A stretch of 64,000 nt of DNA, from positions 4,774,001 to 4,838,000 of the forward strand of contig NZ_CP098604.1 in the NCBI RefSeq assembly GCF_024499015.1, in the 5' to 3' direction. The DNA comes from Xanthomonas hortorum pv. pelargonii (lineage in GTDB: Bacteria > Pseudomonadota > Gammaproteobacteria > Xanthomonadales > Xanthomonadaceae). The notes beneath the pieces are model-generated. The model had not been told where the DNA came from and did not search any database. It saw only the letters and a program-made list of their open reading frames with translations. How positions within the stretch are numbered: position 1 is the stretch's first letter; every line of letters starts with the position of its first letter. Below are positions 1 to 64,000 of this stretch, one piece after another. Position numbers and translations under genes: made by a program.

Positions 1-490
1 GGCTGACGCCGCCGACCACGTAGACCGGAATGTGCTTGGGCAGCACCGAGCGCAGCGCGCGCACGTGTGCGGCGCCATACGTCGCGGCCGGGAATAGTTT
101 GAGGATGGTGGCGCCGGCGTCGATGGCGTCGAACGCCTCGCTGGCAGTGGCGAAGCCTGCCACCACGGTGAGCCCGCGCGACACCGCATGGCGGATCAGC
201 GACGGACGCGTATTCGGGGTGACGATGAAGCGCGCACCGATCTCGGCCAGGGTGTCGACGTCTTCGTTGCGCAGCACGGTGCCGGCACCGATCCAGGCGC
301 GCTCGCCGTAGGTCTGCTGGGCCAGCGCGATGCTCTCGGCCCAGCGCGGCGAATTGAGCGGGATTTCGATCGCGTCGAAACCGGCATCGATCAGCGCGCC
401 GACATGGTCGAGTGTTTCTTCCGGCGTGATGCCACGCAGGATGGCGATCAGCGGCAGGGCGAACAGGCTGGCAGTGGTGTCTGAGGTCAT
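1..490 (-). CDS. dgoA: 2-dehydro-3-deoxy-6-phosphogalactonate aldolase, 3' end outside window
   Basis: The enzyme cleaves 2-dehydro-3-deoxy-6-phosphogalactonate to pyruvate and glyceraldehyde-3-phosphate, the last step of the De Ley-Doudoroff galactose route, in the cytoplasm. Reading left from the ATG at 490 gives 163 codons that run off the window edge. The KDPG/KDPGal aldolase pattern is clear: IAILRG near residues 15-20, Glu42 in AIEIPLN, GAGTV around 68-72, and the Schiff-base lysine Lys131 in ILKLFPA. A candidate regulated promoter lies about 360 bases upstream (846-887). The link to the locus is that galactose released from xyloglucan by the GH35 enzyme could enter this pathway; that is inference. 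The family call is firm. Confidence 0.93.
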   Translation of the reverse strand, partial: MTSDTTASLFALPLIAILRGITPEETLDHVGALIDAGFDAIEIPLNSPRWAESIALAQQTYGERAWIGAGTVLRNEDVDTLAEIGARFIVTPNTRPSLIRHAVSRGLTVVAGFATASEAFDAIDAGATILKLFPAATYGAAHVRALRSVLPKHIPVYVVGGVS

Positions 491-494
491 CGGG

Positions 495-596
495 TTACTC
501 GCGATAGAGCGGAAAGCGGCCGTCGGCGACCAGATGGCCGGCAACGTCGGGGGAGCTTGCGCAACTGCGCGCTGCAAACGTGGTCTGCAGGCGCAC
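495..596 (-). other. 33-codon open frame ending just before dgoA, possible gene remnant
   Basis: A GTG-initiated frame of 33 codons ends with TAA four bases before the dgoA ATG, the spacing expected of an upstream operon partner. Its last residues read VADGRFPLYRE. The frame is closed by a TGA just before the GTG, so no complete gene precedes dgoA. I do not recognise the peptide. It could be the tail of a deleted gene or chance. Between 597 and 845 I see no other supported gene. Confidence 0.25.
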
Positions 597-845
597 GGTG
601 AAAGATCAGGAACATGGGGGCGGGCAGGGTGCCGCGACGCAATGACGGGCCGATTGCAGCAATTGCGTGCGCACTCCAACAGCCTGCAATGGGCTGGCAA
701 GATGCCGTCATCGTCGTCCACCTCCGCAGTCATGGCATGCGTGTTGCCACCTTGTGGAAGATGGGTCACGTCTGTTCTGGCCGCGCCCGGGAGGTCGGGG
801 CTCCTGGTGCGGCGTTCGATAGCCTTGCGCGGGGAGATATGTGCT

Positions 846-887
846 GCAAATGAAATTTTCGGCATATTCTATTCCTCCTACGAATAC
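846..887 (-). promoter_or_regulatory. candidate LysR-type operator and promoter facing dgoA (and lysR start)
   Basis: CTATTCC (869-875), five bases, then CGAATAC (881-887) forms an imperfect inverted repeat of T-N11-A form. Read on the minus strand, GGAATAG is followed after exactly 13 bases by TTTCATTTGC (plus 846-855). The same layout occurs before both TonB receptors (1893-1934 and 5180-5221). The element ends 19 bases before the LysR ATG, so it could serve both dgoA activation and autoregulation. Confidence 0.6.
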
Positions 888-905
888 ACCTTCGCGGCGA
901 CCTCC

Positions 906-1876
906 ATGGCAAATTCCGGTACTCCCTGGTTCAACGCAGCCCGGCTGAAGACGCGTCAGCTCTTGTTGCTGCTGCATTTGCACGAACAGCGCTCGGTCCT
1001 GCGTGCGGCCGAGGCTGCCAGCATGACCCAGCCGGCCGCCTCCAAGCTACTGGCGGAAATGGAGGACATGCTGGGGGTGAAGTTGTTCGAACGGCATGCG
1101 CGCGGGGTCGAGCCGACCTGGTACGGCCATGTGCTGATCCGGCGGCGCGCGCGGCAATGTCGGAGATCGGCCGGGCGCAGGAAGAGATCGCCGCACTGCG
1201 TGCCGGGCGCATGGGTCAGGCCTCGATCGGTACGGTGGTCAATCCGGGCACCAATCTGGTGCCGCAGGCGATTGCCGAGGTCAAACGCGAGTTCCCGGAC
1301 ATCCTGGTGCGGGTGGAAATGGACTACAGCCGGCCGCTGGTGGCCAAGTTGCTGGATGGCCAGCTGGACATCGTGATCGGCCGCATCCTGGGGCCGGAGG
1401 GCGTGGGCGAGCTGGAGTTCGAGCCGCTGGCCGACGAGCCGCATTCGGTGATCGCACGTGCCGGCCACCCGCTGGCCAGCCGCGCCGGTCTGCAGCATGC
1501 CGATCTGGTGCGCTATGGCTGGATCCTGCCGCCGGCCGACAGCGTGCTGCGCGCGCGGCTGGATTCGATGTTCATGGAGCACGGCGTGCAGACACCGACC
1601 AATGCGATCGAGACCTCGTCCTTGCCGGTCACCTCGACCCTGCTGCGCGGCACCGACATGTTGACCGCCTTGCCGGTGGAGTCGGTGGCGGCGCTGATCC
1701 AGGCCAAGCTGCTGACCGTGCTGCCGATCGAACTGGGGGTGCGGATGGAGTCGTTCGGCATCATCCGCCGGCGCGATTACATCCTGCCGCCGGGTGCCGA
1801 GCGCATTTTGCAGGCGCTACGCACCACCGCGCGTCGTTTGTATCCGGCTTTGCGCGGCCCGGAATCCCTTGGCTAA
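906..1876 (+). pseudogene. LysR-family transcriptional regulator, frameshifted
   Basis: The first frame (ATG 906) encodes an N-terminal winged helix-turn-helix of LysR type: LHLHEQRSVLRAAEAASMTQ, then PAASKLLAEMEDMLG and LFERHARG. The second frame (from 1157, MSEIGRAQEEIAALRAG) encodes the whole substrate-binding domain, ending at 1876. The two halves join in phase if one base is restored in the GC run at about 1139-1157, so the gene has lost one base there. The divergent arrangement with dgoA suggests a sugar-acid or galactose-responsive regulator of GbpR type, and the three matching operators suggest that it controls the xyloglucan receptors. As written, the product would be a DNA-binding stub. 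A sequencing error is the main alternative. Confidence 0.8.
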
Positions 1877-1892
1877 GCGAGCTCTGCCATTT

Positions 1893-1934
1893 CTATTCCG
1901 TCAGGGAATAGTAGTTCGTGATTTTTTCATTGGT
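1893..1934 (+). promoter_or_regulatory. candidate LysR-type operator and promoter of receptor 1
   Basis: CTATTCC (1893-1899), gtcag, GGAATAG (1905-1911) is a perfect 7-base inverted repeat with the T-N11-A form of LysR-type sites. After 13 bases comes TTTCATTGGT (1925-1934), whose TTGGTT or the overlapping TTGACG (1934-1939) can act as a -35; TATATC at 1954-1959 is a possible -10. The operator centre would lie near -60 to -70, the usual place for a LysR activator site. Confidence 0.62.
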
Positions 1935-2118
1935 TGACGCTAGATCACGCGCCTATATCTGTGAGTCAGATCGCACGCTGAAGCGCACGTGAAGTCGGGC
2001 AGGTGATCGGCGGCCAAGCCGCCATGCAGTGGGAGGGTGGACCCGCACGCTCGCGTGCGGATCCCACACGATCGTGCGGCCCGCTTGCGGTGCCGCGACA
2101 ACCAGTCTTCAGTCGTCT

Positions 2119-2134
2119 TGCGTCCTGGGAGGGA
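2119..2134 (+). promoter_or_regulatory. conserved 16-base leader with ribosome binding site, receptor 1
   Basis: The 16 bases TGCGTCCTGGGAGGGA lie just before the receptor 1 ATG (2140) and are repeated exactly before receptor 2 (5387-5402), although surrounding bases differ. The GGGAGG core is a strong ribosome binding site and fixes the ATG at 2140 as the start rather than the in-frame codon at 2029. Confidence 0.6.
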
Positions 2135-2139
2135 TTCGG

Positions 2140-5070
2140 ATGTACACCTTTTCAAGCCATGCACCGGCAGGTACGGGCGTGCGCGCTCGCCTTACCTTGC
2201 GTTTGCCTCATTCCGCCATGGCCGTCAGCATTGCGCTGCTTCTCGCAGCGCCGGTTTATGCCCAGCAGGCGCAGACGTCACAGAACGCTCCGCTCACCAA
2301 TGCCGGCGGCAACGCCGTGGATCTGGATGCGGTGGAAGTGCGCGGTGTGCGCGCCAGCCTGATCAAGTCGCAGGTAATCAAGCGCGACGCCAGCCAGATC
2401 GTGGATTCGGTGAGTGCCGAAGACATCGGCGCCTTGCCCGATCGCAGCGTTACCGAAACCCTGCAGCGCGTCAGCGGCGTGACCATTGATCACTTCGCCG
2501 CGCGCAGCGACCCCGATCACTTCTCGGCCGAAGGCAGCGGGGTGATGATCCGCGGCCTGACCCAGGTGCGCGGCGAACTCAATGGGCGCGACATCTTCAG
2601 CGCCGCCAGCGGCCGCGGACTGAGCTTCGAGGACGTGCCGGCCGAGCTGATGGCCGGTGTGGACGTCTACAAGAATCCCTCGGCCGAAATCATCGAGGGC
2701 GGCCTGGGCGGCACGGTCAACCTGCGCACGCGCATGCCGTTCGACAATCCGGGCCGGATCGTCGGTGGCAATGTCGATTACAACTACGGCGACATGAGCA
2801 AGCAGTACAAGCCGTCGGCCTCGTTCCTGTTCAGCGATCGCTGGGACACCGGCATCGGCGAGATGGGCTTCATGATCGACATCGCGCATTCGGAGCTGGC
2901 AACGCGCTCGGACGGCATCCAGGTCGAACCGTACGTGCGGCGTACCGACGAGGCAGTGCTGGCCGGCAGCGGGCGCAGCGAGGTGTATGTACCGGGCGGG
3001 GTGAACTGGCGTCAGCTGGATTTCGAGCGCAAGCGCGACGGCATTGCGGCCGCCTTCCAGTGGAAGCCCAGCGATGCCACCGAGATCTATGCCCAGTTCC
3101 TGCGTTCGCGTTACGAGATGAACTGGCAGGAGCGCGCGGCGTTCTTCAACGACAGCAACAACAGCATCACCCCGGCGCCGGGCACCACCTTCGACTACGA
3201 CGATCGTGGCGGGTTTCTGCGGGGCTCGCCGGTGTCCAGCTCATGGCGCGGTGTGCTTACCGGCGATGGCGTGCGTTTCAATACCGACAACCGCTATTCC
3301 GAACAGCGCACCACCACCACCGACCTGTCGGTGGGCTTCAGCCACTTCTTCAACGACAACCTGCAGATCAAGGGCGATATGCAGTTGGTGCAATCGGAGA
3401 ACGAGCAGCTGGATTTCACCGTGTTCAGCGCGACCTATCTGCCTGGGCTGTCTTATGACGTGTCGGGCAAGTATCCCAGTGTGCAGATCGCCAACCCGGC
3501 CTTTACCCAGGATCCGTCCAATTACTTCTGGGCGGCGGCGATGGACCACCTGGGCAAGAATCGCGGGCGGCAGCTGTCCACCCGCGTGGATCTGGAATAC
3601 ACCTTCGATGACAGCAGCTGGCTGCGCTTTGCGCGCTTCGGCATGCGTGCCACCGACCGCAATCAGATCAACAAGAACTCCGGCTACAACTGGGGCGTGA
3701 TCTCCGACAACTGGGCCGCGATTCCGGGCACCAGCAATGGCCTGGCGAACATGTCGGAGTTCATGACCGATCAGTCGTCGTTGTTCACCTTCTCCAACTT
3801 CTTCCGCGGTGGGGTGAACGTGCCGACCACGTTGGTGGTGCCCAACAGCAGCCTGGTCAACAACTACGGCTCGGCCTCGCAGATGATCCAGCAGATCGTG
3901 GCGCTGCGCGGCTATGGCTGGGCACCGGACACCTATCAGCCGCAGGATACCAACCGCCAGTTCGAACGCACCCAGGCGGCGTATGCAGCGCTGTACTTCG
4001 GCAACGACGAGGCCTGGGGCATTCCGGTGGACGGCAACGTCGGCATCCGTGTGGTGCAGACCAAGACCCATGCCGAAGGCTTCGGCCAGTTTCAGAATCT
4101 GGCCGGCCTCAATGTCTCGCCCGAACTGCAGGCGCGCTACACCGGGCAGTATTTCGAGAACAATTCCGAAGGCAGCTACACCAATGTATTGCCCAGCTTG
4201 AACCTGCGTCTGCGCTTCACCGACACCTTGCAGTGGCGCTTTGCCGCCTCCAAGGCGATGGCGCGCCCGGATTACACCCAGCTGCAGCCGTATGTGTTGC
4301 TCAACGTGGAGACCAACGACGCCGGCCAGGCCACCGACTTCGTCGGCACCGCCGGCAACCCGAACCTCAAGCCGATGGTGGCCAACCAGTTCGACACCGC
4401 GCTGGAGTGGTACTTCGACACCAGCGACATGCTGTACGCCACGCTGTTCTACAAGAAGGTCAAGGATTACTTCTCCACCCAGACCCGCAACGAGATCTAC
4501 GACAACCGCGCATGGCTGGTGACGCGCCCGTACAACATGGACGAGGGCACCATCCGCGGCGCGGAACTGGGCTATACCCAGTTCTTCGATCAGTTGCCGG
4601 GTTGGCTGAGCGGGTTCGGCGTCAATGCCAACTTCACCTTCGTCGATAGCCAGGGCGGCGCCAACACCGCGACCGACCCGTACACCAACACCACCGTCAC
4701 CGGCGTCGAGTTGCCGCTGGAAGGCTTGTCGCGGCGCAGCTACAACCTGGCCGGCATCTACGAGAAGGGTCCGCTGTCGCTGCGACTGGCCTACAACTGG
4801 CGCTCGCGCTATCTGCTGACCACCAGCGACGCGGCCACGCGCCTGCCGACCTGGGCCGACGACTATGGCCAGCTCGACGGCTCGTTCTTCTATCGCTTCA
4901 ACGACCATCTGCAGTTGGGCGTGCAGGCCAACAACCTGACCAACACCGTGACCAAGGTGTTGATGGGGCCGACCTCGTACGAAGGGGGCGAAGTGGACCC
5001 GCGCTTGTACACGCGTTCTTCGTTCGTCAACGACCGGCGCTATTCGCTGGTGCTGCGCATGAGCTGGTAA
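2140..5070 (+). CDS. TonB-dependent outer membrane receptor 1 (xyloglucan locus)
   Basis: This outer membrane receptor probably imports xyloglucan oligosaccharides using TonB-ExbBD energy. The product is 976 residues. A signal peptide ends at about VYA (residue 41). A TonB-box-like stretch (DAVEVRG) follows, then a plug domain with DIGALPDRSVTETLQRVSGV and GLGGTVNLRTRMPF. A long beta-barrel follows, ending in an aromatic residue (LRMSW). The start at 2140 is chosen from the conserved leader and ribosome binding site; the same frame is open back to 2029. It is followed by a paralogue of the same layout. The substrate is inferred from neighbours, not from the receptor sequence. The frame is intact. 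Confidence 0.93.
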   Translation: MYTFSSHAPAGTGVRARLTLRLPHSAMAVSIALLLAAPVYAQQAQTSQNAPLTNAGGNAVDLDAVEVRGVRASLIKSQVIKRDASQIVDSVSAEDIGALPDRSVTETLQRVSGVTIDHFAARSDPDHFSAEGSGVMIRGLTQVRGELNGRDIFSAASGRGLSFEDVPAELMAGVDVYKNPSAEIIEGGLGGTVNLRTRMPFDNPGRIVGGNVDYNYGDMSKQYKPSASFLFSDRWDTGIGEMGFMIDIAHSELATRSDGIQVEPYVRRTDEAVLAGSGRSEVYVPGGVNWRQLDFERKRDGIAAAFQWKPSDATEIYAQFLRSRYEMNWQERAAFFNDSNNSITPAPGTTFDYDDRGGFLRGSPVSSSWRGVLTGDGVRFNTDNRYSEQRTTTTDLSVGFSHFFNDNLQIKGDMQLVQSENEQLDFTVFSATYLPGLSYDVSGKYPSVQIANPAFTQDPSNYFWAAAMDHLGKNRGRQLSTRVDLEYTFDDSSWLRFARFGMRATDRNQINKNSGYNWGVISDNWAAIPGTSNGLANMSEFMTDQSSLFTFSNFFRGGVNVPTTLVVPNSSLVNNYGSASQMIQQIVALRGYGWAPDTYQPQDTNRQFERTQAAYAALYFGNDEAWGIPVDGNVGIRVVQTKTHAEGFGQFQNLAGLNVSPELQARYTGQYFENNSEGSYTNVLPSLNLRLRFTDTLQWRFAASKAMARPDYTQLQPYVLLNVETNDAGQATDFVGTAGNPNLKPMVANQFDTALEWYFDTSDMLYATLFYKKVKDYFSTQTRNEIYDNRAWLVTRPYNMDEGTIRGAELGYTQFFDQLPGWLSGFGVNANFTFVDSQGGANTATDPYTNTTVTGVELPLEGLSRRSYNLAGIYEKGPLSLRLAYNWRSRYLLTTSDAATRLPTWADDYGQLDGSFFYRFNDHLQLGVQANNLTNTVTKVLMGPTSYEGGEVDPRLYTRSSFVNDRRYSLVLRMSW

Positions 5071-5179
5071 GCGTGCTCGATCACGGTTCCGGCATGCGTT
5101 GGTTCGCAGAGTTGAGCCCGTTTCGGTGAATTCGGCAGCCTGGCCCGCAACGCCAGACCTGCCGGGTTTCTCTATGTTG

Positions 5180-5221
5180 CTATAGGTTTCAGGAATAGCT
5201 CGCCAGGAATATTTCATTGGT
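5180..5221 (+). promoter_or_regulatory. candidate LysR-type operator and promoter of receptor 2
   Basis: CTATAGG (5180-5186), five bases, GGAATAG (5192-5198) repeats the operator layout with one perfect half-site and one partial. After exactly 13 bases comes TTTCATTGGT (5212-5221), identical to the copy before receptor 1. TTGGTG (5217-5222) with TATGCT (5242-5247) is a possible -35/-10 pair with 19-base spacing. A further GGAATA lies at 5206-5211. The rest of 5071-5407 shows no gene. Confidence 0.6.
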
Positions 5222-5386
5222 GTGGCATGACAGCCGCGCCCTATGCTCCGGCCGCAGCCGCTAGGTAAGCCTTATCGGGATTACCACGCATCCAACCAGC
5301 CGCAGCCTTTGCCGTGTGCGGATGCGGGCCAGCAACAACGACGGGCAGGGCGTTCGCGCACCGACCCGCTAAAAATTAGCAGTACA

Positions 5387-5402
5387 TGCGTCCTGGGAGG
5401 GA
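5387..5402 (+). promoter_or_regulatory. conserved 16-base leader with ribosome binding site, receptor 2
   Basis: This is the second exact copy of the 16-base leader seen at 2119-2134. It places GGGAGG before the ATG at 5408 and decides that start over the upstream in-frame codon at 5243. Confidence 0.6.
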
Positions 5403-5407
5403 GCACC

Positions 5408-8142
5408 ATGTCAGTGCAACATCGCCACATTCCGGCAGGCCGGACTGTGGGTCAGCGTTCGATCCGTGATTTCCGCCGCTCCGTGATGGCCATCAGTGTG
5501 GCCACGCTGCTGAGCGCGCAGGCCTATGCGCAAGACGCGACCACCACTGCTGCTCCAGCGCAGGACCCGACCACCCAGCAGCTCGACACCGTGCAGGTCA
5601 CCGGCACCCGCAGCAGCGTCACCAAGGCGCAGCTGGTCAAGCAGAACGCCGAGCAGATCGTCGATTCGATCGTTGCCGAAGACATCGGCAAGCTGCCCGA
5701 CAACAACGTCGCCGAGGCGCTGCAGCGCATCTCCGGCATCCAGATCACCCGCAATTACGGCGAAGGTAGCTCGATCGCCATTCGCGGCCTGACCCAGGTG
5801 CGTACCGAACTCAATGGCCGCGACATTTTCACTGCCAACGACGGCCGTGGCCTGAGCTTCGAAGACGTCTCTGCCGAACTGCTGGGCGGTGTCAACGTCT
5901 ACAAGAATCCTTCGGCCGACATGATCGAAGGTGGCCTGGGCGGCACCGTGGATCTGCGCACGCGCCTGCCGTTCGACTATGAAGGCCGCAAGATCGCCGG
6001 CAGCGTCCAGTACAACCATTACGACCTGGCCGACGACGGCAAGCCGGCGTTCTCGGGCCTGTTCAGCGATCGCTGGCAGACCGGTATCGGCGAAATCGGC
6101 CTGCTGGTGAATTATTCGCAGCAGAAGAGCCCGTTCCGTCAGGACACCATCTCGATCGAGCCGTGGTACACGCAGACCGATCTGCCGGGCTACGAAGGCC
6201 AGGAAGTGTCGGTGCCGCACGGCGCCGGCATCAACACCACCGTCGGTGAGCGCGAGCGCAAGACCGGCGCGTTTGCGATGCAGTGGCGTCCGAACGATTC
6301 GGTCGAGGTCTATACGCAGGTGCTGCGTTCGGAATACGATTTCCGCTGGCAGGATTATTCGTTCTTCGCACTGACGCAGCAAAATCCCATACAAGGGTTG
6401 CCCGGTATCCAGGTCAACGACCGCAACGAGTTCGTCAACGGCTCGTTCCAGAACGTACCGACCGAATCCAACACCAGCCTGACCGAGCGTCATTCGGTGA
6501 CCACCGATTACTCGTTGGGCGCCAAGTGGACGGTCAACGAGAAGCTGACCCTGAGCACCGACTTCCAGTATGTCGATGCCACCACCACCGGCACGCGCTA
6601 CATCGTGGCGACCGGGCAGGACACCAGCCCGCAGTTCAACGTCGATTTCCGTGGCGATCTGCCGCGCCTGTCGGTGACCGATGCTAGCGGCGCTGAAGGC
6701 TACCTTGCCGACGTCAACAACTATGACGGCTGGCGCTACCACCTGGACAACAAGGACGACAACAAGGGCACTGAGTTCGCCTGGCGCGCCGACATGGACC
6801 TGGCGTTCGACAGCGACTTCGTGCGCAGCTTCAAGGCCGGTGTGCGCTACACCGATCGCGATGCCGAGACCAAGGGCAATATCTATCGCTTTATGTGTTT
6901 GAACACCGCATGCGGTGCTGCGACCGACTCGCCATTCGCGGCGTTTCCCAACATTGGTATCGTGACCAATCCAATTACCGATTTTTCCGTGGTGAAAGCA
7001 GCACCTTTGGACGTACGTTGACCGCAGCCAATTCGGCAGTGTCCAACTACGAGCAGACTCTTGCCACCTTCGGCGCCAGTCCGCTTGTATTCGCACCCAA
7101 CAATATTAACGCTCAGACCGAGAAGACCTACGCGGCCTACGGTGTATTGCGCTTCGGTGTGGACAGCGACTCAATTCCGTTTGATGGCAACATCGGCGTG
7201 CGTGTCGTGCGCACCGAGGTCGGTTCAACTGGTGTACGCACCGGCACCGATAGCGAGGGCGGCGGCCTGATTCCAGTAGATGCGCAGCAGACCTATACGG
7301 ACGTGCTACCGAGCCTGAACTTGCGTTGGATGCTGAGCGACCAGTTGCAATGGCGTTTTGCCGCCTCGCGCGGTATCTCACGCCCGACTTTTGATCGCCT
7401 TAATCCAAATTTGAGCCTGGGCACCAACTCTGGCGCAGGCGGCTCCACCTTGGTGGGCAATGCAGGTAATCCGGAATTGGAGCCGGTGAAGGCTGATCAA
7501 TTCGACACTGCGCTGGAGTGGTACTTCGGCCAGGGCTCGATGATGTACGGCACGCTTTTCTACAAAAAAGTAGAGGGCTTTATTGCAAATGCCGTCTTCA
7601 ATGAGATCTACGATGGCCAGCCTGCGCAGATCACCCGTCCGGTCAACGGCGATGCCGGCAAGATCCGCGGTGCGGAACTGGGCTATACGCAGTTCTTCGA
7701 CTTCCTGCCGGGCTGGTTGAGCGGCTTCGGCCTGCAGACCAACTACACCTATGTCGACAGCGAGGCGCCGAGCCCCACTGCGACCGACACCAACGGCCAG
7801 GCACTCACCGTGCCGCTGGAAGGGTTGTCCAAGAACAGCTACAACGCGATCCTCAGCTACGAAACGACGCGCTTCCAGGGCCGTGTGGCCTACAACTGGC
7901 GCAGCGACTGGCTGGTGACCACCGCAGGCAACGGCACTGAAAATCTGCCGGTCTACAACAAGGGCTTCGGCCAGCTGGATGCCTCGCTGCGTTTCAACAT
8001 CAATGATGTGTGGTCGATCTCGCTCGATGGCGTGAATCTGCTCGATACCCGGCGCGAAAGCTATCTGGGTTCCGAGTCGCGCTACCGCGACTTCGTGATC
8101 AACGATCGTCGGTATGGCCTGACCTTGCGGGCCAGCCTGTAG
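5408..8142 (+). pseudogene. TonB-dependent outer membrane receptor 2, one-base frameshift
   Basis: This is a paralogue of receptor 1, of about 911 residues when the frame is repaired. It has a signal peptide ending near AYA, a TonB-box-like LDTVQVTG, and a plug with AEDIGKLPDNNVAEALQRIS and GLGGTVDLRTRLPF. The first frame ends at 7021; the second carries on from about 6987 to 8142 with the rest of the barrel. The break lies in a run of five T at 6982-6986: a sixth T would give ITDFFRGE, matching SNFFRGG at the same place in receptor 1. So one T is missing. As written, the product lacks the second half of its barrel and could not work. A homopolymer sequencing error is equally possible. It is followed by a terminator at 8166-8210. 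Confidence 0.88.
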
Positions 8143-8165
8143 AACGTGCCGTAGGAAGTGCGTCT

Positions 8166-8210
8166 CCGGTCCGGCGAGCTGTGCAGGCAGCTCGTTGGAC
8201 CGGTGTTTTT
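8166..8210 (+). terminator. intrinsic terminator between receptor 2 and the enzyme cluster
   Basis: CCGGTCC (8166-8172) pairs with GGACCGG (8197-8203), and an inner GAGCTG/CAGCTC (8176-8181/8188-8193) extends the stem. TGTTTTT follows. This would stop or attenuate receptor transcripts before GH74. Stem and T-run are directly visible; efficiency is unknown. Confidence 0.75.
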
Positions 8211-8260
8211 CCAGTCGGTGGCCATCATCGACCGCAAAGGGAGCCGGAGGAATGATCGTC

Positions 8261-10516
8261 ATGATCGATCCGCCTACTGAGCGCCGTCGTCTTCGTACGC
8301 AAGCGTGGCAGGCCGGTCTTTGGGCGTTGCTGCTGTTGGCGTCTGTCTTTCGGCTACATGCCGCCGATTCCGGTGCGCAGGGGCCTTACCAATGGCGCAG
8401 CGTCGCCATTGGCGGTGGCGGTTTTGTCACCGGTGTGCTGTTTCATCCCGCAGAGCGCGATCTTGCGTATGCGCGCACCGATGTCGGTGGCGCCTACCGT
8501 TGGGATGCGCGTGCGCAGCAGTGGATCGCACTGACCGACTGGTTGGGAGCCGAGGACTGGAATCTGATGGGGATCGACGCATTCGCGGTCGATCCTGCCG
8601 ACCCGAAGGCGCTGTATCTGGCCGCGGGCACCTATATGCACGAGCGCGCCGGCAATGCGGCGGTGCTGCGCTCGTTCGATCGCGGGCGCAGCTTCGAGCG
8701 TGCCGAGTTGCCGTTCAAACTGGGCGGCAACCAGCTGGGTCGTTCCAATGGCGAACGGCTGGCAGTGGACCCGCACGATGGCCGCGTGCTGTTGCTCGGT
8801 TCGCGCGATGCGGGTCTGTGGCGCAGCACCGATCGCGGCGCGCACTGGGCGCGTGTGGAGGGGTTTCCTGCCGAGGCACTGGCGGGTTCCACTGCGCGTA
8901 ATCATGTTGGACGCGAGCAGGCGGTGGGCATCGCCTTTGTCATGTTCGATGCCGCCAGCGGCAGCGCTGGTGTGCCCACGCCGCGGATCTATGTGGGTGT
9001 GTCTACTGCGCAGACCAGCCTGTATGTCTCCGAAGATGCGGGTCGCAGCTGGTCGGCAGTGGCTGGGCAACCCAAGGGCTTGCGTCCCAGTCATATGGCC
9101 GGTGGCAGCGATGGGCAGTGGTATCTGAGCTACGGCGATCAACCCGGCCCGGATCTGATGGCCGGTGGCGCGCTATGGAAATACACCCCGGCGCAGGCGG
9201 GGTCGCAGGCGCGCTGGAGCGAGATCAGCCCGATCGCGCAGCCGGCCACTGGCGATGGCTTCGGTTGGGGCGCGGTGGCGGTGGATCCGCAACAGCCGCA
9301 GGTGCTCTTGGCCAGCACGTTCCGCCGCTCACCGCGCGATGAATTGTTCCGCAGCGTCGATGGCGGTCGCAGCTGGACGCCATTGTTGGCCGCCTCGCAG
9401 TTCGATCACAGCGCCGCGCCGTGGACCGCGCAGGCGTCGCCGCACTGGATGGGCGCCTTGGCGATCGATCCGTTCGACAGCAATCACGCGCTGTTCGTTA
9501 CCGGCTACGGCATCTGGGCCTCGCGCAATCTGCAGGATTTCGCCAAGCATCAGCGTCCGTTGCAGTGGTGGTTTCAGGACCGTGGGCTGGAAGAAACTGT
9601 GCCGCTGGATCTGCTCAGCCCGATGCAGGGCGCGCACTTGCTCAGCGCGCTGGGCGATATCGATGGCTTTCGGCATGACGATCTGGACCGTGCGCAATTG
9701 CAGTACGCCGGCCCGCGCCTGACCAATGGCGAAAGTATCGATGCCGCCGGGCAGGCCGCGCAGTGGGTGGTGCGCAGCGGCACCGTGCGCAATCGCCGCA
9801 ACAATGAAATCCGCGCGCTCTACTCGCGCGATGGTGGCGCGCAGTGGACAGCGTTTGCCAGCGAGCCGCCAGCGGGGCAGGGCGCCGGCAACATCGCCAT
9901 TTCTGCCGACGCATCCCACGTTGTATGGGCACCGGAGAAAGGTGGCGTGTGGCGCACAGCCGATTTCGGCAAGCAGTGGCAACGTGTGCAAGGGCTACCC
10001 GACACTGCGGTGGCGGTGGCCGATCGCGTCGATGCGCGGCGCTGGTATGCGGTGGATACCGCGAGCGGGCGTTTGTTCGAAAGCCGCGATGGCGCAGCGA
10101 ACTTTCGCGACACCGCTGCGCAGGTCGGCAGCCCGGCGCGCGATGAGCGTGCGCGTCCGCAACTGCGCCCCGATCCGTGGCGTGCGGGCGTGGTGTATCT
10201 GGCCAGCCCCACGCTTGGCGTGATGCGCTGGCAGGACGGTCGTTTGCAAACCTTGTCCACGCCCGACCAGGCGCGTTCGTTGGGCATCGGCAAGGCACTG
10301 CGCGAGGGCGCACCGCCGGCGCTGTATCTGGCCGGCCGCGTGCATGGTGTGGACGGCGTGTTCCGCTCAGACGATGAAGGCGCGCACTGGCTGCGCATCA
10401 ACGACGATGCCCACCGTTTCGGCAAGCCGTATAGCGTCACCGGCGACCCGCGCATTCCCGGGCGGGTGTATTTCGCCACCGGTGGGCGCGGCATCTTCTA
10501 CGGAGATCCACGATGA
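8261..10516 (+). CDS. GH74 xyloglucanase (endo-xyloglucanase), secreted
   Basis: The enzyme hydrolyses the beta-1,4-glucan backbone of xyloglucan. The product is 751 residues of BNR/Asp-box beta-propeller type: repeats such as SFDRGRSFERAELP, SEDAGRSW and SVDGGRSW mark two seven-bladed propellers. The two catalytic aspartates expected for GH74 are visible: Asp74 in YARTDVGGAYRW and about Asp466 in GDIDGF. A signal peptide ends at LHA (about residue 35). The ATG at 8261 is preferred because GGAGG (8246-8250) lies 10 bases upstream; the ATG at 8252 is too close. Its stop overlaps the start of a short bridging frame (10513). It starts the enzyme cluster after the terminator at 8166. Confidence 0.93.
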   Translation: MIDPPTERRRLRTQAWQAGLWALLLLASVFRLHAADSGAQGPYQWRSVAIGGGGFVTGVLFHPAERDLAYARTDVGGAYRWDARAQQWIALTDWLGAEDWNLMGIDAFAVDPADPKALYLAAGTYMHERAGNAAVLRSFDRGRSFERAELPFKLGGNQLGRSNGERLAVDPHDGRVLLLGSRDAGLWRSTDRGAHWARVEGFPAEALAGSTARNHVGREQAVGIAFVMFDAASGSAGVPTPRIYVGVSTAQTSLYVSEDAGRSWSAVAGQPKGLRPSHMAGGSDGQWYLSYGDQPGPDLMAGGALWKYTPAQAGSQARWSEISPIAQPATGDGFGWGAVAVDPQQPQVLLASTFRRSPRDELFRSVDGGRSWTPLLAASQFDHSAAPWTAQASPHWMGALAIDPFDSNHALFVTGYGIWASRNLQDFAKHQRPLQWWFQDRGLEETVPLDLLSPMQGAHLLSALGDIDGFRHDDLDRAQLQYAGPRLTNGESIDAAGQAAQWVVRSGTVRNRRNNEIRALYSRDGGAQWTAFASEPPAGQGAGNIAISADASHVVWAPEKGGVWRTADFGKQWQRVQGLPDTAVAVADRVDARRWYAVDTASGRLFESRDGAANFRDTAAQVGSPARDERARPQLRPDPWRAGVVYLASPTLGVMRWQDGRLQTLSTPDQARSLGIGKALREGAPPALYLAGRVHGVDGVFRSDDEGAHWLRINDDAHRFGKPYSVTGDPRIPGRVYFATGGRGIFYGDPR

Positions 10517-10626
10517 GCGCTGCGTGCCTGCGCGCGTCATCGCGCTGTCTTATCGTGAATGGCGGCGCGTGCCGTCGCATTGTTGCGCGCCGCGTGGCCG
10601 CGCCGACCCTGGAGATCACTGCATGA
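10513..10626 (+). other. 37-codon bridging frame between GH74 and the acetylesterase
   Basis: An ATG at 10513 overlaps the GH74 stop (ATGA), runs 37 codons, and ends in a TGA that overlaps the acetylesterase ATG at 10623 (again ATGA). The peptide is Arg/Cys-rich and resembles nothing I know. Its likely role, if any, is translational coupling across a 106-base gap; it may equally be chance in GC-rich DNA. Confidence 0.35.
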
Positions 10627-12539
10627 CCGCTTCTCTCATTGCCCGCGGCCGCCTGCTGGGCCTGCTGCTGATCAGCCCCGCCGCGTTGGCACAACCTACC
10701 TTGCCGTTGTTGTTTGCCGATGGCGCAGTGTTGCAGCGCGACCAGCCGATGCCGGTGTGGGGTTGGGCATCGCCGAACGCCACCATCACGGTCGGCTTCG
10801 ACGGCAAACGCGCCACTGCCAAGGCCGATGCGAAAGGGCAGTGGAAGGTCAGTCTGCCCGCGCACACCGCCGGTGGCCCTTATGTGTTGAGCGTGCAGGG
10901 CGACGGCGGGGAGTTGCAGGTACGTGACGTGTTGGTCGGCGACGTGTGGCTGGCCAGCGGCCAATCGAATATGGAGTGGCCATTGGCGCAGGCCAGCGAT
11001 GGCGCGCAAGCGGTAGCTGCTGCCAACGACCCGCAACTGCGCCACTTCAAGGTGCCCAAGTCGTGGTCGGTGCAGCCGGAAGCGCACCTGACCGGCGGCG
11101 ACTGGAAGGCCGCCACGCCGGAGAATGCCGGCGAGTTCAGCGCGGTCGGATATTTCTTCGCCAAGGAGCTGCGTGCCAGCACCGGCGTGCCGATCGGCAT
11201 CGTCAACAGCACCTGGGGCGGCAGTGCGATCGAGGCGTGGATGGATGCGGCCTCGCTGGGCTTGAACGCCGAGCAGAATCAGGGCGCGATCGCGGCGATC
11301 AAGCAACGCGATGCCGCCGCGCAGGCCGCCACCGGCAAGCGCATCGCGCGCTGGCCCAAGGTGGACGGCGACACGCCGCAGTGGCGCGAACCGACGTACG
11401 ACGACAGCGACTGGGACAGCATCCCGACCACCCAGCAATGGGAACTCAGCGGCTATGACGGCATGGATGGCATCGCTTGGTACCGCACCACGGTTACTTT
11501 GAGCGCTGCCGAGGCCAAGGCCGGTATTGCGCTGGGCGTGGGTCAGATCGATGACTCCGATATCACCTATGTCAACGGCGCCAAGGTTGGTGAGACCACC
11601 AAGCAGTGGAACCTGCCGCGCGTCTACACCGTGCCGCCTTCTGCACTGCATGCAGGCGTCAACCACATCGCCGTGCGGGTGGAAGATCTCAGCGGTGGCG
11701 GCGGCATGCATGGCCCGGACGAGCAGCGCTTTGTGCAGACCACCGCCGGCGCCATGCGCGCCTTGAGCGGCTGGAAGTTCCGCCCCGCCGCCGTGCGCGT
11801 GTCGCTGGCCGACAACAAGAATCAGCTGCCCACGCTGCTGTACAACCAGATGATCCATCCGCTGCAGCCGTTCCCGCTCAAGGGCGTGATCTGGTACCAG
11901 GGCGAAACCAATGCCAGCGACACCGGCGCGGTGAAATATCGCGAGCAGTTCGCGGCGATGATCCAGCGATGGCGCGCCGAACGCGGTGCGAAACAGCTGC
12001 CGTTTCTGTGGGTGCAGCTGGCCAACTTCAAGGCCGGTGGCGACAAGGGCGAGTTGAGCCCGTGGGCGCTGTTGCGCGAGTCGCAATCCAAGACGCTGGC
12101 GCTGCCATCAACCGGGCAGGCGGTGATCATCGATATCGGCAACCCCACCGATATCCATCCCACCAACAAGCGCGATGTCGGCCATCGTCTGGCGCTTGCG
12201 GCGCGGCATGTGGCTTATGGCGAAACGCTGGTGTACAGCGCGCCGGTGTTCAAGCGCGCAAGCTTCGCCGATGGCCAGGCAGTGCTGAGTTTCGATCTGC
12301 AAGGCAGTGCGTTGCAGGTGCGTGGCGGTGGCCAAGTGCAAGGCTTCCGGGTTGCCGGCGCCGACAAGCAGTTCCATCCGGCCACTGCGCAACTCGATGG
12401 CGATCGCGTGATCGTCCGCAGCGACGAGGTGTCTGCGCCGGTCGCCGTGCGCTACGGCTGGAGCGAAAATCCGGACGACGCCAACCTGGTCAATCGCGAA
12501 CACCTTCCCGTTTCCCCCTTCCGCACCGATACCTGGTGA
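10623..12539 (+). CDS. sialate O-acetylesterase-like xyloglucan acetylesterase (CE20 type)
   Basis: This SGNH-type esterase is expected to remove acetyl groups from xyloglucan oligosaccharides in the periplasm. The product is 638 residues with a signal peptide ending at LAQ (about residue 24). The nucleophile is Ser115 in GQSNMEWPL. Further blocks are [22 protein letters not shown] and the Asp510/His512 pair in DIHPTNKRD. Between the two halves of the catalytic domain (about residues 225-370) sits an inserted beta-rich domain with WYRTTV and [10 protein letters not shown], typical of this esterase group. Known Xanthomonas homologues in the same locus define family CE20. It is followed after 11 bases by the GH35 gene. 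Confidence 0.9.
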
Positions 12540-12550
12540 CACGGAGTCTT

Positions 12551-14293
12551 ATGTCCATGCATTCCCCCGTTGCACGTGTGATCGCTCCTTCCACTGCACG
12601 CCGTTGCCTGCGTCCGCTGCTGCTGTCCGCGCTGGCGCTGGCCTTGGCTGCGTGCCAATCCGGTGAGCAAAGTGACGCCGCCAAACCTGCTGCAGTTGCA
12701 CCCGCTGCGAGCCCCGCAGCGACCACCCCTGCCACTGCGGCGGCGCCGGCTGCGCAGACACCGATGCCGCAGTTCGTTAGCAAGGACGGCAAGCATGCGT
12801 TGATGGTCGATGGCGCGCCGTTCCTGATCCTGGGCGCGCAGGTCAACAATTCCAGCAACTATCCCGGGGTGATGGACAAGGTGTGGCCGGCGATGCAGGT
12901 GCTGGGCCCCAACACCGTGCAGGTGCCGATCGCCTGGGAGCAGGTCGAGCCGGAAGAAGGCAAGTTCGATTTCTCCTTCGTCGATACGTTGCTGACGCAA
13001 GCGCGCGAGCACAAGGTGCGGCTGGTGCTGCTGTGGTTTGCGACCTGGAAGAACAACGGCCCGGCGTACGCGCCGCACTGGGTCAAGACCGACAACCAGC
13101 GCTTCCCGCGCGTGGTGACGCGCGAAGGCAAGGCGATCGGGTCGCTGTCGCCGCATGCGCAGGCCACGCTGGATGCCGACCGCAAGGCCTTTGTTGCCTT
13201 CATGCAACATCTCAAGCAAGTCGATCCGCAGCACACCGTGATCATGATCCAGCCGGAAAACGAGCCGGGCACCTACGGCAGCGTGCGCGACTTTTCGCCG
13301 ATGGCGCAGAAGCTGTTCGACGGTCCGGTGTCGGACGAACTGCTCAAGCGCTTGAACAAGCAGCCGGGCAGCTGGGCGCAGGTGTTCGGTGCCGATGCCG
13401 ACGAAGTCTTCCATGCCTGGTCGATCGGTCGCTACATCGACCAGGTGGCCGAGGCCGGCAAGGCCGAGTACCCGCTGCCGATGTACGTCAACGCCGCACT
13501 GCGTGGCCCGTTCAATCCCGGCCAGCCCGGTCAATACGCCAGCGGCGGCCCCACCGACAACGTGCTGGATGTGTGGAAGGCCGCCGGTCCGCATATCGAC
13601 TTGCTGGCGCCGGACATCTACATGCCCGAGTACCGCATGTACACCACGGTGTTGGAGCGCTACGCGCGTCCGGATAACGCCTTGTTCGTTGCCGAAACCG
13701 GCAACCGCCCCGAATACGCGCGTTATCTGTTCCCCACGCTGGGCCACGACGGCATCGGCTGGTCGGCGTTCGGCATGGACTACACGCGTTATTCCAACTA
13801 TCCGTTGGGCGCCAAGCACGTCAACGAAGAAACCTTGGCGCCATTCGCGCTGGGTTTCGATCTGGTCAAGCGCGGTATGCGTCCGTTCGCCAAGGCCGCC
13901 TCCGAAGGCAAGTTGCACGGCACCGCCGAAGAACCCGGCCAGGCGGTGCAGGAGCTCAAGCTCAACGACCGTTGGAGCGCCACCATCACCTATGGCGTGC
14001 CGCAGTTCTGGTTCAAGGGCGAGCCGCCGGGCAACCCCGAGCCGATCGGCGCGGCCTTGATCGCCGAGCTCGGCCCGGACGAATTCCTGGTCACCGGTTA
14101 CCACGTGCGCGTGACCCTGCATCCGGCCAGCGAAGCCACCGCCAACATGCTCTACGACCGCGTCGAGGAAGGCGTGTACGAAGGCAGCGACTGGAAGTTC
14201 CAGCGCAACTGGAACGGCGACCAGACCGATTACGGCGTCAATTTTTCCAGCGCGCCGCAGCTGCTGAAGATCAAGCTGGCCACCTACAACTAA
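12551..14293 (+). CDS. GH35 beta-galactosidase, lipoprotein
   Basis: The enzyme removes beta-galactosyl residues from xyloglucan side chains. The product is 580 residues. A lipobox LALAAC near residue 34 predicts a lipid anchor, probably periplasm-facing or outer membrane, followed by an Ala/Pro/Thr-rich linker to about residue 75. The (beta/alpha)8 barrel carries the acid/base Glu238 in QPENEPG and the nucleophile Glu382 in FVAETGN. A C-terminal beta domain follows from about residue 430. It is close to the beta-galactosidases of xyloglucan loci in Cellvibrio and Xanthomonas. It follows the acetylesterase by 11 bases and precedes GH31 by 124 bases that include a GC-rich hairpin (about 14310-14335). 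Confidence 0.92.
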
Positions 14294-14417
14294 GCGCGGC
14301 GACCAGCGTTGCTGCGCAATCGGCGCTCTGCGCAGCACGCTGTCAGCCACGTCGAATCCATCGAACCCATGCGTTGCCGCCCCCGCGGCACCGCTTCGTA
14401 ATTCCAAGGGAGTGAAC

Positions 14418-17321
14418 ATGCAAACCACCAATCGTTCCGCCGGCCATGCGCCTGCCACCCGACGTACACCGCTCGCGCACTGCCTGGCGCTGTCGCTGGC
14501 CTTGCTGGCCAATGCCGCGCACGCGCAGGAAGTGCGCAAGGCCGCCGATGGCGTCACCGTGGTGCCGAGCGCCAAGGGCGCCGCACCGGTGCGTCTGCAG
14601 GTGGTCGATGCCGGCATCATCCGCGTCAGTGCCGATCCGGATGGCGACTTCGCACGCAGCCCCAGCCTGATGCGCGTGCCGGTGCAGGGCGACAGCAAGT
14701 TCCAGCTGGCCGAGCAGGGCGATAGCGTGCAGTTGAAGACCGGCAAGGTCACCGCGACGGTGTCCACCGTCGATGGCCATGTCAGCTTCGCCGATGCCAA
14801 CGGCAAGCCGGTGTTGTCGGAAGTGGCCGGCGGGCGCAGCTTTGCCCCGCTGAAAGTGGAAGGCAAGCAGTACCTGAGCGTGCGCCAGCGCTTCCAGTCG
14901 CCCGACGACGAGGCGCTGTACGGCTTCGGCCAGCATCAGCAGGGCTGGATGAATCAGAAGGGCCGCAACGTCGAGCTGCAGCAGAACAACATCGACATGG
15001 CGGTGCCGTACCTGGTCTCCAGCCGCAACTACGGCCTGCTGTGGGACAACAACTCGATCAGCCGCCTGGGTGACCCGCGCGGCCTGCAGCCGCTGCCCAA
15101 GACGCTCAAGTTGTACGACGCCAAGGGCAAGGCCGGCGCATTGACCGCGCGCTATGCGATCAACGGCAAGCAGATCGTCGAACGTCGCGAGAGCGAGGTG
15201 AACTACCAGTACCTCAGCGACCTGACCAAGTTCCCCAAGAAGGCAATCACCAAGGACAAGGACAGCCGCATGCAGGTCACCTGGGAGGGCGAGATCGAAG
15301 CGCTCACCGGTGGCGAGCACACCTTCTCGCTGTATTCGAGCGAATACGCCAAGTTGTACGTGGACGGCAAGCTGATCATCGATCGCTGGCGCCAGAACTG
15401 GAACCCGTGGAATCACGAGTTCAAGCTGGAGCTGGAGCCGGGCAAGCGCCACACCGTCAAGGTCGAATGGGACCTGATCGACCCCAGCTACATCGCGCTG
15501 CTGCATCGCGACCCGCTGCCGGCGACCGAAGCCAAGGATTTGTCGCTGTGGTCCGAAGCCGGGCAGATGATCGACTACTACTTCGTCTCTGCCGATTCCT
15601 ACGACCAGGCCGTTGCCGGTTATCGCGAACTCACCGGCAAGTCGGTGATGCTGCCCAAGTGGGCCTATGGCTTCTGGCAAAGCCGGGAGCGTTACAAGAG
15701 CCAGGATGAGTTGGTGGGCGTGCTGGCCGAATACCGCAAGCGCAAGCTGTCGCTGGACAACATCGTGCTGGATTGGTCGTACTGGCCGGAAAACGCCTGG
15801 GGTTCGCACGATTTCGACCCCCAGCACTTCCCGGATCCGGACGGCATGGTCAAGTCCGTGCACGACATGCACGCACAGATCATGATTTCGATCTGGCCCA
15901 AGTTCTATCCCACCACCGCCAATTACAAGGAACTGGACGCTGCCGGTTTCATGTACAAGCGCAATGTCGAAGTGGGTGAGCTGGACTGGATCGCCAAGGG
16001 CTACAAGAACTCGTTCTACGACCCGTACTCGGAGAAGGCACAAGCCATCTACTGGCGCCAGGTCAACGAAAAGCTCAACAGCAAGGGCTTCGATGCATGG
16101 TGGATGGACGCCGACGAGCCGGACGTGCATTCCAACCTGGACATCGGCGAGCGCAAGGCACGCACCACGCCGACCGCGCTGGGCCCGTCCACCGAGTTCT
16201 TCAACTCGTATCCGCTGCCGCACACACATGGCGTGTACGTGGGCGACCGTGCGGCCGACGACAAGCGGGTGTTCATCCTGTCGCGCAAGGGTTATGCCGG
16301 CACCCAGCGCAACGCGGTGGCAGTGTGGAGCGGCGACATCGTCTCGCGCTGGAATGACATGCACGACCAGATTTCCGCGGGCGTCAACATGGCGCTGTCG
16401 GGCCTGCCCAACTGGACCTTCGACATCGGCGGTTTTGCGGTGGAGAAGCGCTACGAAAACCAGGACCCGGCGCATCTGCCGGAATGGCGCGAGCTCAATA
16501 CCCGCTGGTTCCAGTTCGGCGCGTTCGTGCCGATCTTCCGCTCGCACGGCCAGTTCCCGTACCGCGAAATCTGGAACATCGCCCCGGAAGGCACGCCGTT
16601 CTACGACAGCATGGCCTACTACAACCGGCTGCGTTACGCGTTGCTGCCGTACATCTACAGCCTGGCCGGCGACACCTATCAGCGCGACGGCGTGATCATG
16701 CGCGGCATGATGATGGACTTCCCGAACGACCCCAAGGTTCGCGACATCAACGACCAGTACCTGTTCGGGCCTGCCTTCCTGGTCGCTCCGGTGACCCGCT
16801 TCGGCGCCACCTCCCGTCAGGTGTATTTGCCGGCGGGCACTAGCTGGCTGGATTTCGCCACCGGCAAGCGCTACGAAGGTGGCCAGAGCATCGAAGCGGC
16901 CGCGCCGATCGAGCGCATGCCGTTGTTCGTGCGTGCCGGTTCCATCGTGCCCACCGGCCCGGTGCAGGAATACGTGGACCAGACGCCAGACGCACCGCTC
17001 ACCGTGGTGGTCTACACCGGCGCCGACGGCCAGTTCTCGCTGTATGAGGACGACGGCAAGGGCTACGGCTACGAAAAGGGCGAGTTCAGCCGCATTCCGC
17101 TGAGCTGGAACCAGGCCAAGGGCGAGCTGAGCATCGGCAAGCGCGAAGGCAGCTGGACCGGCATGCAGGCCAAGCGCACCGTCAACGTACGCTTCGTCGA
17201 CGGCCCGCGCGAGGATGCCGGTGCGCTCGCGCCCAAGACCGACGCCAGCATCCAGTACGACGGCAGGCCGGTCAGCGTGTTGCAGCGCAAGATTGCGTCC
17301 GGCAAAGCGCGTCGTCGATGA
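14418..17321 (+). CDS. GH31 alpha-xylosidase with PA14 insert
   Basis: The enzyme releases alpha-1,6-linked xylose from the non-reducing end of xyloglucan oligosaccharides. The product is 967 residues with a signal peptide ending at AHA (about residue 36). A PA14-like domain occupies about residues 265-370 (FSLYSSEYAKLYVDGKLI, then WDLIDPSYIALLH); such inserts mark xyloglucan-type alpha-xylosidases. The catalytic barrel holds the nucleophile Asp564 in WWMDADEPD and acid/base Asp640 in VWSGDIVSRW. The ATG at 14418 is used because AAGGGAG lies five bases upstream; the GTG at 14412 sits inside that site. Its xylose product is the substrate of the xylE/A/B genes that follow. Confidence 0.95.
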   Translation: MQTTNRSAGHAPATRRTPLAHCLALSLALLANAAHAQEVRKAADGVTVVPSAKGAAPVRLQVVDAGIIRVSADPDGDFARSPSLMRVPVQGDSKFQLAEQGDSVQLKTGKVTATVSTVDGHVSFADANGKPVLSEVAGGRSFAPLKVEGKQYLSVRQRFQSPDDEALYGFGQHQQGWMNQKGRNVELQQNNIDMAVPYLVSSRNYGLLWDNNSISRLGDPRGLQPLPKTLKLYDAKGKAGALTARYAINGKQIVERRESEVNYQYLSDLTKFPKKAITKDKDSRMQVTWEGEIEALTGGEHTFSLYSSEYAKLYVDGKLIIDRWRQNWNPWNHEFKLELEPGKRHTVKVEWDLIDPSYIALLHRDPLPATEAKDLSLWSEAGQMIDYYFVSADSYDQAVAGYRELTGKSVMLPKWAYGFWQSRERYKSQDELVGVLAEYRKRKLSLDNIVLDWSYWPENAWGSHDFDPQHFPDPDGMVKSVHDMHAQIMISIWPKFYPTTANYKELDAAGFMYKRNVEVGELDWIAKGYKNSFYDPYSEKAQAIYWRQVNEKLNSKGFDAWWMDADEPDVHSNLDIGERKARTTPTALGPSTEFFNSYPLPHTHGVYVGDRAADDKRVFILSRKGYAGTQRNAVAVWSGDIVSRWNDMHDQISAGVNMALSGLPNWTFDIGGFAVEKRYENQDPAHLPEWRELNTRWFQFGAFVPIFRSHGQFPYREIWNIAPEGTPFYDSMAYYNRLRYALLPYIYSLAGDTYQRDGVIMRGMMMDFPNDPKVRDINDQYLFGPAFLVAPVTRFGATSRQVYLPAGTSWLDFATGKRYEGGQSIEAAAPIERMPLFVRAGSIVPTGPVQEYVDQTPDAPLTVVVYTGADGQFSLYEDDGKGYGYEKGEFSRIPLSWNQAKGELSIGKREGSWTGMQAKRTVNVRFVDGPREDAGALAPKTDASIQYDGRPVSVLQRKIASGKARRR

Positions 17322-17379
17322 TCGCAGGTTGTTGTCAGTCAGTGAGTGCGCAGATGCCGGATCGCCGCAAGGCTCGGGC

Positions 17380-19794
17380 GTGCAGGTCCGGTCATGCAGC
17401 ACGGTGGTGCACGTGCTGACCCGCAGGGAAGTCTGCAAGGCAACCGGTGCCGCACTCGCGGTGCTGGGTGCTGCGCCGGCGGCTTCCGCTGTTGCTGCGC
17501 CTGCCAAGGCAGCCGGCAAGCAATCGCTGCCTGCCGCCGCTGCGGGCGATGCCTTGCAGCTCTGGTATCGCGAACCGGCCAACGAATGGGTACAGGCCTT
17601 GCCGGTCGGCAACGGCCGGCTGGGCGCGATGGTGTGGGGCGGCATTGCCCACGAGCGCCTGCAACTCAACGAAGACACGTTGTACGCAGGCGGCCCGTAC
17701 GACGCCACCAGCCCCGAGGCGCTGGCGGCGTTGCCACAGGTGCGTGCGCTGATCTTTGCCGGGCGTTATGCCGAAGCCGAAGCACTGGCCGACGCCAAGT
17801 TGCTCTCGCGTCCGCTCAAGCAGATGCCATATCAACCGCTGGGCGATCTGCTGCTGGATTTCGACCGTGCCGACGGCATCAGCGAGTACCGCCGTCAGCT
17901 CGATCTGGATACCGGCGTTGCCACCACCACATTCCGTTCCGGCGGCGCTGTGCACCGGCGCGAGGTGTTCGTGTCGGCGCAATCGCAGTGCATCGTGGTG
18001 CGCCTGTCGTGCGATCGCCCCCGTGCGATTTCCTTGCGCGTGGGCATCGATAGCCCGCAGACCGGGGAGGTCACGGTGGAGCAGGGCAGCCTGCTGTTCA
18101 GCGGTCGCAACGGCAGCTTCGCCGGTATCGACGGCAAGCTGCGCTTTGCGTTGCGCGTGTTGCCGCAGATCAAGGGCGGCACGGTCAGCGATCTGCGCGA
18201 CCGCTTGCGCATCGAGGGCGCCGATGAAGTGGTGCTGCTGCTCACTGCCGCCACCAGCTACCAACGCTACGACGCCGTCGATGGCGACCCGCTCGCGCTG
18301 ACTGCAGCGAGTTTGAAAAAAGCAGGCAAGCTGGACTACGCCGCATTGCTGCGTGCGCATCTGGCCGATCATCAGCGGCTTTTCCGGCGCGTGGCAATCG
18401 ACCTGGGCACCAGCGAAGCAGCGGCGCTGCCCACCGACGAACGCGTGCTGGCCTTCGCCAAGGGCAACGATCCGGCAATGGCGGCGCTGTATCACCAGTT
18501 CGGCCGCTATCTGCTGATCTGCAGCTCGCGGCCCGGTTCGCAGCCGGCCAATCTGCAGGGCATCTGGAACGACCTGATGCAGCCGCCGTGGGAAAGCAAG
18601 TACACCATCAACATCAACACCGAGATGAACTACTGGCCCAGCGAGGCCAACGCGCTGCACGAATGCGTCGAACCGCTGGAATCCATGTTGTTCGATCTGG
18701 CCAAAACCGGGGCGCACACCGCACGCGCGATGTACGACGCACCCGGTTGGGTGGTGCACAACAACACCGATCTGTGGCGCCAGGCCGGGCCGATCGATGG
18801 TGCCAAGTGGAGCCTGTGGCCGATGGGCGGCGCGTGGCTGCTGCAACAGCTGTGGGACCGCTGGGATTACGGCCGCGACCGCGCCTATCTGGGCAAGATC
18901 TATCCCTTGTTCAAGGGCGCGGCGGAGTTTTTCGTCGCTACGTTGGTCAAGGATCCGCAAACCGGTGCGATGGTGACCAATCCATCGATGTCGCCGGAAA
19001 ACCAGCATCCGTTCAACGCTGCGCTGTGTGCCGGCCCCACCATGGACGCGCAACTGCTGCGCGATCTGTTCGCGCAATGCATCGCCATGAGCAAGCTGCT
19101 CAAGGTCGACGACGCCTTTGCGCAACAGCTGAGCACGCTGCGCGAGCAACTGCCGCCCAACCGCATCGGCAAGGCAGGGCAGTTGCAGGAATGGCAGCAG
19201 GACTGGGATATGCAGGCGCCGGAGATCCATCACCGTCACGTCTCGCATCTTTACGCCCTGCATCCTTCGAGCCAGATCAATTTGCGCGATACGCCCGAGC
19301 TTGCCGCTGCAGCCAAGCGCACGCTGGAAACACGTGGCGACAACACCACCGGCTGGGGCATCGGCTGGCGCCTGAATCTGTGGGCACGTCTGGCCGATGG
19401 CGAGCATGCGTATCGCATCCTGCAATTGCTGATTTCGCCCGAGCGCACCTACCCGAATCTGTTCGACGCGCATCCGCCGTTCCAGATCGATGGCAACTTC
19501 GGCGGCACCGCCGGCATCACCGAGATGCTGTTACAAAGTTGGGGTGGCAGCGTGTTCTTGCTGCCCGCATTGCCCAGTGCCTGGCCGCGCGGCAGTGTGC
19601 GCGGCTTGCGCGTGCGCGGCGGTGCCAGCGTGGACCTGGAATGGGACGGCGGTCGCCTGCAGCAGGCACGCGTACACAGCGACCGTGGCGGGCGCTATCA
19701 ACTGTCTTACGCAGGGCAGACCCTGGACCTGGAACTGGGCGCCGGTCGCACCCAGCAGGTCGGCCTCAACAACAACCGATTGGTGACGCAATGA
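17380..19794 (+). CDS. GH95 alpha-L-fucosidase
   Basis: The enzyme removes alpha-1,2-linked fucose from galactosyl side chains of xyloglucan. The product is about 804 residues. The N-terminus holds a twin-arginine-like signal (LTRREVCKATGAALAVLG), ending near ASA. The family core is clear: YREPANEWVQALPVGNGRLG at the N-terminal beta domain, the helical barrel with INTEMNYWPSEAN, HRHVSHLYALHP, and QIDGNFGGTAG with the putative catalytic Asp704. The start is uncertain: GTG 17380 has AAGG seven bases upstream, and GTG 17404, 17407 and 17413 are alternatives. The stop overlaps the xylB ATG (ATGA at 19791), implying coupling. Confidence 0.92.
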   Translation: MQVRSCSTVVHVLTRREVCKATGAALAVLGAAPAASAVAAPAKAAGKQSLPAAAAGDALQLWYREPANEWVQALPVGNGRLGAMVWGGIAHERLQLNEDTLYAGGPYDATSPEALAALPQVRALIFAGRYAEAEALADAKLLSRPLKQMPYQPLGDLLLDFDRADGISEYRRQLDLDTGVATTTFRSGGAVHRREVFVSAQSQCIVVRLSCDRPRAISLRVGIDSPQTGEVTVEQGSLLFSGRNGSFAGIDGKLRFALRVLPQIKGGTVSDLRDRLRIEGADEVVLLLTAATSYQRYDAVDGDPLALTAASLKKAGKLDYAALLRAHLADHQRLFRRVAIDLGTSEAAALPTDERVLAFAKGNDPAMAALYHQFGRYLLICSSRPGSQPANLQGIWNDLMQPPWESKYTININTEMNYWPSEANALHECVEPLESMLFDLAKTGAHTARAMYDAPGWVVHNNTDLWRQAGPIDGAKWSLWPMGGAWLLQQLWDRWDYGRDRAYLGKIYPLFKGAAEFFVATLVKDPQTGAMVTNPSMSPENQHPFNAALCAGPTMDAQLLRDLFAQCIAMSKLLKVDDAFAQQLSTLREQLPPNRIGKAGQLQEWQQDWDMQAPEIHHRHVSHLYALHPSSQINLRDTPELAAAAKRTLETRGDNTTGWGIGWRLNLWARLADGEHAYRILQLLISPERTYPNLFDAHPPFQIDGNFGGTAGITEMLLQSWGGSVFLLPALPSAWPRGSVRGLRVRGGASVDLEWDGGRLQQARVHSDRGGRYQLSYAGQTLDLELGAGRTQQVGLNNNRLVTQ

Positions 19795-21284
19795 GCTTGT
19801 ACATAGGACTGGATGTGGGCACGCAGAGCGTCAAGCTGGTGGCCTACGATCCGCAAGAGCGCGCCGTGGTGGCCACCATCGCCGCACCCATGGAACTGAT
19901 CAGCCGCGACGACGGCACCCGCGAGCAGCAGGCGCAGTGGTGGATCGACGGCATCGTGCATTGCTTCGCGCAGCTCGACGGCGAGCTGCGTGCGCAGGTG
20001 CGCGGCATCTCGGTGTCCGGCCAGCAGCATGGCTTTGTGCCGGTGGCCGCCGATGGCAGCGTCACCGCACCGGTGAAGCTGTGGTGCGACACCAGCACCG
20101 CGCGGGAGTGCGACGAGATCATGGATGCGGTGGGCGGCGTGGCCGGCAGTGTGGCCACCGCAGGCAACCCGATCATGGCCGGCTATACCGCCTCCAAATT
20201 GCCGTGGACGCGCAAGCATCGCCCCGAAGCGTACGCGGCGATGACCACGGTGATGCTGCCGCACGATTACGTGAACTTCTGGCTCACCGGCGAGCGTTTT
20301 GCCGAAGTGGGCGATGCCTCCGGCACCGGCTGGCTGGATGTGCGTACGCGGCAGTGGTCCGAGCGCATGCTCGGCGCGGTCGATGCGCAGCGTGATCTGC
20401 GCGCTGCATTGCCGCCGCTGGTGGAAACCGGCGCGGTGTATGCGTTGTCCGACGCAGCTGCAGAGGCGCTGAATCTGCCCGCCGGCGTGCGGGTCACCAC
20501 CGGCGGTGGCGACAACATGATGGCCGCGATCGGCACCGGCAATGTCGTGCCGGGTCGCCTGACCATGAGCCTGGGTACTTCCGGCACCTTGTTCGCGTAT
20601 GCCGATCACCCGGTGGTGGACGACGACGCACGCTGGGCCGCGTTCTGCTCGTCCAGCGGCGGCTGGCTGCCGCTGATCTGCACGATGAACTGCACCGTCG
20701 CCACCGAGGCGGTGATGCAGATGTTCTCCATCACCCGCGAACAGACCGAAGCGCTGATCGCCAGCACCACACCGGGCGCCGATGGCCTGGTGTTGTTGCC
20801 GTTCTTCAACGGCGAGCGCACCCCGAATCTGCCGTCCGCACGCGGCTGCCTGTTCGGCATGGAGTTGCACAACACCACGCCGGCGCACTTCTATCGCGCC
20901 GCGATGGAAGGAGCGACCTACAGCCTGCGCAACGGCTTCGACGCCTTCGTTGCCGCAGGCCTGCAGTTCGACACCATCCTGCTCACCGGCGGCGGCAGCA
21001 AGAGCGCGCAGTGGCGGCAGATGGTGGCCGATATCTTCAATCTGCAGGTCGTGGTGCCGACCCAGCCCGAGGGGGCCGCATTCGGTGCCGCGCTGCAGGC
21101 GTTGTGGGCGTGCGATCGCGACGATGGCGGTGCAGACGCCTTGTCGGATGTGGTGCTGGAGCATCTGCAGATCGACGAGGCGCTATCGGCACGCCCGGAT
21201 CCGCAGCGCGTGGCCCAGTATCAGCAGCATTACCAGAACTTCCTCAAGCACCTGCAGGTCGTCAGCCCGCTCTACGCCGGCTGA
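19791..21284 (+). CDS. xylB: xylulokinase
   Basis: The enzyme phosphorylates D-xylulose to xylulose-5-phosphate with ATP, in the cytoplasm. The product is 497 residues of the FGGY kinase family: phosphate-binding LDVGTQSVK at residues 6-14, SGQQHG near 75-80, the second-domain GTSGTLF, and the C-terminal LLTGGGSKSAQWRQM. It overlaps the GH95 stop by four bases and precedes xylA by 48 bases, so it is co-transcribed with the glycosidases that generate its sugar. A kinase of this family could take another ketose, but the adjacent xylA makes xylulose the best reading. Confidence 0.95.
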   Translation: MSLYIGLDVGTQSVKLVAYDPQERAVVATIAAPMELISRDDGTREQQAQWWIDGIVHCFAQLDGELRAQVRGISVSGQQHGFVPVAADGSVTAPVKLWCDTSTARECDEIMDAVGGVAGSVATAGNPIMAGYTASKLPWTRKHRPEAYAAMTTVMLPHDYVNFWLTGERFAEVGDASGTGWLDVRTRQWSERMLGAVDAQRDLRAALPPLVETGAVYALSDAAAEALNLPAGVRVTTGGGDNMMAAIGTGNVVPGRLTMSLGTSGTLFAYADHPVVDDDARWAAFCSSSGGWLPLICTMNCTVATEAVMQMFSITREQTEALIASTTPGADGLVLLPFFNGERTPNLPSARGCLFGMELHNTTPAHFYRAAMEGATYSLRNGFDAFVAAGLQFDTILLTGGGSKSAQWRQMVADIFNLQVVVPTQPEGAAFGAALQALWACDRDDGGADALSDVVLEHLQIDEALSARPDPQRVAQYQQHYQNFLKHLQVVSPLYAG

Positions 21285-21332
21285 TCGACAACACCCTTTA
21301 CAACTCCCCCAGCAGCAAGGACATCTCACCCC

Positions 21333-22670
21333 ATGAGCAACACCGTCTACATCGGCGCCAAAGAATATTTCCCCGGCATCGGTAAGATCGGCTTCGAAGG
21401 CCGCGATTCTGACAACCCGCTGGCCTTCAAGGTCTACGACGCCAACAAGCAGATCGGCGACAAGACCATGGCCGAGCATCTGCGCTTTGCCGTGGCCTAC
21501 TGGCACAGCTTCTGCGGCAACGGCGCCGATCCGTTCGGCCCGGGCACGCGTGCGTACCCGTGGGATATCGGCAACACCGCGTTGAATCGCGCCGAAGCCA
21601 AGGCCGATGCCGCGTTCGAATTCTTCACCAAGCTCGGCGTGCCGTACTACTGCTTCCATGACATCGACCTGTCGCCGGATGCCGACGACATCGATGAGTA
21701 CGAAAGCAACCTCAAGCACATGGTGGGTATCGCCAAGCAGCGCCAGGCCGATACCGGCGTCAAGCTGTTGTGGGGCACGGCGAACCTGTTCTCGCACCCG
21801 CGCTACATGAATGGTGCCTCGACCAATCCGGACTTCAATGTGGTGGCGCGTGCAGCGGTGCAGGTCAAAGCTGCGATCGATGCAACCGTCGAGTTGGGCG
21901 GCGAGAACTACGTGTTCTGGGGCGGCCGCGAAGGCTATGCCTGCCTGCACAACACGCAGATGAAGCGCGAGCAGGACAACATGGCGCGCTTCCTCACCCT
22001 GGCACGCGACTACGGGCGTGCGATCGGGTTCACCGGCAACTTCCTGATCGAACCCAAGCCGATGGAGCCGATGAAGCACCAGTACGACTTCGACAGCGCC
22101 ACAGTGATCGGCTTCCTGCGCCAGCACGGCCTGGACCAGGATTTCAAGCTCAATATCGAAGCCAACCACGCCACGCTCTCGGGTCATAGCTTCGAGCACG
22201 ATCTGCAAGTCGCCTCCGATGCCGGCCTGCTCGGCAGCATCGACGCCAACCGCGGCAATCCGCAGAATGGCTGGGATACCGACCAGTTCCCGACCGACCT
22301 GTACGACACCGTCGGCGCGATGCTGGTGGTGCTGCGGCAGGGCGGGCTGGCACCGGGCGGTTTGAATTTCGATGCCAAGGTGCGGCGCGAATCGTCCGAT
22401 CCGCAGGATCTGTTCCTGGCGCACATCGGCGGCATGGACGCGTTCGCACGCGGGCTGGAAGTGGCCAACGCGCTGCTGACGTCCTCGCCGTTGGAGCAGT
22501 GGCGCGCCGAGCGTTACGCCAGCTTCGACAGCGGCGCCGGTGCGGCATTCGCCGATGGCACCAGCACGCTGGTGGATGTGGCAAATCATGCGGCCGGCAA
22601 TGAACCAAAGCAGATCAGCGGCCGCCAGGAAGCCTACGAGAACCTGATCAATCAGTATCTGACGCGTTGA
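21333..22670 (+). CDS. xylA: xylose isomerase
   Basis: The enzyme interconverts D-xylose and D-xylulose using two divalent metal ions. The product is 445 residues, the length of class II xylose isomerases. Typical blocks are [29 protein letters not shown] with the catalytic histidine, [19 protein letters not shown], and the metal-binding NIEANHATL and [11 protein letters not shown]. It sits between xylB and xylE in the order expected of a xylose module attached to xyloglucan breakdown. Confidence 0.97.
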
Positions 22671-22755
22671 TGTCCCGTGGCCGGCGGCGCATTGCGTCGC
22701 CGGCCGATGCCGGCCACCCCCATGGCCGCTCCTTTGCATGCTTCCAGGTGAATCC

Positions 22756-24183
22756 ATGTCCAGTGTCTCCGTAAACGGCGCCCCCGATGCCGGTGAGAAC
22801 ACCCGTTTTATCGTCCTGATCAGTTGCGTAGCCACGATCGGCGGATTTTTGTTCGGTTTCGATAGCGGCGTGATCAACGGCACTGTCGATGGCCTGAAGC
22901 AGACCTTCAATTCCAGTGCCGCCGAGACCGGGTTCGAAGTCGCCTCGATGCTGCTGGGTTGCGCCATCGGCGCCTTCTTTGCCGGCCGCCTGGCCGACCG
23001 CTGGGGCCGCCGCGCGGTCCTGATCATTTCTGCAGCGCTGTTCCTGCTCTCGGCCATTGGCGCCGGTGCCTCGCACAGCTCCGGCTTTTTCATCTTCGCT
23101 CGCGTGATGGGCGGCTTTGCGGTGGGCGCGGCCAGCGTCATCTCACCGGCCTACATCGCCGAGGTCGCCTCCGCGCGCTATCGCGGCCGGCTCGCCACCA
23201 TGCAGCAGATCGCCATCATCAGCGGGCTGTTCTGCGCGTTCCTAAGCAACTACCTGCTGGCCAACGCCGCCGGTGCCTCCACCGAGCCGCTGTGGGGCGG
23301 GCAGGCCGCATGGCGCTGGATGTTCTGGATGCAGGCGATTCCCTCGCTGGCGTTCCTGTTATTGCTGCTGGTCATCCCGGAGAGCCCGCGCTACCTGGTG
23401 GTGAAGGGCCGTCGCGAGCAGGCGCTGGTGGTGCTCAAGCGGCTGTACGGCAACGCCGCCGCCCAGACCAAGCTGACCGAAATCTCGGCGTCCATGTCGG
23501 CCGACCAGCACAAGCCCAAGTTCTCCGACCTGATCAACAAGGCCACCGGCAAGGTCCGCTCCATCGTCTGGATCGGCGTGGGCCTGGCAGTGTTCCAGCA
23601 ACTGGTCGGCATCAACGTGGTGTTCTACTACGGCGCGGTGCTGTGGCAGGCGGTGGGCTTCTCCGAGCAGGATGCACTGCTGATCAACGTGCTCTCCGGT
23701 GGCCTCAGCATCGGCGCCTGCCTGGTCACGGTGATGCTGGTCGACAAGATCGGCCGCAAGCCGCTGCTGTGGATCGGTTCGGTCGGTATGGCGGTGTCGC
23801 TGGCCCTGGTGACCTATGCCTTCGCCACCGCCTCGCTGGATGCCACCGGCAAGCTCGCCATGTCCGATGCCATGGGCATGCTCGCGCTGGTGGCCGCCAA
23901 CGTCTACGTGGTGTTCTTCAACGCCTCGTGGGGCCCGGTGATGTGGGTGATGCTGGGCGAGATGTTCCCCAACCAGATCCGCGGCTCGGGCCTGGCGATC
24001 GCCGGTGCCGCGCAGTGGACCTCCAACTTCGCCATCACCGTCAGCTTCCCGATCCTGCTCGGCAGCATTGGTCTAGCCGGCGCCTACGGCATCTACACCG
24101 TCGCCGCCTTCATCTCGGTGTTCTTCGTCCTCAAGTACGTCTACGAGACCAAGGGCAAAGAGCTGGAGCAGATGGAAGGCTGA
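22756..24183 (+). CDS. xylE: D-xylose:proton symporter, MFS sugar porter
   Basis: This is an inner-membrane carrier of the sugar porter family, which brings xylose into the cytoplasm. The product is 475 residues with 12 predicted membrane segments. Family motifs are GFLFGFDSGVINGT in segment 1, RLADRWGRR in loop 2-3, PESPRYLV after segment 6, QQLVGINVVFYYG in segment 7 and YETKGKELEQ at the end. The ATG at 22756 has AGGTGA five bases upstream and is preferred to the ATG at 22738. The gene ends the cluster; a strong hairpin follows at 24217. Confidence 0.93.
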   Translation: MSSVSVNGAPDAGENTRFIVLISCVATIGGFLFGFDSGVINGTVDGLKQTFNSSAAETGFEVASMLLGCAIGAFFAGRLADRWGRRAVLIISAALFLLSAIGAGASHSSGFFIFARVMGGFAVGAASVISPAYIAEVASARYRGRLATMQQIAIISGLFCAFLSNYLLANAAGASTEPLWGGQAAWRWMFWMQAIPSLAFLLLLLVIPESPRYLVVKGRREQALVVLKRLYGNAAAQTKLTEISASMSADQHKPKFSDLINKATGKVRSIVWIGVGLAVFQQLVGINVVFYYGAVLWQAVGFSEQDALLINVLSGGLSIGACLVTVMLVDKIGRKPLLWIGSVGMAVSLALVTYAFATASLDATGKLAMSDAMGMLALVAANVYVVFFNASWGPVMWVMLGEMFPNQIRGSGLAIAGAAQWTSNFAITVSFPILLGSIGLAGAYGIYTVAAFISVFFVLKYVYETKGKELEQMEG

Positions 24184-24216
24184 TTCTGTCTGTTATGCCG
24201 ATATCGGCATGGAAGA

Positions 24217-24249
24217 CGAACAAGGCCGCGCAATGCGCGGCCTTGTTCG
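24217..24249 (+). terminator. terminator of the xyloglucan/xylose cluster
   Basis: A perfect 15-base stem (24217-24231 with 24235-24249; it contains AAGGCCGCGC) closes on a three-base loop AAT. Only a short T-rich tail follows on either strand, so it may act bidirectionally. A separate 16-base perfect palindrome lies at 24195-24210 (ATGCCGATATCGGCAT). Confidence 0.75.
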
Positions 24250-24567
24250 TTGATGATCCCGTCTGAGGTCTTGCCGATGTCTCGCATGCCCTGCATCGCT
24301 GCAAGCGCCTCAATGACCTGGCTGTCATCGTGGAGCTGGATTGGGTGCATGCGCCTTCTCGTGACTGCCTGTTGCTCTGGCCTGTGCTGTATGAGGCTGC
24401 TTGTTTCCTGCGTGGCCCAACGCACCAGCAAAGTGCAATGCACGTCTTCCACGGCGATAACCGCCTGGAAGCACACTGGCTCTTTTGCAAATTGTGCGCC
24501 ACCGCTATACTCCAACAGGCAGTTTCCCTCCAGACTAGGGCGAATCGTGGAACCAAGGAGCGGTGGT
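24250..24567. other. intergenic, no supported gene
   Basis: I see no convincing gene here. A minus-strand frame (24515-24141) starts on a TTG without a ribosome binding site and runs through the terminator hairpin, so I leave it out. AAGGAG at 24555-24560 belongs to the next gene. Confidence 0.5.
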
Positions 24568-26116
24568 ATGGCGGTAGTAAGGGAAATCTTTAGGGGCGCG
24601 CTGGTTAGCGCTTGCTATTGCCTAGCATTCCTGTCGCTTTGGTATTGCTCCATCGACCAGTGGTACCTACCTGTCGGCTTGCGTGTTGTAACCTTGCTAT
24701 TCAGACCTTATCGCGAGTGGCCATTCCTGTTGGCAGGAGATGCGGCCGCAATGCTTTGGCTGCGTGTTCCACTTTCGCAACGTCAGGGATACGATCTGAC
24801 ATGGGCATACATAAGTCCGCTTGTTCATGCCCCCATGATCGCGTTCGTCATTTGGTTGGCACGCCATCATGCCAGTAAGCTGCTTCAGCAGACTCCTTTC
24901 TTAATTCCATTGGCGATTGCCATTGGGTTTTTTAATTCATTGTGGAGCATTGTCCTTAATGCCAGCCTTGGTGGGCCGAGCACGGACAAAGTCCTGGAAT
25001 TCCTTATTCGCTATTGGTTGGGAAGCTATCTGGGGATATTGATTTTCTTGCTTCCGGTTATGTTGTGGTCACCTCGAAAACGAGAGCCAGCGCGCATAGA
25101 CCTGCCCCGAGATCTTGGAGTGTCGGTTGTCGTCATTCTTGTGCTTTTCTATATCCTCGGCTACACGCGGGAGCCATTACTTCGAGAGATGCTGATGGCT
25201 GCGCTGATAGGGCCTGCGATTGTCTTGACGCGTCGTCACGGGTGGACAGGGACCGCTCTCGGGACGCTGCTTGCAAACTTCGCTTTGGCAATAACCTTGC
25301 CAAAGACGTATGAAATTGGATATTACAATCAGAGCCTTTTCGAAGTTCAAATTTTCCATGTAATTGTCAGTACCTTTTTATTCGTCTTTGGCGTACGGTT
25401 CGTCAGGCCGTTGAAGCGATTTGACACTATCGGGCGAATTAAAGCGGATGCTCAAAAGGCCATTCAAGCTAGTTATCTCGCGGCTGAGCGAACATTGCGG
25501 GATCGGGTTGTGGAATACTCCGATATCAACGTTCAGATGAATAGGATGCGTAAATCGGTCGTGGCAGATCTTCGGGAGCGTGGTCACCATGCGGCAGCAA
25601 TGGAGATAACACGCGTGGCCGTTCTGGAGTCGCAACTTCTACATGAATATGTTGCGGCTTTATATCCATTGGAAATTGAAACGCATGGCCTGTTTCGAAC
25701 GCTGCGTTCGGCTGCGTTTGAGAGGTTGAATTCCACCAAGCTCGACTGTCTATTGCAGGGGATTGTCAGCAGCTTTCGCTTGGACTGCAGCTTGCGGCTT
25801 ATCGCTGCACACTGAACGCATTGGAACTTTTGCCTGCGTCCAATAAGCATTTCATACATGCGCGTGTCTGGCGCGGTAGAGGGGGCAAGGGATCGTCATG
25901 AGAGTTTTCGCCGATACTTCTTTGGTAGATTCCGTGCGGCGTGAATCCCCTGAGGACGAACATGAATTTCGGGCCCGGCTTAAGTCGCATGGCGGCTTGT
26001 TTCGTCGCCGCCATGCGTTAGTACTTACCTTCCTCGTGGCCGAGACATCTGCTGTTACCGCGTTGGAGAGACCTTCCAGCGTTCCGCGTTGGCTTTCCGC
26101 TCGACATGCACGGTAA
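24568..26116 (+). pseudogene. MASE1-like multi-pass membrane sensor protein, two frameshifts
   Basis: The ATG at 24568 follows AAGGAG. The first 416 codons encode a membrane domain with about eight hydrophobic segments of MASE1 character (YLPVGLRVVTLLF, then FLIPLAIAIGFFNSLW) and a cytoplasmic helical region (YLAAERTLRDRVVEYSDINV). The frame closes at 25815, but the family-like sequence continues in two other frames: LQLAAYRCTLNALELLPASN (about 25787-25890) and RVFADTSLVDSVRRESPEDE (from 25901) to LTFLVAE near 26045. Each step is explained by one lost base, near 25785 and near 25893. The intact protein would sense an unknown signal at the inner membrane. GC content is lower than in neighbours. 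The MASE1 assignment is from overall pattern and is moderate. Confidence 0.65.
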
Positions 26117-26524
26117 AGTGTGCAGTCTGGTATACCATTTGCGCGTTAGGTCCTAGCTCAGTCGCAGACGTTGCCGACGAATTTGCCCAAATTGTATTAG
26201 CTGCCGGTACTGTGACGCGATCAGCATCCTTGCCCATCGGCAGTACCCAAAGCGCATTGTCAACGCGTGCGACCACTGCTCTAACTCCCCGGCGACGTCA
26301 TTGATTTGCAGATATGTCACGCCGTCACGTTGGAACTCGTAGATCGACCAAGCGGGATCTAAGGTGAGGTTGGCAGCTGCAGGGCTACGTTCCCCCAATC
26401 CCGTTGTTGCTTGGGCGCCTACACCGCCTGCGCAGCATCCGCCAGTTTGAGCCGAGACTTGGCCTGCCATCAAAGCGCAGGCCAGGACACACATAACCTT
26501 CAACGTATTTGCTTTAACTTCCAT
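26055..26524 (-). pseudogene. small secreted hypothetical protein, one frameshift
   Basis: The ATG at 26524 opens a signal peptide (VMCVLACALMAGQVSA) followed by a Cys/Gly-rich stretch QTGGCCAGGVGAQ and a globular part FQRDGVTYLQINDVAG. At about 26282 the frame must shift: the next frame reads VRAVVARVDNALWVLPMGKD and continues to 26055. One lost base explains the break. Its 3' end overlaps that of the membrane sensor gene by 62 bases, tail to tail. The function is unknown. Confidence 0.6.
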
Positions 26525-26933
26525 GGGTTTCGCCTTCCCCTGCTAGGGGCGATTTTGCCTGCAATTCAGGCTCGCCTACGGTACGTCCATACGGCTATTC
26601 GGTGTTGTGTTTGTCGCAAAAATTACTGGACTAAAGTGATGCTGCCTCGATGCGTTTTCGCGTGTGAGTTGGCACAAGCTTTTGCACTGCTCTAGGCTAC
26701 TTCAAATTGCTAATTCACCGAAGTGTCCGCTAAGAGTATTCAGAGTCATTTATTTGACATGTTTATAAAGCGCGGGGCGCTGATCCAGGTGCGCGGCTGC
26801 ATTGCGGTTTTATTGGGCAGTAGTGACTCATCGCAAGGTGTAATCTCATCTTGTCTCGTCAGACGGAGATATTGCTCAGTTCGGTAGAAGTGTGGCTGTG
26901 CAAAGGCGTTCTGAAGGCCTTGGTGTTATTGAA
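26525..26933. other. intergenic, AT-richer, no supported gene
   Basis: About 410 bases of lower GC than the surroundings. I see no open frame with a ribosome binding site and coding character. An isolated TTGACA at 26755-26760 lacks a matching -10. Confidence 0.4.
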
Positions 26934-27158
26934 TTAATGCTCCGGCCCTAGATCCATCCGAGCACGTTCGAACCACTCAATCACGTGCTGGTGATGCGCC
27001 TGGCCCCAGCGACGCAGGAATTGCTGGGTGTGGTGATCGTTGGAGTTGCGCAGGCTGGTCAGGCGCTCGGCGATGAAGGGAGCGATCAGTGGCTGTGCGC
27101 AGTCGACCTCGATGCAGTGGCGCCAGGCGGTGTAGCTGTCGGGAAGGGGGGCAGACAT
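26934..27158 (-). CDS. conserved small hypothetical protein
   Basis: The frame gives 74 residues from the ATG at 27158, with GGAG eight bases upstream. The peptide is soluble and His/Arg-rich (SNDHHTQQFLRRWGQAHHQH), with no signal peptide or membrane segment. It is divergent from the amidase gene. I do not recognise its function. The ribosome binding site and start context make it a plausible real gene. Confidence 0.55.
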   Translation of the reverse strand: MSAPLPDSYTAWRHCIEVDCAQPLIAPFIAERLTSLRNSNDHHTQQFLRRWGQAHHQHVIEWFERARMDLGPEH

Positions 27159-27233
27159 TGGGCGGGCTCCGGTAGGCGAGGAAATGAACGTGAAGACGCA
27201 GGTGAGCAAGCACGGGCTTGCTTTTGCGCTTTG

Positions 27234-27252
27234 AGTGTTACTTTATAACACT
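27234..27252 (+). promoter_or_regulatory. perfect palindrome upstream of amidase gene
   Basis: AGTGTTA-cttta-TAACACT is a perfect 7-base inverted repeat over 27234-27252, in the divergent gap between the hypothetical gene and amiC. TATAAC within it could be a -10. It looks like a dimeric repressor site; the regulator is unknown. Confidence 0.4.
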
Positions 27253-27378
27253 TCATCTCCATTGCTCAGCCTGGCCTCCCGTGTCGTGTTCAATGCCGTT
27301 GTGCATGTGCTCCAAGTCGAGTCGGTCACCACACCGGAGGTGGCGACGCCGCTGTACCGATCGTCCGGGAAGGGCGCC

Positions 27379-28539
27379 ATGAAGCGGCGGCAGTTGCTGC
27401 AGACCGCCGGCGCGGCGCTGGTGCTGTCGCCGGGCCTGGGCTATGCGCAAGGGCTTCCGGCGCTGCGCAGCTGTAGCGTGCAACAGCACGATGAGGCACT
27501 GCGGCTTCGACTCGAATTGAGCGCGCAGGTCGCCTACCGCAGCTTTCATCTGTCCGATCCTGAGCGCTTGGTCATCGACCTGTCCGGCGTCTCGACCCAG
27601 TCGCTGCGGATCGATCCATTGCCTGGCGGCCTCGCAGTCGTCGCGATTCGCAGCGGTCCGCAGATGGACGGATTGCGCGTGGTGCTCGATCTGGCGCAGC
27701 CGCTGGCAGCGACTGCGCGGTGGGAGGGCAATGCGCTGGTGCTGGATCTTGCTGCGTCTTCCGGCACTGGGTCGTTGTCCGCCGCCGGTCGAAGCGATCC
27801 GTCCGTCGCAGCGGCGGTGCCCACACGTTCGCGCCTGCACCCCTACGTGGTCGCCATCGACGCCGGCCACGGCGGCAAGGATCCCGGCGCGGTCAGTGCC
27901 GATGCGCGCTACGAGAAGCATGTGGCCATGGCGGTCGCGGGGCGTCTGCACCAGCGTCTGGCGGCCGATCCGCGTTACCGGCCGACGATGATCCGCAGCG
28001 ACGATCGCTTCGTGCCGCTGCATGAGCGGGTGTTGATCGCCCATCGCCACAACGCCGATCTGTTCGTCTCCATTCACGCCGATGCTGCGCCCAACAGCGA
28101 AGCACGCGGTGCCTCGGTGTTCGCGCTGTCGCAGAACGGCGCCAGCTCCGCATTGGCGCGCTGGATCGCCGATAGCGAGAACGCCGCCGACGACATGGGA
28201 GATAGTGCGCGCCGTTTGCGGGTGCCGAGCAATCCGGTGTTGTCGCAGGTGCTGGCCGATCTGTCGCTGAGCGGCACCATCGCCAGCAGCCTGCAGTTCG
28301 GCAGCTTGATGCTCGGCCGTCTGCAGCAGGTGACACGGCTGCATCAGAACCAGGTCGGGCAGGCCGGCTTTGCGGTGTTGAAGTCGCCGGATATCCCCTC
28401 GCTGCTCGTGGAAACCGGCTTCATGAGCAATCGCGACGATTGCCGGCGGCTGTGTGGCGATGCGCATCAGGACGAACTTGCGCAGACCTTGCATGCCGGC
28501 ATCGACGATTACTTTCAGGCATTTCCCGGTCGCGCCTGA
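27379..28539 (+). CDS. amiC: N-acetylmuramoyl-L-alanine amidase, AmiC type
   Basis: The enzyme cleaves the amide bond between muramic acid and the peptide stem during cell separation, in the periplasm. The product is 386 residues. A twin-arginine signal (MKRRQLLQTAGAALVLSPG) ends near YAQ. An AMIN domain follows (about 30-125: RLVIDLSGV, VVLDLAQPL), then Amidase_3 (about 160-385) with zinc-binding blocks AIDAGHGGKDPGA, FVSIHADA and LLVETGFMSN. The ATG at 27379 has a GGGAAGGG site upstream. Tat export agrees with the known route for AmiC. folE2 follows after 35 bases. Confidence 0.92.
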   Translation: MKRRQLLQTAGAALVLSPGLGYAQGLPALRSCSVQQHDEALRLRLELSAQVAYRSFHLSDPERLVIDLSGVSTQSLRIDPLPGGLAVVAIRSGPQMDGLRVVLDLAQPLAATARWEGNALVLDLAASSGTGSLSAAGRSDPSVAAAVPTRSRLHPYVVAIDAGHGGKDPGAVSADARYEKHVAMAVAGRLHQRLAADPRYRPTMIRSDDRFVPLHERVLIAHRHNADLFVSIHADAAPNSEARGASVFALSQNGASSALARWIADSENAADDMGDSARRLRVPSNPVLSQVLADLSLSGTIASSLQFGSLMLGRLQQVTRLHQNQVGQAGFAVLKSPDIPSLLVETGFMSNRDDCRRLCGDAHQDELAQTLHAGIDDYFQAFPGRA

Positions 28540-28574
28540 GGCGCGATCTCTTCCCCTCATTCAACGAGCTTTCG

Positions 28575-29498
28575 ATGTCCGCCACGCTTCCCGATGTTGC
28601 CGTTACCGAACTTTCCACGTTGAGCGCGCCGCTGCGTTGGGTGGGCATGCAGGACATCGCCATGCCGGTGCGCCTGGACGAAGCCGAGCCAAGCGGAACT
28701 GTGGCCGCGCGCGCCACTGTGCAGGTGGATCTGCCACAGCCCGAGCGCAAGGGCATCCATATGTCGCGGTTGTATCGATTGCTCGATCAGCACCTGGAGC
28801 AACCGTTGTCGCCGGCGATGCTGTCGCATTTGCTGCAGGCCATGATCGACAGCCACGCCGATTGCGGAAGCCGCGCGGCGCGCGTGTCGCTGGCTTTCGA
28901 GTTGATGCTGCGGATGCCGGCATTGCTGAGCGAAGGGTTGGCCGGTTGGCGCGCGTATCCGGTGCGGATCGATGCGCAATGCAGGGCGGGGCGCAGCCAT
29001 GTGCGTCTGCAGATCGATGTGCTCTACGCCTCTACATGCCCATGCTCTGCGGCGTTATCGCGCCAGTTGCTGAGCGAGGCGTTCTTGCAGCAACACGCCG
29101 GGCGTGAGGCACTGCCGCCGGAAGACGTTGCGCACTGGCTGCAACATCACGGCTCGTACGCCACGCCGCATAGCCAGCGCAGTGTGGCGCAGGTGCGCGT
29201 GGACCTGATCGCCTGCACGCAGCGATTCGATATCCGCGAGCTGGTCGCGCTATGCGAACAAGCGTTGGCTACGCCGGTACAGGCAGCAGTGCGGCGCATC
29301 GACGAGCAGGCGTTTGCGCGCTTGAACGGCGCCAACCTGATGTATGTCGAAGACGCCGCGCGGCGTCTGCGCAAGGTGCTGGCCGAGCGCTATGCCAACT
29401 TCCATGTGGCTGTTCGCCATTTCGAAAGTCTGCATGCCCACGACGCGGTTGCCGAGACCGACAGCGCTGCCGAGGGCTTTCATCCATTTGCCGATTGA
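28575..29498 (+). CDS. folE2: GTP cyclohydrolase IB, zinc-independent type
   Basis: The enzyme converts GTP to 7,8-dihydroneopterin triphosphate, the first step of folate synthesis, using the FolE2 fold rather than the zinc-requiring FolE. The product is 307 residues. Family blocks are LRWVGMQDIAMPV, KGIHMSRLYR, and STCPCSAALSRQL with the active-site cysteine. The C-terminus has NGANLMYVEDAARR. FolE2 is often used under zinc limitation, but I see no clear Zur site. A folate-pathway folK gene lies 1.9 kb downstream in a different unit. Confidence 0.93.
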   Translation: MSATLPDVAVTELSTLSAPLRWVGMQDIAMPVRLDEAEPSGTVAARATVQVDLPQPERKGIHMSRLYRLLDQHLEQPLSPAMLSHLLQAMIDSHADCGSRAARVSLAFELMLRMPALLSEGLAGWRAYPVRIDAQCRAGRSHVRLQIDVLYASTCPCSAALSRQLLSEAFLQQHAGREALPPEDVAHWLQHHGSYATPHSQRSVAQVRVDLIACTQRFDIRELVALCEQALATPVQAAVRRIDEQAFARLNGANLMYVEDAARRLRKVLAERYANFHVAVRHFESLHAHDAVAETDSAAEGFHPFAD

Positions 29499-29886
29499 GG
29501 GATTGCCATGCCGTGCAAGAATTCGCTGCGTTGTGCGCCACTTCCACGCAAGTGTGGTGTCGATCTTCCGACGATGCGTAGTAGGCAAGTCACCGCGCAA
29601 GCGTGCGTCTTGGTCGGTCCGTACATGGTCATGCGCGCCAACGCGGTCGGTACGAATACGAGGATGCGCCGCTGCTGATCGGCAGCGATGTTGAGGAACG
29701 TCTTCGGCATGTTCGCAGCAAGCCACGCAGCGCCTGCAAACGACCTCGACCGGTGAACGTCTCAGCACGGCAGGCTCGCACTCTCTGACGCGGTGGCTCA
29801 GGCGCCTCTCGCGTCTTGGCTTCGAGCTGCAGCGACTGCGCAATGCAGTGCAGACCCACTGCGCGATGACGCCTGCGCCACAACGC
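29499..29886. other. intergenic, no supported gene
   Basis: About 390 bases between folE2 and the tRNA-Glu terminator. Short frames exist on both strands, but none has a ribosome binding site together with coding character. Confidence 0.4.
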
Positions 29887-29907
29887 AAAAGCCCCGCAAT
29901 GCGGGGC
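29887..29907 (-). terminator. terminator of tRNA-Glu transcript
   Basis: Read on the minus strand, GCCCCGCA-TT-GCGGGGC type stem is followed by TTTT. It lies 34 bases beyond the tRNA 3' end. The plus strand also shows a T-run at 29915-29920, so it may serve both directions. Confidence 0.7.
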
Positions 29908-29940
29908 CCTGGCGTTTTTTCTGCAGTAAGACGGGAGTGG

Positions 29941-30012
29941 TGCTCCCTAGGGGGCTCGAACCCCTGTTTTAGCCTTGAGAGGGCCACGTCCTAACCATTA
30001 GACGAAGGGAGC
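29941..30012 (-). tRNA. tRNA-Glu (anticodon CTC)
   Basis: A full cloverleaf can be drawn on the minus strand: acceptor GCTCCCT pairs with AGGGAGC, D arm GTC/GAC, anticodon stem TGGCC/GGCTA with loop CTCTCAA, T arm GGGG-TTCGAGC-CCCC, and discriminator A at 29941. CCA is not encoded. The anticodon CTC reads GAG. A TATACT box on the minus strand at 30045-30040 is a likely -10. Confidence 0.95.
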
Positions 30013-30039
30013 GTTTTGTCGCGTCCTGTGCAGCGGGCT

Positions 30040-30047
30040 AGTATAGT
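30040..30047. promoter_or_regulatory. overlapping divergent -10 boxes for tRNA-Glu and pcnB
   Basis: The eight bases AGTATAGT hold TATAGT (30042-30047) for a rightward promoter and TATACT (30045-30040) for a leftward one. Transcription to the right would start near 30054, which leaves the GTG and TTG codons before it out of the pcnB message. Confidence 0.4.
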
Positions 30048-30096
30048 GTGGCAACAGCCGTTGGGCAATCCTGCAACACAAAACGGAAACGCCATC

Positions 30097-31428
30097 ATCG
30101 AACCCTCAGTTACATCTCCGTTCACGCTGCGCGTCATTCCACGCGACCAGCACACCATCTCGCGCAAGGACATCAGCCCAAACGAGCTGCGCGTGCTGTA
30201 CCGCCTGCGCGAATCGGGCTTTGGCGCCTACCTGGTCGGCGGCGCGGTCCGTGACCTTTTGGTTGGCGGGCATCCCAAGGATTTCGACGTCGCCACCAGC
30301 GCCACGCCGGAAGAAGTCAAAGCGCTGTTCCGCAACTGTCGTTTGATCGGCCGCCGCTTCCGCCTGGCGCATGTGGTGTTCGGCCGCGAGATCATCGAAG
30401 TGGCCACGTTCCGCGCCAACGTCGATGACGGCAGCGGCGACCGCGAACTGGATAACGGCCGGCTGGTGCGCGACAACGTCTACGGCAGCATCGAAGACGA
30501 CGCGATCCGCCGCGACTTCACCTGCAATGCCTTGTACTACGCGATCGAAGATTTTTCGGTGCGCGACTATTGCGGCGGCTTCGAAGACGTGCAGGCGCGT
30601 CTGATGAAGTTGATCGGCGACCCGGAGCTGCGTTACCAGGAAGATCCGGTGCGCATGCTGCGCGCGGTGCGCCTGGCCGCCAAACTCAACTTCGATATCG
30701 AAGCAGGCACCGCAGAACCCATTCCGCGCCTGGCCGGGCTGTTGTCCGAAGCTGCGCCAGCGCGCTTGTTCGAAGAAATTCTCAAGCTGTTCCTGTCCGG
30801 GCACGGCGTCGCCAGTTTCGAAGGCCTGGAGCGGTACGGCCTGCTCGGTGCGCTGTTTCCCGAAAGTGCCGCAGCACTGAAATCCAACCGTAGCGGCGCA
30901 TTGCGCGCCATGGTGCTGGAAGGCCTGCGCAATACCGATGCGCGCGTGGCCAACGACGAGCCGGTGTCACCCGCATTCCTGTTCGCCTTGCTGCTGTGGC
31001 CGGCCTTCTGCCGCACCTTGATGGGTCTGCAGGCGCAGGGCGTGCAGCCGGAAGACGCGCAGCGTCGCGCGGCCGACCGGGTCACCTTGCATCAGCTCGA
31101 GCGCGTCGCCTTGCCGCGCCGTTTCTCGCTGCCGATGCAGGAAATCTGGCTGCTGCAGACGCGCTTTTCCTCGCGTCAGCGCAAGCGCGTGTTCCGCACC
31201 TTGTCGCATCCGCGTTTTCGCGCCGCGTTCGATTTTCTGGTGCTGCGCCAGTTTGCTTCGCCGGATCACGCCGCCGACGTGGAGTTCTGGCGCGAGGCGC
31301 AGAAGTCGTCTGGCCAGGAGCTGGTCGATGCGATCGAAACCGCGCAGGTCGATCAGGAAGGCGAAGAGGGCGCACCACGCAAGCGCCGTCGCCGCCGTCG
31401 TCGCACCGGCGCCCCTGCAGGCGAGTAG
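30097..31428 (+). CDS. pcnB: poly(A) polymerase I
   Basis: The enzyme adds 3' poly(A) tails that mark RNAs for decay. The product is about 443 residues. The class II nucleotidyltransferase core is plain: [20 protein letters not shown] with the DFD metal-binding pair, [25 protein letters not shown], and [18 protein letters not shown]. The tail ends in a basic run ([10 protein letters not shown]) that fits RNA binding. No ATG precedes the conserved start. TTG 30016 and GTG 30046 lie upstream of the predicted transcript start, and TTG 30061 lacks a ribosome binding site. ATC at 30097 has GGAAA seven bases upstream and gives a natural N-terminus ([12 protein letters not shown]). E. coli pcnB is known to use AUU, so an AUC start is proposed here. 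folK follows after three bases. Confidence 0.9.
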
Positions 31429-31431
31429 GGC

Positions 31432-31917
31432 ATGCACACCGCCTTTGTCGGCCTGGGTGCCAACCTGGGCCCGGCCGAGGCCAGCGTGCGCGCCGCCATC
31501 GCCGCGCTCGGCGCGTTGCCGCAGTCCACGTTGATTGCGGCCTCGCGCCTGTATTGCACGCCGGCCTGGGGCCGCGAGGACCAGCCCGATTTCATCAACG
31601 CCGTGGCGCAGTTGCGTACCACGTTGGCGCCGCTGCAGTTGCTGGACGCTTTACTCGGCATCGAGCAGGCCTTCGGCCGGCAGCGCCAGGCCGGCGAGCG
31701 CTGGGGCCCGCGCACGCTGGACCTAGATCTGCTGCTGTATGCCGATCAGGTGATCGACCTGCCGCGCCTGCAGGTGCCGCATCCGCATCTGCAGGTGCGC
31801 GCCTTCGCGCTGTTGCCGCTGTCCGAGCTGGCTCCGGAGGCGATCATTCCTGGGCATGGAACAGTGCGGCACGCCCTGCAATCGATCCAGGTCAGCGGGC
31901 TGGAGCCGATTGGGTAG
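31432..31917 (+). CDS. folK: 6-hydroxymethyl-7,8-dihydropterin pyrophosphokinase
   Basis: The enzyme transfers pyrophosphate from ATP to 6-hydroxymethyl-7,8-dihydropterin in folate synthesis. The product is 161 residues, the normal length. Family blocks: [19 protein letters not shown] at the N-terminus, [19 protein letters not shown], and the signature [16 protein letters not shown] near 90-105. It follows pcnB after three bases and precedes panB by 35; the pcnB-folK-panBCD order is common in gammaproteobacteria. Confidence 0.95.
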
Positions 31918-31952
31918 ATAATGGCCGGCTTATCACCCCACGTAATGACTTC

Positions 31953-32768
31953 ATGAGCAGCCATACCGACAGCAAGCCCTGGACCGTGCCCGCCTTGGCG
32001 CAGGCCAAGCGCGACGGTCGAAAACTGGTCATGTTGACCGCGTACGACGCCGGCTTTGCGCGCACTTTCGATGCCAATGGCGTGGACCTGATTCTGGTCG
32101 GCGATTCGCTGGGCATGGTGGTGCAGGGGCATACCTCCACGCTGCCGGTGACCACCGCCGATATGGTCTATCACACCGCCTCGGTCGCACGTGCGCTGGA
32201 GCGTGCGTTGCTGGTAGCCGATCTGTCGTTCCAGGCCGATGCCACGCCCGAGCGTGCGCTGGACGCGGCCACCCAGCTGCTGCAGGCCGGCGCGGAGATG
32301 GTCAAGCTCGAAGGCGCCGGCCACAAGCTCGAGGTCATCCGCTATCTGGTCGAGCGCGAGATCCCGGTCTGCTCGCATCTGGGGCTGACCCCGCAATCGG
32401 TGCTGCGCTTCGGCGGCTACAAGGTGCAGGGACGTGGCGAAGCCGGCGAGCAGTTGCGTCGCGATGCGCAGGCGGTGGTCGATGCTGGCGCCAGCCTGGT
32501 CGTATTGGAATGCGTGCCGACCCCGATCGCCGCGCAGATCAGCGCCGAACTCAGTGTGCCCACCATCGGCATCGGTGCCGGCCCCGGCTGCGATGGCCAG
32601 GTACTGGTGATGCACGACATGCTGGGCCTGGACAGCGGCCATCGCCGCCCCAAGTTCGTGAAAGATTTCCTCGCCGAAGGCGGCTCGGTCGCAGGCGCGG
32701 TACGCGCGTATGCGCAAGCCGTGCGCGACGGCAGCTTTCCCGATGCAGAGCACGCGTACGCCGCATGA
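31953..32768 (+). CDS. panB: 3-methyl-2-oxobutanoate hydroxymethyltransferase
   Basis: The enzyme makes ketopantoate from alpha-ketoisovalerate and methylene-tetrahydrofolate, the first step of pantothenate synthesis. The product is 271 residues. Motifs are [39 protein letters not shown], and [16 protein letters not shown] box at about 31917-31922 may provide a local promoter. The stop overlaps the panC ATG (ATGA). Confidence 0.96.
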
Positions 32769-33607
32769 TTCAGACCATTACCGATCTTTCCACCCTGCGC
32801 GCACTGGTCACCGGCTGGAAGCGTGAGGGCTTGCGCGTGGCGCTGGTGCCGACCATGGGCAACCTGCACGCCGGCCATTATTCACTGGTGATGCTGGCGC
32901 GCCAGTACGCCGACCGTGTGGTCTCGAGCGTGTTCGTCAACCCAACCCAGTTCGGCCCGAACGAAGACTTCGCGCGGTACCCGCGTACGCCCGAGTCCGA
33001 TCTGCGCGGGCTGGAAGACGCTGGCTGCGATGCGCTGTGGCTGCCGGATGTGGACACCATGTATCCGCTGGGCACCGCATTGGCCACGCCGATCCATGCG
33101 CCTGGCGTCAGCGACGTGCTGGAAGGCGTGTGCCGGCCGGGGCACTTCGATGGCGTGTGCACCGTGGTGGCGCGGTTGTTCAACCAGGTGCAGCCGGACG
33201 TGGCCGCCTTCGGCAAGAAGGACTATCAGCAGCTGGCGGTGATCCGTCAGATGGTGGCCGACCTGGCGTTTCCGATCGAGATCCTGGGCGGCAGCATCGT
33301 GCGCGAGGCCGATGGCCTGGCGATGAGCTCGCGCAACCAGTACCTGACCGCCGACGAGCGCCCGCGCTCGGCGCAGATCCGCAAAGTGTTGTTGCAGATG
33401 CGCGAGCGCTATGCCGCCGGTACGCCGCGTGCGCAAGTCGAACAGACCGCCACCCAGGCGCTGGAACAGGCCGGTTTCCGCGTCGATTACGCGGTGGTGC
33501 GTCTGCCCGACCTCAGCGAGCCGGGCGACAGCAACACCGGCGCACGCGTGGCCCTGATCGCCGCTCGTCTAGGCAACACCCGGTTGATCGATAATCTGGA
33601 ATTCTGA
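32765..33607 (+). CDS. panC: pantothenate synthetase
   Basis: The enzyme joins pantoate and beta-alanine using ATP. The product is 280 residues. Motifs are [15 protein letters not shown] (HIGH-type nucleotide site), [24 protein letters not shown] and MSSRNQYL (KMSKS-like). It overlaps panB by four bases. Confidence 0.96.
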
Positions 33608-33682
33608 GAGCCACTGCTGTGGCCGGTTTGAAGCCCTCACCACCGACCGCGCTGCAGGCCGGTCGGCGCGGGCGCTTTCCGC

Positions 33683-33688
33683 TAAAAT
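33683..33688 (+). promoter_or_regulatory. candidate -10 box of panD-pgi
   Basis: TAAAAT at 33683-33688 lies 28 bases before the panD ATG, in the gap after panC. The same GCTAAAAT string precedes ispG (50728) and the antitoxin gene (35747), so it looks like a favoured -10 form here. Confidence 0.4.
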
Positions 33689-33716
33689 GCCGGCTTTCCT
33701 TTAGCCGTTGCCCGTC

Positions 33717-34097
33717 ATGCACCTGTCCCTGCTGAAAGCCAAGATCCACCGCGCCACCGTCACCCACTCCGAGCTCAATTACGAAGGCTCGATCGCCATC
33801 GACGGCCTGCTGCTGGAAGCCACCGGCATCCGCGAGTTCGAACAGGTGCATATCTGGGACGTCACCAACGGTGCGCGTTTCAGCACCTATGCCATCCGTG
33901 CCGACGAAGGCAGCGGCATCATCTCGCTCAACGGCGGCGCCGCGCGTCACGTGCAGGTCGGCGATCTGATCATCGTTGCCGCCTTCGCCAGCATGAGCGA
34001 AGACGAAGCCAAGACCTTTCAACCCAATCTGGTATATGTGGACGCGCACAACGCGATCTCCCACACCAACCACAGCATCCCCACGCAGGCCGCATGA
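33717..34097 (+). CDS. panD: aspartate 1-decarboxylase proenzyme
   Basis: The enzyme makes beta-alanine from aspartate and supplies panC. The product is 126 residues. The self-cleavage site is visible as Gly24-Ser25 in NYEGSIAID, giving the pyruvoyl group on the large chain. Downstream blocks are VWD-like [20 protein letters not shown] and [12 protein letters not shown]. The stop overlaps the pgi ATG (ATGA at 34094). Confidence 0.96.
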
Positions 34098-35608
34098 CAC
34101 ACACCAACGGATTCGACGCGCTTCACGCCCACGCCCAGCGCCTGCGCGGCGCTGCCATCCCCGCATTGCTTGCCGCCGAGCCGCCACGGCCGACGCAGTA
34201 CGCCAGGCAAGTCGGTCCGTTGTATTTCAACTTCGCGCGGCAGAAGTACGACCGCGCCGCGCTCGATGCCTTGTTCGCCATTGCGCGCGAGCGTGATCTG
34301 GCCGGCGCGTTCCAGCGCCTGTTCCGCGGCGAGCAGGTCAATGTCACCGAACAACGCGCTGCCTTGCATACCGCGTTGCGTGGCGATCTGACCGACGCTC
34401 CGGTGGCCTCCGAAGCGTATGCAACGGCTGCCGAAGTGCGTCAACGCATGGGCGCATTGATCGCGCAGCTGGAAGCCACCGACGTCACCGATATCGTCAG
34501 TGTCGGCATCGGTGGCTCCGACCTGGGTCCGCGCCTGGTGGCCGATGCCTTGCGTGCGCCGTCGGGTGCGCGTTTTCGCGTGCATTTCGTCTCCAATGTC
34601 GATGGCGCGGCGATGCAGCGCACCCTGGCGACGCTGGACCCGGCGCACACCGCCGGCATCCTGATTTCCAAGACCTTCGGCACCCAGGAAACCTTGCTCA
34701 ACGGCAGCATCCTGCATGCCTGGTTGGGCGGCAGCGAGCGGCTGTATGCGGTCAGTGCGAACCCGGAGCGTGCAGCAAAGGCCTTCGATATCGCGCCAAG
34801 CCGCGTGCTGCCGATGTGGGACTGGGTTGGCGGGCGTTATTCGCTGTGGTCGGCGGTGGGTTTCCCGATCGCCCTGGCGATCGGCTTCGAACGTTTCGAG
34901 CAATTGCTCGAAGGCGCAGCGCAGTTCGATGCGCATGCGCTCAACACGCCGCTGGAAGAGAACATCGCGGTGCTGCACGGGCTCACTGCCGTGTGGAATC
35001 GCAACCTGCTCGGCAGTGCGACGCATGCGGTGATGACCTACGACCAGCGTCTGGCTTTGCTGCCGGCGTATTTGCAGCAGCTGGTGATGGAAAGCCTGGG
35101 CAAGCGGGTCAAGCTCGATGGTTCTGCGGTGGATAGCGACACCGTGTCGGTGTGGTGGGGCGGTGCGGGCACCGATGTGCAGCACAGTTTCTTCCAGGCG
35201 CTGCACCAGGGCACCAGCGTGGTGCCAGCCGATTTCATCGGTACCGTGCATAACGATGATCCATACGCAGAAAACCATGTCGCCCTGATGGCCAACGTGT
35301 TGGCCCAGACCGAGGCGCTGGCCAACGGCCAGGACAGCAGCGATCCGCACCGCAGCTATCCGGGCGGCCGCCCGAGTACGGTGATCCTGCTCGATGCGCT
35401 CACCCCGCAATCGCTGGGCGCGCTGATCTCGATGTACGAGCACAGCGTGTACGTGCAATCGGTGATGTGGGGCATCAATGCGTTCGACCAGTTCGGTGTG
35501 GAGCTGGGCAAGCAATTGGCCAGCCAGTTGCTGCCGGCGCTGAAGGGCGAGTCGGCCGACGTGGCAGACCCGGTGACGCGCGAGCTGCTGTCCAAGCTGC
35601 GCGGCTGA
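34094..35608 (+). CDS. pgi: glucose-6-phosphate isomerase
   Basis: The enzyme interconverts glucose-6-phosphate and fructose-6-phosphate. The product is 504 residues, shorter than E. coli Pgi (about 549) but usual for this lineage. Motifs: [50 protein letters not shown] and [11 protein letters not shown]. It is translationally coupled to panD, and a UUCG-loop terminator follows. Confidence 0.96.
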
Positions 35609-35633
35609 GCAGTCGCGCAGCGGTAGCGTGCTG

Positions 35634-35661
35634 GACAACGAGGCCTTCGGGCCTCGTTGTC
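35634..35661 (+). terminator. terminator after pgi
   Basis: GACAACGAGGCC (35634-35645) pairs with GGCCTCGTTGTC (35650-35661) around a TTCG tetraloop, followed by GTTT. Confidence 0.75.
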
Positions 35662-35746
35662 GTTTGGGGGAAGCGGGACGGTGCGCGAGTGCATGCGCCC
35701 TGCAGCCTGCAGGCCCGCTCTCTGCGCCGGCATAGGCTGGTCTGGC

Positions 35747-35782
35747 TAAAATGGCCAAATTACCAAAAATGGTAAATTTTGG
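35747..35782 (+). promoter_or_regulatory. promoter and operator of the antitoxin-toxin pair
   Basis: TAAAAT (35747-35752) is a likely -10. An inverted repeat CCAAATTACCA (35755-35765) and TGGTAAATTTTGG (35770-35782), with core TTACCA/TGGTAA, overlaps the expected transcript start near 35759. This is the layout of an autoregulated type II toxin-antitoxin operator. Confidence 0.6.
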
Positions 35783-35820
35783 AGTAGGCTGATACCCGTC
35801 ACTCCTTGCAGGACCGTCCG

Positions 35821-36165
35821 ATGCCACACCCGCAGGATCTGCCCGGCCTGGAAAAATCTCCTGCCGCCGACATCAAGGTCAAGGGCTGGCCCAGCCTGAT
35901 GCGCAAGGTGCGCACGCATGGCGCAGTGGTCATCACCAACCACAATCACCCCGAAGCGGTGGTGGTGGATGCGGAGGAATACCGGCGCCTGGTGCGTCAG
36001 GCAAGCGCGGCCGCCGATGCATCGACGCGGGCGCAATCGCTGCAGGCATTGCAGCTGAAGTTCGATGCGCATCTTGCGGCGGTGACTGAAGGCGCGGGCC
36101 TGGCTGCGGTGATCAGCAAGCCCGCAAGCCGGGGCAGGAAGATCACCCTGGGTCCGTCGCTCTAG
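35821..36165 (+). CDS. Phd/YefM-type antitoxin
   Basis: The product is 114 residues. The DNA-binding and dimer part shows VKGWPSLMRKVRTHGAVVIT, NHNHPEAVVVDAEEYRRLV, the pattern of prevent-host-death antitoxins. The C-terminal 40 residues (helical, Ala/Leu-rich) would wrap and block the toxin. The ATG at 35821 has AGGA upstream. It lies three bases from the toxin gene and behind a palindromic operator, so autorepression is likely. Confidence 0.85.
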   Translation: MPHPQDLPGLEKSPAADIKVKGWPSLMRKVRTHGAVVITNHNHPEAVVVDAEEYRRLVRQASAAADASTRAQSLQALQLKFDAHLAAVTEGAGLAAVISKPASRGRKITLGPSL

Positions 36166-36168
36166 GTC

Positions 36169-36795
36169 GTGGGAAATATCCTGGTGCTGGCCGGTGTCAA
36201 CGGCGCCGGCAAGAGTTCGTTGCTGGGCAGCTTGTTGCGGGAAGACGGCGCCACCTGGTTCAACCCGGACGCGTTCACCAGGCAACTGGTGGAGCAGGGT
36301 TGGGCGCTCGAAGAGGCCAACGCACAAGCCTGGCAGGAAGGCGTGCGGCGGCTACGCCAGGCGATGGCCGATGGCCGCGATTACGCGTTCGAAACCACGC
36401 TTGGCGCAACGACCATCCCGCGCCTGCTGCGCGAGGCTTGCGCGCAACACACGGTGGTGGTGTGGTTCTGCGGTTTGTCGACGGTGGAGCTGCACCTCGA
36501 ACGCGTCGCAGCGCGGGTTGCCGCTGGCGGGCATGCCATTGCCGAGCACAAGATCCGCGAACGCTTCGATGCTTCGCGTGCGAATCTGATCGCTCTGTTG
36601 CCGCATCTGGCGGTGCTGCACGTCTACGACAACAGCGCGCCGGCCGATGCGGCGGGGCAGGCCGAGCCGCTGCTGGTGCTGGAACTGGATCGTGCCGGCT
36701 TGCATTACCCGACAACGTTGGAGGAATTGGCGCAGGTGCCCGACTGGGCAAAGCCCATCGTGATGGCGGCATTGGAGATGCGCCGCGCGTTTTGA
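36169..36795 (+). CDS. zeta-toxin-like P-loop kinase
   Basis: The product is 208 residues beginning at a GTG. Walker A is GVNGAGKSS (residues 9-17), followed by Asp34 in WFNPDAF and Glu75 in YAFETTLG, the residues that in zeta toxins bind the sugar-nucleotide or its hydroxyl. HKIRERFDASRANL supplies the arginines expected near the phosphates. Zeta toxins phosphorylate UDP-N-acetylglucosamine and so block wall synthesis. Here the partner is a Phd-type protein rather than epsilon. The family also contains non-toxic nucleotide kinases, so toxicity is inference from context. Confidence 0.8.
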   Translation: MGNILVLAGVNGAGKSSLLGSLLREDGATWFNPDAFTRQLVEQGWALEEANAQAWQEGVRRLRQAMADGRDYAFETTLGATTIPRLLREACAQHTVVVWFCGLSTVELHLERVAARVAAGGHAIAEHKIRERFDASRANLIALLPHLAVLHVYDNSAPADAAGQAEPLLVLELDRAGLHYPTTLEELAQVPDWAKPIVMAALEMRRAF

Positions 36796-36905
36796 GCAGA
36801 GTATCCGGGCGGACATGCGCGAGTCGCCTGCCTGATTGAAGATAGGAGCGGCTAGTAAAACTGCTTCATACCGGTCTACTGCAGGCCGGCTGATCTGCGG
36901 CCTGG

Positions 36906-37111
36906 CTGCAGGGCCCTTGCGCGCCCGCCATCGGGGGACACGCTGCAAGTACGGACTGGTTGAACAATGTAGATAGATCACTTGTAGAGCAGATGATCTT
37001 CAGCTTGGCTGCAGGGCCCTTGCCCGCCCGCCATCGGGGGACACGCTGCAAGTACGGACTGGTTGAACAATGTAGATAGATCACTTGTAGAGCAGGTGAT
37101 CTTCAGCTTTG
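36906..37111. repeat. tandem duplication, two 103-base units
   Basis: Two units of 103 bases (36906-37008, 37009-37111) differ at only a few positions. Each begins CTGCAGGGCCCTTG and contains ACTGGTTGAACAATGTAGAT. A third copy begins at 37112 but changes after about 40 bases into the full hairpin element. Together with 36796-36905 this stretch has no supported gene. Confidence 0.8.
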
Positions 37112-37120
37112 CTGCAGGGC

Positions 37121-37222
37121 CCTTGCCCGCCCACCATCGCGGGACACGCTGCAAGTACGTCCTTGTAAGCTCTTACGCGGCATCCATGCCGCGTAAGGTC
37201 CCGCGACGGTGGGCGGGCAAGG
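37121..37222. repeat. nested-hairpin intergenic element, copy A1
   Basis: A 25-base outer stem (37121-37145 with 37198-37222, one mismatch, starting CCTTGCCCGCCCACC) encloses a perfect inner 12-base stem, CTTACGCGGCAT (37172-37183) with ATGCCGCGTAAG (37186-37197). Copies A2, A3 and A4 are nearly identical. Confidence 0.85.
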
Positions 37223-37288
37223 ACCCGTCGAGATTGTCGGTGTGCATGGTTTTAAACAAAGCAACCGATCAACTCTCTGGTGCGGTGT

Positions 37289-37377
37289 CCTCACCGATTG
37301 CGGGACCGTGTGGCGGCATGGATACCGCCACCGAGCCTCCATGGACGGATTCACGGCGTGTCCCGCGAGCGGTGAGG
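37289..37377. repeat. nested-hairpin element, diverged inverted form B1
   Basis: Outer arms 37289-37306 and 37360-37377 pair imperfectly around an inner GTGGCGG/CCGCCAC stem (37310-37316, 37325-37331). It resembles the A elements read in the opposite orientation. B2 lies at 48550-48638. Confidence 0.7.
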
Positions 37378-37424
37378 GCACAGTGCCCTCGACGCACTCG
37401 ACTTCTTCGCGTTTGCTGCAGGGC

Positions 37425-37526
37425 CCTTGCCCGCCCACCATCGCGGGACACGCCGCAAGTACGTCCATGTAGGCTCTTACGCGGCCTCCATGCCGCGTAA
37501 GGTCCCGCGACGGTGGGCGGGCAAGG
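37425..37526. repeat. nested-hairpin intergenic element, copy A2
   Basis: It has the same 25-base outer arms as A1 (37425-37449 with 37502-37526). The inner stem has one changed base. Downstream flank GTCGAGATGGTCGGT is also shared with A1. 37527-37717 holds no supported gene. Confidence 0.85.
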
Positions 37527-37717
37527 ACCAGTCGAGATGGTCGGTATGCTTAGCTCTTCTCAAAGCGATCAGCAAACTGTCTGGTGCGGTGAGGGCATCG
37601 CACGCTCGACCGACTCACGCGCCCTCACACAAGCGCCCGTCGCGCAGTTGATACAACGGACGAAAGACCATGCCGCTCGCAGCGCTTTGCCGCACTGCGA
37701 GCGACGAGGCCGTGCGC

Positions 37718-39673
37718 TTAGGCCTTGCCCAACTTCACCGCCACCGGGTCACCGGTGAGATAGCCCACCGCCGCGCCGAAGCGGTTCTTGTAGTTGGCGC
37801 GGATCAGCGGATCCAGGGTCGCCTTGACGGTGTCGTGCAGCGGGCTTTCCCAGTCGCCGGGGTGCTGGAAATTACTCATCACGTAGGTCCAGCCGTGGAT
37901 CTCGTCGACTGCATGCAGACCGGTGGATTCGGCGCCGGCAGGCACCGACAGCACACGCGTCAGCGTGCCGCTGTCCACGTTGTAGGCCCACAGGAAATTG
38001 TTGACGTGCAGGCTGCTGTCTTCGCCGATGAACAGGGTGCGCAGGCTTTCGGAGAACTTGAGGTTGTCCGGGTTGGCCAGGCGTTCCGGGTCGGCCAGGT
38101 TGCCCAGCGCATCGGCCTTAGCCAGGTCGTGGCCGGTCAGCGCGGCCGGAGCGGCCATGTCGATCGGTACCCACTCGCTGTGAATCGGCGCGCCGCTGCT
38201 GTCGTGGCGGCCGCCGCGCAGGTTGAGCGCATACACCGCACCGGAGTCCGGGCCTTGTACTTTCACATCGCCCGAGCCGTCGCGCATGCTGGTGACGATG
38301 TAGGACATCGCCATGTAGGCGATCTTGTCGCGGGCATTGACGGTGGTGCCTTCGAGTTTGGTGAAGCCCAGGCTGCCGCCGGCCAGCGCCGCGTAGCGAT
38401 GGGTTTCCAGATAGGTGGCTGCCTTCTCCATGCCGGGCTTGATGCGGATCCAGTTGAAGGTGCCGTTGAACGGGATCTTGGTGAAGGAGGCATCGCCCGG
38501 GTCGCTCAGATGCACGTCGAGGATGTCGGCGGCGGTGAGGCGATCGGCCAGGGCCTGGATTTCGGCGCTGGTGGCGTGGCCGAGCTTGATCCAGCTCAGC
38601 GTGGCGGCGCCCGGGCCGACGCCCGAGGTCTGGTGCCATTTGCCGACGTACAGCGTGCCGGCCGATAGATCCGCCTTGCGGTCGGCAATGAACATGAACA
38701 ACCCGCCGTTGGTGGCGTCGTCGCCCATCAGCACGGTGCGTTGGTCGGGCATCACCTGCACCAGTTCGTGCGAGATGCGGCCCAGGCAATAGTGCTTGCG
38801 TACGCTGCCCGTGCCGTCCGGGTGCACGGTGATCTCCGGCAGGTGGCCGTAGTGGTACGGATTGGCTTTCTCCGGATCGCCGTACAGATGGGTGCTGTAG
38901 CTGCGGAACTGGGTGTTGCCGGCCAGCGCGGTGGCGTCGGGTTCGTACTCTTCGCTGGACAGGTGGGTATTCCACGGCGACAGGCTGGCGCCGCAGGTGG
39001 TCCACAGCCCATGCACCGGCGCGGTGTCCACGTTGTGGTACTTCACCAGCGACAGCTTGCCGGTAGCCGGGTCCTGATCCAGCGTCAGCACCGCGATCGG
39101 CGCCGGCAAATGGCGGTTGGTGTCGTTGCCGGCCTGGTCGCGGGTGGTGTATTCGAACTGCACCACCGCAAACACGTGATTGCCCTTGACCCCGGGCACC
39201 TTGGCATTGGGCAGGGTCAGCAGCGAGGAGCCGTCCGGGCAATCGGAAAAGAACGGGCGTTCGGCACCGGGTTTGGAGCGGTCGATGATCGGCCGGTGCT
39301 GGATGTCGTAATAGCCGCCAGCCAGCACGCTGCCGCCCTTGCCGTCTGGTACCTGGTCGCCGGTGACGAAGAACGGGTGATAGGCCAGGTCGTAGCGTTG
39401 GGTGCTGCCGTCGCTACGGGCGATGGTCAGTGCCGAGCCGACCGTGGTGGTGGCCATGGCAGCCGGGTTGGCCAGACTGGGCGCGGGCATGCCATGGAAC
39501 GTGGCCGAGACCAACTGGGTCGGATTTTCCGAGGGCCGTAACGGGCGTGCAGCCAAGGCGGCGCCACCGAGTTGCTGCAGGGCGGCGGCACTGGCGCTGC
39601 CGAGCGGCAACAGGGGGACGGACGCCAGCAGTTGCATGAGGCGGCGGCGGGCGGGATCGGGGGAGGCAGACAT
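37718..39673 (-). CDS. phoX: PhoX-like alkaline phosphatase (DUF839), Tat-exported
   Basis: This is a calcium-dependent phosphatase of the PhoX/DUF839 family, likely periplasmic, releasing phosphate from organic esters. The product is 651 residues. The N-terminus has a twin-arginine signal (PARRRLMQLLASVPLLPLG). Core stretches include LVSATFHGMPAP, SPWNTHLSSEEYEPD, GRISHELVQVMPDQRTVLMG, TFNWIRIKPG and FSESLRTLFIGEDSS; the acidic EEYEPD and GEDSS regions fit metal binding. The ATG at 39673 has GGAG upstream. A candidate Pho box lies 76 bases upstream. Some DUF839 proteins have no shown activity, so the enzyme name is moderate. Confidence 0.82.
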   Translation of the reverse strand: MSASPDPARRRLMQLLASVPLLPLGSASAAALQQLGGAALAARPLRPSENPTQLVSATFHGMPAPSLANPAAMATTTVGSALTIARSDGSTQRYDLAYHPFFVTGDQVPDGKGGSVLAGGYYDIQHRPIIDRSKPGAERPFFSDCPDGSSLLTLPNAKVPGVKGNHVFAVVQFEYTTRDQAGNDTNRHLPAPIAVLTLDQDPATGKLSLVKYHNVDTAPVHGLWTTCGASLSPWNTHLSSEEYEPDATALAGNTQFRSYSTHLYGDPEKANPYHYGHLPEITVHPDGTGSVRKHYCLGRISHELVQVMPDQRTVLMGDDATNGGLFMFIADRKADLSAGTLYVGKWHQTSGVGPGAATLSWIKLGHATSAEIQALADRLTAADILDVHLSDPGDASFTKIPFNGTFNWIRIKPGMEKAATYLETHRYAALAGGSLGFTKLEGTTVNARDKIAYMAMSYIVTSMRDGSGDVKVQGPDSGAVYALNLRGGRHDSSGAPIHSEWVPIDMAAPAALTGHDLAKADALGNLADPERLANPDNLKFSESLRTLFIGEDSSLHVNNFLWAYNVDSGTLTRVLSVPAGAESTGLHAVDEIHGWTYVMSNFQHPGDWESPLHDTVKATLDPLIRANYKNRFGAAVGYLTGDPVAVKLGKA

Positions 39674-39748
39674 CGAAACTCCAGGCAAAGACAACGATCA
39701 ACGATGGCCTGCGGCGCATCGGCAAGCCGGTCACGCTAGGCCGGCCGT

Positions 39749-39766
39749 ATGACAGTTGTTTGACGA
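39749..39766 (-). promoter_or_regulatory. candidate Pho box upstream of phoX
   Basis: On the minus strand TCGTCAA-ACAA-CTGTCAT gives two 7-base half-sites at 11-base spacing, one a perfect CTGTCAT and the other keeping GTCA. This matches the PhoB consensus layout. It sits 76 bases before the phoX start. Confidence 0.55.
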
Positions 39767-40108
39767 CGGGCTCACCCGTTGGCTGGGGTTTGGATGTGCG
39801 CATCGCAGCGGACCCGACCACGCTGTATCGATACGGTCCGGCTGCGCATCCCTGACAGCACCGAGTGGTGCGATGCAACAAAGTGCACGTTTGTCGAATG
39901 CCAAGCAGCGCGCTGGATTCGGCGGTTTTCCGTGGTTTGACAGGTGCTGCCGGTATTCCAAGGCTATAGCCGCGGCCAATAAGTTGCCGGCCATTTGGCA
40001 TACGGGCTGGCGCGGTTGACAGGGTAGGGGAATCACGCAAGCGTACGCCGCCTAATGGCCTGCGGCGTCACGCATCGCCGTGGGGAGAACCACCTGGAGA
40101 CCTGGATC
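39767..40108. other. divergent intergenic region, no supported gene
   Basis: This region separates phoX and the GH3 gene and must hold both promoters. TTGACA appears twice, near 39937 and near 40016, but I see no well-spaced -10. No copy of the xyloglucan-locus operator is present. Confidence 0.4.
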
Positions 40109-42721
40109 TTGGACAAGCTGCTTCGTCGTACCGCCGCGCCCGTCGCGCGTCGTGCCCTCTCTCTGGCCACCGCCGCCGCGGTGCTGATGCTGGCTGCCTG
40201 CCAAGGCAAGGACACCGCTGCCGAGGCGAGCAAGACCACACCGGCTGCCGCACCCGCCGAGGCGTCCACCGCGATCCATCCAGACCAGTGGCCGTCGCCG
40301 AAGTGGCCGTTCGCGCAGGACCAGGCCCTGGAGCAGCGCATCACCGATGTGATGGCCAAGATGAGCGTCGAAGAGAAGGTCGCACAGACCATCCAGGGCG
40401 ACATCGCCAGCATGACCCCGGACGATGTGCGCAAGTACCGCATCGGCTCGGTGCTGGCCGGCGGCAATTCCGATCCGGGCGGCAAGTACAACGCCAGCCC
40501 GGCCGAGTGGCTGAAGCTGGCTGACGCGTTCTATGAAGCGTCGATGGACACCTCCAAGGGCGGCAACGCGATCCCGATCATCTTCGGCATCGATGCGGTG
40601 CACGGCCAGAGCAATATCGTCGGCGCCACGTTGTTCCCGCACAACATCGGCCTGGGCGCCACGCGCAACCCGGAGCTGATCAAGCAGATCGGCGAAGTCA
40701 CCGCTGCCGAAACCCGCGTCACCGGCATGGAGTGGACCTTCGCGCCGACCGTGGCGGTGCCGCAGGACGACCGCTGGGGCCGTAGCTACGAAGGCTATTC
40801 TGAGTCGCCGGACGTGGTGGCCAGCTTCGCCGGCAAGATGGTCGAAGGTTTGCAGGGCGTGCCGGGTACGCCGCAGTTCCTCGACGGCAGCCACGTGATT
40901 TCCTCGGTGAAGCATTTCGTCGGCGACGGCGGCACCACCGACGGCAAGGACCAGGGCGACACCAAGGTGTCCGAAGCCACCATGCGCGATATCCACGCCG
41001 CCGGTTACCCGCCGGCGATCGCGGCCGGTGCGCAGACGGTGATGGCCTCGTTCAACAGCTTCAACGGCGAAAAGATGCACGGCAACAAGGTCATGCTGAC
41101 CGACGTGCTCAAGGGCCGCATGAACTTCGGCGGTTTCGTGGTTGGCGACTGGAATGGCCACGGCCAGGTCAAGGGCTGCACCAACGAAAACTGCCCGGCC
41201 TCGTTCATTGCCGGCGTCGACATGGCGATGGCCTCCGACAGCTGGAAGGGCATCTACGACACCGAACTGGCGGCGGTGAAGTCGGGTCAGATCTCGGCCG
41301 AGCGCCTGGACGATGCGGTGCGACGCATCCTGCGCGTCAAGCTGCGTCTGGGCCTGTTCGAAGCCGGCAAGCCGTCCAAGCGCCCGCTCGGCGGCAAGTA
41401 CGAATTGCTGGGCGCGCCGGAACATCGCGCGATCGCCCGTCAGGCCGTGCGCGAGTCGCTGGTGCTGTTGAAGAACCAGGCCGGCATCCTGCCGCTGGAC
41501 CCGAAAAAGCGCGTGCTGGTGGTTGGCGACGGTGCCAACGACATGGGCAAGCAGTCCGGCGGTTGGACGCTGAACTGGCAGGGCACCGGCACAAAGCGCA
41601 GCGACTACCCCAATGGCAACACCATCTGGGAAGGTCTGGACAAGCAGATCAAGGCGGCCGGCGGCAAGGCCGAGCTGGCAGTCGATGGTGCTTACAAGAC
41701 CAAGCCGGACGTGGCGGTGGTGGTATTCGGCGAGAATCCGTACGCCGAGTTCCAGGGCGACATCGCCACTCTGCTGTACAAGCCGGGTGACGAGAGCGAA
41801 CTGGCATTGATCAAGAAGCTCAAAGCCGAGGGCATCCCGGTGGTGGCGGTGTTCCTGAGCGGACGTCCGTTGTGGATGAACCAGTACATCAACGCGGCCG
41901 ATGCGTTCGTCGCCGCCTGGTTGCCGGGTTCGGAAGGCGAGGGCATTGCCGACGTACTGCTGCGCAAGGCCGATGGCACGGTACAGAACGACTTCAAGGG
42001 CAAGCTCAGCTTCTCCTGGCCCAAGACGGCGGTGCAGTTCGCCAACAACGTCGGCCAAAAGGATTACGACCCGCAGTTCAAGTTCGGCTTCGGCCTGACC
42101 TACGCCGACAAGGGCGACCTGGCCGCACTGCCGGAGGAATCGGGCGTGTCCGGCGAGCAGTCGGTGGGCGGGGTGTACTTCGTGCGCGGCAAGCCGGCGC
42201 TCGGCATTGTGATGCAGCTGTCCAACGCCGGCCAGGCCAACATGCCGGCGACCACGCTGCCGGTGGGTCTGTCCGATGGCAGCCTGAAGATGACCGCCGT
42301 CGATCACAAGGCGCAGGAAGATGCGCGGCGTCTGGTCTGGTCCGGGGCCAAGGCCTCCAGCGTGCTGCTGGTCTCCGGCAAGCCGGTGGACGTGTCGCGT
42401 GAGAGCAACGGCGATGTGCAGTTGCAGCTGACCGTGCGCCGCGACAGTGCAGTGACTGCGCCGGTGTGGCTGGGCGTGGGCTGCGGCGACAAGTGCGGCG
42501 GCCGTGTCGATGCGCAGAAGACCCTGGCCGCGCTGCCGCAAGGCCAGTGGAAGGTGGTCGGCGTGCCGTTGAAGTGCTTCGCAGTGGCCGGTGCCGATGT
42601 GACCAAGCTGAGCCAGGTCGCCAGCATCGAAAGCGGCGCAGCGCTGGACCTGTCGATCTCCAAGATCGCGCTGGGCGCACTCAACGAAGCCGAAGTCACG
42701 CTCGACTGCCCGGTCAAGTAA
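40109..42721 (+). CDS. GH3 1,4-beta-D-glucan glucohydrolase, lipoprotein
   Basis: The enzyme releases glucose from the non-reducing ends of cello-oligosaccharides and related beta-glucans. The product is about 870 residues. A lipobox LMLAAC predicts an outer membrane or periplasmic lipoprotein. The GH3 N-terminal barrel shows GIDAVHGQSNIVGATLFPHN, SSVKHFVGDGGTTDG and the nucleophile about Asp347 in GFVVGDWNGHG. The C-terminal domain has ESLVLLKNQAGILPL and a long beta extension after about 690. The start is uncertain: TTG 40109 gives a clean signal peptide, and ATG 40055 is an in-frame alternative. A hairpin follows at 42726 and a sugar symporter gene comes next. It may finish the glucan backbone left by GH74. 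Confidence 0.9.
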   Translation: MDKLLRRTAAPVARRALSLATAAAVLMLAACQGKDTAAEASKTTPAAAPAEASTAIHPDQWPSPKWPFAQDQALEQRITDVMAKMSVEEKVAQTIQGDIASMTPDDVRKYRIGSVLAGGNSDPGGKYNASPAEWLKLADAFYEASMDTSKGGNAIPIIFGIDAVHGQSNIVGATLFPHNIGLGATRNPELIKQIGEVTAAETRVTGMEWTFAPTVAVPQDDRWGRSYEGYSESPDVVASFAGKMVEGLQGVPGTPQFLDGSHVISSVKHFVGDGGTTDGKDQGDTKVSEATMRDIHAAGYPPAIAAGAQTVMASFNSFNGEKMHGNKVMLTDVLKGRMNFGGFVVGDWNGHGQVKGCTNENCPASFIAGVDMAMASDSWKGIYDTELAAVKSGQISAERLDDAVRRILRVKLRLGLFEAGKPSKRPLGGKYELLGAPEHRAIARQAVRESLVLLKNQAGILPLDPKKRVLVVGDGANDMGKQSGGWTLNWQGTGTKRSDYPNGNTIWEGLDKQIKAAGGKAELAVDGAYKTKPDVAVVVFGENPYAEFQGDIATLLYKPGDESELALIKKLKAEGIPVVAVFLSGRPLWMNQYINAADAFVAAWLPGSEGEGIADVLLRKADGTVQNDFKGKLSFSWPKTAVQFANNVGQKDYDPQFKFGFGLTYADKGDLAALPEESGVSGEQSVGGVYFVRGKPALGIVMQLSNAGQANMPATTLPVGLSDGSLKMTAVDHKAQEDARRLVWSGAKASSVLLVSGKPVDVSRESNGDVQLQLTVRRDSAVTAPVWLGVGCGDKCGGRVDAQKTLAALPQGQWKVVGVPLKCFAVAGADVTKLSQVASIESGAALDLSISKIALGALNEAEVTLDCPVK

Positions 42722-42725
42722 GCAG

Positions 42726-42751
42726 CACTCCCGCGCGCGCTTGCGGGAGTG
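42726..42751 (+). terminator. hairpin after GH3 gene
   Basis: CACTCCCGC (42726-42734) pairs with GCGGGAGTG (42743-42751) around an eight-base loop. No T-run follows, so it may be a weak terminator or an mRNA 3' stabiliser. Confidence 0.5.
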
Positions 42752-42976
42752 TGCAGGTAATCAAGCAACACACGCGTCGCCGGCCCCGGCGACGTGTTAC
42801 AGCGGCCACCCTCGGGGGTGGTGTCATCAGCCGCCGCGGGACGCGCGCGTCGATCGGCCGGGAAGGCCTGCAGCTGCGGTTCGCCGCGCTGCCGTCATGC
42901 ACACGGTGCGGGCGGCGGCAGTGTGCAGGCTTGTCCGGTCCACGACGCACACCCCAGAGCCAGACAGGAGAGTGCA

Positions 42977-44539
42977 GTGGGTTTGGCGACGTTGGATATC
43001 GTGATTGTGCTGGTCTATCTGACCGGCATCTTCGTGCTCGCGCAGTGGGTCTCGCGCGAGAAGGCAGGCCACACCAAGAGCGCCGAGGATTACTTCCTGG
43101 CGAGCAAGTCGTTGCCGTGGTGGGCGATCGGCGCCTCGCTGATTGCCGCGAACATCTCGGCCGAACAGATCATCGGCATGGCCGGTTCCGGCTATGCGAT
43201 CGGTCTGGCGATCGCCTCCTACGAATGGATGGCGGCGCTGACGCTGTTGATCGTCGGCAAGTTCTTTCTGCCGATCTTCCTGCGCAACGGCATCTACACC
43301 ATGCCGCAGTTCCTAGAACAGCGGTACGGCAAGTGGATCCGCACGCTGATGGCGGTGTTCTGGCTGCTGCTGTACGTGTTCGTCAATCTCACCTCGATCC
43401 TGTGGCTGGGGTCGATCGCGGTCAGCCAGGTCACCGGCATGGACCAGACCCTGGCGCTGACGCTGATCGGCGTGTTCGCGCTGGTGTATCAGTTGTACGG
43501 CGGTCTGAAGGCGGTGGCGCTGACCGATATCGTGCAGGTCACGCTGCTGGTGCTGGGCGGACTGCTGGTGGCGGGCCTGACCCTGGCGCGGATCGGCGAT
43601 GGCGCCGGCGTGCTGGCCGGCTTCAAGCAGCTATGGAGTGCGCACCCCGAGCACTTCCACATGATCCTGAGCAAGGACAACCCGTTCTACAAGGACCTGC
43701 CCGGCCTGAGCGTGCTGCTCGGCGGTCTGTGGGTGATGAACATCAGTTACTGGGGTTTCAACCAGTACATCATCCAGCGCGCGCTGGCGGCCAAGAACAT
43801 CGGTGAGGCGCAGAAGGGCATGGTGTTCGCGGCGTTCCTGAAGCTGCTGATGCCGTTGGTGATCGTGGTGCCGGGCATTGCCGCAGTGGTGCTGGCGCCG
43901 GATCTGGCCAAGCCCGACCAGGCCTATCCGACCATGATGCAGCTGCTGCCGACCGGCATCCTGGGGCTGGTGTTCGCAGCCCTGGTGGCGGCGATCGTGG
44001 CCTCGCTGGCCTCCAAGATCAATTCGGTGGCGACCATCTTCACCCTGGATTTCTACGCCAAGTTCCGCCCGCAGACCGAGCAGAAGCAGTTGGTGCGCGT
44101 GGGCCGCATCGTGGCCATCGTGGCGGTGGTGATCGGCATCCTCACCGCGCGGCCGCTGCTGGGCAACTTCGATCAGGGCTTCCAGTTCATCCAGGAATTC
44201 ACCGGCTTCTTTACCCCAGGCGTGGTGGTGATCTTCATGCTCGGGCTGTTCTGGAAGCGTGCCAACGAAGCCGGCGCACTGACCGCGGCGATCGGCTCGG
44301 TGGTGCTGTCGTTCGCGCTCAAGTTCGCCTGGCCGGAACTGCCGTTCATGGACCGCATCGGCGTGGTGTTCGTGGCGGCGCTGGTGCTGGCGGTGCTGGT
44401 GTCGTTGATGACCGCGCCCACCCAGGCGCGCGACCTGATCCGTACCGACGATGTGGCCTACGGCACCACGCTGGGCTTCAAGATCGGTGCGATTGGGGTG
44501 GTGGTGATTCTGATCGCGCTGTACGCGGTGTTCTGGTAA
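42977..44539 (+). CDS. sodium/solute symporter (SSS family), probable sugar carrier
   Basis: This is an inner-membrane carrier of the SSS family, close in layout to sodium/galactose and sodium/glucose symporters (vSGLT type). The product is 520 residues with about 14 membrane segments. Family features: DYFLASKSLPWWAIGASLIA, NISAEQIIGMAGSGYAIG in segment 1, YQLYGGLKAVALTDIVQ, SYWGFNQYIIQRALAAKN, and SLASKINSVATIFTLDFY in the sodium-site segment 8. The GTG at 42977 has AGGAGAG upstream; the open frame extends further back without support. The substrate is inferred as a hexose from the family and the adjacent glucosidase. Confidence 0.88.
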   Translation: MGLATLDIVIVLVYLTGIFVLAQWVSREKAGHTKSAEDYFLASKSLPWWAIGASLIAANISAEQIIGMAGSGYAIGLAIASYEWMAALTLLIVGKFFLPIFLRNGIYTMPQFLEQRYGKWIRTLMAVFWLLLYVFVNLTSILWLGSIAVSQVTGMDQTLALTLIGVFALVYQLYGGLKAVALTDIVQVTLLVLGGLLVAGLTLARIGDGAGVLAGFKQLWSAHPEHFHMILSKDNPFYKDLPGLSVLLGGLWVMNISYWGFNQYIIQRALAAKNIGEAQKGMVFAAFLKLLMPLVIVVPGIAAVVLAPDLAKPDQAYPTMMQLLPTGILGLVFAALVAAIVASLASKINSVATIFTLDFYAKFRPQTEQKQLVRVGRIVAIVAVVIGILTARPLLGNFDQGFQFIQEFTGFFTPGVVVIFMLGLFWKRANEAGALTAAIGSVVLSFALKFAWPELPFMDRIGVVFVAALVLAVLVSLMTAPTQARDLIRTDDVAYGTTLGFKIGAIGVVVILIALYAVFW

Positions 44540-44640
44540 TCGCCAACGCAACCGGCTGACATCGGTTGTTGCACGCGGCGCGGCACGCAGGTGTCGCGCC
44601 GCAGTGGTTTGGACGTTGCGGTTTATACGTGACGCAACGA

Positions 44641-46497
44641 TTACACCCGCGCCGCCGCCAGGCTCGCGGCGAGCAGATTGACCGGGGCTTCAAATTGCGC
44701 ATGCCACGGCGTCTGCAGCCAGGTTTCCAACGCGGCGGCCGGCATTGGCTTGGCGATCCAGTAACCCTGGCCTTCGTCACAGCCCCAGGCGCGCAACTGC
44801 GCATACGCCTCGGCCGACTCGATGCCTTCGGCGACCACGCGCTGGCCCAGGCTGTGGCCGAGCTGGATCATCGCCGGCACCAGGGTGCGGTCGGTGCGGC
44901 TGTCCGGCAGCGAGCGGACAAAGGATTGATCGATCTTCAACGAGCTGGCCGGCAGCTGCTTGAGATAGCTGAAATTGCTGTAGCCGGTGCCGAAGTCGTC
45001 GATGGCGATATGCACGCCCAGCGCCGCGATGGCCGCCAATTGCTCGGCCAGATGTTCGGGATGGCGGATCATCGCGCTTTCGGTGAATTCGATTTCCAGC
45101 CGGCGCGGGTCCAGCTTGTGGCGCTCCAATCCACGCTTGAGCAGGCCGGCAAAACCGGGCCGGTCCAGATCGGCGGCCGATACGTTCAAGGCCAGGTTGA
45201 AGTCCAGACCCTGTTGTTGCCAGCGCGCGGCCTGGGCGATGCCGTTGTCGATGACCCAGGCGGTGATGCGATTGATCAGCGCAGTCTTCTCGGCCATCGG
45301 CACGAAGTCGGACGGCATCACCGGGCCGATCATCGGGTGCTGCCAGCGCAGCAGTGCTTCCACCGCCACGCAGCGGTGATCGTGCAGATCCACGCGTGGT
45401 TGATAGTGCAGACGCAACTGACTGGCGCTGTCCAGCGCTGCGGGCAGGGCAGCCAGCAAGCGGAAGGTATTGCGCTGGGCCACGTCGTGCTTGCGCTCGT
45501 ACATGCTCCACGGCAATGCACGCTCGCGTGAGACATCCACCGCGGTGGTGAGTGAGCGGATGGTATCGGCCGCGCCATAGCTGGTCTGCAGCGCAACCGC
45601 GCCGATCGAGGCCACGGCCGTATGCGGAATGCCTTGATGTTCCAGCGGCTCGGCGAAGGCCTTGGAGACCTTGGTGCACAGCGTGGACAAGCGTTGCGTT
45701 TCGGCCTGCGCCAGAAAGCCGAAGGTGGTTGGGTCCAGGCGATACAGCGCGGTGCTGGCCGGCAGATAGGCTGCCAGACGGCGTTGCGCCAGGGCCACAT
45801 AGCCGTCGGCGTAATCCCATCCCAGCGCCTTGACCATGTCGCGGAAGTAATCGCTGCCGCAGATATCCACCGCCACCGCGGTGGTCGCCGGTGCGCCTTC
45901 GCGTTGCGAGAGCCAGGCATCCAGGTCCTCGCCAAAGCGCGATCGATTGGGCAGACCGGTCGGGCCATCGCGATAGGTGGTGCTGCGCAGGTTTTCCACC
46001 CGCAGCACGGCCAGGTCGCGCAGGCCTTCCAACTGGGCGATGGTCGCTGCGTCCAGACCTGGGCGCGGGCTGGTGCCGATCACGCACAAGGTGCCGATGC
46101 TTTGGCCGTCGAGCAGTTTCAGCGGTGCGCCTGCGTAGAAGCGGATGAACGGCGGGCCCAGCACTAGCGGGTTGTCGCAAAAGCGCGGATCCAGCTGCGC
46201 GTCGGGTACCACCATCACCTCGTCGGCGCGGATCGCATGGGCGCAGAACGCCTGGTCGCGCGGGGTTTCCTGCGCCTCCAGACCAATACGCGCCTTGAAC
46301 CACTGGCGGTGCTCGTCCACCAGCGAGACCAGCGCGATTTCCGCACCCAGACTGCGTGCGGCCATCGCGGCGATGGTCTCGAACATCGGGTCCGGTGGCG
46401 AGTCCAGCAGGCACAAGCCACGCAGGACGGCCAGCCGGGTTGACTCATCGGCCATCGGCGGAAGCAGGGATTCGGCAGAGCTGAGCATGGATTGCAT
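44641..46497 (-). CDS. GAF-GGDEF-EAL protein, probable cyclic di-GMP phosphodiesterase
   Basis: The product is 618 residues and cytoplasmic. Domains in order: GAF (about 30-165; FCAHAIRADEVMVVPDAQ, FYAGAPL), a degenerate GGDEF (about 170-320; the signature position reads RLDPTTFGFL, so no cyclase activity is expected), and EAL (about 345-600). The EAL active site appears complete: EALLRW, LNVSA, EFTESAMI, IDDFGTGYSN, LKIDQSFV and AEGIES. It should therefore degrade c-di-GMP, with the GAF and GGDEF parts regulating it. The ATG at 46497 is chosen as it just precedes the GAF domain. In Xanthomonas c-di-GMP controls motility, virulence and wall-degrading enzymes; the next gene is a secreted mannanase, transcribed divergently. 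Confidence 0.9.
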   Translation of the reverse strand: MQSMLSSAESLLPPMADESTRLAVLRGLCLLDSPPDPMFETIAAMAARSLGAEIALVSLVDEHRQWFKARIGLEAQETPRDQAFCAHAIRADEVMVVPDAQLDPRFCDNPLVLGPPFIRFYAGAPLKLLDGQSIGTLCVIGTSPRPGLDAATIAQLEGLRDLAVLRVENLRSTTYRDGPTGLPNRSRFGEDLDAWLSQREGAPATTAVAVDICGSDYFRDMVKALGWDYADGYVALAQRRLAAYLPASTALYRLDPTTFGFLAQAETQRLSTLCTKVSKAFAEPLEHQGIPHTAVASIGAVALQTSYGAADTIRSLTTAVDVSRERALPWSMYERKHDVAQRNTFRLLAALPAALDSASQLRLHYQPRVDLHDHRCVAVEALLRWQHPMIGPVMPSDFVPMAEKTALINRITAWVIDNGIAQAARWQQQGLDFNLALNVSAADLDRPGFAGLLKRGLERHKLDPRRLEIEFTESAMIRHPEHLAEQLAAIAALGVHIAIDDFGTGYSNFSYLKQLPASSLKIDQSFVRSLPDSRTDRTLVPAMIQLGHSLGQRVVAEGIESAEAYAQLRAWGCDEGQGYWIAKPMPAAALETWLQTPWHAQFEAPVNLLAASLAAARV

Positions 46498-46923
46498 GTG
46501 TTCGTATCGGCCTGAAGCGTGATCCCTTGATCGGGGGCGACTGGCTTTGTTCAGTTGATTGCGGGCAGTGCTGCCGGCAGGCAGCGTGCCATGTGCTGTC
46601 GCTGGTCGGATCGATGCAATCGCGCGGTGTTTACCGCGACTCGCAGCGTCGGTGATTGGTCTGACTCGGGCGACATTCCTGATCTGCAAAGCATGTCGTA
46701 CAAGCGGCGACGGAATGCCTCCAGACCGCTAAACATTGCCGGCTTACGGCCGATCACTGGCTGTACGCAGATTTATAGAGCCAGCGACAAGCCCGATTTA
46801 TTTCAGCGCGTGGTTGCTTCTGTGATCTGGGTTGCCTTCACCGCTGTCGGGAGTTGACACAGTGTTCATGTGAGCTGTGGATTCCGCCGTCGCGGTTACG
46901 ACGTCCCTGCCTGGAAACCGATC
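46498..46923. other. divergent intergenic region, no supported gene
   Basis: About 425 bases hold the promoters of the EAL protein and the mannanase. TTGACA at 46854-46859 is a possible -35 for the mannanase, without a good -10. TGTGA half-sites are present (about 46820 and 46870) but lack matching second halves. Confidence 0.4.
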
Positions 46924-47910
46924 GTGAAATCATTGCAGTCTTTCGCTCAACGCATGCTCCTGATCACCGCCGGTCTGGCGCTCTCGTCTGCCGCGCATGC
47001 GGGATTGTCGGTCTCGGGCACGCAGTTGCGTGAGTCCAATGGCAACGCGCTGGTGTTGCGCGGGGTCAATCTGCCGCACGCCTGGTACACAAGCCGTACC
47101 GATGCAGCCTTGGTGGCCATCGCTGCGACCGGCGCCAACAGCGTGCGGGTGGTGCTCAGCTCCGGCTACCGCTGGAACCGCACACCGGAAGCCGAGGTGG
47201 CGCGCATCATCGCGCGTTGCAAGAGCCTGGGCCTGATCGCGGTGCTGGAAGTGCACGACACCACCGGTTATGGCGAAGACGGCGCGGCGGCCGGTCTGGC
47301 CCATGCCACCGCTTACTGGACCAGCATCCGCAAGGCGCTGATCGGCAACGAAGACCACGTGATCATCAATATCGGCAATGAGCCGTTCGGCAATCGCTTG
47401 AGCGCGAGCGAATGGGTCAACGGCCATGCCACCGCGATCGCTGCGTTACGCAAGAGCGGTCTGACCCACGCGCTGATGGTGGATGCGCCGAACTGGGGGC
47501 AGGACTGGCAGTTCTACATGCGCGACAACGCTGCTGCACTGCTGGCGCGCGACAGCAAGCGCAATGTGATCTTCAGCGTGCACATGTATGAGGTGTTCGG
47601 CAGCGATGCGACGGTCAACAATTATCTGCGTGCCTTCCGCGATAAAAAGCTGACGCTGGTGATCGGCGAGTTCGGTGGAGACCATCGCGGCGCGCACGTG
47701 GACGAAGCGGCGATCATGCGGCGCGCACGCGAGTACAGCGTCGGCTACATGGGCTGGTCGTGGTCGGGCAACGACAGCAGCACCAAATCGCTGGACATTG
47801 CAGTTGGCTGGAATGCCGCACGCCTTAGCACCTGGGGAACCAGATTGCTCCTGGGCGCCGATGGTATTGCGGCGACTTCGCGTAGGGCTAGCGTGTTCGG
47901 CCCTCGTTGA
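46924..47910 (+). CDS. GH5 (subfamily 8 type) endo-beta-1,4-mannanase, secreted
   Basis: The enzyme cuts the beta-1,4-mannan backbone of plant hemicellulose. The product is 328 residues. A signal peptide ends at AHA (about residue 28). The pattern LRGVNLPHAWYTSRTDAALV, then VLEVHDTTGYGED, follows bacterial GH5_8 mannanases closely. The acid/base is Glu153 in NIGNEPFGN and the nucleophile Glu249 in VIGEFGGDHRG. GYMGWSWSGN closes the barrel. No carbohydrate-binding module is attached. The GTG at 46924 follows GGAAA and gives the cleanest signal peptide. It sits with a GH3 glucosidase and sugar symporter, a second hemicellulose group in the window. Confidence 0.9.
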   Translation: MKSLQSFAQRMLLITAGLALSSAAHAGLSVSGTQLRESNGNALVLRGVNLPHAWYTSRTDAALVAIAATGANSVRVVLSSGYRWNRTPEAEVARIIARCKSLGLIAVLEVHDTTGYGEDGAAAGLAHATAYWTSIRKALIGNEDHVIINIGNEPFGNRLSASEWVNGHATAIAALRKSGLTHALMVDAPNWGQDWQFYMRDNAAALLARDSKRNVIFSVHMYEVFGSDATVNNYLRAFRDKKLTLVIGEFGGDHRGAHVDEAAIMRRAREYSVGYMGWSWSGNDSSTKSLDIAVGWNAARLSTWGTRLLLGADGIAATSRRASVFGPR

Positions 47911-48008
47911 GAGGTCAGACCCCGTCGGCGCGCGTCGGCGGTCTTTTGATTCGGTATTGCGTCTTAGGCTAGGTTTAGAGCGGCTGGTGTTTGGTTTTGC
48001 TGCAGGGC

Positions 48009-48110
48009 CCTTGCCCGCCCACCGTCGCGGGACACGCCGCAAGTACGTCCGTGTAGGCTCTTACGCGGCATCCATGCCGCGTAAGGTCCCGCGACGGTGG
48101 GCGGGCAAGG
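48009..48110. repeat. nested-hairpin intergenic element, copy A3
   Basis: Outer arms of 25 bases (48009-48033 with 48086-48110) are perfectly complementary in this copy. The inner CTTACGCGGCAT hairpin is intact. It begins about 100 bases after the mannanase stop. Confidence 0.85.
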
Positions 48111-48302
48111 ACCAGTGGAGGTGGTCGGTGTGTGTGTTTTCAACAAGGCGGCCAGCAATCTTTTTGGCGAGGACACCGAGCGCGACTGACTCGGCTTTTG
48201 ACTGTAGCCAAACGATGTCTCGACTCGGCATCGCTGTGGATTGGTTGAATGACATGGGTGCGTCAGTTGCTGGGCGATAGGGCTGCAACTTGGCTGCAGG
48301 GC

Positions 48303-48404
48303 CCTTGCCCGCCCACCATCGCGGGACACGCCGCAAGTACGTCCATGTAGGCTCTTACGCGGCATCCATGCCGCGTAAGGTCCCGCGACGGTGGGCGGGC
48401 AAGG
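48303..48404. repeat. nested-hairpin intergenic element, copy A4
   Basis: It has the same arms (48303-48327 with 48380-48404) and inner hairpin as A1-A3, preceded by GGCTGCAGGG as in the tandem units at 36.9 kb. Confidence 0.85.
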
Positions 48405-48549
48405 GCCAGTGGAGAATGTCGGTGTGCATGGTTGCAAGCAATGCATGAGGTGCGTTGTTTGGCTATCGCCGCGTCCGATTAGCTTCCCAAAGCAAGCCGA
48501 GCAACAGGCAGGCTTTCATCCAACTACCGACCAACTTTCTGGTGCGGCG

Positions 48550-48638
48550 TCCTTGCCGCTTGCGGGACCGTGTGGCGGCATGGATGCCGCCACCGAGCCT
48601 ACATGGACGTACTTGCGGCGTGTCCCGCGGGCGGTGAG
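48550..48638. repeat. nested-hairpin element, inverted form B2
   Basis: Outer arms 48550-48567 and 48621-48638 enclose a perfect inner GTGGCGGCAT/ATGCCGCCAC stem (48571-48592). It matches B1 at 37289. The rest of 47911-48817 shows no supported gene; short frames here are repeat translations. Confidence 0.75.
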
Positions 48639-48817
48639 GGCGCCGCGCCCTCGAGCTGACTAGGCTTGAGCGCAGTTAGACGCCGCCACGACTCGAAATC
48701 TTGCTTGTCTTGCTAAGTGCTTGGACGGTGCAGACAGGTCGTCCTGAGTGGCGAGGGCATCGCGCCCTCGGCCAGCTCGCCCCCGACCACTCGTCCTCAC
48801 GACAACCTAGCGATGTC

Positions 48818-49396
48818 TCAACGCCCGGGCTCGCGTAACGGGCCCGGGCTTGGTCGCTTGGTCAGCTTGCGCTGCAGCGAGCGGCGATGCATGCCCAGCA
48901 GACGTGCGGCGGCGGAGACATTGCCGCCGGTTTCGTGCAGCGCCTGCTGGATGTGCTCCCATTGCAGACGGCTGAGCGGAGTCATCATTTCCTGCGCGGT
49001 TTCTTCTTCGTCCGGCTCGGGCAGCTCGTCGTCTTCTTCGCCCAGCGCGCGCATGATGGTGGGGATATTGGCCGGCTTCGGTAGATAGTCGTCGGCGCCG
49101 AGTTTGATCGCCTCCACTGCGGTGGCGATGCTCGCGTAACCGGTGACCAGCAGGATGCGCATGTCGGTACGAATCTCGCGTAGCGGCTGGATCAGGTTCA
49201 GACCCGAATCGTTGCCGAGCTTGAGATCAATCAGCGCGAAATCCGGCAACGCGCTGCGCGCGATCGACAATGCACTGGCCGCGTCGGTGGCGGTCAGGGT
49301 TTCAACGCCACGGCGGGCGAGGCTGCGTTGCAGGGTGCGCAGGTACAAGGTGTCGTCGTCGACCAGCAGGCCGGTGCGCAGGGGAGTGCTTGTCAT
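48818..49396 (-). CDS. regA: RegA/PrrA/ActR-type response regulator
   Basis: The product is 192 residues. The receiver domain (1-120) has acidic DDD at 13-15, phospho-acceptor Asp57 in LIDLKLGNDSG, VTGYASI and the conserved Lys in YLPKPAN. After a Glu-rich linker (EEDDELPEPDEEE) a Fis-type helix-turn-helix follows, GGNVSAAARLLGMHRRSLQR. This is the single-helix-turn-helix form typical of RegA redox regulators. The ATG at 49396 overlaps the kinase stop (ATGA), so the pair is co-translated. Confidence 0.9.
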   Translation of the reverse strand: MTSTPLRTGLLVDDDTLYLRTLQRSLARRGVETLTATDAASALSIARSALPDFALIDLKLGNDSGLNLIQPLREIRTDMRILLVTGYASIATAVEAIKLGADDYLPKPANIPTIMRALGEEDDELPEPDEEETAQEMMTPLSRLQWEHIQQALHETGGNVSAAARLLGMHRRSLQRKLTKRPSPGPLREPGR

Positions 49397-50619
49397 GCGA
49401 GTGCCTCGTGTTCGGAGAGCGGCAGACGGAAACCGACGCGGGCGCCGCTGCCTTCGGCGGGCAGCATCCACAATTCGCCCTGCAGGCGTTCGACGGTGGC
49501 ATGCGACAAGGCCAGCCCCACACCCATGCCGTCGTGCTTGCCGCTGTTGAACAAGGTGCCCGGCAACATGGCCTGTGAGGTGTCGAAGCCCGGCCCGTAG
49601 TCGCGCACTTCTCCGCTGAGGTGGTCCTGCTCTATGCGCAGGGTCAGATCGATTTGCGGGCGCCCGGCACGTTCGCCAGCATCGGCGGCATTGTTGAGCA
49701 ACACCATCAGCAGATGGCTGACGCCGGGCTGCAGCAGCAGGCGCATCGGCGCGTCGTCGTTACGGCGCAGCTCGATGGTCGGGCGCACCAGCCGCCACTG
49801 TTCCAGCACGTCCGTGACCGCCACTTCGCGGCTCAGGTGACCGTTGTCGGCCGGCGCTGCCAGCGCCAGCACGCGCTCATGGCATTGCACCAGCAGCTCG
49901 CGCAAGGTGTCCAGATCTTCGCGCAGCTCGTTCTGGTCGCACTGGTCGGCGATGTCGTCGACCAGCAGGGTCATCGTCGCCAGCGGGGTGTTCAACTCAT
50001 GCGCGACCGAGGCCGCATGCGTGGCCAGCGCCACGATGCCCTCGTTGCGCGCAAAGCGCTCGCGCAGCATGGAGATCTCGCGCTCGCGTTCGCGCATCGA
50101 CAAGGCCAGCCGCGTGGCGAACGCCAGCACCACCACCGTCGACAGCAGGAAGTTGGCTGCCATGCCCCACATGTGCAGGCTCAGCGGGTCGAAGCTGCCG
50201 TAAGGCAGCGGCAGGCCGAAGGCGGCGCTGATCCCGTAACCGGCCACACAGGAGGCCGCCACCGCCATCGCCCAGCCCAGCGGCAGGGCCAGTGCGGCCA
50301 GCGCGATCAACACCAGGAACAGCGAGCCGAACGGATTGGCGATGCCGCCGCTCCAGCCCACCATCCAGGTCAGCACGGTCACATCGACCAGGATGTGGCC
50401 GAATTCGGTGGCCTGGCTGACCGCGCCGCGGTGGGCCACACGCAGCTGCGCATACAGGTTGAACACTGCCAGCGCGGCCACGCCGGCCCACAGCGGTTGC
50501 TGCGGCAGGTTCAGGCCCATCACCCCGGTGGCGACCAGGATGGTGGCGGCCTGGCCGGCAGTGGCCAGCCAACGCAGGCTGCACAGGGTTCGCAGGAAGG
50601 AAGCGTCGGAGCTGTTCAT
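49393..50619 (-). CDS. regB: RegB/PrrB-type membrane sensor histidine kinase
   Basis: The product is 408 residues. About six membrane segments occupy residues 15-170. The H-box ASVAHELNTPLATMTLLVDD matches RegB-type kinases, followed by a HATPase domain with LLNNAADAGERAG, VRDYGPGFD and GKHDGMGVGLALSHATVERL. RegB kinases sense redox through the quinone pool and a cysteine; I did not verify the cysteine. The start is the ATG at 50619, or the adjacent GTG at 50622; neither has a strong ribosome binding site. It is divergent from ispG across about 120 bases. Confidence 0.88.
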   Translation of the reverse strand: MNSSDASFLRTLCSLRWLATAGQAATILVATGVMGLNLPQQPLWAGVAALAVFNLYAQLRVAHRGAVSQATEFGHILVDVTVLTWMVGWSGGIANPFGSLFLVLIALAALALPLGWAMAVAASCVAGYGISAAFGLPLPYGSFDPLSLHMWGMAANFLLSTVVVLAFATRLALSMREREREISMLRERFARNEGIVALATHAASVAHELNTPLATMTLLVDDIADQCDQNELREDLDTLRELLVQCHERVLALAAPADNGHLSREVAVTDVLEQWRLVRPTIELRRNDDAPMRLLLQPGVSHLLMVLLNNAADAGERAGRPQIDLTLRIEQDHLSGEVRDYGPGFDTSQAMLPGTLFNSGKHDGMGVGLALSHATVERLQGELWMLPAEGSGARVGFRLPLSEHEALA

Positions 50620-50727
50620 CACGGCAATGCTATGCGCTCGGGGAGGTGGCGGTATGCGACAAACCGTCGCATCTGTGTGGAAGACGGCCCGCGCGGCGCT
50701 TCAGCTGTGAGCGGACCGATGACAGGC

Positions 50728-50733
50728 TAAAAT
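50728..50733 (+). promoter_or_regulatory. -10 box placing ispG transcript start at its ATG
   Basis: TAAAAT at 50728-50733 ends six bases before the ispG ATG (50740), so transcription would begin at or next to the start codon. No ribosome binding site is seen. The -35 region (CTGTGA, 50705-50710) is weak. Confidence 0.5.
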
Positions 50734-50739
50734 ACCGCG

Positions 50740-52005
50740 ATGTACGACGCCGTGACCCGCCCAACCCCTCCCGCCGACGCCACCGCCTGGCCGCGTCGCA
50801 TCACCCGCAGCGTCAAGATCGGTAGTGTGATCGTGGGCGGCGGCCACCCGGTGGTCGTCCAGTCGATGACCAATACCGACACCGCCGACATCGCTGGCAG
50901 CGTCAAGCAGGTATCCGAGCTCTGGCGCGCCGGCTCGGAAATGGTGCGCCTGACTGTCAACAACGCCGAATCGGCCGCGGCCATTCCGCGCATCGTCGAC
51001 AAGCTGCGGATGATGGGGATCGAGGTCCCGTTGATCGGCGACTTCCATTACAACGGTCACCAGTTGCTCGCCGCCGAGCCGGCCTGCGCCGAAGCGCTGG
51101 CCAAGTACCGCATCAACCCCGGCAATGTCGGTTTCGGCAAGAAGAAGGATCTGCAGTTCGCGCAGCTGATCGAATTCGCCATCAAGTACGACAAGCCGGT
51201 GCGCATCGGTGCCAACTGGGGCTCGCTGGATCAGTCGCTGGCCGCGCAGCTGATGGACGAGAATTCGCAGCGCGATACGCCCTGGGATGCCGGCCGCGTG
51301 CTGCGCGAGGCACTGATCCGCTCGGCGGTGGATTCGGCCGAGCGTGCGGTGGAGCTGGGCCTGGCACGCGAGCGCATCATTCTGTCGGCCAAGGTGTCCG
51401 GCGTGCAGGAGTTGATCGCGGTGTATCGCGATATGGCCGCGCGCTGCGATTTCGCGTTGCATCTGGGCCTGACCGAGGCCGGCATCGGCAGCAAGGGCAT
51501 CGTGGCCTCGGCTGCGGCGCTGAGCGTGCTGCTGCAGGAAGGCATCGGCGACACCATTCGCATCTCGCTGACGCCGGAGCCGGGCCAGTCGCGCACCCAG
51601 GAAGTGATCGTTGCGCAGGAACTGCTGCAGACCACCGGCCAACGCGCCTTCACCCCGATGGTCACTGCGTGCCCGGGCTGCGGCCGCACCACCTCCGAGT
51701 TCTTTCAGGAACTGGCTGGCGTGGTGCAGAACCATGTGCGCGCCAAGATGCCGGAGTGGAAGATCAGCAATCCCGGCGCGGAAAACATGACCCTGGCGGT
51801 GATGGGCTGCGTGGTTAACGGGCCAGGCGAATCGCGCCACGCCAATATCGGCATCTCGTTGCCGGGCACCGGCGAGGCGCCGTCGGCGCCGGTATTCATC
51901 GATGGCGAAAAAAGCGTCACCCTGCGTGGCGAGAACATCGCCTACGAGTTCATTGATCTGATCGATCAGTATGTCGAACGCACCTATGTCCGCCGCGCCG
52001 GCTGA
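50740..52005 (+). CDS. ispG: 4-hydroxy-3-methylbut-2-enyl diphosphate synthase (flavodoxin)
   Basis: The enzyme carries out the sixth step of the MEP isoprenoid pathway, using a [4Fe-4S] cluster. The product is 421 residues. Motifs: [44 protein letters not shown], and the cluster cysteines in [13 protein letters not shown] and [13 protein letters not shown]. The large insert typical of some IspG forms is present in the middle region. It appears leaderless. Its 3' end overlaps the PAP2 gene by 20 bases. Confidence 0.96.
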
Positions 52006-52699
52006 ATCGCCGGCCGGTTTCAGACATTGGCTGCGCAACAATGCGTGGCGCATGGCGTTGTTGTTCGCCGGCGTGTTGTTGCCGCTGGGGCTGTTTGTTG
52101 ACCTGGCCGATGAAGTCCACGAGCTGGAAAATTTCTACTTCGACGAGCCGTTGCTGTGGAGCATGCGCAGCATCGCCACGCCGGGGCTGGATGCATTTTT
52201 CGGCCTGATCTCCAGAGTCGGCTACCAGTACGGCGTGATTCCGATCGATATTGCGATCGTGCTGGTATTGCTGGCGTTGCGGCGCTGGCGCGAAAGCACC
52301 TTCGCCGCGCTGGGGTTCGGTGGCTCGGCGTTGTTGAACATGGGCGCCAAACAGTTCTTTCAGCGCAATCGCCCGAGCTTGTGGGAATCGATCGCCCCGG
52401 AAAGCACCTTCAGCTTTCCCAGCGGGCATGCGATGGGCTCGATGACGCTGGCTGCGGTGGTCGTTGCGCTGGCCTGGAACACGCGTTGGCGCTGGCCGGT
52501 AACTATTGCCGCCAGTCTGTTCGCACTACTGGTGGGCGTGTCGCGGATTTACCTGGGCGTGCATTACCCCTCCGACATTCTGGGCGGCTGGTCGGCTGCA
52601 CTGGTGTGGGTGGTCGGGCTGTATCTGGTGATGTTTCGCGGCGCGCGGCGTCCACATTGGCGTCGCCATCGCGCTGGCGCTTTCGTATCGCCGGAGTAG
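51986..52699 (+). CDS. PAP2-family membrane phosphatase
   Basis: The product is 237 residues with about five membrane segments. The three phosphatase motifs are complete: KQFFQRNRP (KX6RP), PSGHAMGS and [16 protein letters not shown] (SRX5HX3D). Such enzymes dephosphorylate lipid phosphates, including undecaprenyl diphosphate or phosphatidic acid, on the outer face of the inner membrane. The adjacent ispG (isoprenoid supply) fits an undecaprenyl role, but this is inference. ATG 51986 is preferred to ATG 51971. Confidence 0.88.
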
Positions 52700-52809
52700 G
52701 TTTCGCGTTTCTGCCCGGGCTGGCGTAACCGCACGACTATCGTCATCGATCTGCAAGGTGCTGGCCGCCTAGACGGCGCGTTAGCCCACGCTCTTTGGAG
52801 GATCTCCGC

Positions 52810-53235
52810 GTGCAAGACGTCTTACCGAACGACTCCCACCCGAAGCAATGTCGCGTGTTGCGTGCCAGCGAAAGCGCATTGGCAGCGCAAGGCGTCCATT
52901 ACGCGATGGGGATATCCGCGCAAAGTACCGGCGCGACAGGTCTCAGCCTGCATGTTGTGACCATCGCGCCGGGCGCACGCGCCAAGCCGCATCTGCATGC
53001 CTCGCATGAAACTGCCATCTACGCGCTGACCGGAGTTTCCAAGGTCTGGCATGGCGCAGCCCTGGAGCATCATGACGTGGTTCAGCCGGGCGATTTTCTG
53101 TATATCCCGGCCGGCATGCCGCATCAGCCTTATAACGACGGCGTGGAAGCGGCCGTGGTGCTGGTGGCCCGAACCGATCCGAATACGCATGAAAGCGTCG
53201 TGCTGCTGCCCGAGCTCGATGGGCTGCATGGCTGA
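52810..53235 (+). CDS. cupin-domain protein
   Basis: The product is 141 residues from a GTG at 52810 with GGAG upstream. A single cupin fold is seen: LHVVTIAPGARAKPHLHASHE (metal ligands H-x-H and Glu) and GDFLYIPAGMPHQP (second motif with His). It has no signal peptide. Cupins of this size bind a metal and act as small enzymes or sensors; the substrate is not readable from sequence. Confidence 0.8.
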   Translation: MQDVLPNDSHPKQCRVLRASESALAAQGVHYAMGISAQSTGATGLSLHVVTIAPGARAKPHLHASHETAIYALTGVSKVWHGAALEHHDVVQPGDFLYIPAGMPHQPYNDGVEAAVVLVARTDPNTHESVVLLPELDGLHG

Positions 53236-53314
53236 ACGTGCGGACTGACAGCGTGTCTGCAGACGGAGGCGCGTCTGGAATGTGCCGATCGCAGCGGCCA
53301 ACACTGCCTTGCAC

Positions 53315-54613
53315 TCAGGCACGGCTTGTACGCTCCCGGCGCCACAACTGCAGCCCGATCAGGCCGCCAATCACTGCCAGCAGAATCATGTAGTACGCCG
53401 GTCCCATCGGGTGCTGCTTGAGTAACATCACCACCACCAACGGGGTCAGACCACCAAAGACGGCATAGCCCAGGTTGTAGGCGAACGACACGCCAGACAG
53501 GCGCACCACCGGCGGAAATGCTTCGACCATGATGCGCGGGATCGCACCCAGGACGCCGAGCGCAGCGCCCAGCAGGGCATATAGCGGAAACAACAGCTGC
53601 GGGTCGCCCGCCAGCCGATAGAACAGCCATGCGCTAATGCCTAGAAAGACACTGCCGACAAGCAGCACGCGTCCGTTGCCCCAGCGGTCGGACAATGCAC
53701 CGGCCACGATCGAGCCGATGGCCTGCAGCAGGACCGCGAGCAGATTGGCCTGCAATGCAACCGCTGCCGGGTAGCGATACACGCTCTGCAGCAGCGTGGG
53801 CGTCATCAGCGATACCACCAGCACCCCGGCCGCCACCATCCAGGTCAGCCACAACGACAGCGCCACACTGCGTGGATGATCGCGCAGCACCACCTTGAGT
53901 GGCGTTTCGCGCGCGACCGCACGCATGGCCATCAGTTCGGCGAACACCGGGGTCTCGTGGAGCCAGCGCCGCAGATAGACCGAAAGTAGCCCGAAGACGC
54001 CGCCTGCCAGGAACGGCAGGCGCCAGGCGTAGTCGGCGATCTCCTGCGGGGTGAAGGCGCGGTTGATCGCCCCGGCGCTCAGCGAACCGAGCAGGACGCC
54101 GGCAGCCAGGCCGGCGGTCAATGTCCCGCAAGCGAGTCCTCTGCGCTGCGCCGGCACGTGTTCCGCGACGAACACCCATGCACTGGGGACTTCGCCGCCG
54201 ATGGCCGCGCCCTGCAGCAACCGCATCGTCAGCAGCAGGAGCGGTGCGGCCAGGCCGATCTGCGCATAGGTCGGCAGCACGCCGATGGCCAGCGTGGGCA
54301 ATGCCATCAGCCCGATGCTCAGCGCGAACATGCGCTTGCGACCAAGCAGATCGCCGAAGTGCGCCATCACGATCCCGCCCAGCGGGCGGATCAGGTAGCC
54401 GGCCGCAAAGATGCCGAAGGTCTGCAACTGGCGCATCCAGTCCGGGATGCCTGGCGGAAAGAACAGCTCTCCCAACACCGTCGCGAAGAAAATGAAGATG
54501 ATGAAGTCGTAGAGTTCCAGCGCGCCGCCCAGCGCAGACAGGGCCAGCGTCTTGTAATCGCCGCGTGTGAGCTGGGTTGCTGGTGCAGTGCCTGGTGATG
54601 GGTCGGTCTTCAA
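53315..54613 (-). CDS. MFS transporter, metabolite:proton symporter type
   Basis: The product is 432 residues with 12 membrane segments. Features: ALELYDFIIFIFFATVLGEL in segment 1, MAHFGDLLGRKRMF in loop 2-3, LLQGAAIGGEVPSAW in segment 4-5 and RRWLHETPVF after segment 6, all typical of citrate/dicarboxylate/proline-betaine-type carriers. The start is a TTG at 54613, set by AGGAGG seven bases upstream; the frame extends further without support. A broken aspartate racemase gene lies directly upstream, which hints at an acidic amino acid substrate, but weakly. Confidence 0.87.
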   Translation of the reverse strand: MKTDPSPGTAPATQLTRGDYKTLALSALGGALELYDFIIFIFFATVLGELFFPPGIPDWMRQLQTFGIFAAGYLIRPLGGIVMAHFGDLLGRKRMFALSIGLMALPTLAIGVLPTYAQIGLAAPLLLLTMRLLQGAAIGGEVPSAWVFVAEHVPAQRRGLACGTLTAGLAAGVLLGSLSAGAINRAFTPQEIADYAWRLPFLAGGVFGLLSVYLRRWLHETPVFAELMAMRAVARETPLKVVLRDHPRSVALSLWLTWMVAAGVLVVSLMTPTLLQSVYRYPAAVALQANLLAVLLQAIGSIVAGALSDRWGNGRVLLVGSVFLGISAWLFYRLAGDPQLLFPLYALLGAALGVLGAIPRIMVEAFPPVVRLSGVSFAYNLGYAVFGGLTPLVVVMLLKQHPMGPAYYMILLAVIGGLIGLQLWRRERTSRA

Positions 54614-54778
54614 GGCGTGACCTCCTGTGGCAGGTGATGGCGCGCATGCGCGTGCTGGAGCAGTGACGTTTGGCGCAGCTGTGCTGCCGCGCCAGCAAGG
54701 CACAGCTTGCACGTTTGCACGCAAGCACGACGCAGATGCACTTCGGTAAAGGCGCGGTGGCTGCGCCTTCGATGCCGA

Positions 54779-54965
54779 TCAATCGTGCACGCTTGCCAGC
54801 GCCGCCGCCTCAGCGTGCAGTGCGGTGGTGTCGAACAGCGGCAGCTGCACATCGGCGGCACCCACCAGCAGCGAAATCTCGGTGCAGCCCAGGATGATCG
54901 CCTGCGCAGCTTGCTGGCCGACGCATGCCCCCGATCAGACTAATGGTTTTGCTTGGAACCGGCAT
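54779..54965 (-). pseudogene. aspartate/glutamate racemase remnant with internal deletion
   Basis: The minus strand opens with ATG at 54965 and reads [14 protein letters not shown], the usual N-terminus of aspartate racemases. At about 54924, near GCATGC, it jumps to the C-terminal part in another frame: [14 protein letters not shown], then [14 protein letters not shown], ending at the TGA 54781-54779. About 60 codons remain of a normal 230-240. The middle, with one catalytic cysteine, is gone; the second catalytic motif GCTE remains. Confidence 0.75.
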
Positions 54966-55098
54966 GCCGACCTCATCGCGGAGCATTCAATGAAAGTGCG
55001 CCTGCCGACGTGGTCCCGTCAATGTCCGGGTCGCGCCGACAGCGCAGTGTACGTTGGCATCGTTGCCACGCTGCGAGAGGCGCCGCACAGACGGTTGA

Positions 55099-56010
55099 TC
55101 ACTCGCCTGGTTTTACGCCCTCTATCGGCGCGTGCGTGGCAGCGCGCCGTGCCAGCACGCTTTCGCGATGGGCGATATAGACGTTGGCACCGATGATGAT
55201 GGCTGCACCGATCAAGGTGTGGCGTTCGATCGCTTCACCAAACAACCACCAGCCCAGCAACGCCACCAGCGGCAGCTGCATGAAGCTGATCGGCTGCAGC
55301 GCCGAGACTTCGCCCAGCTTGAGCGCGCGCGTCCAGAACAACTGCCCGGCGGTGCCGAAGATGCCGGTCGCCACCAGCCACAGCCAGTTGATGCCCTGCG
55401 GCCAGGTCCATTGAAACATTGCCGGAATCAATGACATCGGCACCCAGAACACATAGGTGTAGAACACCACAGTGTCGGAGTCGTCGTTGCGCGAGAGCTG
55501 TTTGATCTGGATCGCGACAATGGCGCTGATGACCGCAGCCAACAGCGCAACCAACAGGCCGGGCGTAAAGGTGGACGAACCTGGCCGCAGGATCACCAAC
55601 ACGCCGATGAATCCTGCCGCCACTGCCAGCCAGCGGCGCATGCGCACCTGTTCGTGCAGCCATACCACTGCCAAGACGGTGACGAACAACGGCGTGGAAT
55701 ACGACAACGAAATCGCTTGCGACAGCGGTAGATGGCCGATCGCCCAGAACCCGCACAGCATCGAGGCCAGACCGATCAGGGTGCGTGCCAGATACTGCGG
55801 CAATTGCCGCGTACGCGGCAGCGATTTGCCCGGCCGCACGATCAGCGGCAACAAGGCCAATAACCCGAATGCGTTACGAAAAAACGCAATCTCGGTGGTG
55901 GAGATATTGCTTGAAGCCAACCGGATGGCGATGGCCATCAGGCCGAAGGCGAAGGTACTGGTGAGCATCCACAGCGCAGCACGTCGTGATGCCTGCTGCG
56001 CTGTCACCAA
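55099..56010 (-). CDS. EamA/DMT-family permease
   Basis: The product is 303 residues with ten membrane segments in two EamA repeats (about 8-140 and 150-285). Blocks are [56 protein letters not shown] in the first repeat and [19 protein letters not shown] in the second. The family exports metabolites such as amino acids or nucleotides; the substrate is unknown. The start overlaps the murB stop by seven bases. Confidence 0.87.
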
Positions 56011-57056
56011 TGCGCTCCGATGACGCGCGGTTCCGGTTCAAGAATCACCGAGTAACGCTCGCGTACCGATTCGGCGATGCGCCGTGCAAATTCCAGCAGC
56101 TGCGCGCCGCTGGCCGTGCCGTAGTTGACCAGCACCAGCGCGTGGTCCGGCGACACACCTGCATCGCCCTCGCGCCGGCCCTTCCAGCCGCATTGCTCGA
56201 TCAACCAGGCCGCCGACAATTTGCCCTGGCCAGGCTGTTCGCCGGGATACACCGGCATATCGGCAAACGTGGCTTGCAGCGCGGCGATTTGTTCGCTCGG
56301 CAACAACGGATTCTTGAAGAAACTGCCTGCATTGCCGAGCACATCCGGGTCCGGCAATTTGCGCTGGCGGATGTTGATCACCGCCTGTGCCACATCGGCC
56401 GCACCAGCTAGCTCGGCGCCCATGCTGGCGAGTTCCTCGCGGATGCCGGCATAGTCCAGCCGCAACTCATGCAGCAGTGGCAGATTGAATTCCACTGCGA
56501 CGATCAGATAGCGCTCCGGCAGTTGCTTGAACATGCTGTCGCGATAGCCTAAGGCGCACTCCGCCGCAGCCAGCCGCACAAACTGCTGTGCGTGCCGATC
56601 GAAGGCTTCCACCACATGGATGAAGTCGCCCACCTGCGCGCCGTAGGCGCCGATGTTCTGAATCGGACAAGCGCCCACCGTGCCGGGAATCAATGCCAGA
56701 TTTTCCAGTCCCGACAAACCTTGCTGCAGCGAATACAGCACCAGCGCATGCCAGTTGACGCCGGCGCCGGCGCGCACGATGGCGTGGTCGGCGTGGTGCG
56801 CGATGATGCTCAGATCGCGGTTCTCAAAACACAGCACGCAGCCCGGCGGGTCGCCAGCCAGCAGCACGTTGCTGCCGCTGCCCAGGACCATTAGCGGTTG
56901 CCCGGCGATCTCGGGAGCGGCCAGTGCCTCGGGCAATGCGTCTGGCACATGGATGCTGAGCAACCAGCGCGCCGTGGCCTCCACATGAAAGGTGTTGAAC
57001 GCACGCAGCGGCGCGTACTCGCGCAACTGCCAGCCCGGCTGAATGGCCTGGCTCAT
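56004..57056 (-). CDS. murB: UDP-N-acetylenolpyruvoylglucosamine reductase
   Basis: The enzyme reduces UDP-GlcNAc-enolpyruvate to UDP-MurNAc with NADPH and FAD. The product is 350 residues, the E. coli-like type I. Motifs: [61 protein letters not shown] and [10 protein letters not shown] with the active-site serine. The ATG at 57056 overlaps the pyrD stop (ATGA). Confidence 0.95.
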
Positions 57057-58108
57057 AACGGCGACACCGCACCGCCGCTCGGCGCTTCGCGGCGACGACG
57101 AATTGCATCCACGCATTCGCCGATCAACTGCGGCCCGCGATACACCAGGCCGCTATAGCACTGCACCAGGGTTGCGCCGGCGGCCATCTTCGCCAGCGCA
57201 TCGGCACCGGAGTTGATACCACCCACGCCGATCAACGGAATCGATTCGGGCAGGCGTGCACGCAAGCGGCGCAGCACCAGGGTGGATTGCCCCAGCAGCG
57301 GTGCGCCGGACAGTCCGCCGGCCTCGCCAGCCAATGGATGGTTGGCGATCAAGGTGCGCGTCACCGTGGTGTTGGTGGCGATCACGCCATCCACCGCCAG
57401 GTCGGCCAGTACGCGCGCCGCAGCATCGATGTCGCGGTCGTTGAGATCCGGCGCCACCTTCACCAGCATCGGCACACGCTTGCCATGTTGCGCAGCGAGA
57501 GCTTCCTGGGTTTCGCGTAGATCGGAAATCAAACGACGTAGCGCCTGTTCTTCCTGCAACTCGCGCAAGCCGGCGGTGTTTGGGGAGGAAATATTGACGG
57601 TGATGTAGTCGGCCAGCGGGTACACGCGCTCCATGCAATAGCGATAGTCGCTGGTGGCCTCCTCGTTGGGCGTGTCCTTGTTCTTGCCGATGTTGATGCC
57701 GAGCAGCCCGCCGCGACGGCGCGCGCGCTGCACGTTGGCCACCAGCGCATCCACGCCCAGATTGTTGAAGCCCATGCGGTTGATCACCGCTTGATATTCC
57801 GGCAGCCGGAACATGCGCGGCTTGGGATTGCCTTCCTGCGCACGCGGCGTCACCGTGCCGATTTCGACGAAGCCGAAACCCAGCGCCAGCAGCGCATCGA
57901 TATGTTCTCCGTTCTTGTCCAGCCCGGCACCGAGCCCGACCGGATTGGGAAACATCAAACCGAATGCGGGCGTCGGCAGCGGCACCGGGCGCTTGGCCAG
58001 CAGCGGCGTGGTGCCGGTGCGGTAGGCAGTGTCGATGGAGCGCAGGGCCAGCGCGTGGGCGCGCTCGGCATCGAGGGAAAACAGAAAGGGGCGGGCAAGC
58101 GAATACAT
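57053..58108 (-). CDS. pyrD: dihydroorotate dehydrogenase (quinone)
   Basis: This is a class 2 membrane-associated enzyme of pyrimidine synthesis. The product is 351 residues. It has the N-terminal helical quinone-binding extension ([20 protein letters not shown]), then [45 protein letters not shown] with the catalytic Ser, VKVAPDLND and [13 protein letters not shown]. It lies five bases after the methyltransferase stop. Confidence 0.96.
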
Positions 58109-58113
58109 GCGGG

Positions 58114-58881
58114 TCAGTTCAATCTCCCGGCGAAAACGCGGGTCTGGTATTGGAAGTCGATGTGTCCGTCATGCGCATGCGCATCGAACAGCGTGCGTAG
58201 CGCGGCGAGCATTGGTGCATGGCGCGGGTCGTGCGCGAGCGGCGCATACGAAGACGACAATAGCCGGCCGCGCAAGGCGTCGAAATCCAGCTGCTGCGCA
58301 TTGGGAAAGCGCGCCATCGCGCGGAAGCCTTCGCCGAACCACGCCTGCATCGTGGCATCGTCCTGGTAACGCTCGGCCACGGCCGAATAGTCGGTGCCGT
58401 AGTCCAGCAGGATTTGCTCATAGCCGCGCAAGAAGTCGGTGGTGTCCAGCTCGCGGGTGTTCCAGTAGATCATCGCCAGCCCTTCGGGCTTCAGGATGCG
58501 CGCCCATTCGGCGCGAATGGCCTGCGTGTCGAACCAGTGGAACGCCTGCGCGGCAGACACCAGGCCAACGCTGGCATCGGCCAGCCCGGTGGCCTCGGCG
58601 GTGCCATCGATCGCCTGAAACTTGGGGAACCCCGCCAGCCACTGCTGCGCGGCTTCACGCATGGCAGGGTTGGGTTCCACTGCCGTGACTGGATAACCGG
58701 CCTCCAGAAACAGGCGGCTGGAGATGCCGGTGCCGGCGCCAATATCGGCCACCGCGGTCGCCGGGGTCACACCCAATTCTTCGTGCAACCAGCGCAGCAA
58801 CTGCGGCGGATAACCGGGCCGGTAGCGCACGTAAGCCGCGACGCGGTCATTGAAGCGCTGGGCAGAGGAGGGCGCGGCCAT
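58114..58881 (-). CDS. class I SAM-dependent methyltransferase
   Basis: The product is 255 residues. Motif I is [15 protein letters not shown], motif [16 protein letters not shown], and motif III region [16 protein letters not shown], the pattern of Methyltransf_11 proteins. [12 protein letters not shown] follows. The substrate is not readable. The ATG at 58881 lies just past the DUF4190 stop, so expression is likely coupled. It is the second gene in the DUF4190-methyltransferase-pyrD-murB-EamA run. Confidence 0.88.
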
Positions 58882-58883
58882 GC

Positions 58884-59168
58884 TCAACTGTTTGCGGCCG
58901 CAAGCCAGGCCATACCGCCGAAAAACAGGATGAAGATCGCGAGTCCTGCCACCCAGAGCGCTACCGCCAGCCAGCCAAGAATCAGCCCGCCGATGGCCAG
59001 CCCGTCGCCGTCCAGGCCTTGCGGGTTGCGGCGGATTTCAGCCCGCGCCAGATGGCCGGTGATGATGGCGCAGAGGCTGCCCAGAAACGGGATCAGCGTC
59101 CAGCCGAGAATGCCTGCGACCAGGCTGACAATGGCCATGGCACTGGTCTGTCGAACGACGACGTTCAT
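58884..59168 (-). CDS. small DUF4190-type membrane protein
   Basis: The product is 94 residues with two membrane segments (AIVSLVAGILGWTLIPFLGS and GGLILGWLAVALWVAGLAIF) joined by GHLARAEIRRNP, the pattern of DUF4190 proteins. AGGAG six bases before the ATG at 59168 sets the start. The function is unknown. Confidence 0.82.
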   Translation of the reverse strand: MNVVVRQTSAMAIVSLVAGILGWTLIPFLGSLCAIITGHLARAEIRRNPQGLDGDGLAIGGLILGWLAVALWVAGLAIFILFFGGMAWLAAANS

Positions 59169-59547
59169 CAGCAACTCCTGTAGAAGGGCCGGCAGCCGAC
59201 GGCTGACGTACCGCGATTATCCCAGAGCGGCCGCCCGAAAGGCGTGCCGTTTGCGGCCAAACGGCGATCGCGTGGGCGCGTTTGGCGCATTTGAGCGCTC
59301 GAATCGGTTGAGTGTGCGGCGTTGGGCGCCGCGACTCACGGCAACCAAGGGTGCCGGATGCTCCGCAGATTGCTGGTCCGGTGGCCCTGGTGCAGGCGGT
59401 TATCGGCTGCCGGTCGCCGGACATCGGCGACCAACGCCGTCACTGTCAGGCTGTCCTGCCAGCAAGCTGCCGAGTGCAGTGCAGCGGCATTGCCCAACCG
59501 CAGATACGGCAGCGCGCCGGGCATTACCCCGGCGCGCCATGCGGCCT
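59169..59547. other. intergenic, no supported gene
   Basis: A GATAAT box on the minus strand near 59217-59222 may serve the DUF4190 operon. Overlapping short frames are present on both strands, but none has a ribosome binding site or recognisable content. Confidence 0.4.
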
Positions 59548-61083
59548 TCAATCGAGATCGAACTTGATGCCCTGGGCAAGCGGCAGCGAGTCGGAGTAGT
59601 TGATCGTGTTGGTCTGGCGACGCATATAGACCTTCCACGCATCCGAGCCGGATTCGCGACCGCCGCCGGTTTCCTTCTCGCCACCGAACGCGCCGCCGAT
59701 TTCCGCACCCGAGGTGCCGATATTGACGTTGGCGATGCCGCAATCGCTGCCCGCAGCGGACAGGAACTTCTCGGCCGCTTTGAGGTTCTGGGTGAAGATC
59801 GACGACGACAGGCCCTGCGGCACGCCGTTCTGCAGGTCGATCGCTTCATCGAGCGTGCTGTACTTCATTACATACAGGATCGGCGCGAAGGTCTCGTGCT
59901 GCACCACCGCGTCGCTGTTCTGCAGCCCGGTGACGATGGCCGGCAACACGAAGTTGCCCGGGCGATCGATCGCGGTGCCGCCCACTTCGACCTTGCCGCC
60001 AGCGGCCTTGGCCTTGGCGATCGAGGCCAGGAACTGCTCCACCGCGCCCTGGCTGTTGAGCGGGCCCATCAGGTTGGCCGGGTCGGTGGGGTCGCCGATC
60101 TTGCTGTCGAGCTGCTTGTACGCCTTGACCAACGTGGCCAGCACGTTGTCATGGATGGATTCGTGCACGATCAGGCGGCGCGTGGTGGTGCAGCGCTGCC
60201 CGGCGGTGCCCACCGCACCGAACACGATGCCCGGGATGGCCAGCTTCAGGTCGGCGGTTTCGTCCAGGATGATCGCGTTGTTGCCGCCCAATTCCAGCAG
60301 GCAACGGCCCAGACGATGCGCAACCTTCTCGGCCACCACGCGGCCGATCTGGGTCGAACCGGTGAAGCTGATCAGCGGCACGCGGCCGTCTTCGACCAGC
60401 TTCTCCGACAGCGACGTGCCGGCATCGTTGATCAGGAAGAAGATGTCCGGGAAGCCTGCGTCCTGCAATGCCGCATTGCAGATCTTCATTGTCGCGATCG
60501 CGGTCAACGGGGTCTTGTTGGACGGCTTCCAGATACAGATGTCGCCGCAGATCGCCGCCAGAAACGCATTCCACGCCCATACCGCCACCGGGAAATTGAA
60601 CGCACTGATGATGCCGACCAGGCCCAGTGGCTGGTACTGCTCGTACATGCGGTGGCCCGGCCGCTCCGAGTGCATGGTGTAGCCATAGAGCATGCGGCTC
60701 TGGCCGACCGCGAAGTCGGCGATGTCGATCATCTCCTGCACTTCGCCATCGCCCTCGGGCTTGCTCTTGCCCATTTCCAGCGCGACCAACGACCCCAGCG
60801 CATCCTTGTGCGCCCGCAGCGCCTCGCCACACAGGCGAACGGCTTCGCCACGGCGCGGCGCAGGCGTGGTCCGCCACACCTTGAAGGCGGCCTGCGCACG
60901 CTGCACGATCAGCTCGTAGTCCTCCGGCGTGGTCGCCTGCACATCGGCGATGACTTCATTGGTGGTCGGATTGAGCGGCTGCAGCACCCCGGCGCCGGTG
61001 GCCTGCGACCAGGTCGCCTCGCCAAGATAGGTACCGGAATTGGACGCGGCGAGGTCGAGCGCCTTGAGCAGGTCAGCGGACAT
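59548..61083 (-). CDS. ALDH7-type aldehyde dehydrogenase (aminoadipate semialdehyde dehydrogenase-like)
   Basis: The product is 511 residues. ALDH signatures are visible: [69 protein letters not shown] with catalytic Glu, and [20 protein letters not shown] with the catalytic Cys. The [13 protein letters not shown] form is that of ALDH7/antiquitin and AmaB enzymes, which oxidise alpha-aminoadipate semialdehyde (piperideine-6-carboxylate) in lysine catabolism. GGAG precedes the ATG at 61083. The lysine role is inferred from family; other aldehydes are possible. Confidence 0.9.
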
Positions 61084-61217
61084 GGGATCTCCAAAGGTCG
61101 GAACGGTCGCGCGGCGGCCAGGGCCACCTACGACACGGGTAGCCGCCGATTTTAGCAGGCTCCGCCGACCACCCACCGGCTTGGCAATCGCAACGATCGT
61201 GCGACAATGCCGCCCTT

Positions 61218-61293
61218 GGCCCCGTAGCTCAGCTGGATAGAGCGTCCCCCTCCTAGGGGAAGGTCGCCCGTTCGAATCGGGCCGGGGTCACCA
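61218..61293 (+). tRNA. tRNA-Arg (anticodon CCT), CCA encoded
   Basis: Acceptor stem GGCCCCG/CGGGGTC (one G-T pair), D arm GCTC/GAGC, T arm GCCCG-TTCGAAT-CGGGC, discriminator A at 61290 and CCA 61291-61293. The anticodon region TCCCC-CTCCTA-GGGGA leaves only six bases in the loop where seven are normal, so one base is missing or the fold differs. GACAAT at 61203-61208 is a likely -10. AT-rich DNA follows directly. Confidence 0.88.
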
Positions 61294-61630
61294 GGATCGA
61301 TCAGATAGTCAATAAGGCAGCAACGTGTGGGCCAAGCATGCTCACATGCCGACTATAGGTTGCCGTGGCAGCAATAGTTCACTTGTTGCCCTAAACCTCC
61401 GACATCTCCCGGCTGCACAGTCGCAGCAGGTGCTTGGTGTTTGAAGCGCCTTAGATAATGACTGAGTTCAACCGTTCGGTAAAAATTTTGGTCATATTCC
61501 ACATGGAGCTAAATTCTCAATAAAGATTTTCGTCTTCAAGCGACTGTCGCTTCGTGCAATTCTAGGCTCTCAGATCAAGACCGCTGAATGCCTTAAATTG
61601 AGATTTTCTTCAATAAATCAGGAGGCAAAG

Positions 61631-61759
61631 GTGCAGCCTGGAAGTTTGATCTTTGCCGATGTGTGTCAAGCGCTGACAAATTCCGGTAAATTAGTATTGC
61701 TAGCCGTTTCTAACGGCAGTGAAATGTTCAGATATTTTTTGATTTCAGTATTGATTTAA
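61631..61759 (+). CDS. possible 42-residue peptide
   Basis: A GTG at 61631 has a perfect AGGAGG five bases upstream (61620-61625). The frame runs 42 codons to TAA. The peptide has a hydrophobic second half (GKLVLLAV, then FRYFLISVLI) and matches nothing I know. The strong ribosome binding site is the only real support. Confidence 0.35.
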   Translation: MQPGSLIFADVCQALTNSGKLVLLAVSNGSEMFRYFLISVLI

Positions 61760-61761
61760 TC

Positions 61762-61790
61762 TTGACGTGGCAACGGAACAGAACTAGTCT
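61762..61790 (+). promoter_or_regulatory. possible promoter of the RHS gene
   Basis: TTGACG (61762-61767), a 17-base spacer and TAGTCT (61785-61790) lie about 90 bases before the RHS gene start. The -10 is a weak match. Confidence 0.35.
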
Positions 61791-61881
61791 TTGGCTTGTG
61801 ACGCTGTCAATTTTCTGACTTGTTGTTTTGATAACGTCAGTGGACTGCTAAAGAAAAAAACTTAAACACATGGAGAGTGGT

Positions 61882-64000
61882 ATGAGCACCAAGAAGTGCA
61901 TATTGACACGAAGCTTTTATTTTTGCGCCGCGATGGGCTTGCTCTTTGCAGTGTCGGTTGATGCGTTTGCAGCTTCTTACTACGGACCGCCCTACACGGT
62001 TAATTCTATCTACGGGAACGGTAGGTTTGACTCGGCAGGCGCTGCTGCTGATTGGCTCATAGGTCAGATGACCAAAGGATGCAGCTCTTCCCCTAAAGGA
62101 TGTTCGTCGTGGCCTGTGGTCAAGTACAACTCGACCACGACAGGGGCGATTGTCATGTGGCCGAAGGATTCATCTGGTTTTTTTGTAATCGCGACTACCT
62201 ATTCTGTCGGTTCGCCGAGAAAAAATCTTGGCAGCTGCAGCATGTCCTGCAGCGGAGGGCTTGGCGCCGGCAAGGACGGAACCGGGCCGCGCGGAAGCCG
62301 TGATAGCGCAGCCAGCGCAAACCGAGCGGGATCCGTTTTTGAAGGGGATCCGATCAATACCGCCACAGGCAACTTCTACCGTCAAGAAACGGACTACGAG
62401 AATCCAAGCGGTCTTATGTTTCGCCGCTTTTACAACAGCTCGGCATCAGTTACCTCCTCCACAATGGGCAAGCAGTGGCGTCACTTGTTTGATCGAAAAT
62501 TGGAAATTCAGCGTTCGACAAGTGCGGCTACCGATACGCAGTCGATCAATGCCCATCGGCCAGATGGAGGTTCGTTGATCTTTCAGCTGATAGGTGGCGT
62601 TTGGAAGACCAGCTCAGACTACTCCGAAACACTTGTAGAGCGGCCGGATGGTGCAGGTTTTGCCTTGGCGATCTCCGCTACCCAGCAGACAGAGATTTAT
62701 GATGCGAAAGGTCTTCTGCAGGAGGTGTACGACAAGGCCGGCCAAAGGATCTATCTGTTGACCTATAGCCTCCCTGATGCAACGGGAGCGGGCGGCGGGA
62801 TTCTCCAGAGCGTGGCCGACAGGAGTGGCCGGCAATTGATTTTTGATTACGATAGTGCTGCAAGGTTGGCCGGAGTCACCCTTCCGGACAAAGGAAAAAT
62901 TGTCTATTCATATGACGCCGCTGGATACCTCGCGTCTGCGAAATATTCTGACGAGAAATCGATTGGCTATATTTACAATGAGAGTAACTATACCGGAGGG
63001 AATAATCTTCCTGGTGTGATGACTGGGGTGATCGACGAAAAAGGTGTGCGATACGAAACGATTACCTATCAATCGTCGAGAAAAGCGACATCGGCTTCAT
63101 TTGCTGATGGTGTCGATACCACTAAGATTGACTACAATGCCTACTCCACAAACGGCATAGTCGACTCTGCAGTCATCGGGCCGCTTGGGACGCGGAGCGG
63201 GTTAACGTTTGTTGATGCTGCGACGGGTGCAATACGACTTGCAGGTGCAGGTACACCCTGCGGTACGCAGTGCAATCAGTCCTACAAGGCGATTACGTAC
63301 GATGCAAATGGCTATGTTGCTTCTACGACCGACTTCCAAGGTAACAAAAGCCAGACCAGCTTCGACAGCGATGGGCTTTTGAAGCAGCAGATCGATGGGG
63401 TGGGTTCTTCACAGCAGCGTACCATCAACACTGTGTGGAATGGGGCGATCCGTGAGCCCCTAGAACGAACCATTCTCGATGCTGGTAACGTCGTCAGAGC
63501 CAAGTCGAAATGGGCTTATAACGCCAGTGGATTGCAGACTGCCAGTTGCGAGATCAACACAGCGGTGGCTGCTGCCCTTTCTTATGCGTGTGGGAGTGCA
63601 GCAGATGCGCCCGCAGGTGTTCGTCAGTGGCGCACAAGCTATTGTGAAAAGGTGGATGCAGCCAACTGTCCCCAAGTCGGTTTGGTTCTCTCGGTAGACG
63701 GGCCGCGCACGGACGTAAGCGACATCACGTCGTACCGCTACTACGCTAGCAGCGATGAATCCGGATGCGGTACTGCGAGCGGCCAATGCCACCGGGTTGG
63801 TGATCTTTTCCAAAGCACGAATGCAGCAGGTCAGACCACCACCTACGCTTCGTATGACAGCAATGGGCGGCCGACGCGCGTTATCGATTCGAACGCGATA
63901 GCGACTGATTTCAGCTATGCACCTCGTGGATGGCTCACTTCCCAAATTACTCGGTTCGCAGCGAGTGCCGCTGCTTCCAGCCAGGATCGGGTGATGACGG
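61882..64000 (+). CDS. secreted RHS-repeat protein, 3' end outside window
   Basis: The frame is open for 706 codons from ATG 61882 to the window edge, with GGAG seven bases upstream. A signal peptide (YFCAAMGLLFAVSVDAFA) comes first. A Cys-containing N-terminal region follows, then at about residues 150-240 a DUF6531-like entry (DPINTATGNFYRQETDYENP, FRRFYNSSA, KQWRHLFDR) and RHS/YD repeats (YDAAGYLASAKYS, YDANGYVASTTDFQGN, YDSNGRPTRVIDSN). RHS proteins form a shell around a C-terminal toxin; that end lies beyond 64000. A Sec signal and no PAAR domain are visible. Base composition is far more AT-rich than the chromosome, and the gene follows a tRNA, so it is probably acquired. Confidence 0.88.
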   Translation, partial: MSTKKCILTRSFYFCAAMGLLFAVSVDAFAASYYGPPYTVNSIYGNGRFDSAGAAADWLIGQMTKGCSSSPKGCSSWPVVKYNSTTTGAIVMWPKDSSGFFVIATTYSVGSPRKNLGSCSMSCSGGLGAGKDGTGPRGSRDSAASANRAGSVFEGDPINTATGNFYRQETDYENPSGLMFRRFYNSSASVTSSTMGKQWRHLFDRKLEIQRSTSAATDTQSINAHRPDGGSLIFQLIGGVWKTSSDYSETLVERPDGAGFALAISATQQTEIYDAKGLLQEVYDKAGQRIYLLTYSLPDATGAGGGILQSVADRSGRQLIFDYDSAARLAGVTLPDKGKIVYSYDAAGYLASAKYSDEKSIGYIYNESNYTGGNNLPGVMTGVIDEKGVRYETITYQSSRKATSASFADGVDTTKIDYNAYSTNGIVDSAVIGPLGTRSGLTFVDAATGAIRLAGAGTPCGTQCNQSYKAITYDANGYVASTTDFQGNKSQTSFDSDGLLKQQIDGVGSSQQRTINTVWNGAIREPLERTILDAGNVVRAKSKWAYNASGLQTASCEINTAVAAALSYACGSAADAPAGVRQWRTSYCEKVDAANCPQVGLVLSVDGPRTDVSDITSYRYYASSDESGCGTASGQCHRVGDLFQSTNAAGQTTTYASYDSNGRPTRVIDSNAIATDFSYAPRGWLTSQITRFAASAAASSQDRVMT

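Follow-up and report, generated by a model that had tools for sequence, protein, structure and literature searches.

Organisation of the locus

The window (the whole stretch of 64,000 nucleotides of Xanthomonas hortorum pv. pelargonii DNA that was analysed) begins within dgoA and continues through a gene for a LysR-type regulator, two genes for TonB-dependent receptors and a GH74-like gene. The features relevant to this work are listed below; scores of the sites are those of our model R1, which was trained without the X. hortorum loci L006 and L007.

1..490, minus strand: dgoA, 2-dehydro-3-deoxy-6-phosphogalactonate aldolase (KDPG/KHG aldolase PF01081, 78.2 bits), truncated by the window start; heads the dgo operon
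852..860, minus strand: second dyad of site A, GAAAATTTC, an activation-type subsite, followed by ATTTG (from the sequence; columns 28-36 of alignment A1)
869..887, minus strand: recognition-type dyad of site A, GTATTCGTAGGAGGAATAG (R1 39.3 bits, E 2.7e-9 genome-wide)
906..1876, plus strand: gamR, LysR-type regulator, frame broken in the assembly but intact in L006 and L007
1893..1911, plus strand: recognition-type dyad of site B, CTATTCCGTCAGGGAATAG (R1 31.5 bits, E 8.2e-7)
1920..1934, plus strand: second dyad of site B, GATTTTTTC, imperfect, running into TTTCATTGGT and overlapping the proposed -35 (alignment A1)
1954..1959, plus strand: proposed -10 hexamer of the receptor 1 promoter, TATATC (read from the sequence)
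2140..5070, plus strand: TonB-dependent receptor 1 (XAC1768 position), with Plug domain and TonB_dep_Rec barrel
5180..5198, plus strand: recognition-type dyad of site C, CTATAGGTTTCAGGAATAG, left arm degenerate (R1 33.2 bits, E 2.2e-7)
5207..5221, plus strand: second dyad of site C, GAATATTTC, running into ATTGGT and overlapping the proposed -35 (alignment A1)
5242..5247, plus strand: proposed -10 hexamer of the receptor 2 promoter, TATGCT (TAnnnT column class)
5408..8142, plus strand: TonB-dependent receptor 2 (XAC1769 position), two frames in the assembly and a single frame in L006
8195..10516, plus strand: GH74-like xyloglucanase, named from its position in the published locus (PMC8245568)

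Site A is located between dgoA and gamR and faces dgoA. The initial annotation took the aldolase gene as a target, and the composite site does face this side, but it missed that the dgo operon begins with dgoA; in relatives dgoA is followed by dgoD (MR_MLE) and an SMP-30 lactonase gene (L006), and by dgoK (DGOK, L035). In receptor 2 the Plug domain falls within 5408-7018 and the barrel within 6895-8139. Only Sortilin/BNR repeats are seen by Pfam in the GH74-like gene. The locus is the same as the XyGUL of Xanthomonas citri (XAC1768-1774), which in the available part of the published account contains two receptors, GH74, an esterase, GH35 and GH31 (PMC8245568). According to the same text, XAC1768-1774 are induced by xyloglucan oligosaccharides, and growth on these sugars is impaired when XAC1768-69 are lost (PMC8245568).

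The LysR gene as gamR by synteny

By synteny the LysR gene in the window is gamR (XAC1767), the published regulator of galactose metabolism: it adjoins an XAC1768-type receptor gene and the dgo operon and shows one-to-one similarity. Members of the GamR group share 68-100% identity and stand apart from a paralogue group at 39-44%. The intact L006 orthologue contains HTH_1 (PF00126, 61.0 bits) and LysR_substrate (PF03466, 115.8 bits) domains, and among solved structures TsaR (3fxq) is nearest to it in sequence. The initial annotation correctly placed a LysR gene next to the first operator copy but overlooked its broken frame; gamR is split over two frames here, and residues 80-323 are the only part recovered when the whole genome is searched with the protein. 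The start codon at 906 is separated from this copy by 18 bases (888-905) rather than 19. Rashid et al. (2016) reportedly found GamR bound ahead of the neighbouring galactose operon, which it activates.

In the accessible text of the citing papers, GamR is described as a LysR family protein (XAC1767) of galactose metabolism encoded directly upstream of XAC1768 (PMC8245568), and is tied to galactose metabolism and to hrp genes (PMC8245568, PMC7831014, PMC6965072). Binding to the hrpX/hrpG intergenic region in X. oryzae is also reported in such text. We searched the X. hortorum genome for this region as a divergent pair of AraC-type and OmpR-type genes; in the region found (L120), whose genes are inferred from their arrangement only, the best R1 score with filters off was 3.6 bits; no composite was seen there, and weak or half sites may be present. 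LcrX, overexpression of which is described as changing galactonate dehydratase levels (PMC6965072, available text), was also considered and set aside, since by its accession it is another protein.

A composite site at three promoters

The composite site, an inverted repeat followed by 13 bases and TTTCATT, is matched three times in the window and in none of 100 dinucleotide shuffles, which confirms the earlier description of three operator copies (869-887 on the minus strand, 1893-1911 and 5180-5198) each lying 13 bases from TTTCATT. All three have the N5 and N13 spacing; the composite spans 849-887 on the minus strand with two mismatches among 21 fixed letters, 1893-1931 on the plus strand with none, the receptor 1 copy being perfect as had been claimed, and 5180-5218 on the plus strand with three. 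The minus-strand TTTCATT, previously given as 846-855, is corrected to 849-855. Scored without the rest of the composite, the inverted repeat (up to 3 mismatches) is also found three times, against a shuffle mean of 0.66, but because 3 of the 100 shuffles equal this count it is weak evidence and was dropped as evidence by itself. Five more matches to the 19-base repeat (up to 2 mismatches) occur in the genome beyond sites A, B and G000:C1:5123975, and R1 recovered none of them at E ≤10 among the 150 of 660 first-look candidates scored. When the gap was varied across 64 related loci, 100 matches to 18 or more of the 21 letters were obtained at a gap of 13 versus 0-6 at gaps of 8-12 and 14-18; with at least 16 letters there were 145 versus 9-74 at the other gaps. 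Thirty letter-shuffled control patterns gave 0-2 matches on the same 64 loci.

Each site consists of TTC-N7-GAA, a T-N11-A dyad, and then GAA-N3-TTC running into ATTKG, with the second centre fixed at 22 bp downstream of the first. The LysR box is T-N11-A (PMC6965072, available text), a form that the initial annotation ascribed to the repeat; this interrupted dyad is present in sites A and B as TTC-N7-GAA, but the left arm of site C is degenerate. TTTCATT does occur at a fixed distance but is not a separate motif, being the end of the second dyad together with the -35 region. Invariance is highest at ATA (columns 16-18) and TT-ATT (34-35 and 37-39). Conservation extends to columns that played no part in site selection (29-30, AA, 94% each; 41, G, 93%; n=63 sites).

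Of 52 receptor-class or dispersed sites, 34 carry a -10-like hexamer TAnnnT at an offset of 29 or 30; it is lacking there in the other 18, some of which have TATATC or TATATG instead. None of 16 dgo-side promoters has TAnnnT at offset 29-30, and hence the receptor-class -10 is not shared with them. LysR-type regulators have a recognition site near -65 and an activation site near -35. If the TATGCT-like hexamer is the -10, the first dyad of the receptor class would lie near -65 and the second over -35, and the predicted geometry is of the LysR activator type for the receptor class only. As with LysR-type regulators generally, the regulator and target are divergent, and a T-N11-A dyad is followed two helical turns downstream by a second dyad over the proposed -35. 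There is no difference in principle; what sets this regulon apart is the constant gap of 13 bases and the ATTGG part common to its sites.

Conservation and further sites

The initial annotation would have been refuted by a lack of conservation at orthologous promoters, but there the sites are conserved: of 61 gamR loci, 59 have the composite facing the dgo side and 57 have it ahead of a TonB receptor or GH74-like gene. The loci with the composite span Xanthomonas, Stenotrophomonas, Pseudoxanthomonas, Lysobacter and Luteimonas, and receptor 1 identity falls to about 41-43% across loci that keep it. The receptor-side site is below threshold in the full-length loci L034 and L053 and also in L060, and a Massilia relative (L066, 48% GamR) has no composite upstream. 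In a sample of 198 genomes of the family, the composite is present in all 39 with gamR and in 3 of 159 without it (Fisher 3.5e-38, not phylogeny-corrected), a co-occurrence that is partly built in because most sites adjoin gamR and the training loci of R1 were of this kind.

In the X. hortorum genome, sites A-C are the only R1 matches better than E 0.1 among the 150 of 660 first-look candidates scored. A fourth, weaker site with a degenerate left arm precedes a TBDT-GH53-GH2 galactan locus. The second model, R2, in which dispersed and fourth-class sites were added to the training set, returned four sites from this genome plus one at E 0.84; for the fourth site this is circular, since its own copy (L104) is in the R2 training set. 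Ten dispersed sites (E ≤0.01) occur in five genomes of other genera, nine of them before glycosidase genes and one before a symporter gene, and ATAG at a constant upstream distance is invariant even in those before unrelated glycosidases. The regulon thus looks, on the pattern of sites, larger than the three promoters of the initial annotation, whose sites stand but which missed the galactan locus and, in other genera, the dispersed glycosidases. Judging from the upstream site, this galactan locus (TBDT-GH53-GH2), which lies in another part of the genome, probably belongs to the GamR set.

Alternative explanations

It is improbable that the operators are read not by GamR but by another LysR protein, for example the 41-44% paralogue of many family genomes. 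Such a paralogue (41-42%) is encoded in all five genomes with dispersed sites and in 24 of the 39 gamR genomes, two gamR-free genomes (G136 and G202) have partial matches, and G012 (Xanthomonas) has two receptor sites on a contig with only 25 C-terminal residues of gamR. However, the X. hortorum genome has no paralogue at E 1e-60 and yet carries all three sites and the fourth, and the 15 gamR genomes lacking the paralogue still carry sites. Furthermore, the divergent promoter region of gamR itself has a site in the 59 loci noted above, whereas the paralogue's own promoter appears to lack the operator, as the R1 matches listed are all more than 5 kb away from the paralogues listed.

We consider it marginally less probable still that only the part from TTTCATTGG to TATGCT is real, as a TonB-receptor promoter class, with the upstream repeat owed to descent or chance. 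The most invariant columns and the degenerate left arms of the receptor 2 and fourth sites would fit such a class, but in the dgo-side promoters the downstream part differs while the dyad and gap are identical, and ATAG keeps its distance even at the dispersed glycosidases. The tail-only pattern (up to 2 mismatches) finds just 4 places in the X. hortorum genome, two of which are site C and the fourth site, so the tail does not mark receptor promoters in general. A chance resemblance among three promoters in one strain could appeal to the shuffles in which the repeat alone (up to 3 mismatches) reaches three copies; it is refuted by the composite, found in none of the 100 shuffles, and by family-wide conservation, and has next to no probability.

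A proposed GamR regulon for galactose-bearing glycans

Very probably, then, sites A-C are operators of the adjacent GamR, joining galactose catabolism and receptor uptake in a feedback loop. The claim of one regulon uniting xyloglucan uptake with a galactose-derived aldolase under the adjacent LysR protein is supported by the conservation, the co-occurrence (39/39 versus 3/159) and the predicted LysR geometry. Galactose breakdown and the import of plant cell-wall fragments that carry galactose are most likely both switched on by one sugar-sensing regulator. A GamR tetramer would hold the upstream dyad and contact the downstream dyad, and a galactose-derived inducer would shift it, leading to recruitment of RNA polymerase. 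Xyloglucan breakdown would thereby set free galactose that raises the dgo operon, for its own oxidative catabolism, and also the outer-membrane receptors and enzymes that import more galactosylated oligosaccharide, which would make up a positive feedback loop. Repression of gamR is probably a further role of the same dyad, in the region where gamR and dgo diverge.

GbpR and GguR-type LysR regulators answer galactose-type sugars and control sugar-binding or ABC systems; they are not known to control TonB receptors. Going by descriptions, GamR resembles them in its response to a galactose-type sugar and would differ in its proposed targets. The regulator itself is already known. The available text on GamR covers galactose metabolism and hrp genes, and its control of the xyloglucan receptors and the galactan locus is our proposal. 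In the open-licence literature, which does not include the 2016 GamR paper, we found no report of a GamR operator sequence or of GamR control of these targets. The accessible sections of the XyGUL account describe induction, name no locus regulator and discuss GamR for hrpX (PMC8245568). If correct, our reading names the regulator and operator of the Xanthomonas xyloglucan utilisation locus and explains how galactose, a side-chain sugar, signals uptake of a glucan. With the 46-column motif model, additional members are detected in other genera, and a single protein plus a few promoter fragments would suffice to test the regulon.

GamR might, throughout the family, act as a master switch for those plant cell-wall glycans that bear galactose, one galactose-responsive protein covering galactose oxidation, xyloglucan, galactan and dispersed debranching enzymes through one composite operator; we regard this as evenly balanced. 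If it held, the terminal sugar of several polymers would report all of them at once. The scope of such a switch would take in the xyloglucan receptors and xyloglucanase and the beta-1,4-galactan locus (TBDT-GH53-GH2). In Lysobacter-like and Pseudoxanthomonas-like genomes, dispersed GH43, GH5, GH39, GH29 and GH97 genes would likewise come under GamR.

Proposed composite operators and their spacing

The initial annotation had placed three promoters under one composite operator, in which the 19-base inverted repeat CTATTCC-N5-GGAATAG is followed by a 13-base gap and TTTCATT (21 fixed letters). Composites are present in the window sequence at all three places:

849-887, minus strand: site A, facing dgoA of the galactose catabolism (dgo) operon
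1893-1931, plus strand: site B, before TonB receptor 1
5180-5218, plus strand: site C, before TonB receptor 2

By itself the inverted repeat is weak evidence; it occurs three times in the window where 0.66 copies would be expected, and three copies also turn up in 3 of 100 shuffles. The full composite occurs three times versus none in 100 shuffles. Both spacings are strict in 64 related loci: counting matches that keep 18 or more of the 21 letters, a gap of 13 gave 100 and ten other gaps gave 0-6 each, while an inner gap of 5 gave 100 and seven others 0-4. Thirty letter-shuffled patterns gave 0-2 matches with at least 16 letters in these loci, versus 145 for the true pattern.

The consensus of 63 non-redundant sites, chosen at 16 letters or more and leaving out the two X. 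hortorum loci (L006, L007), reads sTATTC-N6-GGAATAG-N8-GAAWWTTTCATTKG, and columns outside the selection criteria are also conserved (A29 and A30 94%, G41 93%). It contains a first dyad, TTC-N7-GAA, and a second, GAA-N3-TTC, with centres 22 bases, or two helical turns, apart. Among 52 receptor-class or dispersed sites, 34 have the motif TAnnnT starting 29 or 30 bases from the first T of TTTCATT, and it occurs once at any other counted offset. If TAnnnT is the -10 element, the first dyad would fall at -64/-65, and the second, at -42/-43, would cover a TTGG-type -35. This -10 was found at none of 16 dgo-side sites; a leader of about 360 bases (491-848) separates site A from dgoA.

Conservation and co-occurrence with gamR

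Related loci were collected with the C-terminal part of the LysR protein encoded between sites A and B (906-1876), and 61 of the 64 were counted, the distant L066, L068 and L069 being set aside. At a threshold of at least 15/21 letters including at least six of TTTCATT, the dgo-side composite is found in 59/61 loci (all except L042, where the contig ends, and L049) and the receptor-side composite in 57/61 (all except L030, L034, L053 and L060), counts that are not independent because 27 of the 61 loci are close Xanthomonas relatives. The gene that follows a receptor-side site is an orthologue of receptor 1 or of receptor 2, or the GH74-like gene (L047, L048, L056 and L062), and sites are kept even where receptor 1 identity is only 41-43%.

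A sequence-only motif model of 46 columns (R1), trained without L006 and L007, found five places at E ≤10 among the 150 of 660 first-look candidates scored in the own genome: the three window sites (2.7e-9, 2.2e-7 and 8.2e-7) and two others (0.10 and 0.82). At E 0.05 it matched 36 of 61 relatives, including 33 of the 34 other genomes of the genus, the exception (G002) being 81% complete; two order-level relatives have weak matches. Among 198 genomes of the family, gamR is present in 39 (68-100% identity) and an R1 match in 42 at E 0.01, a threshold at which about two are expected by chance; all 39 fall within the 42 (Fisher 3.5e-38, a value that ignores phylogeny and the training of R1 on gamR loci). 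Of the other three, G012 has two receptor sites and, on the contig, only a C-terminal remnant of gamR (residues 298-322), while in G136 and G202 the matches are partial and the first dyad is absent; one of them falls within a long open frame and the other between open frames.

The regulator and its proposed mode of action

Both the regulator (GamR) and the locus (XyGUL) are already known. GamR reportedly binds and activates the adjacent galactose operon; it is the LysR regulator of galactose metabolism of Rashid et al. 2016. Downstream of the LysR gene lie genes for two TonB receptors and a GH74-like protein (named from position, Pfam giving BNR-type repeats only), together with SASA-type esterase, GH35 and GH31 genes; this is the published Xanthomonas XyGUL, XAC1768-1774 (PMC8245568). 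That paper names XAC1767 as GamR and finds that xyloglucan oligosaccharides raise XAC1768-1774, which supports co-induction. A review (PMC7831014) describes binding of GamR to the hrpG/hrpX intergenic region and a mutant whose virulence in planta was not significantly reduced.

The proposal of one LysR regulon, probably under GamR, over xyloglucan uptake and a galactose-derived aldolase is supported. A GamR tetramer may occupy both dyads and, with a galactose-derived compound as inducer, would activate dgo as well as the receptors. Repression of gamR itself probably works through the dyad in the divergent region. In the portions of open-licence literature searched we found no earlier account of the operator, receptor control or a galactan member.

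Dispersed sites and a galactan-type locus

In gamR-bearing genomes of the family sample, 12 R1 matches are separated from gamR by more than 20 kb or sit on a different contig. Two of them, in G087 and G159, stand before receptor 2 and the GH74-like gene where the contigs are split; the remaining ten are in five genomes. Considering only open frames of at least 250 aa with high GC3 on the strand of the site, the genes that follow encode GH43 (L121, L126, L127 and L129, the last through 84% identity to L126), GH5 with a ricin-type lectin (two), GH39, GH29, GH97 and a sodium:solute symporter. These sites may be read by GamR or by its paralogue (39-44% identity), which all five genomes also encode and which is present in 24 of 39 gamR-bearing genomes (e.g. 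G188:C1:3794891). No paralogue lies within 5 kb of an R1 site among the matches listed for the 198 genomes.

Of the two further own-genome matches, the one at E 0.10 (15.3 bits) stands some 270 bases upstream of a TonB receptor gene, after which come genes for a GH53 endo-galactanase (408 bits; this neighbour was checked in the own genome) and a GH2 beta-galactosidase-type protein:

L118:6001-12895 (G000:C1:826878 on): TBDT-GH53-GH2 galactan-type locus with GamR-like site, adjoining an XRE-type regulator

Orthologous places score below E 0.05 in 6 of 34 other genomes of the genus. The same arrangement of the site precedes the receptor in 16/16 genomes examined (12 of 14 receptor-positive genomes plus four others; 11 of the genus and five of another family genus, with receptors 78-80% identical), with 14-16 of 28 consensus letters, and this class is therefore judged weaker. 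Its right arm is GATAG-like instead of GGAATAG, with AAA in place of GAA.

Frame breaks and local rearrangements

In the present assembly gamR is split over two frames, as is receptor 2 (5408-8142); gamR is whole in L006 and L007 and matches in two pieces in L031 and L065. The first 11.9 kb of the window (1-11886) differ from L006 by 28 gap runs, coding and non-coding together, of which 26 have lengths not divisible by 3, so the frame breaks here are possibly assembly errors.

Of 63 sequences searched, 14 encode an SDR dehydrogenase between site A and dgoA (in L035, 8725-9690); they come from Stenotrophomonas, part of Pseudoxanthomonas and other groups, and none is among the Xanthomonas loci L006-L032. 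The Stenotrophomonas dgo operon in L035 runs SDR dehydrogenase, dgoA, dgoD, SMP-30 lactonase, dgoK. In X. nasturtii about 4.5 kb separates gamR from site B (L026:10711-15249), and a second copy of the gamR C-terminus (residues 269-321) lies at the other end of this stretch, as if an element had inserted.
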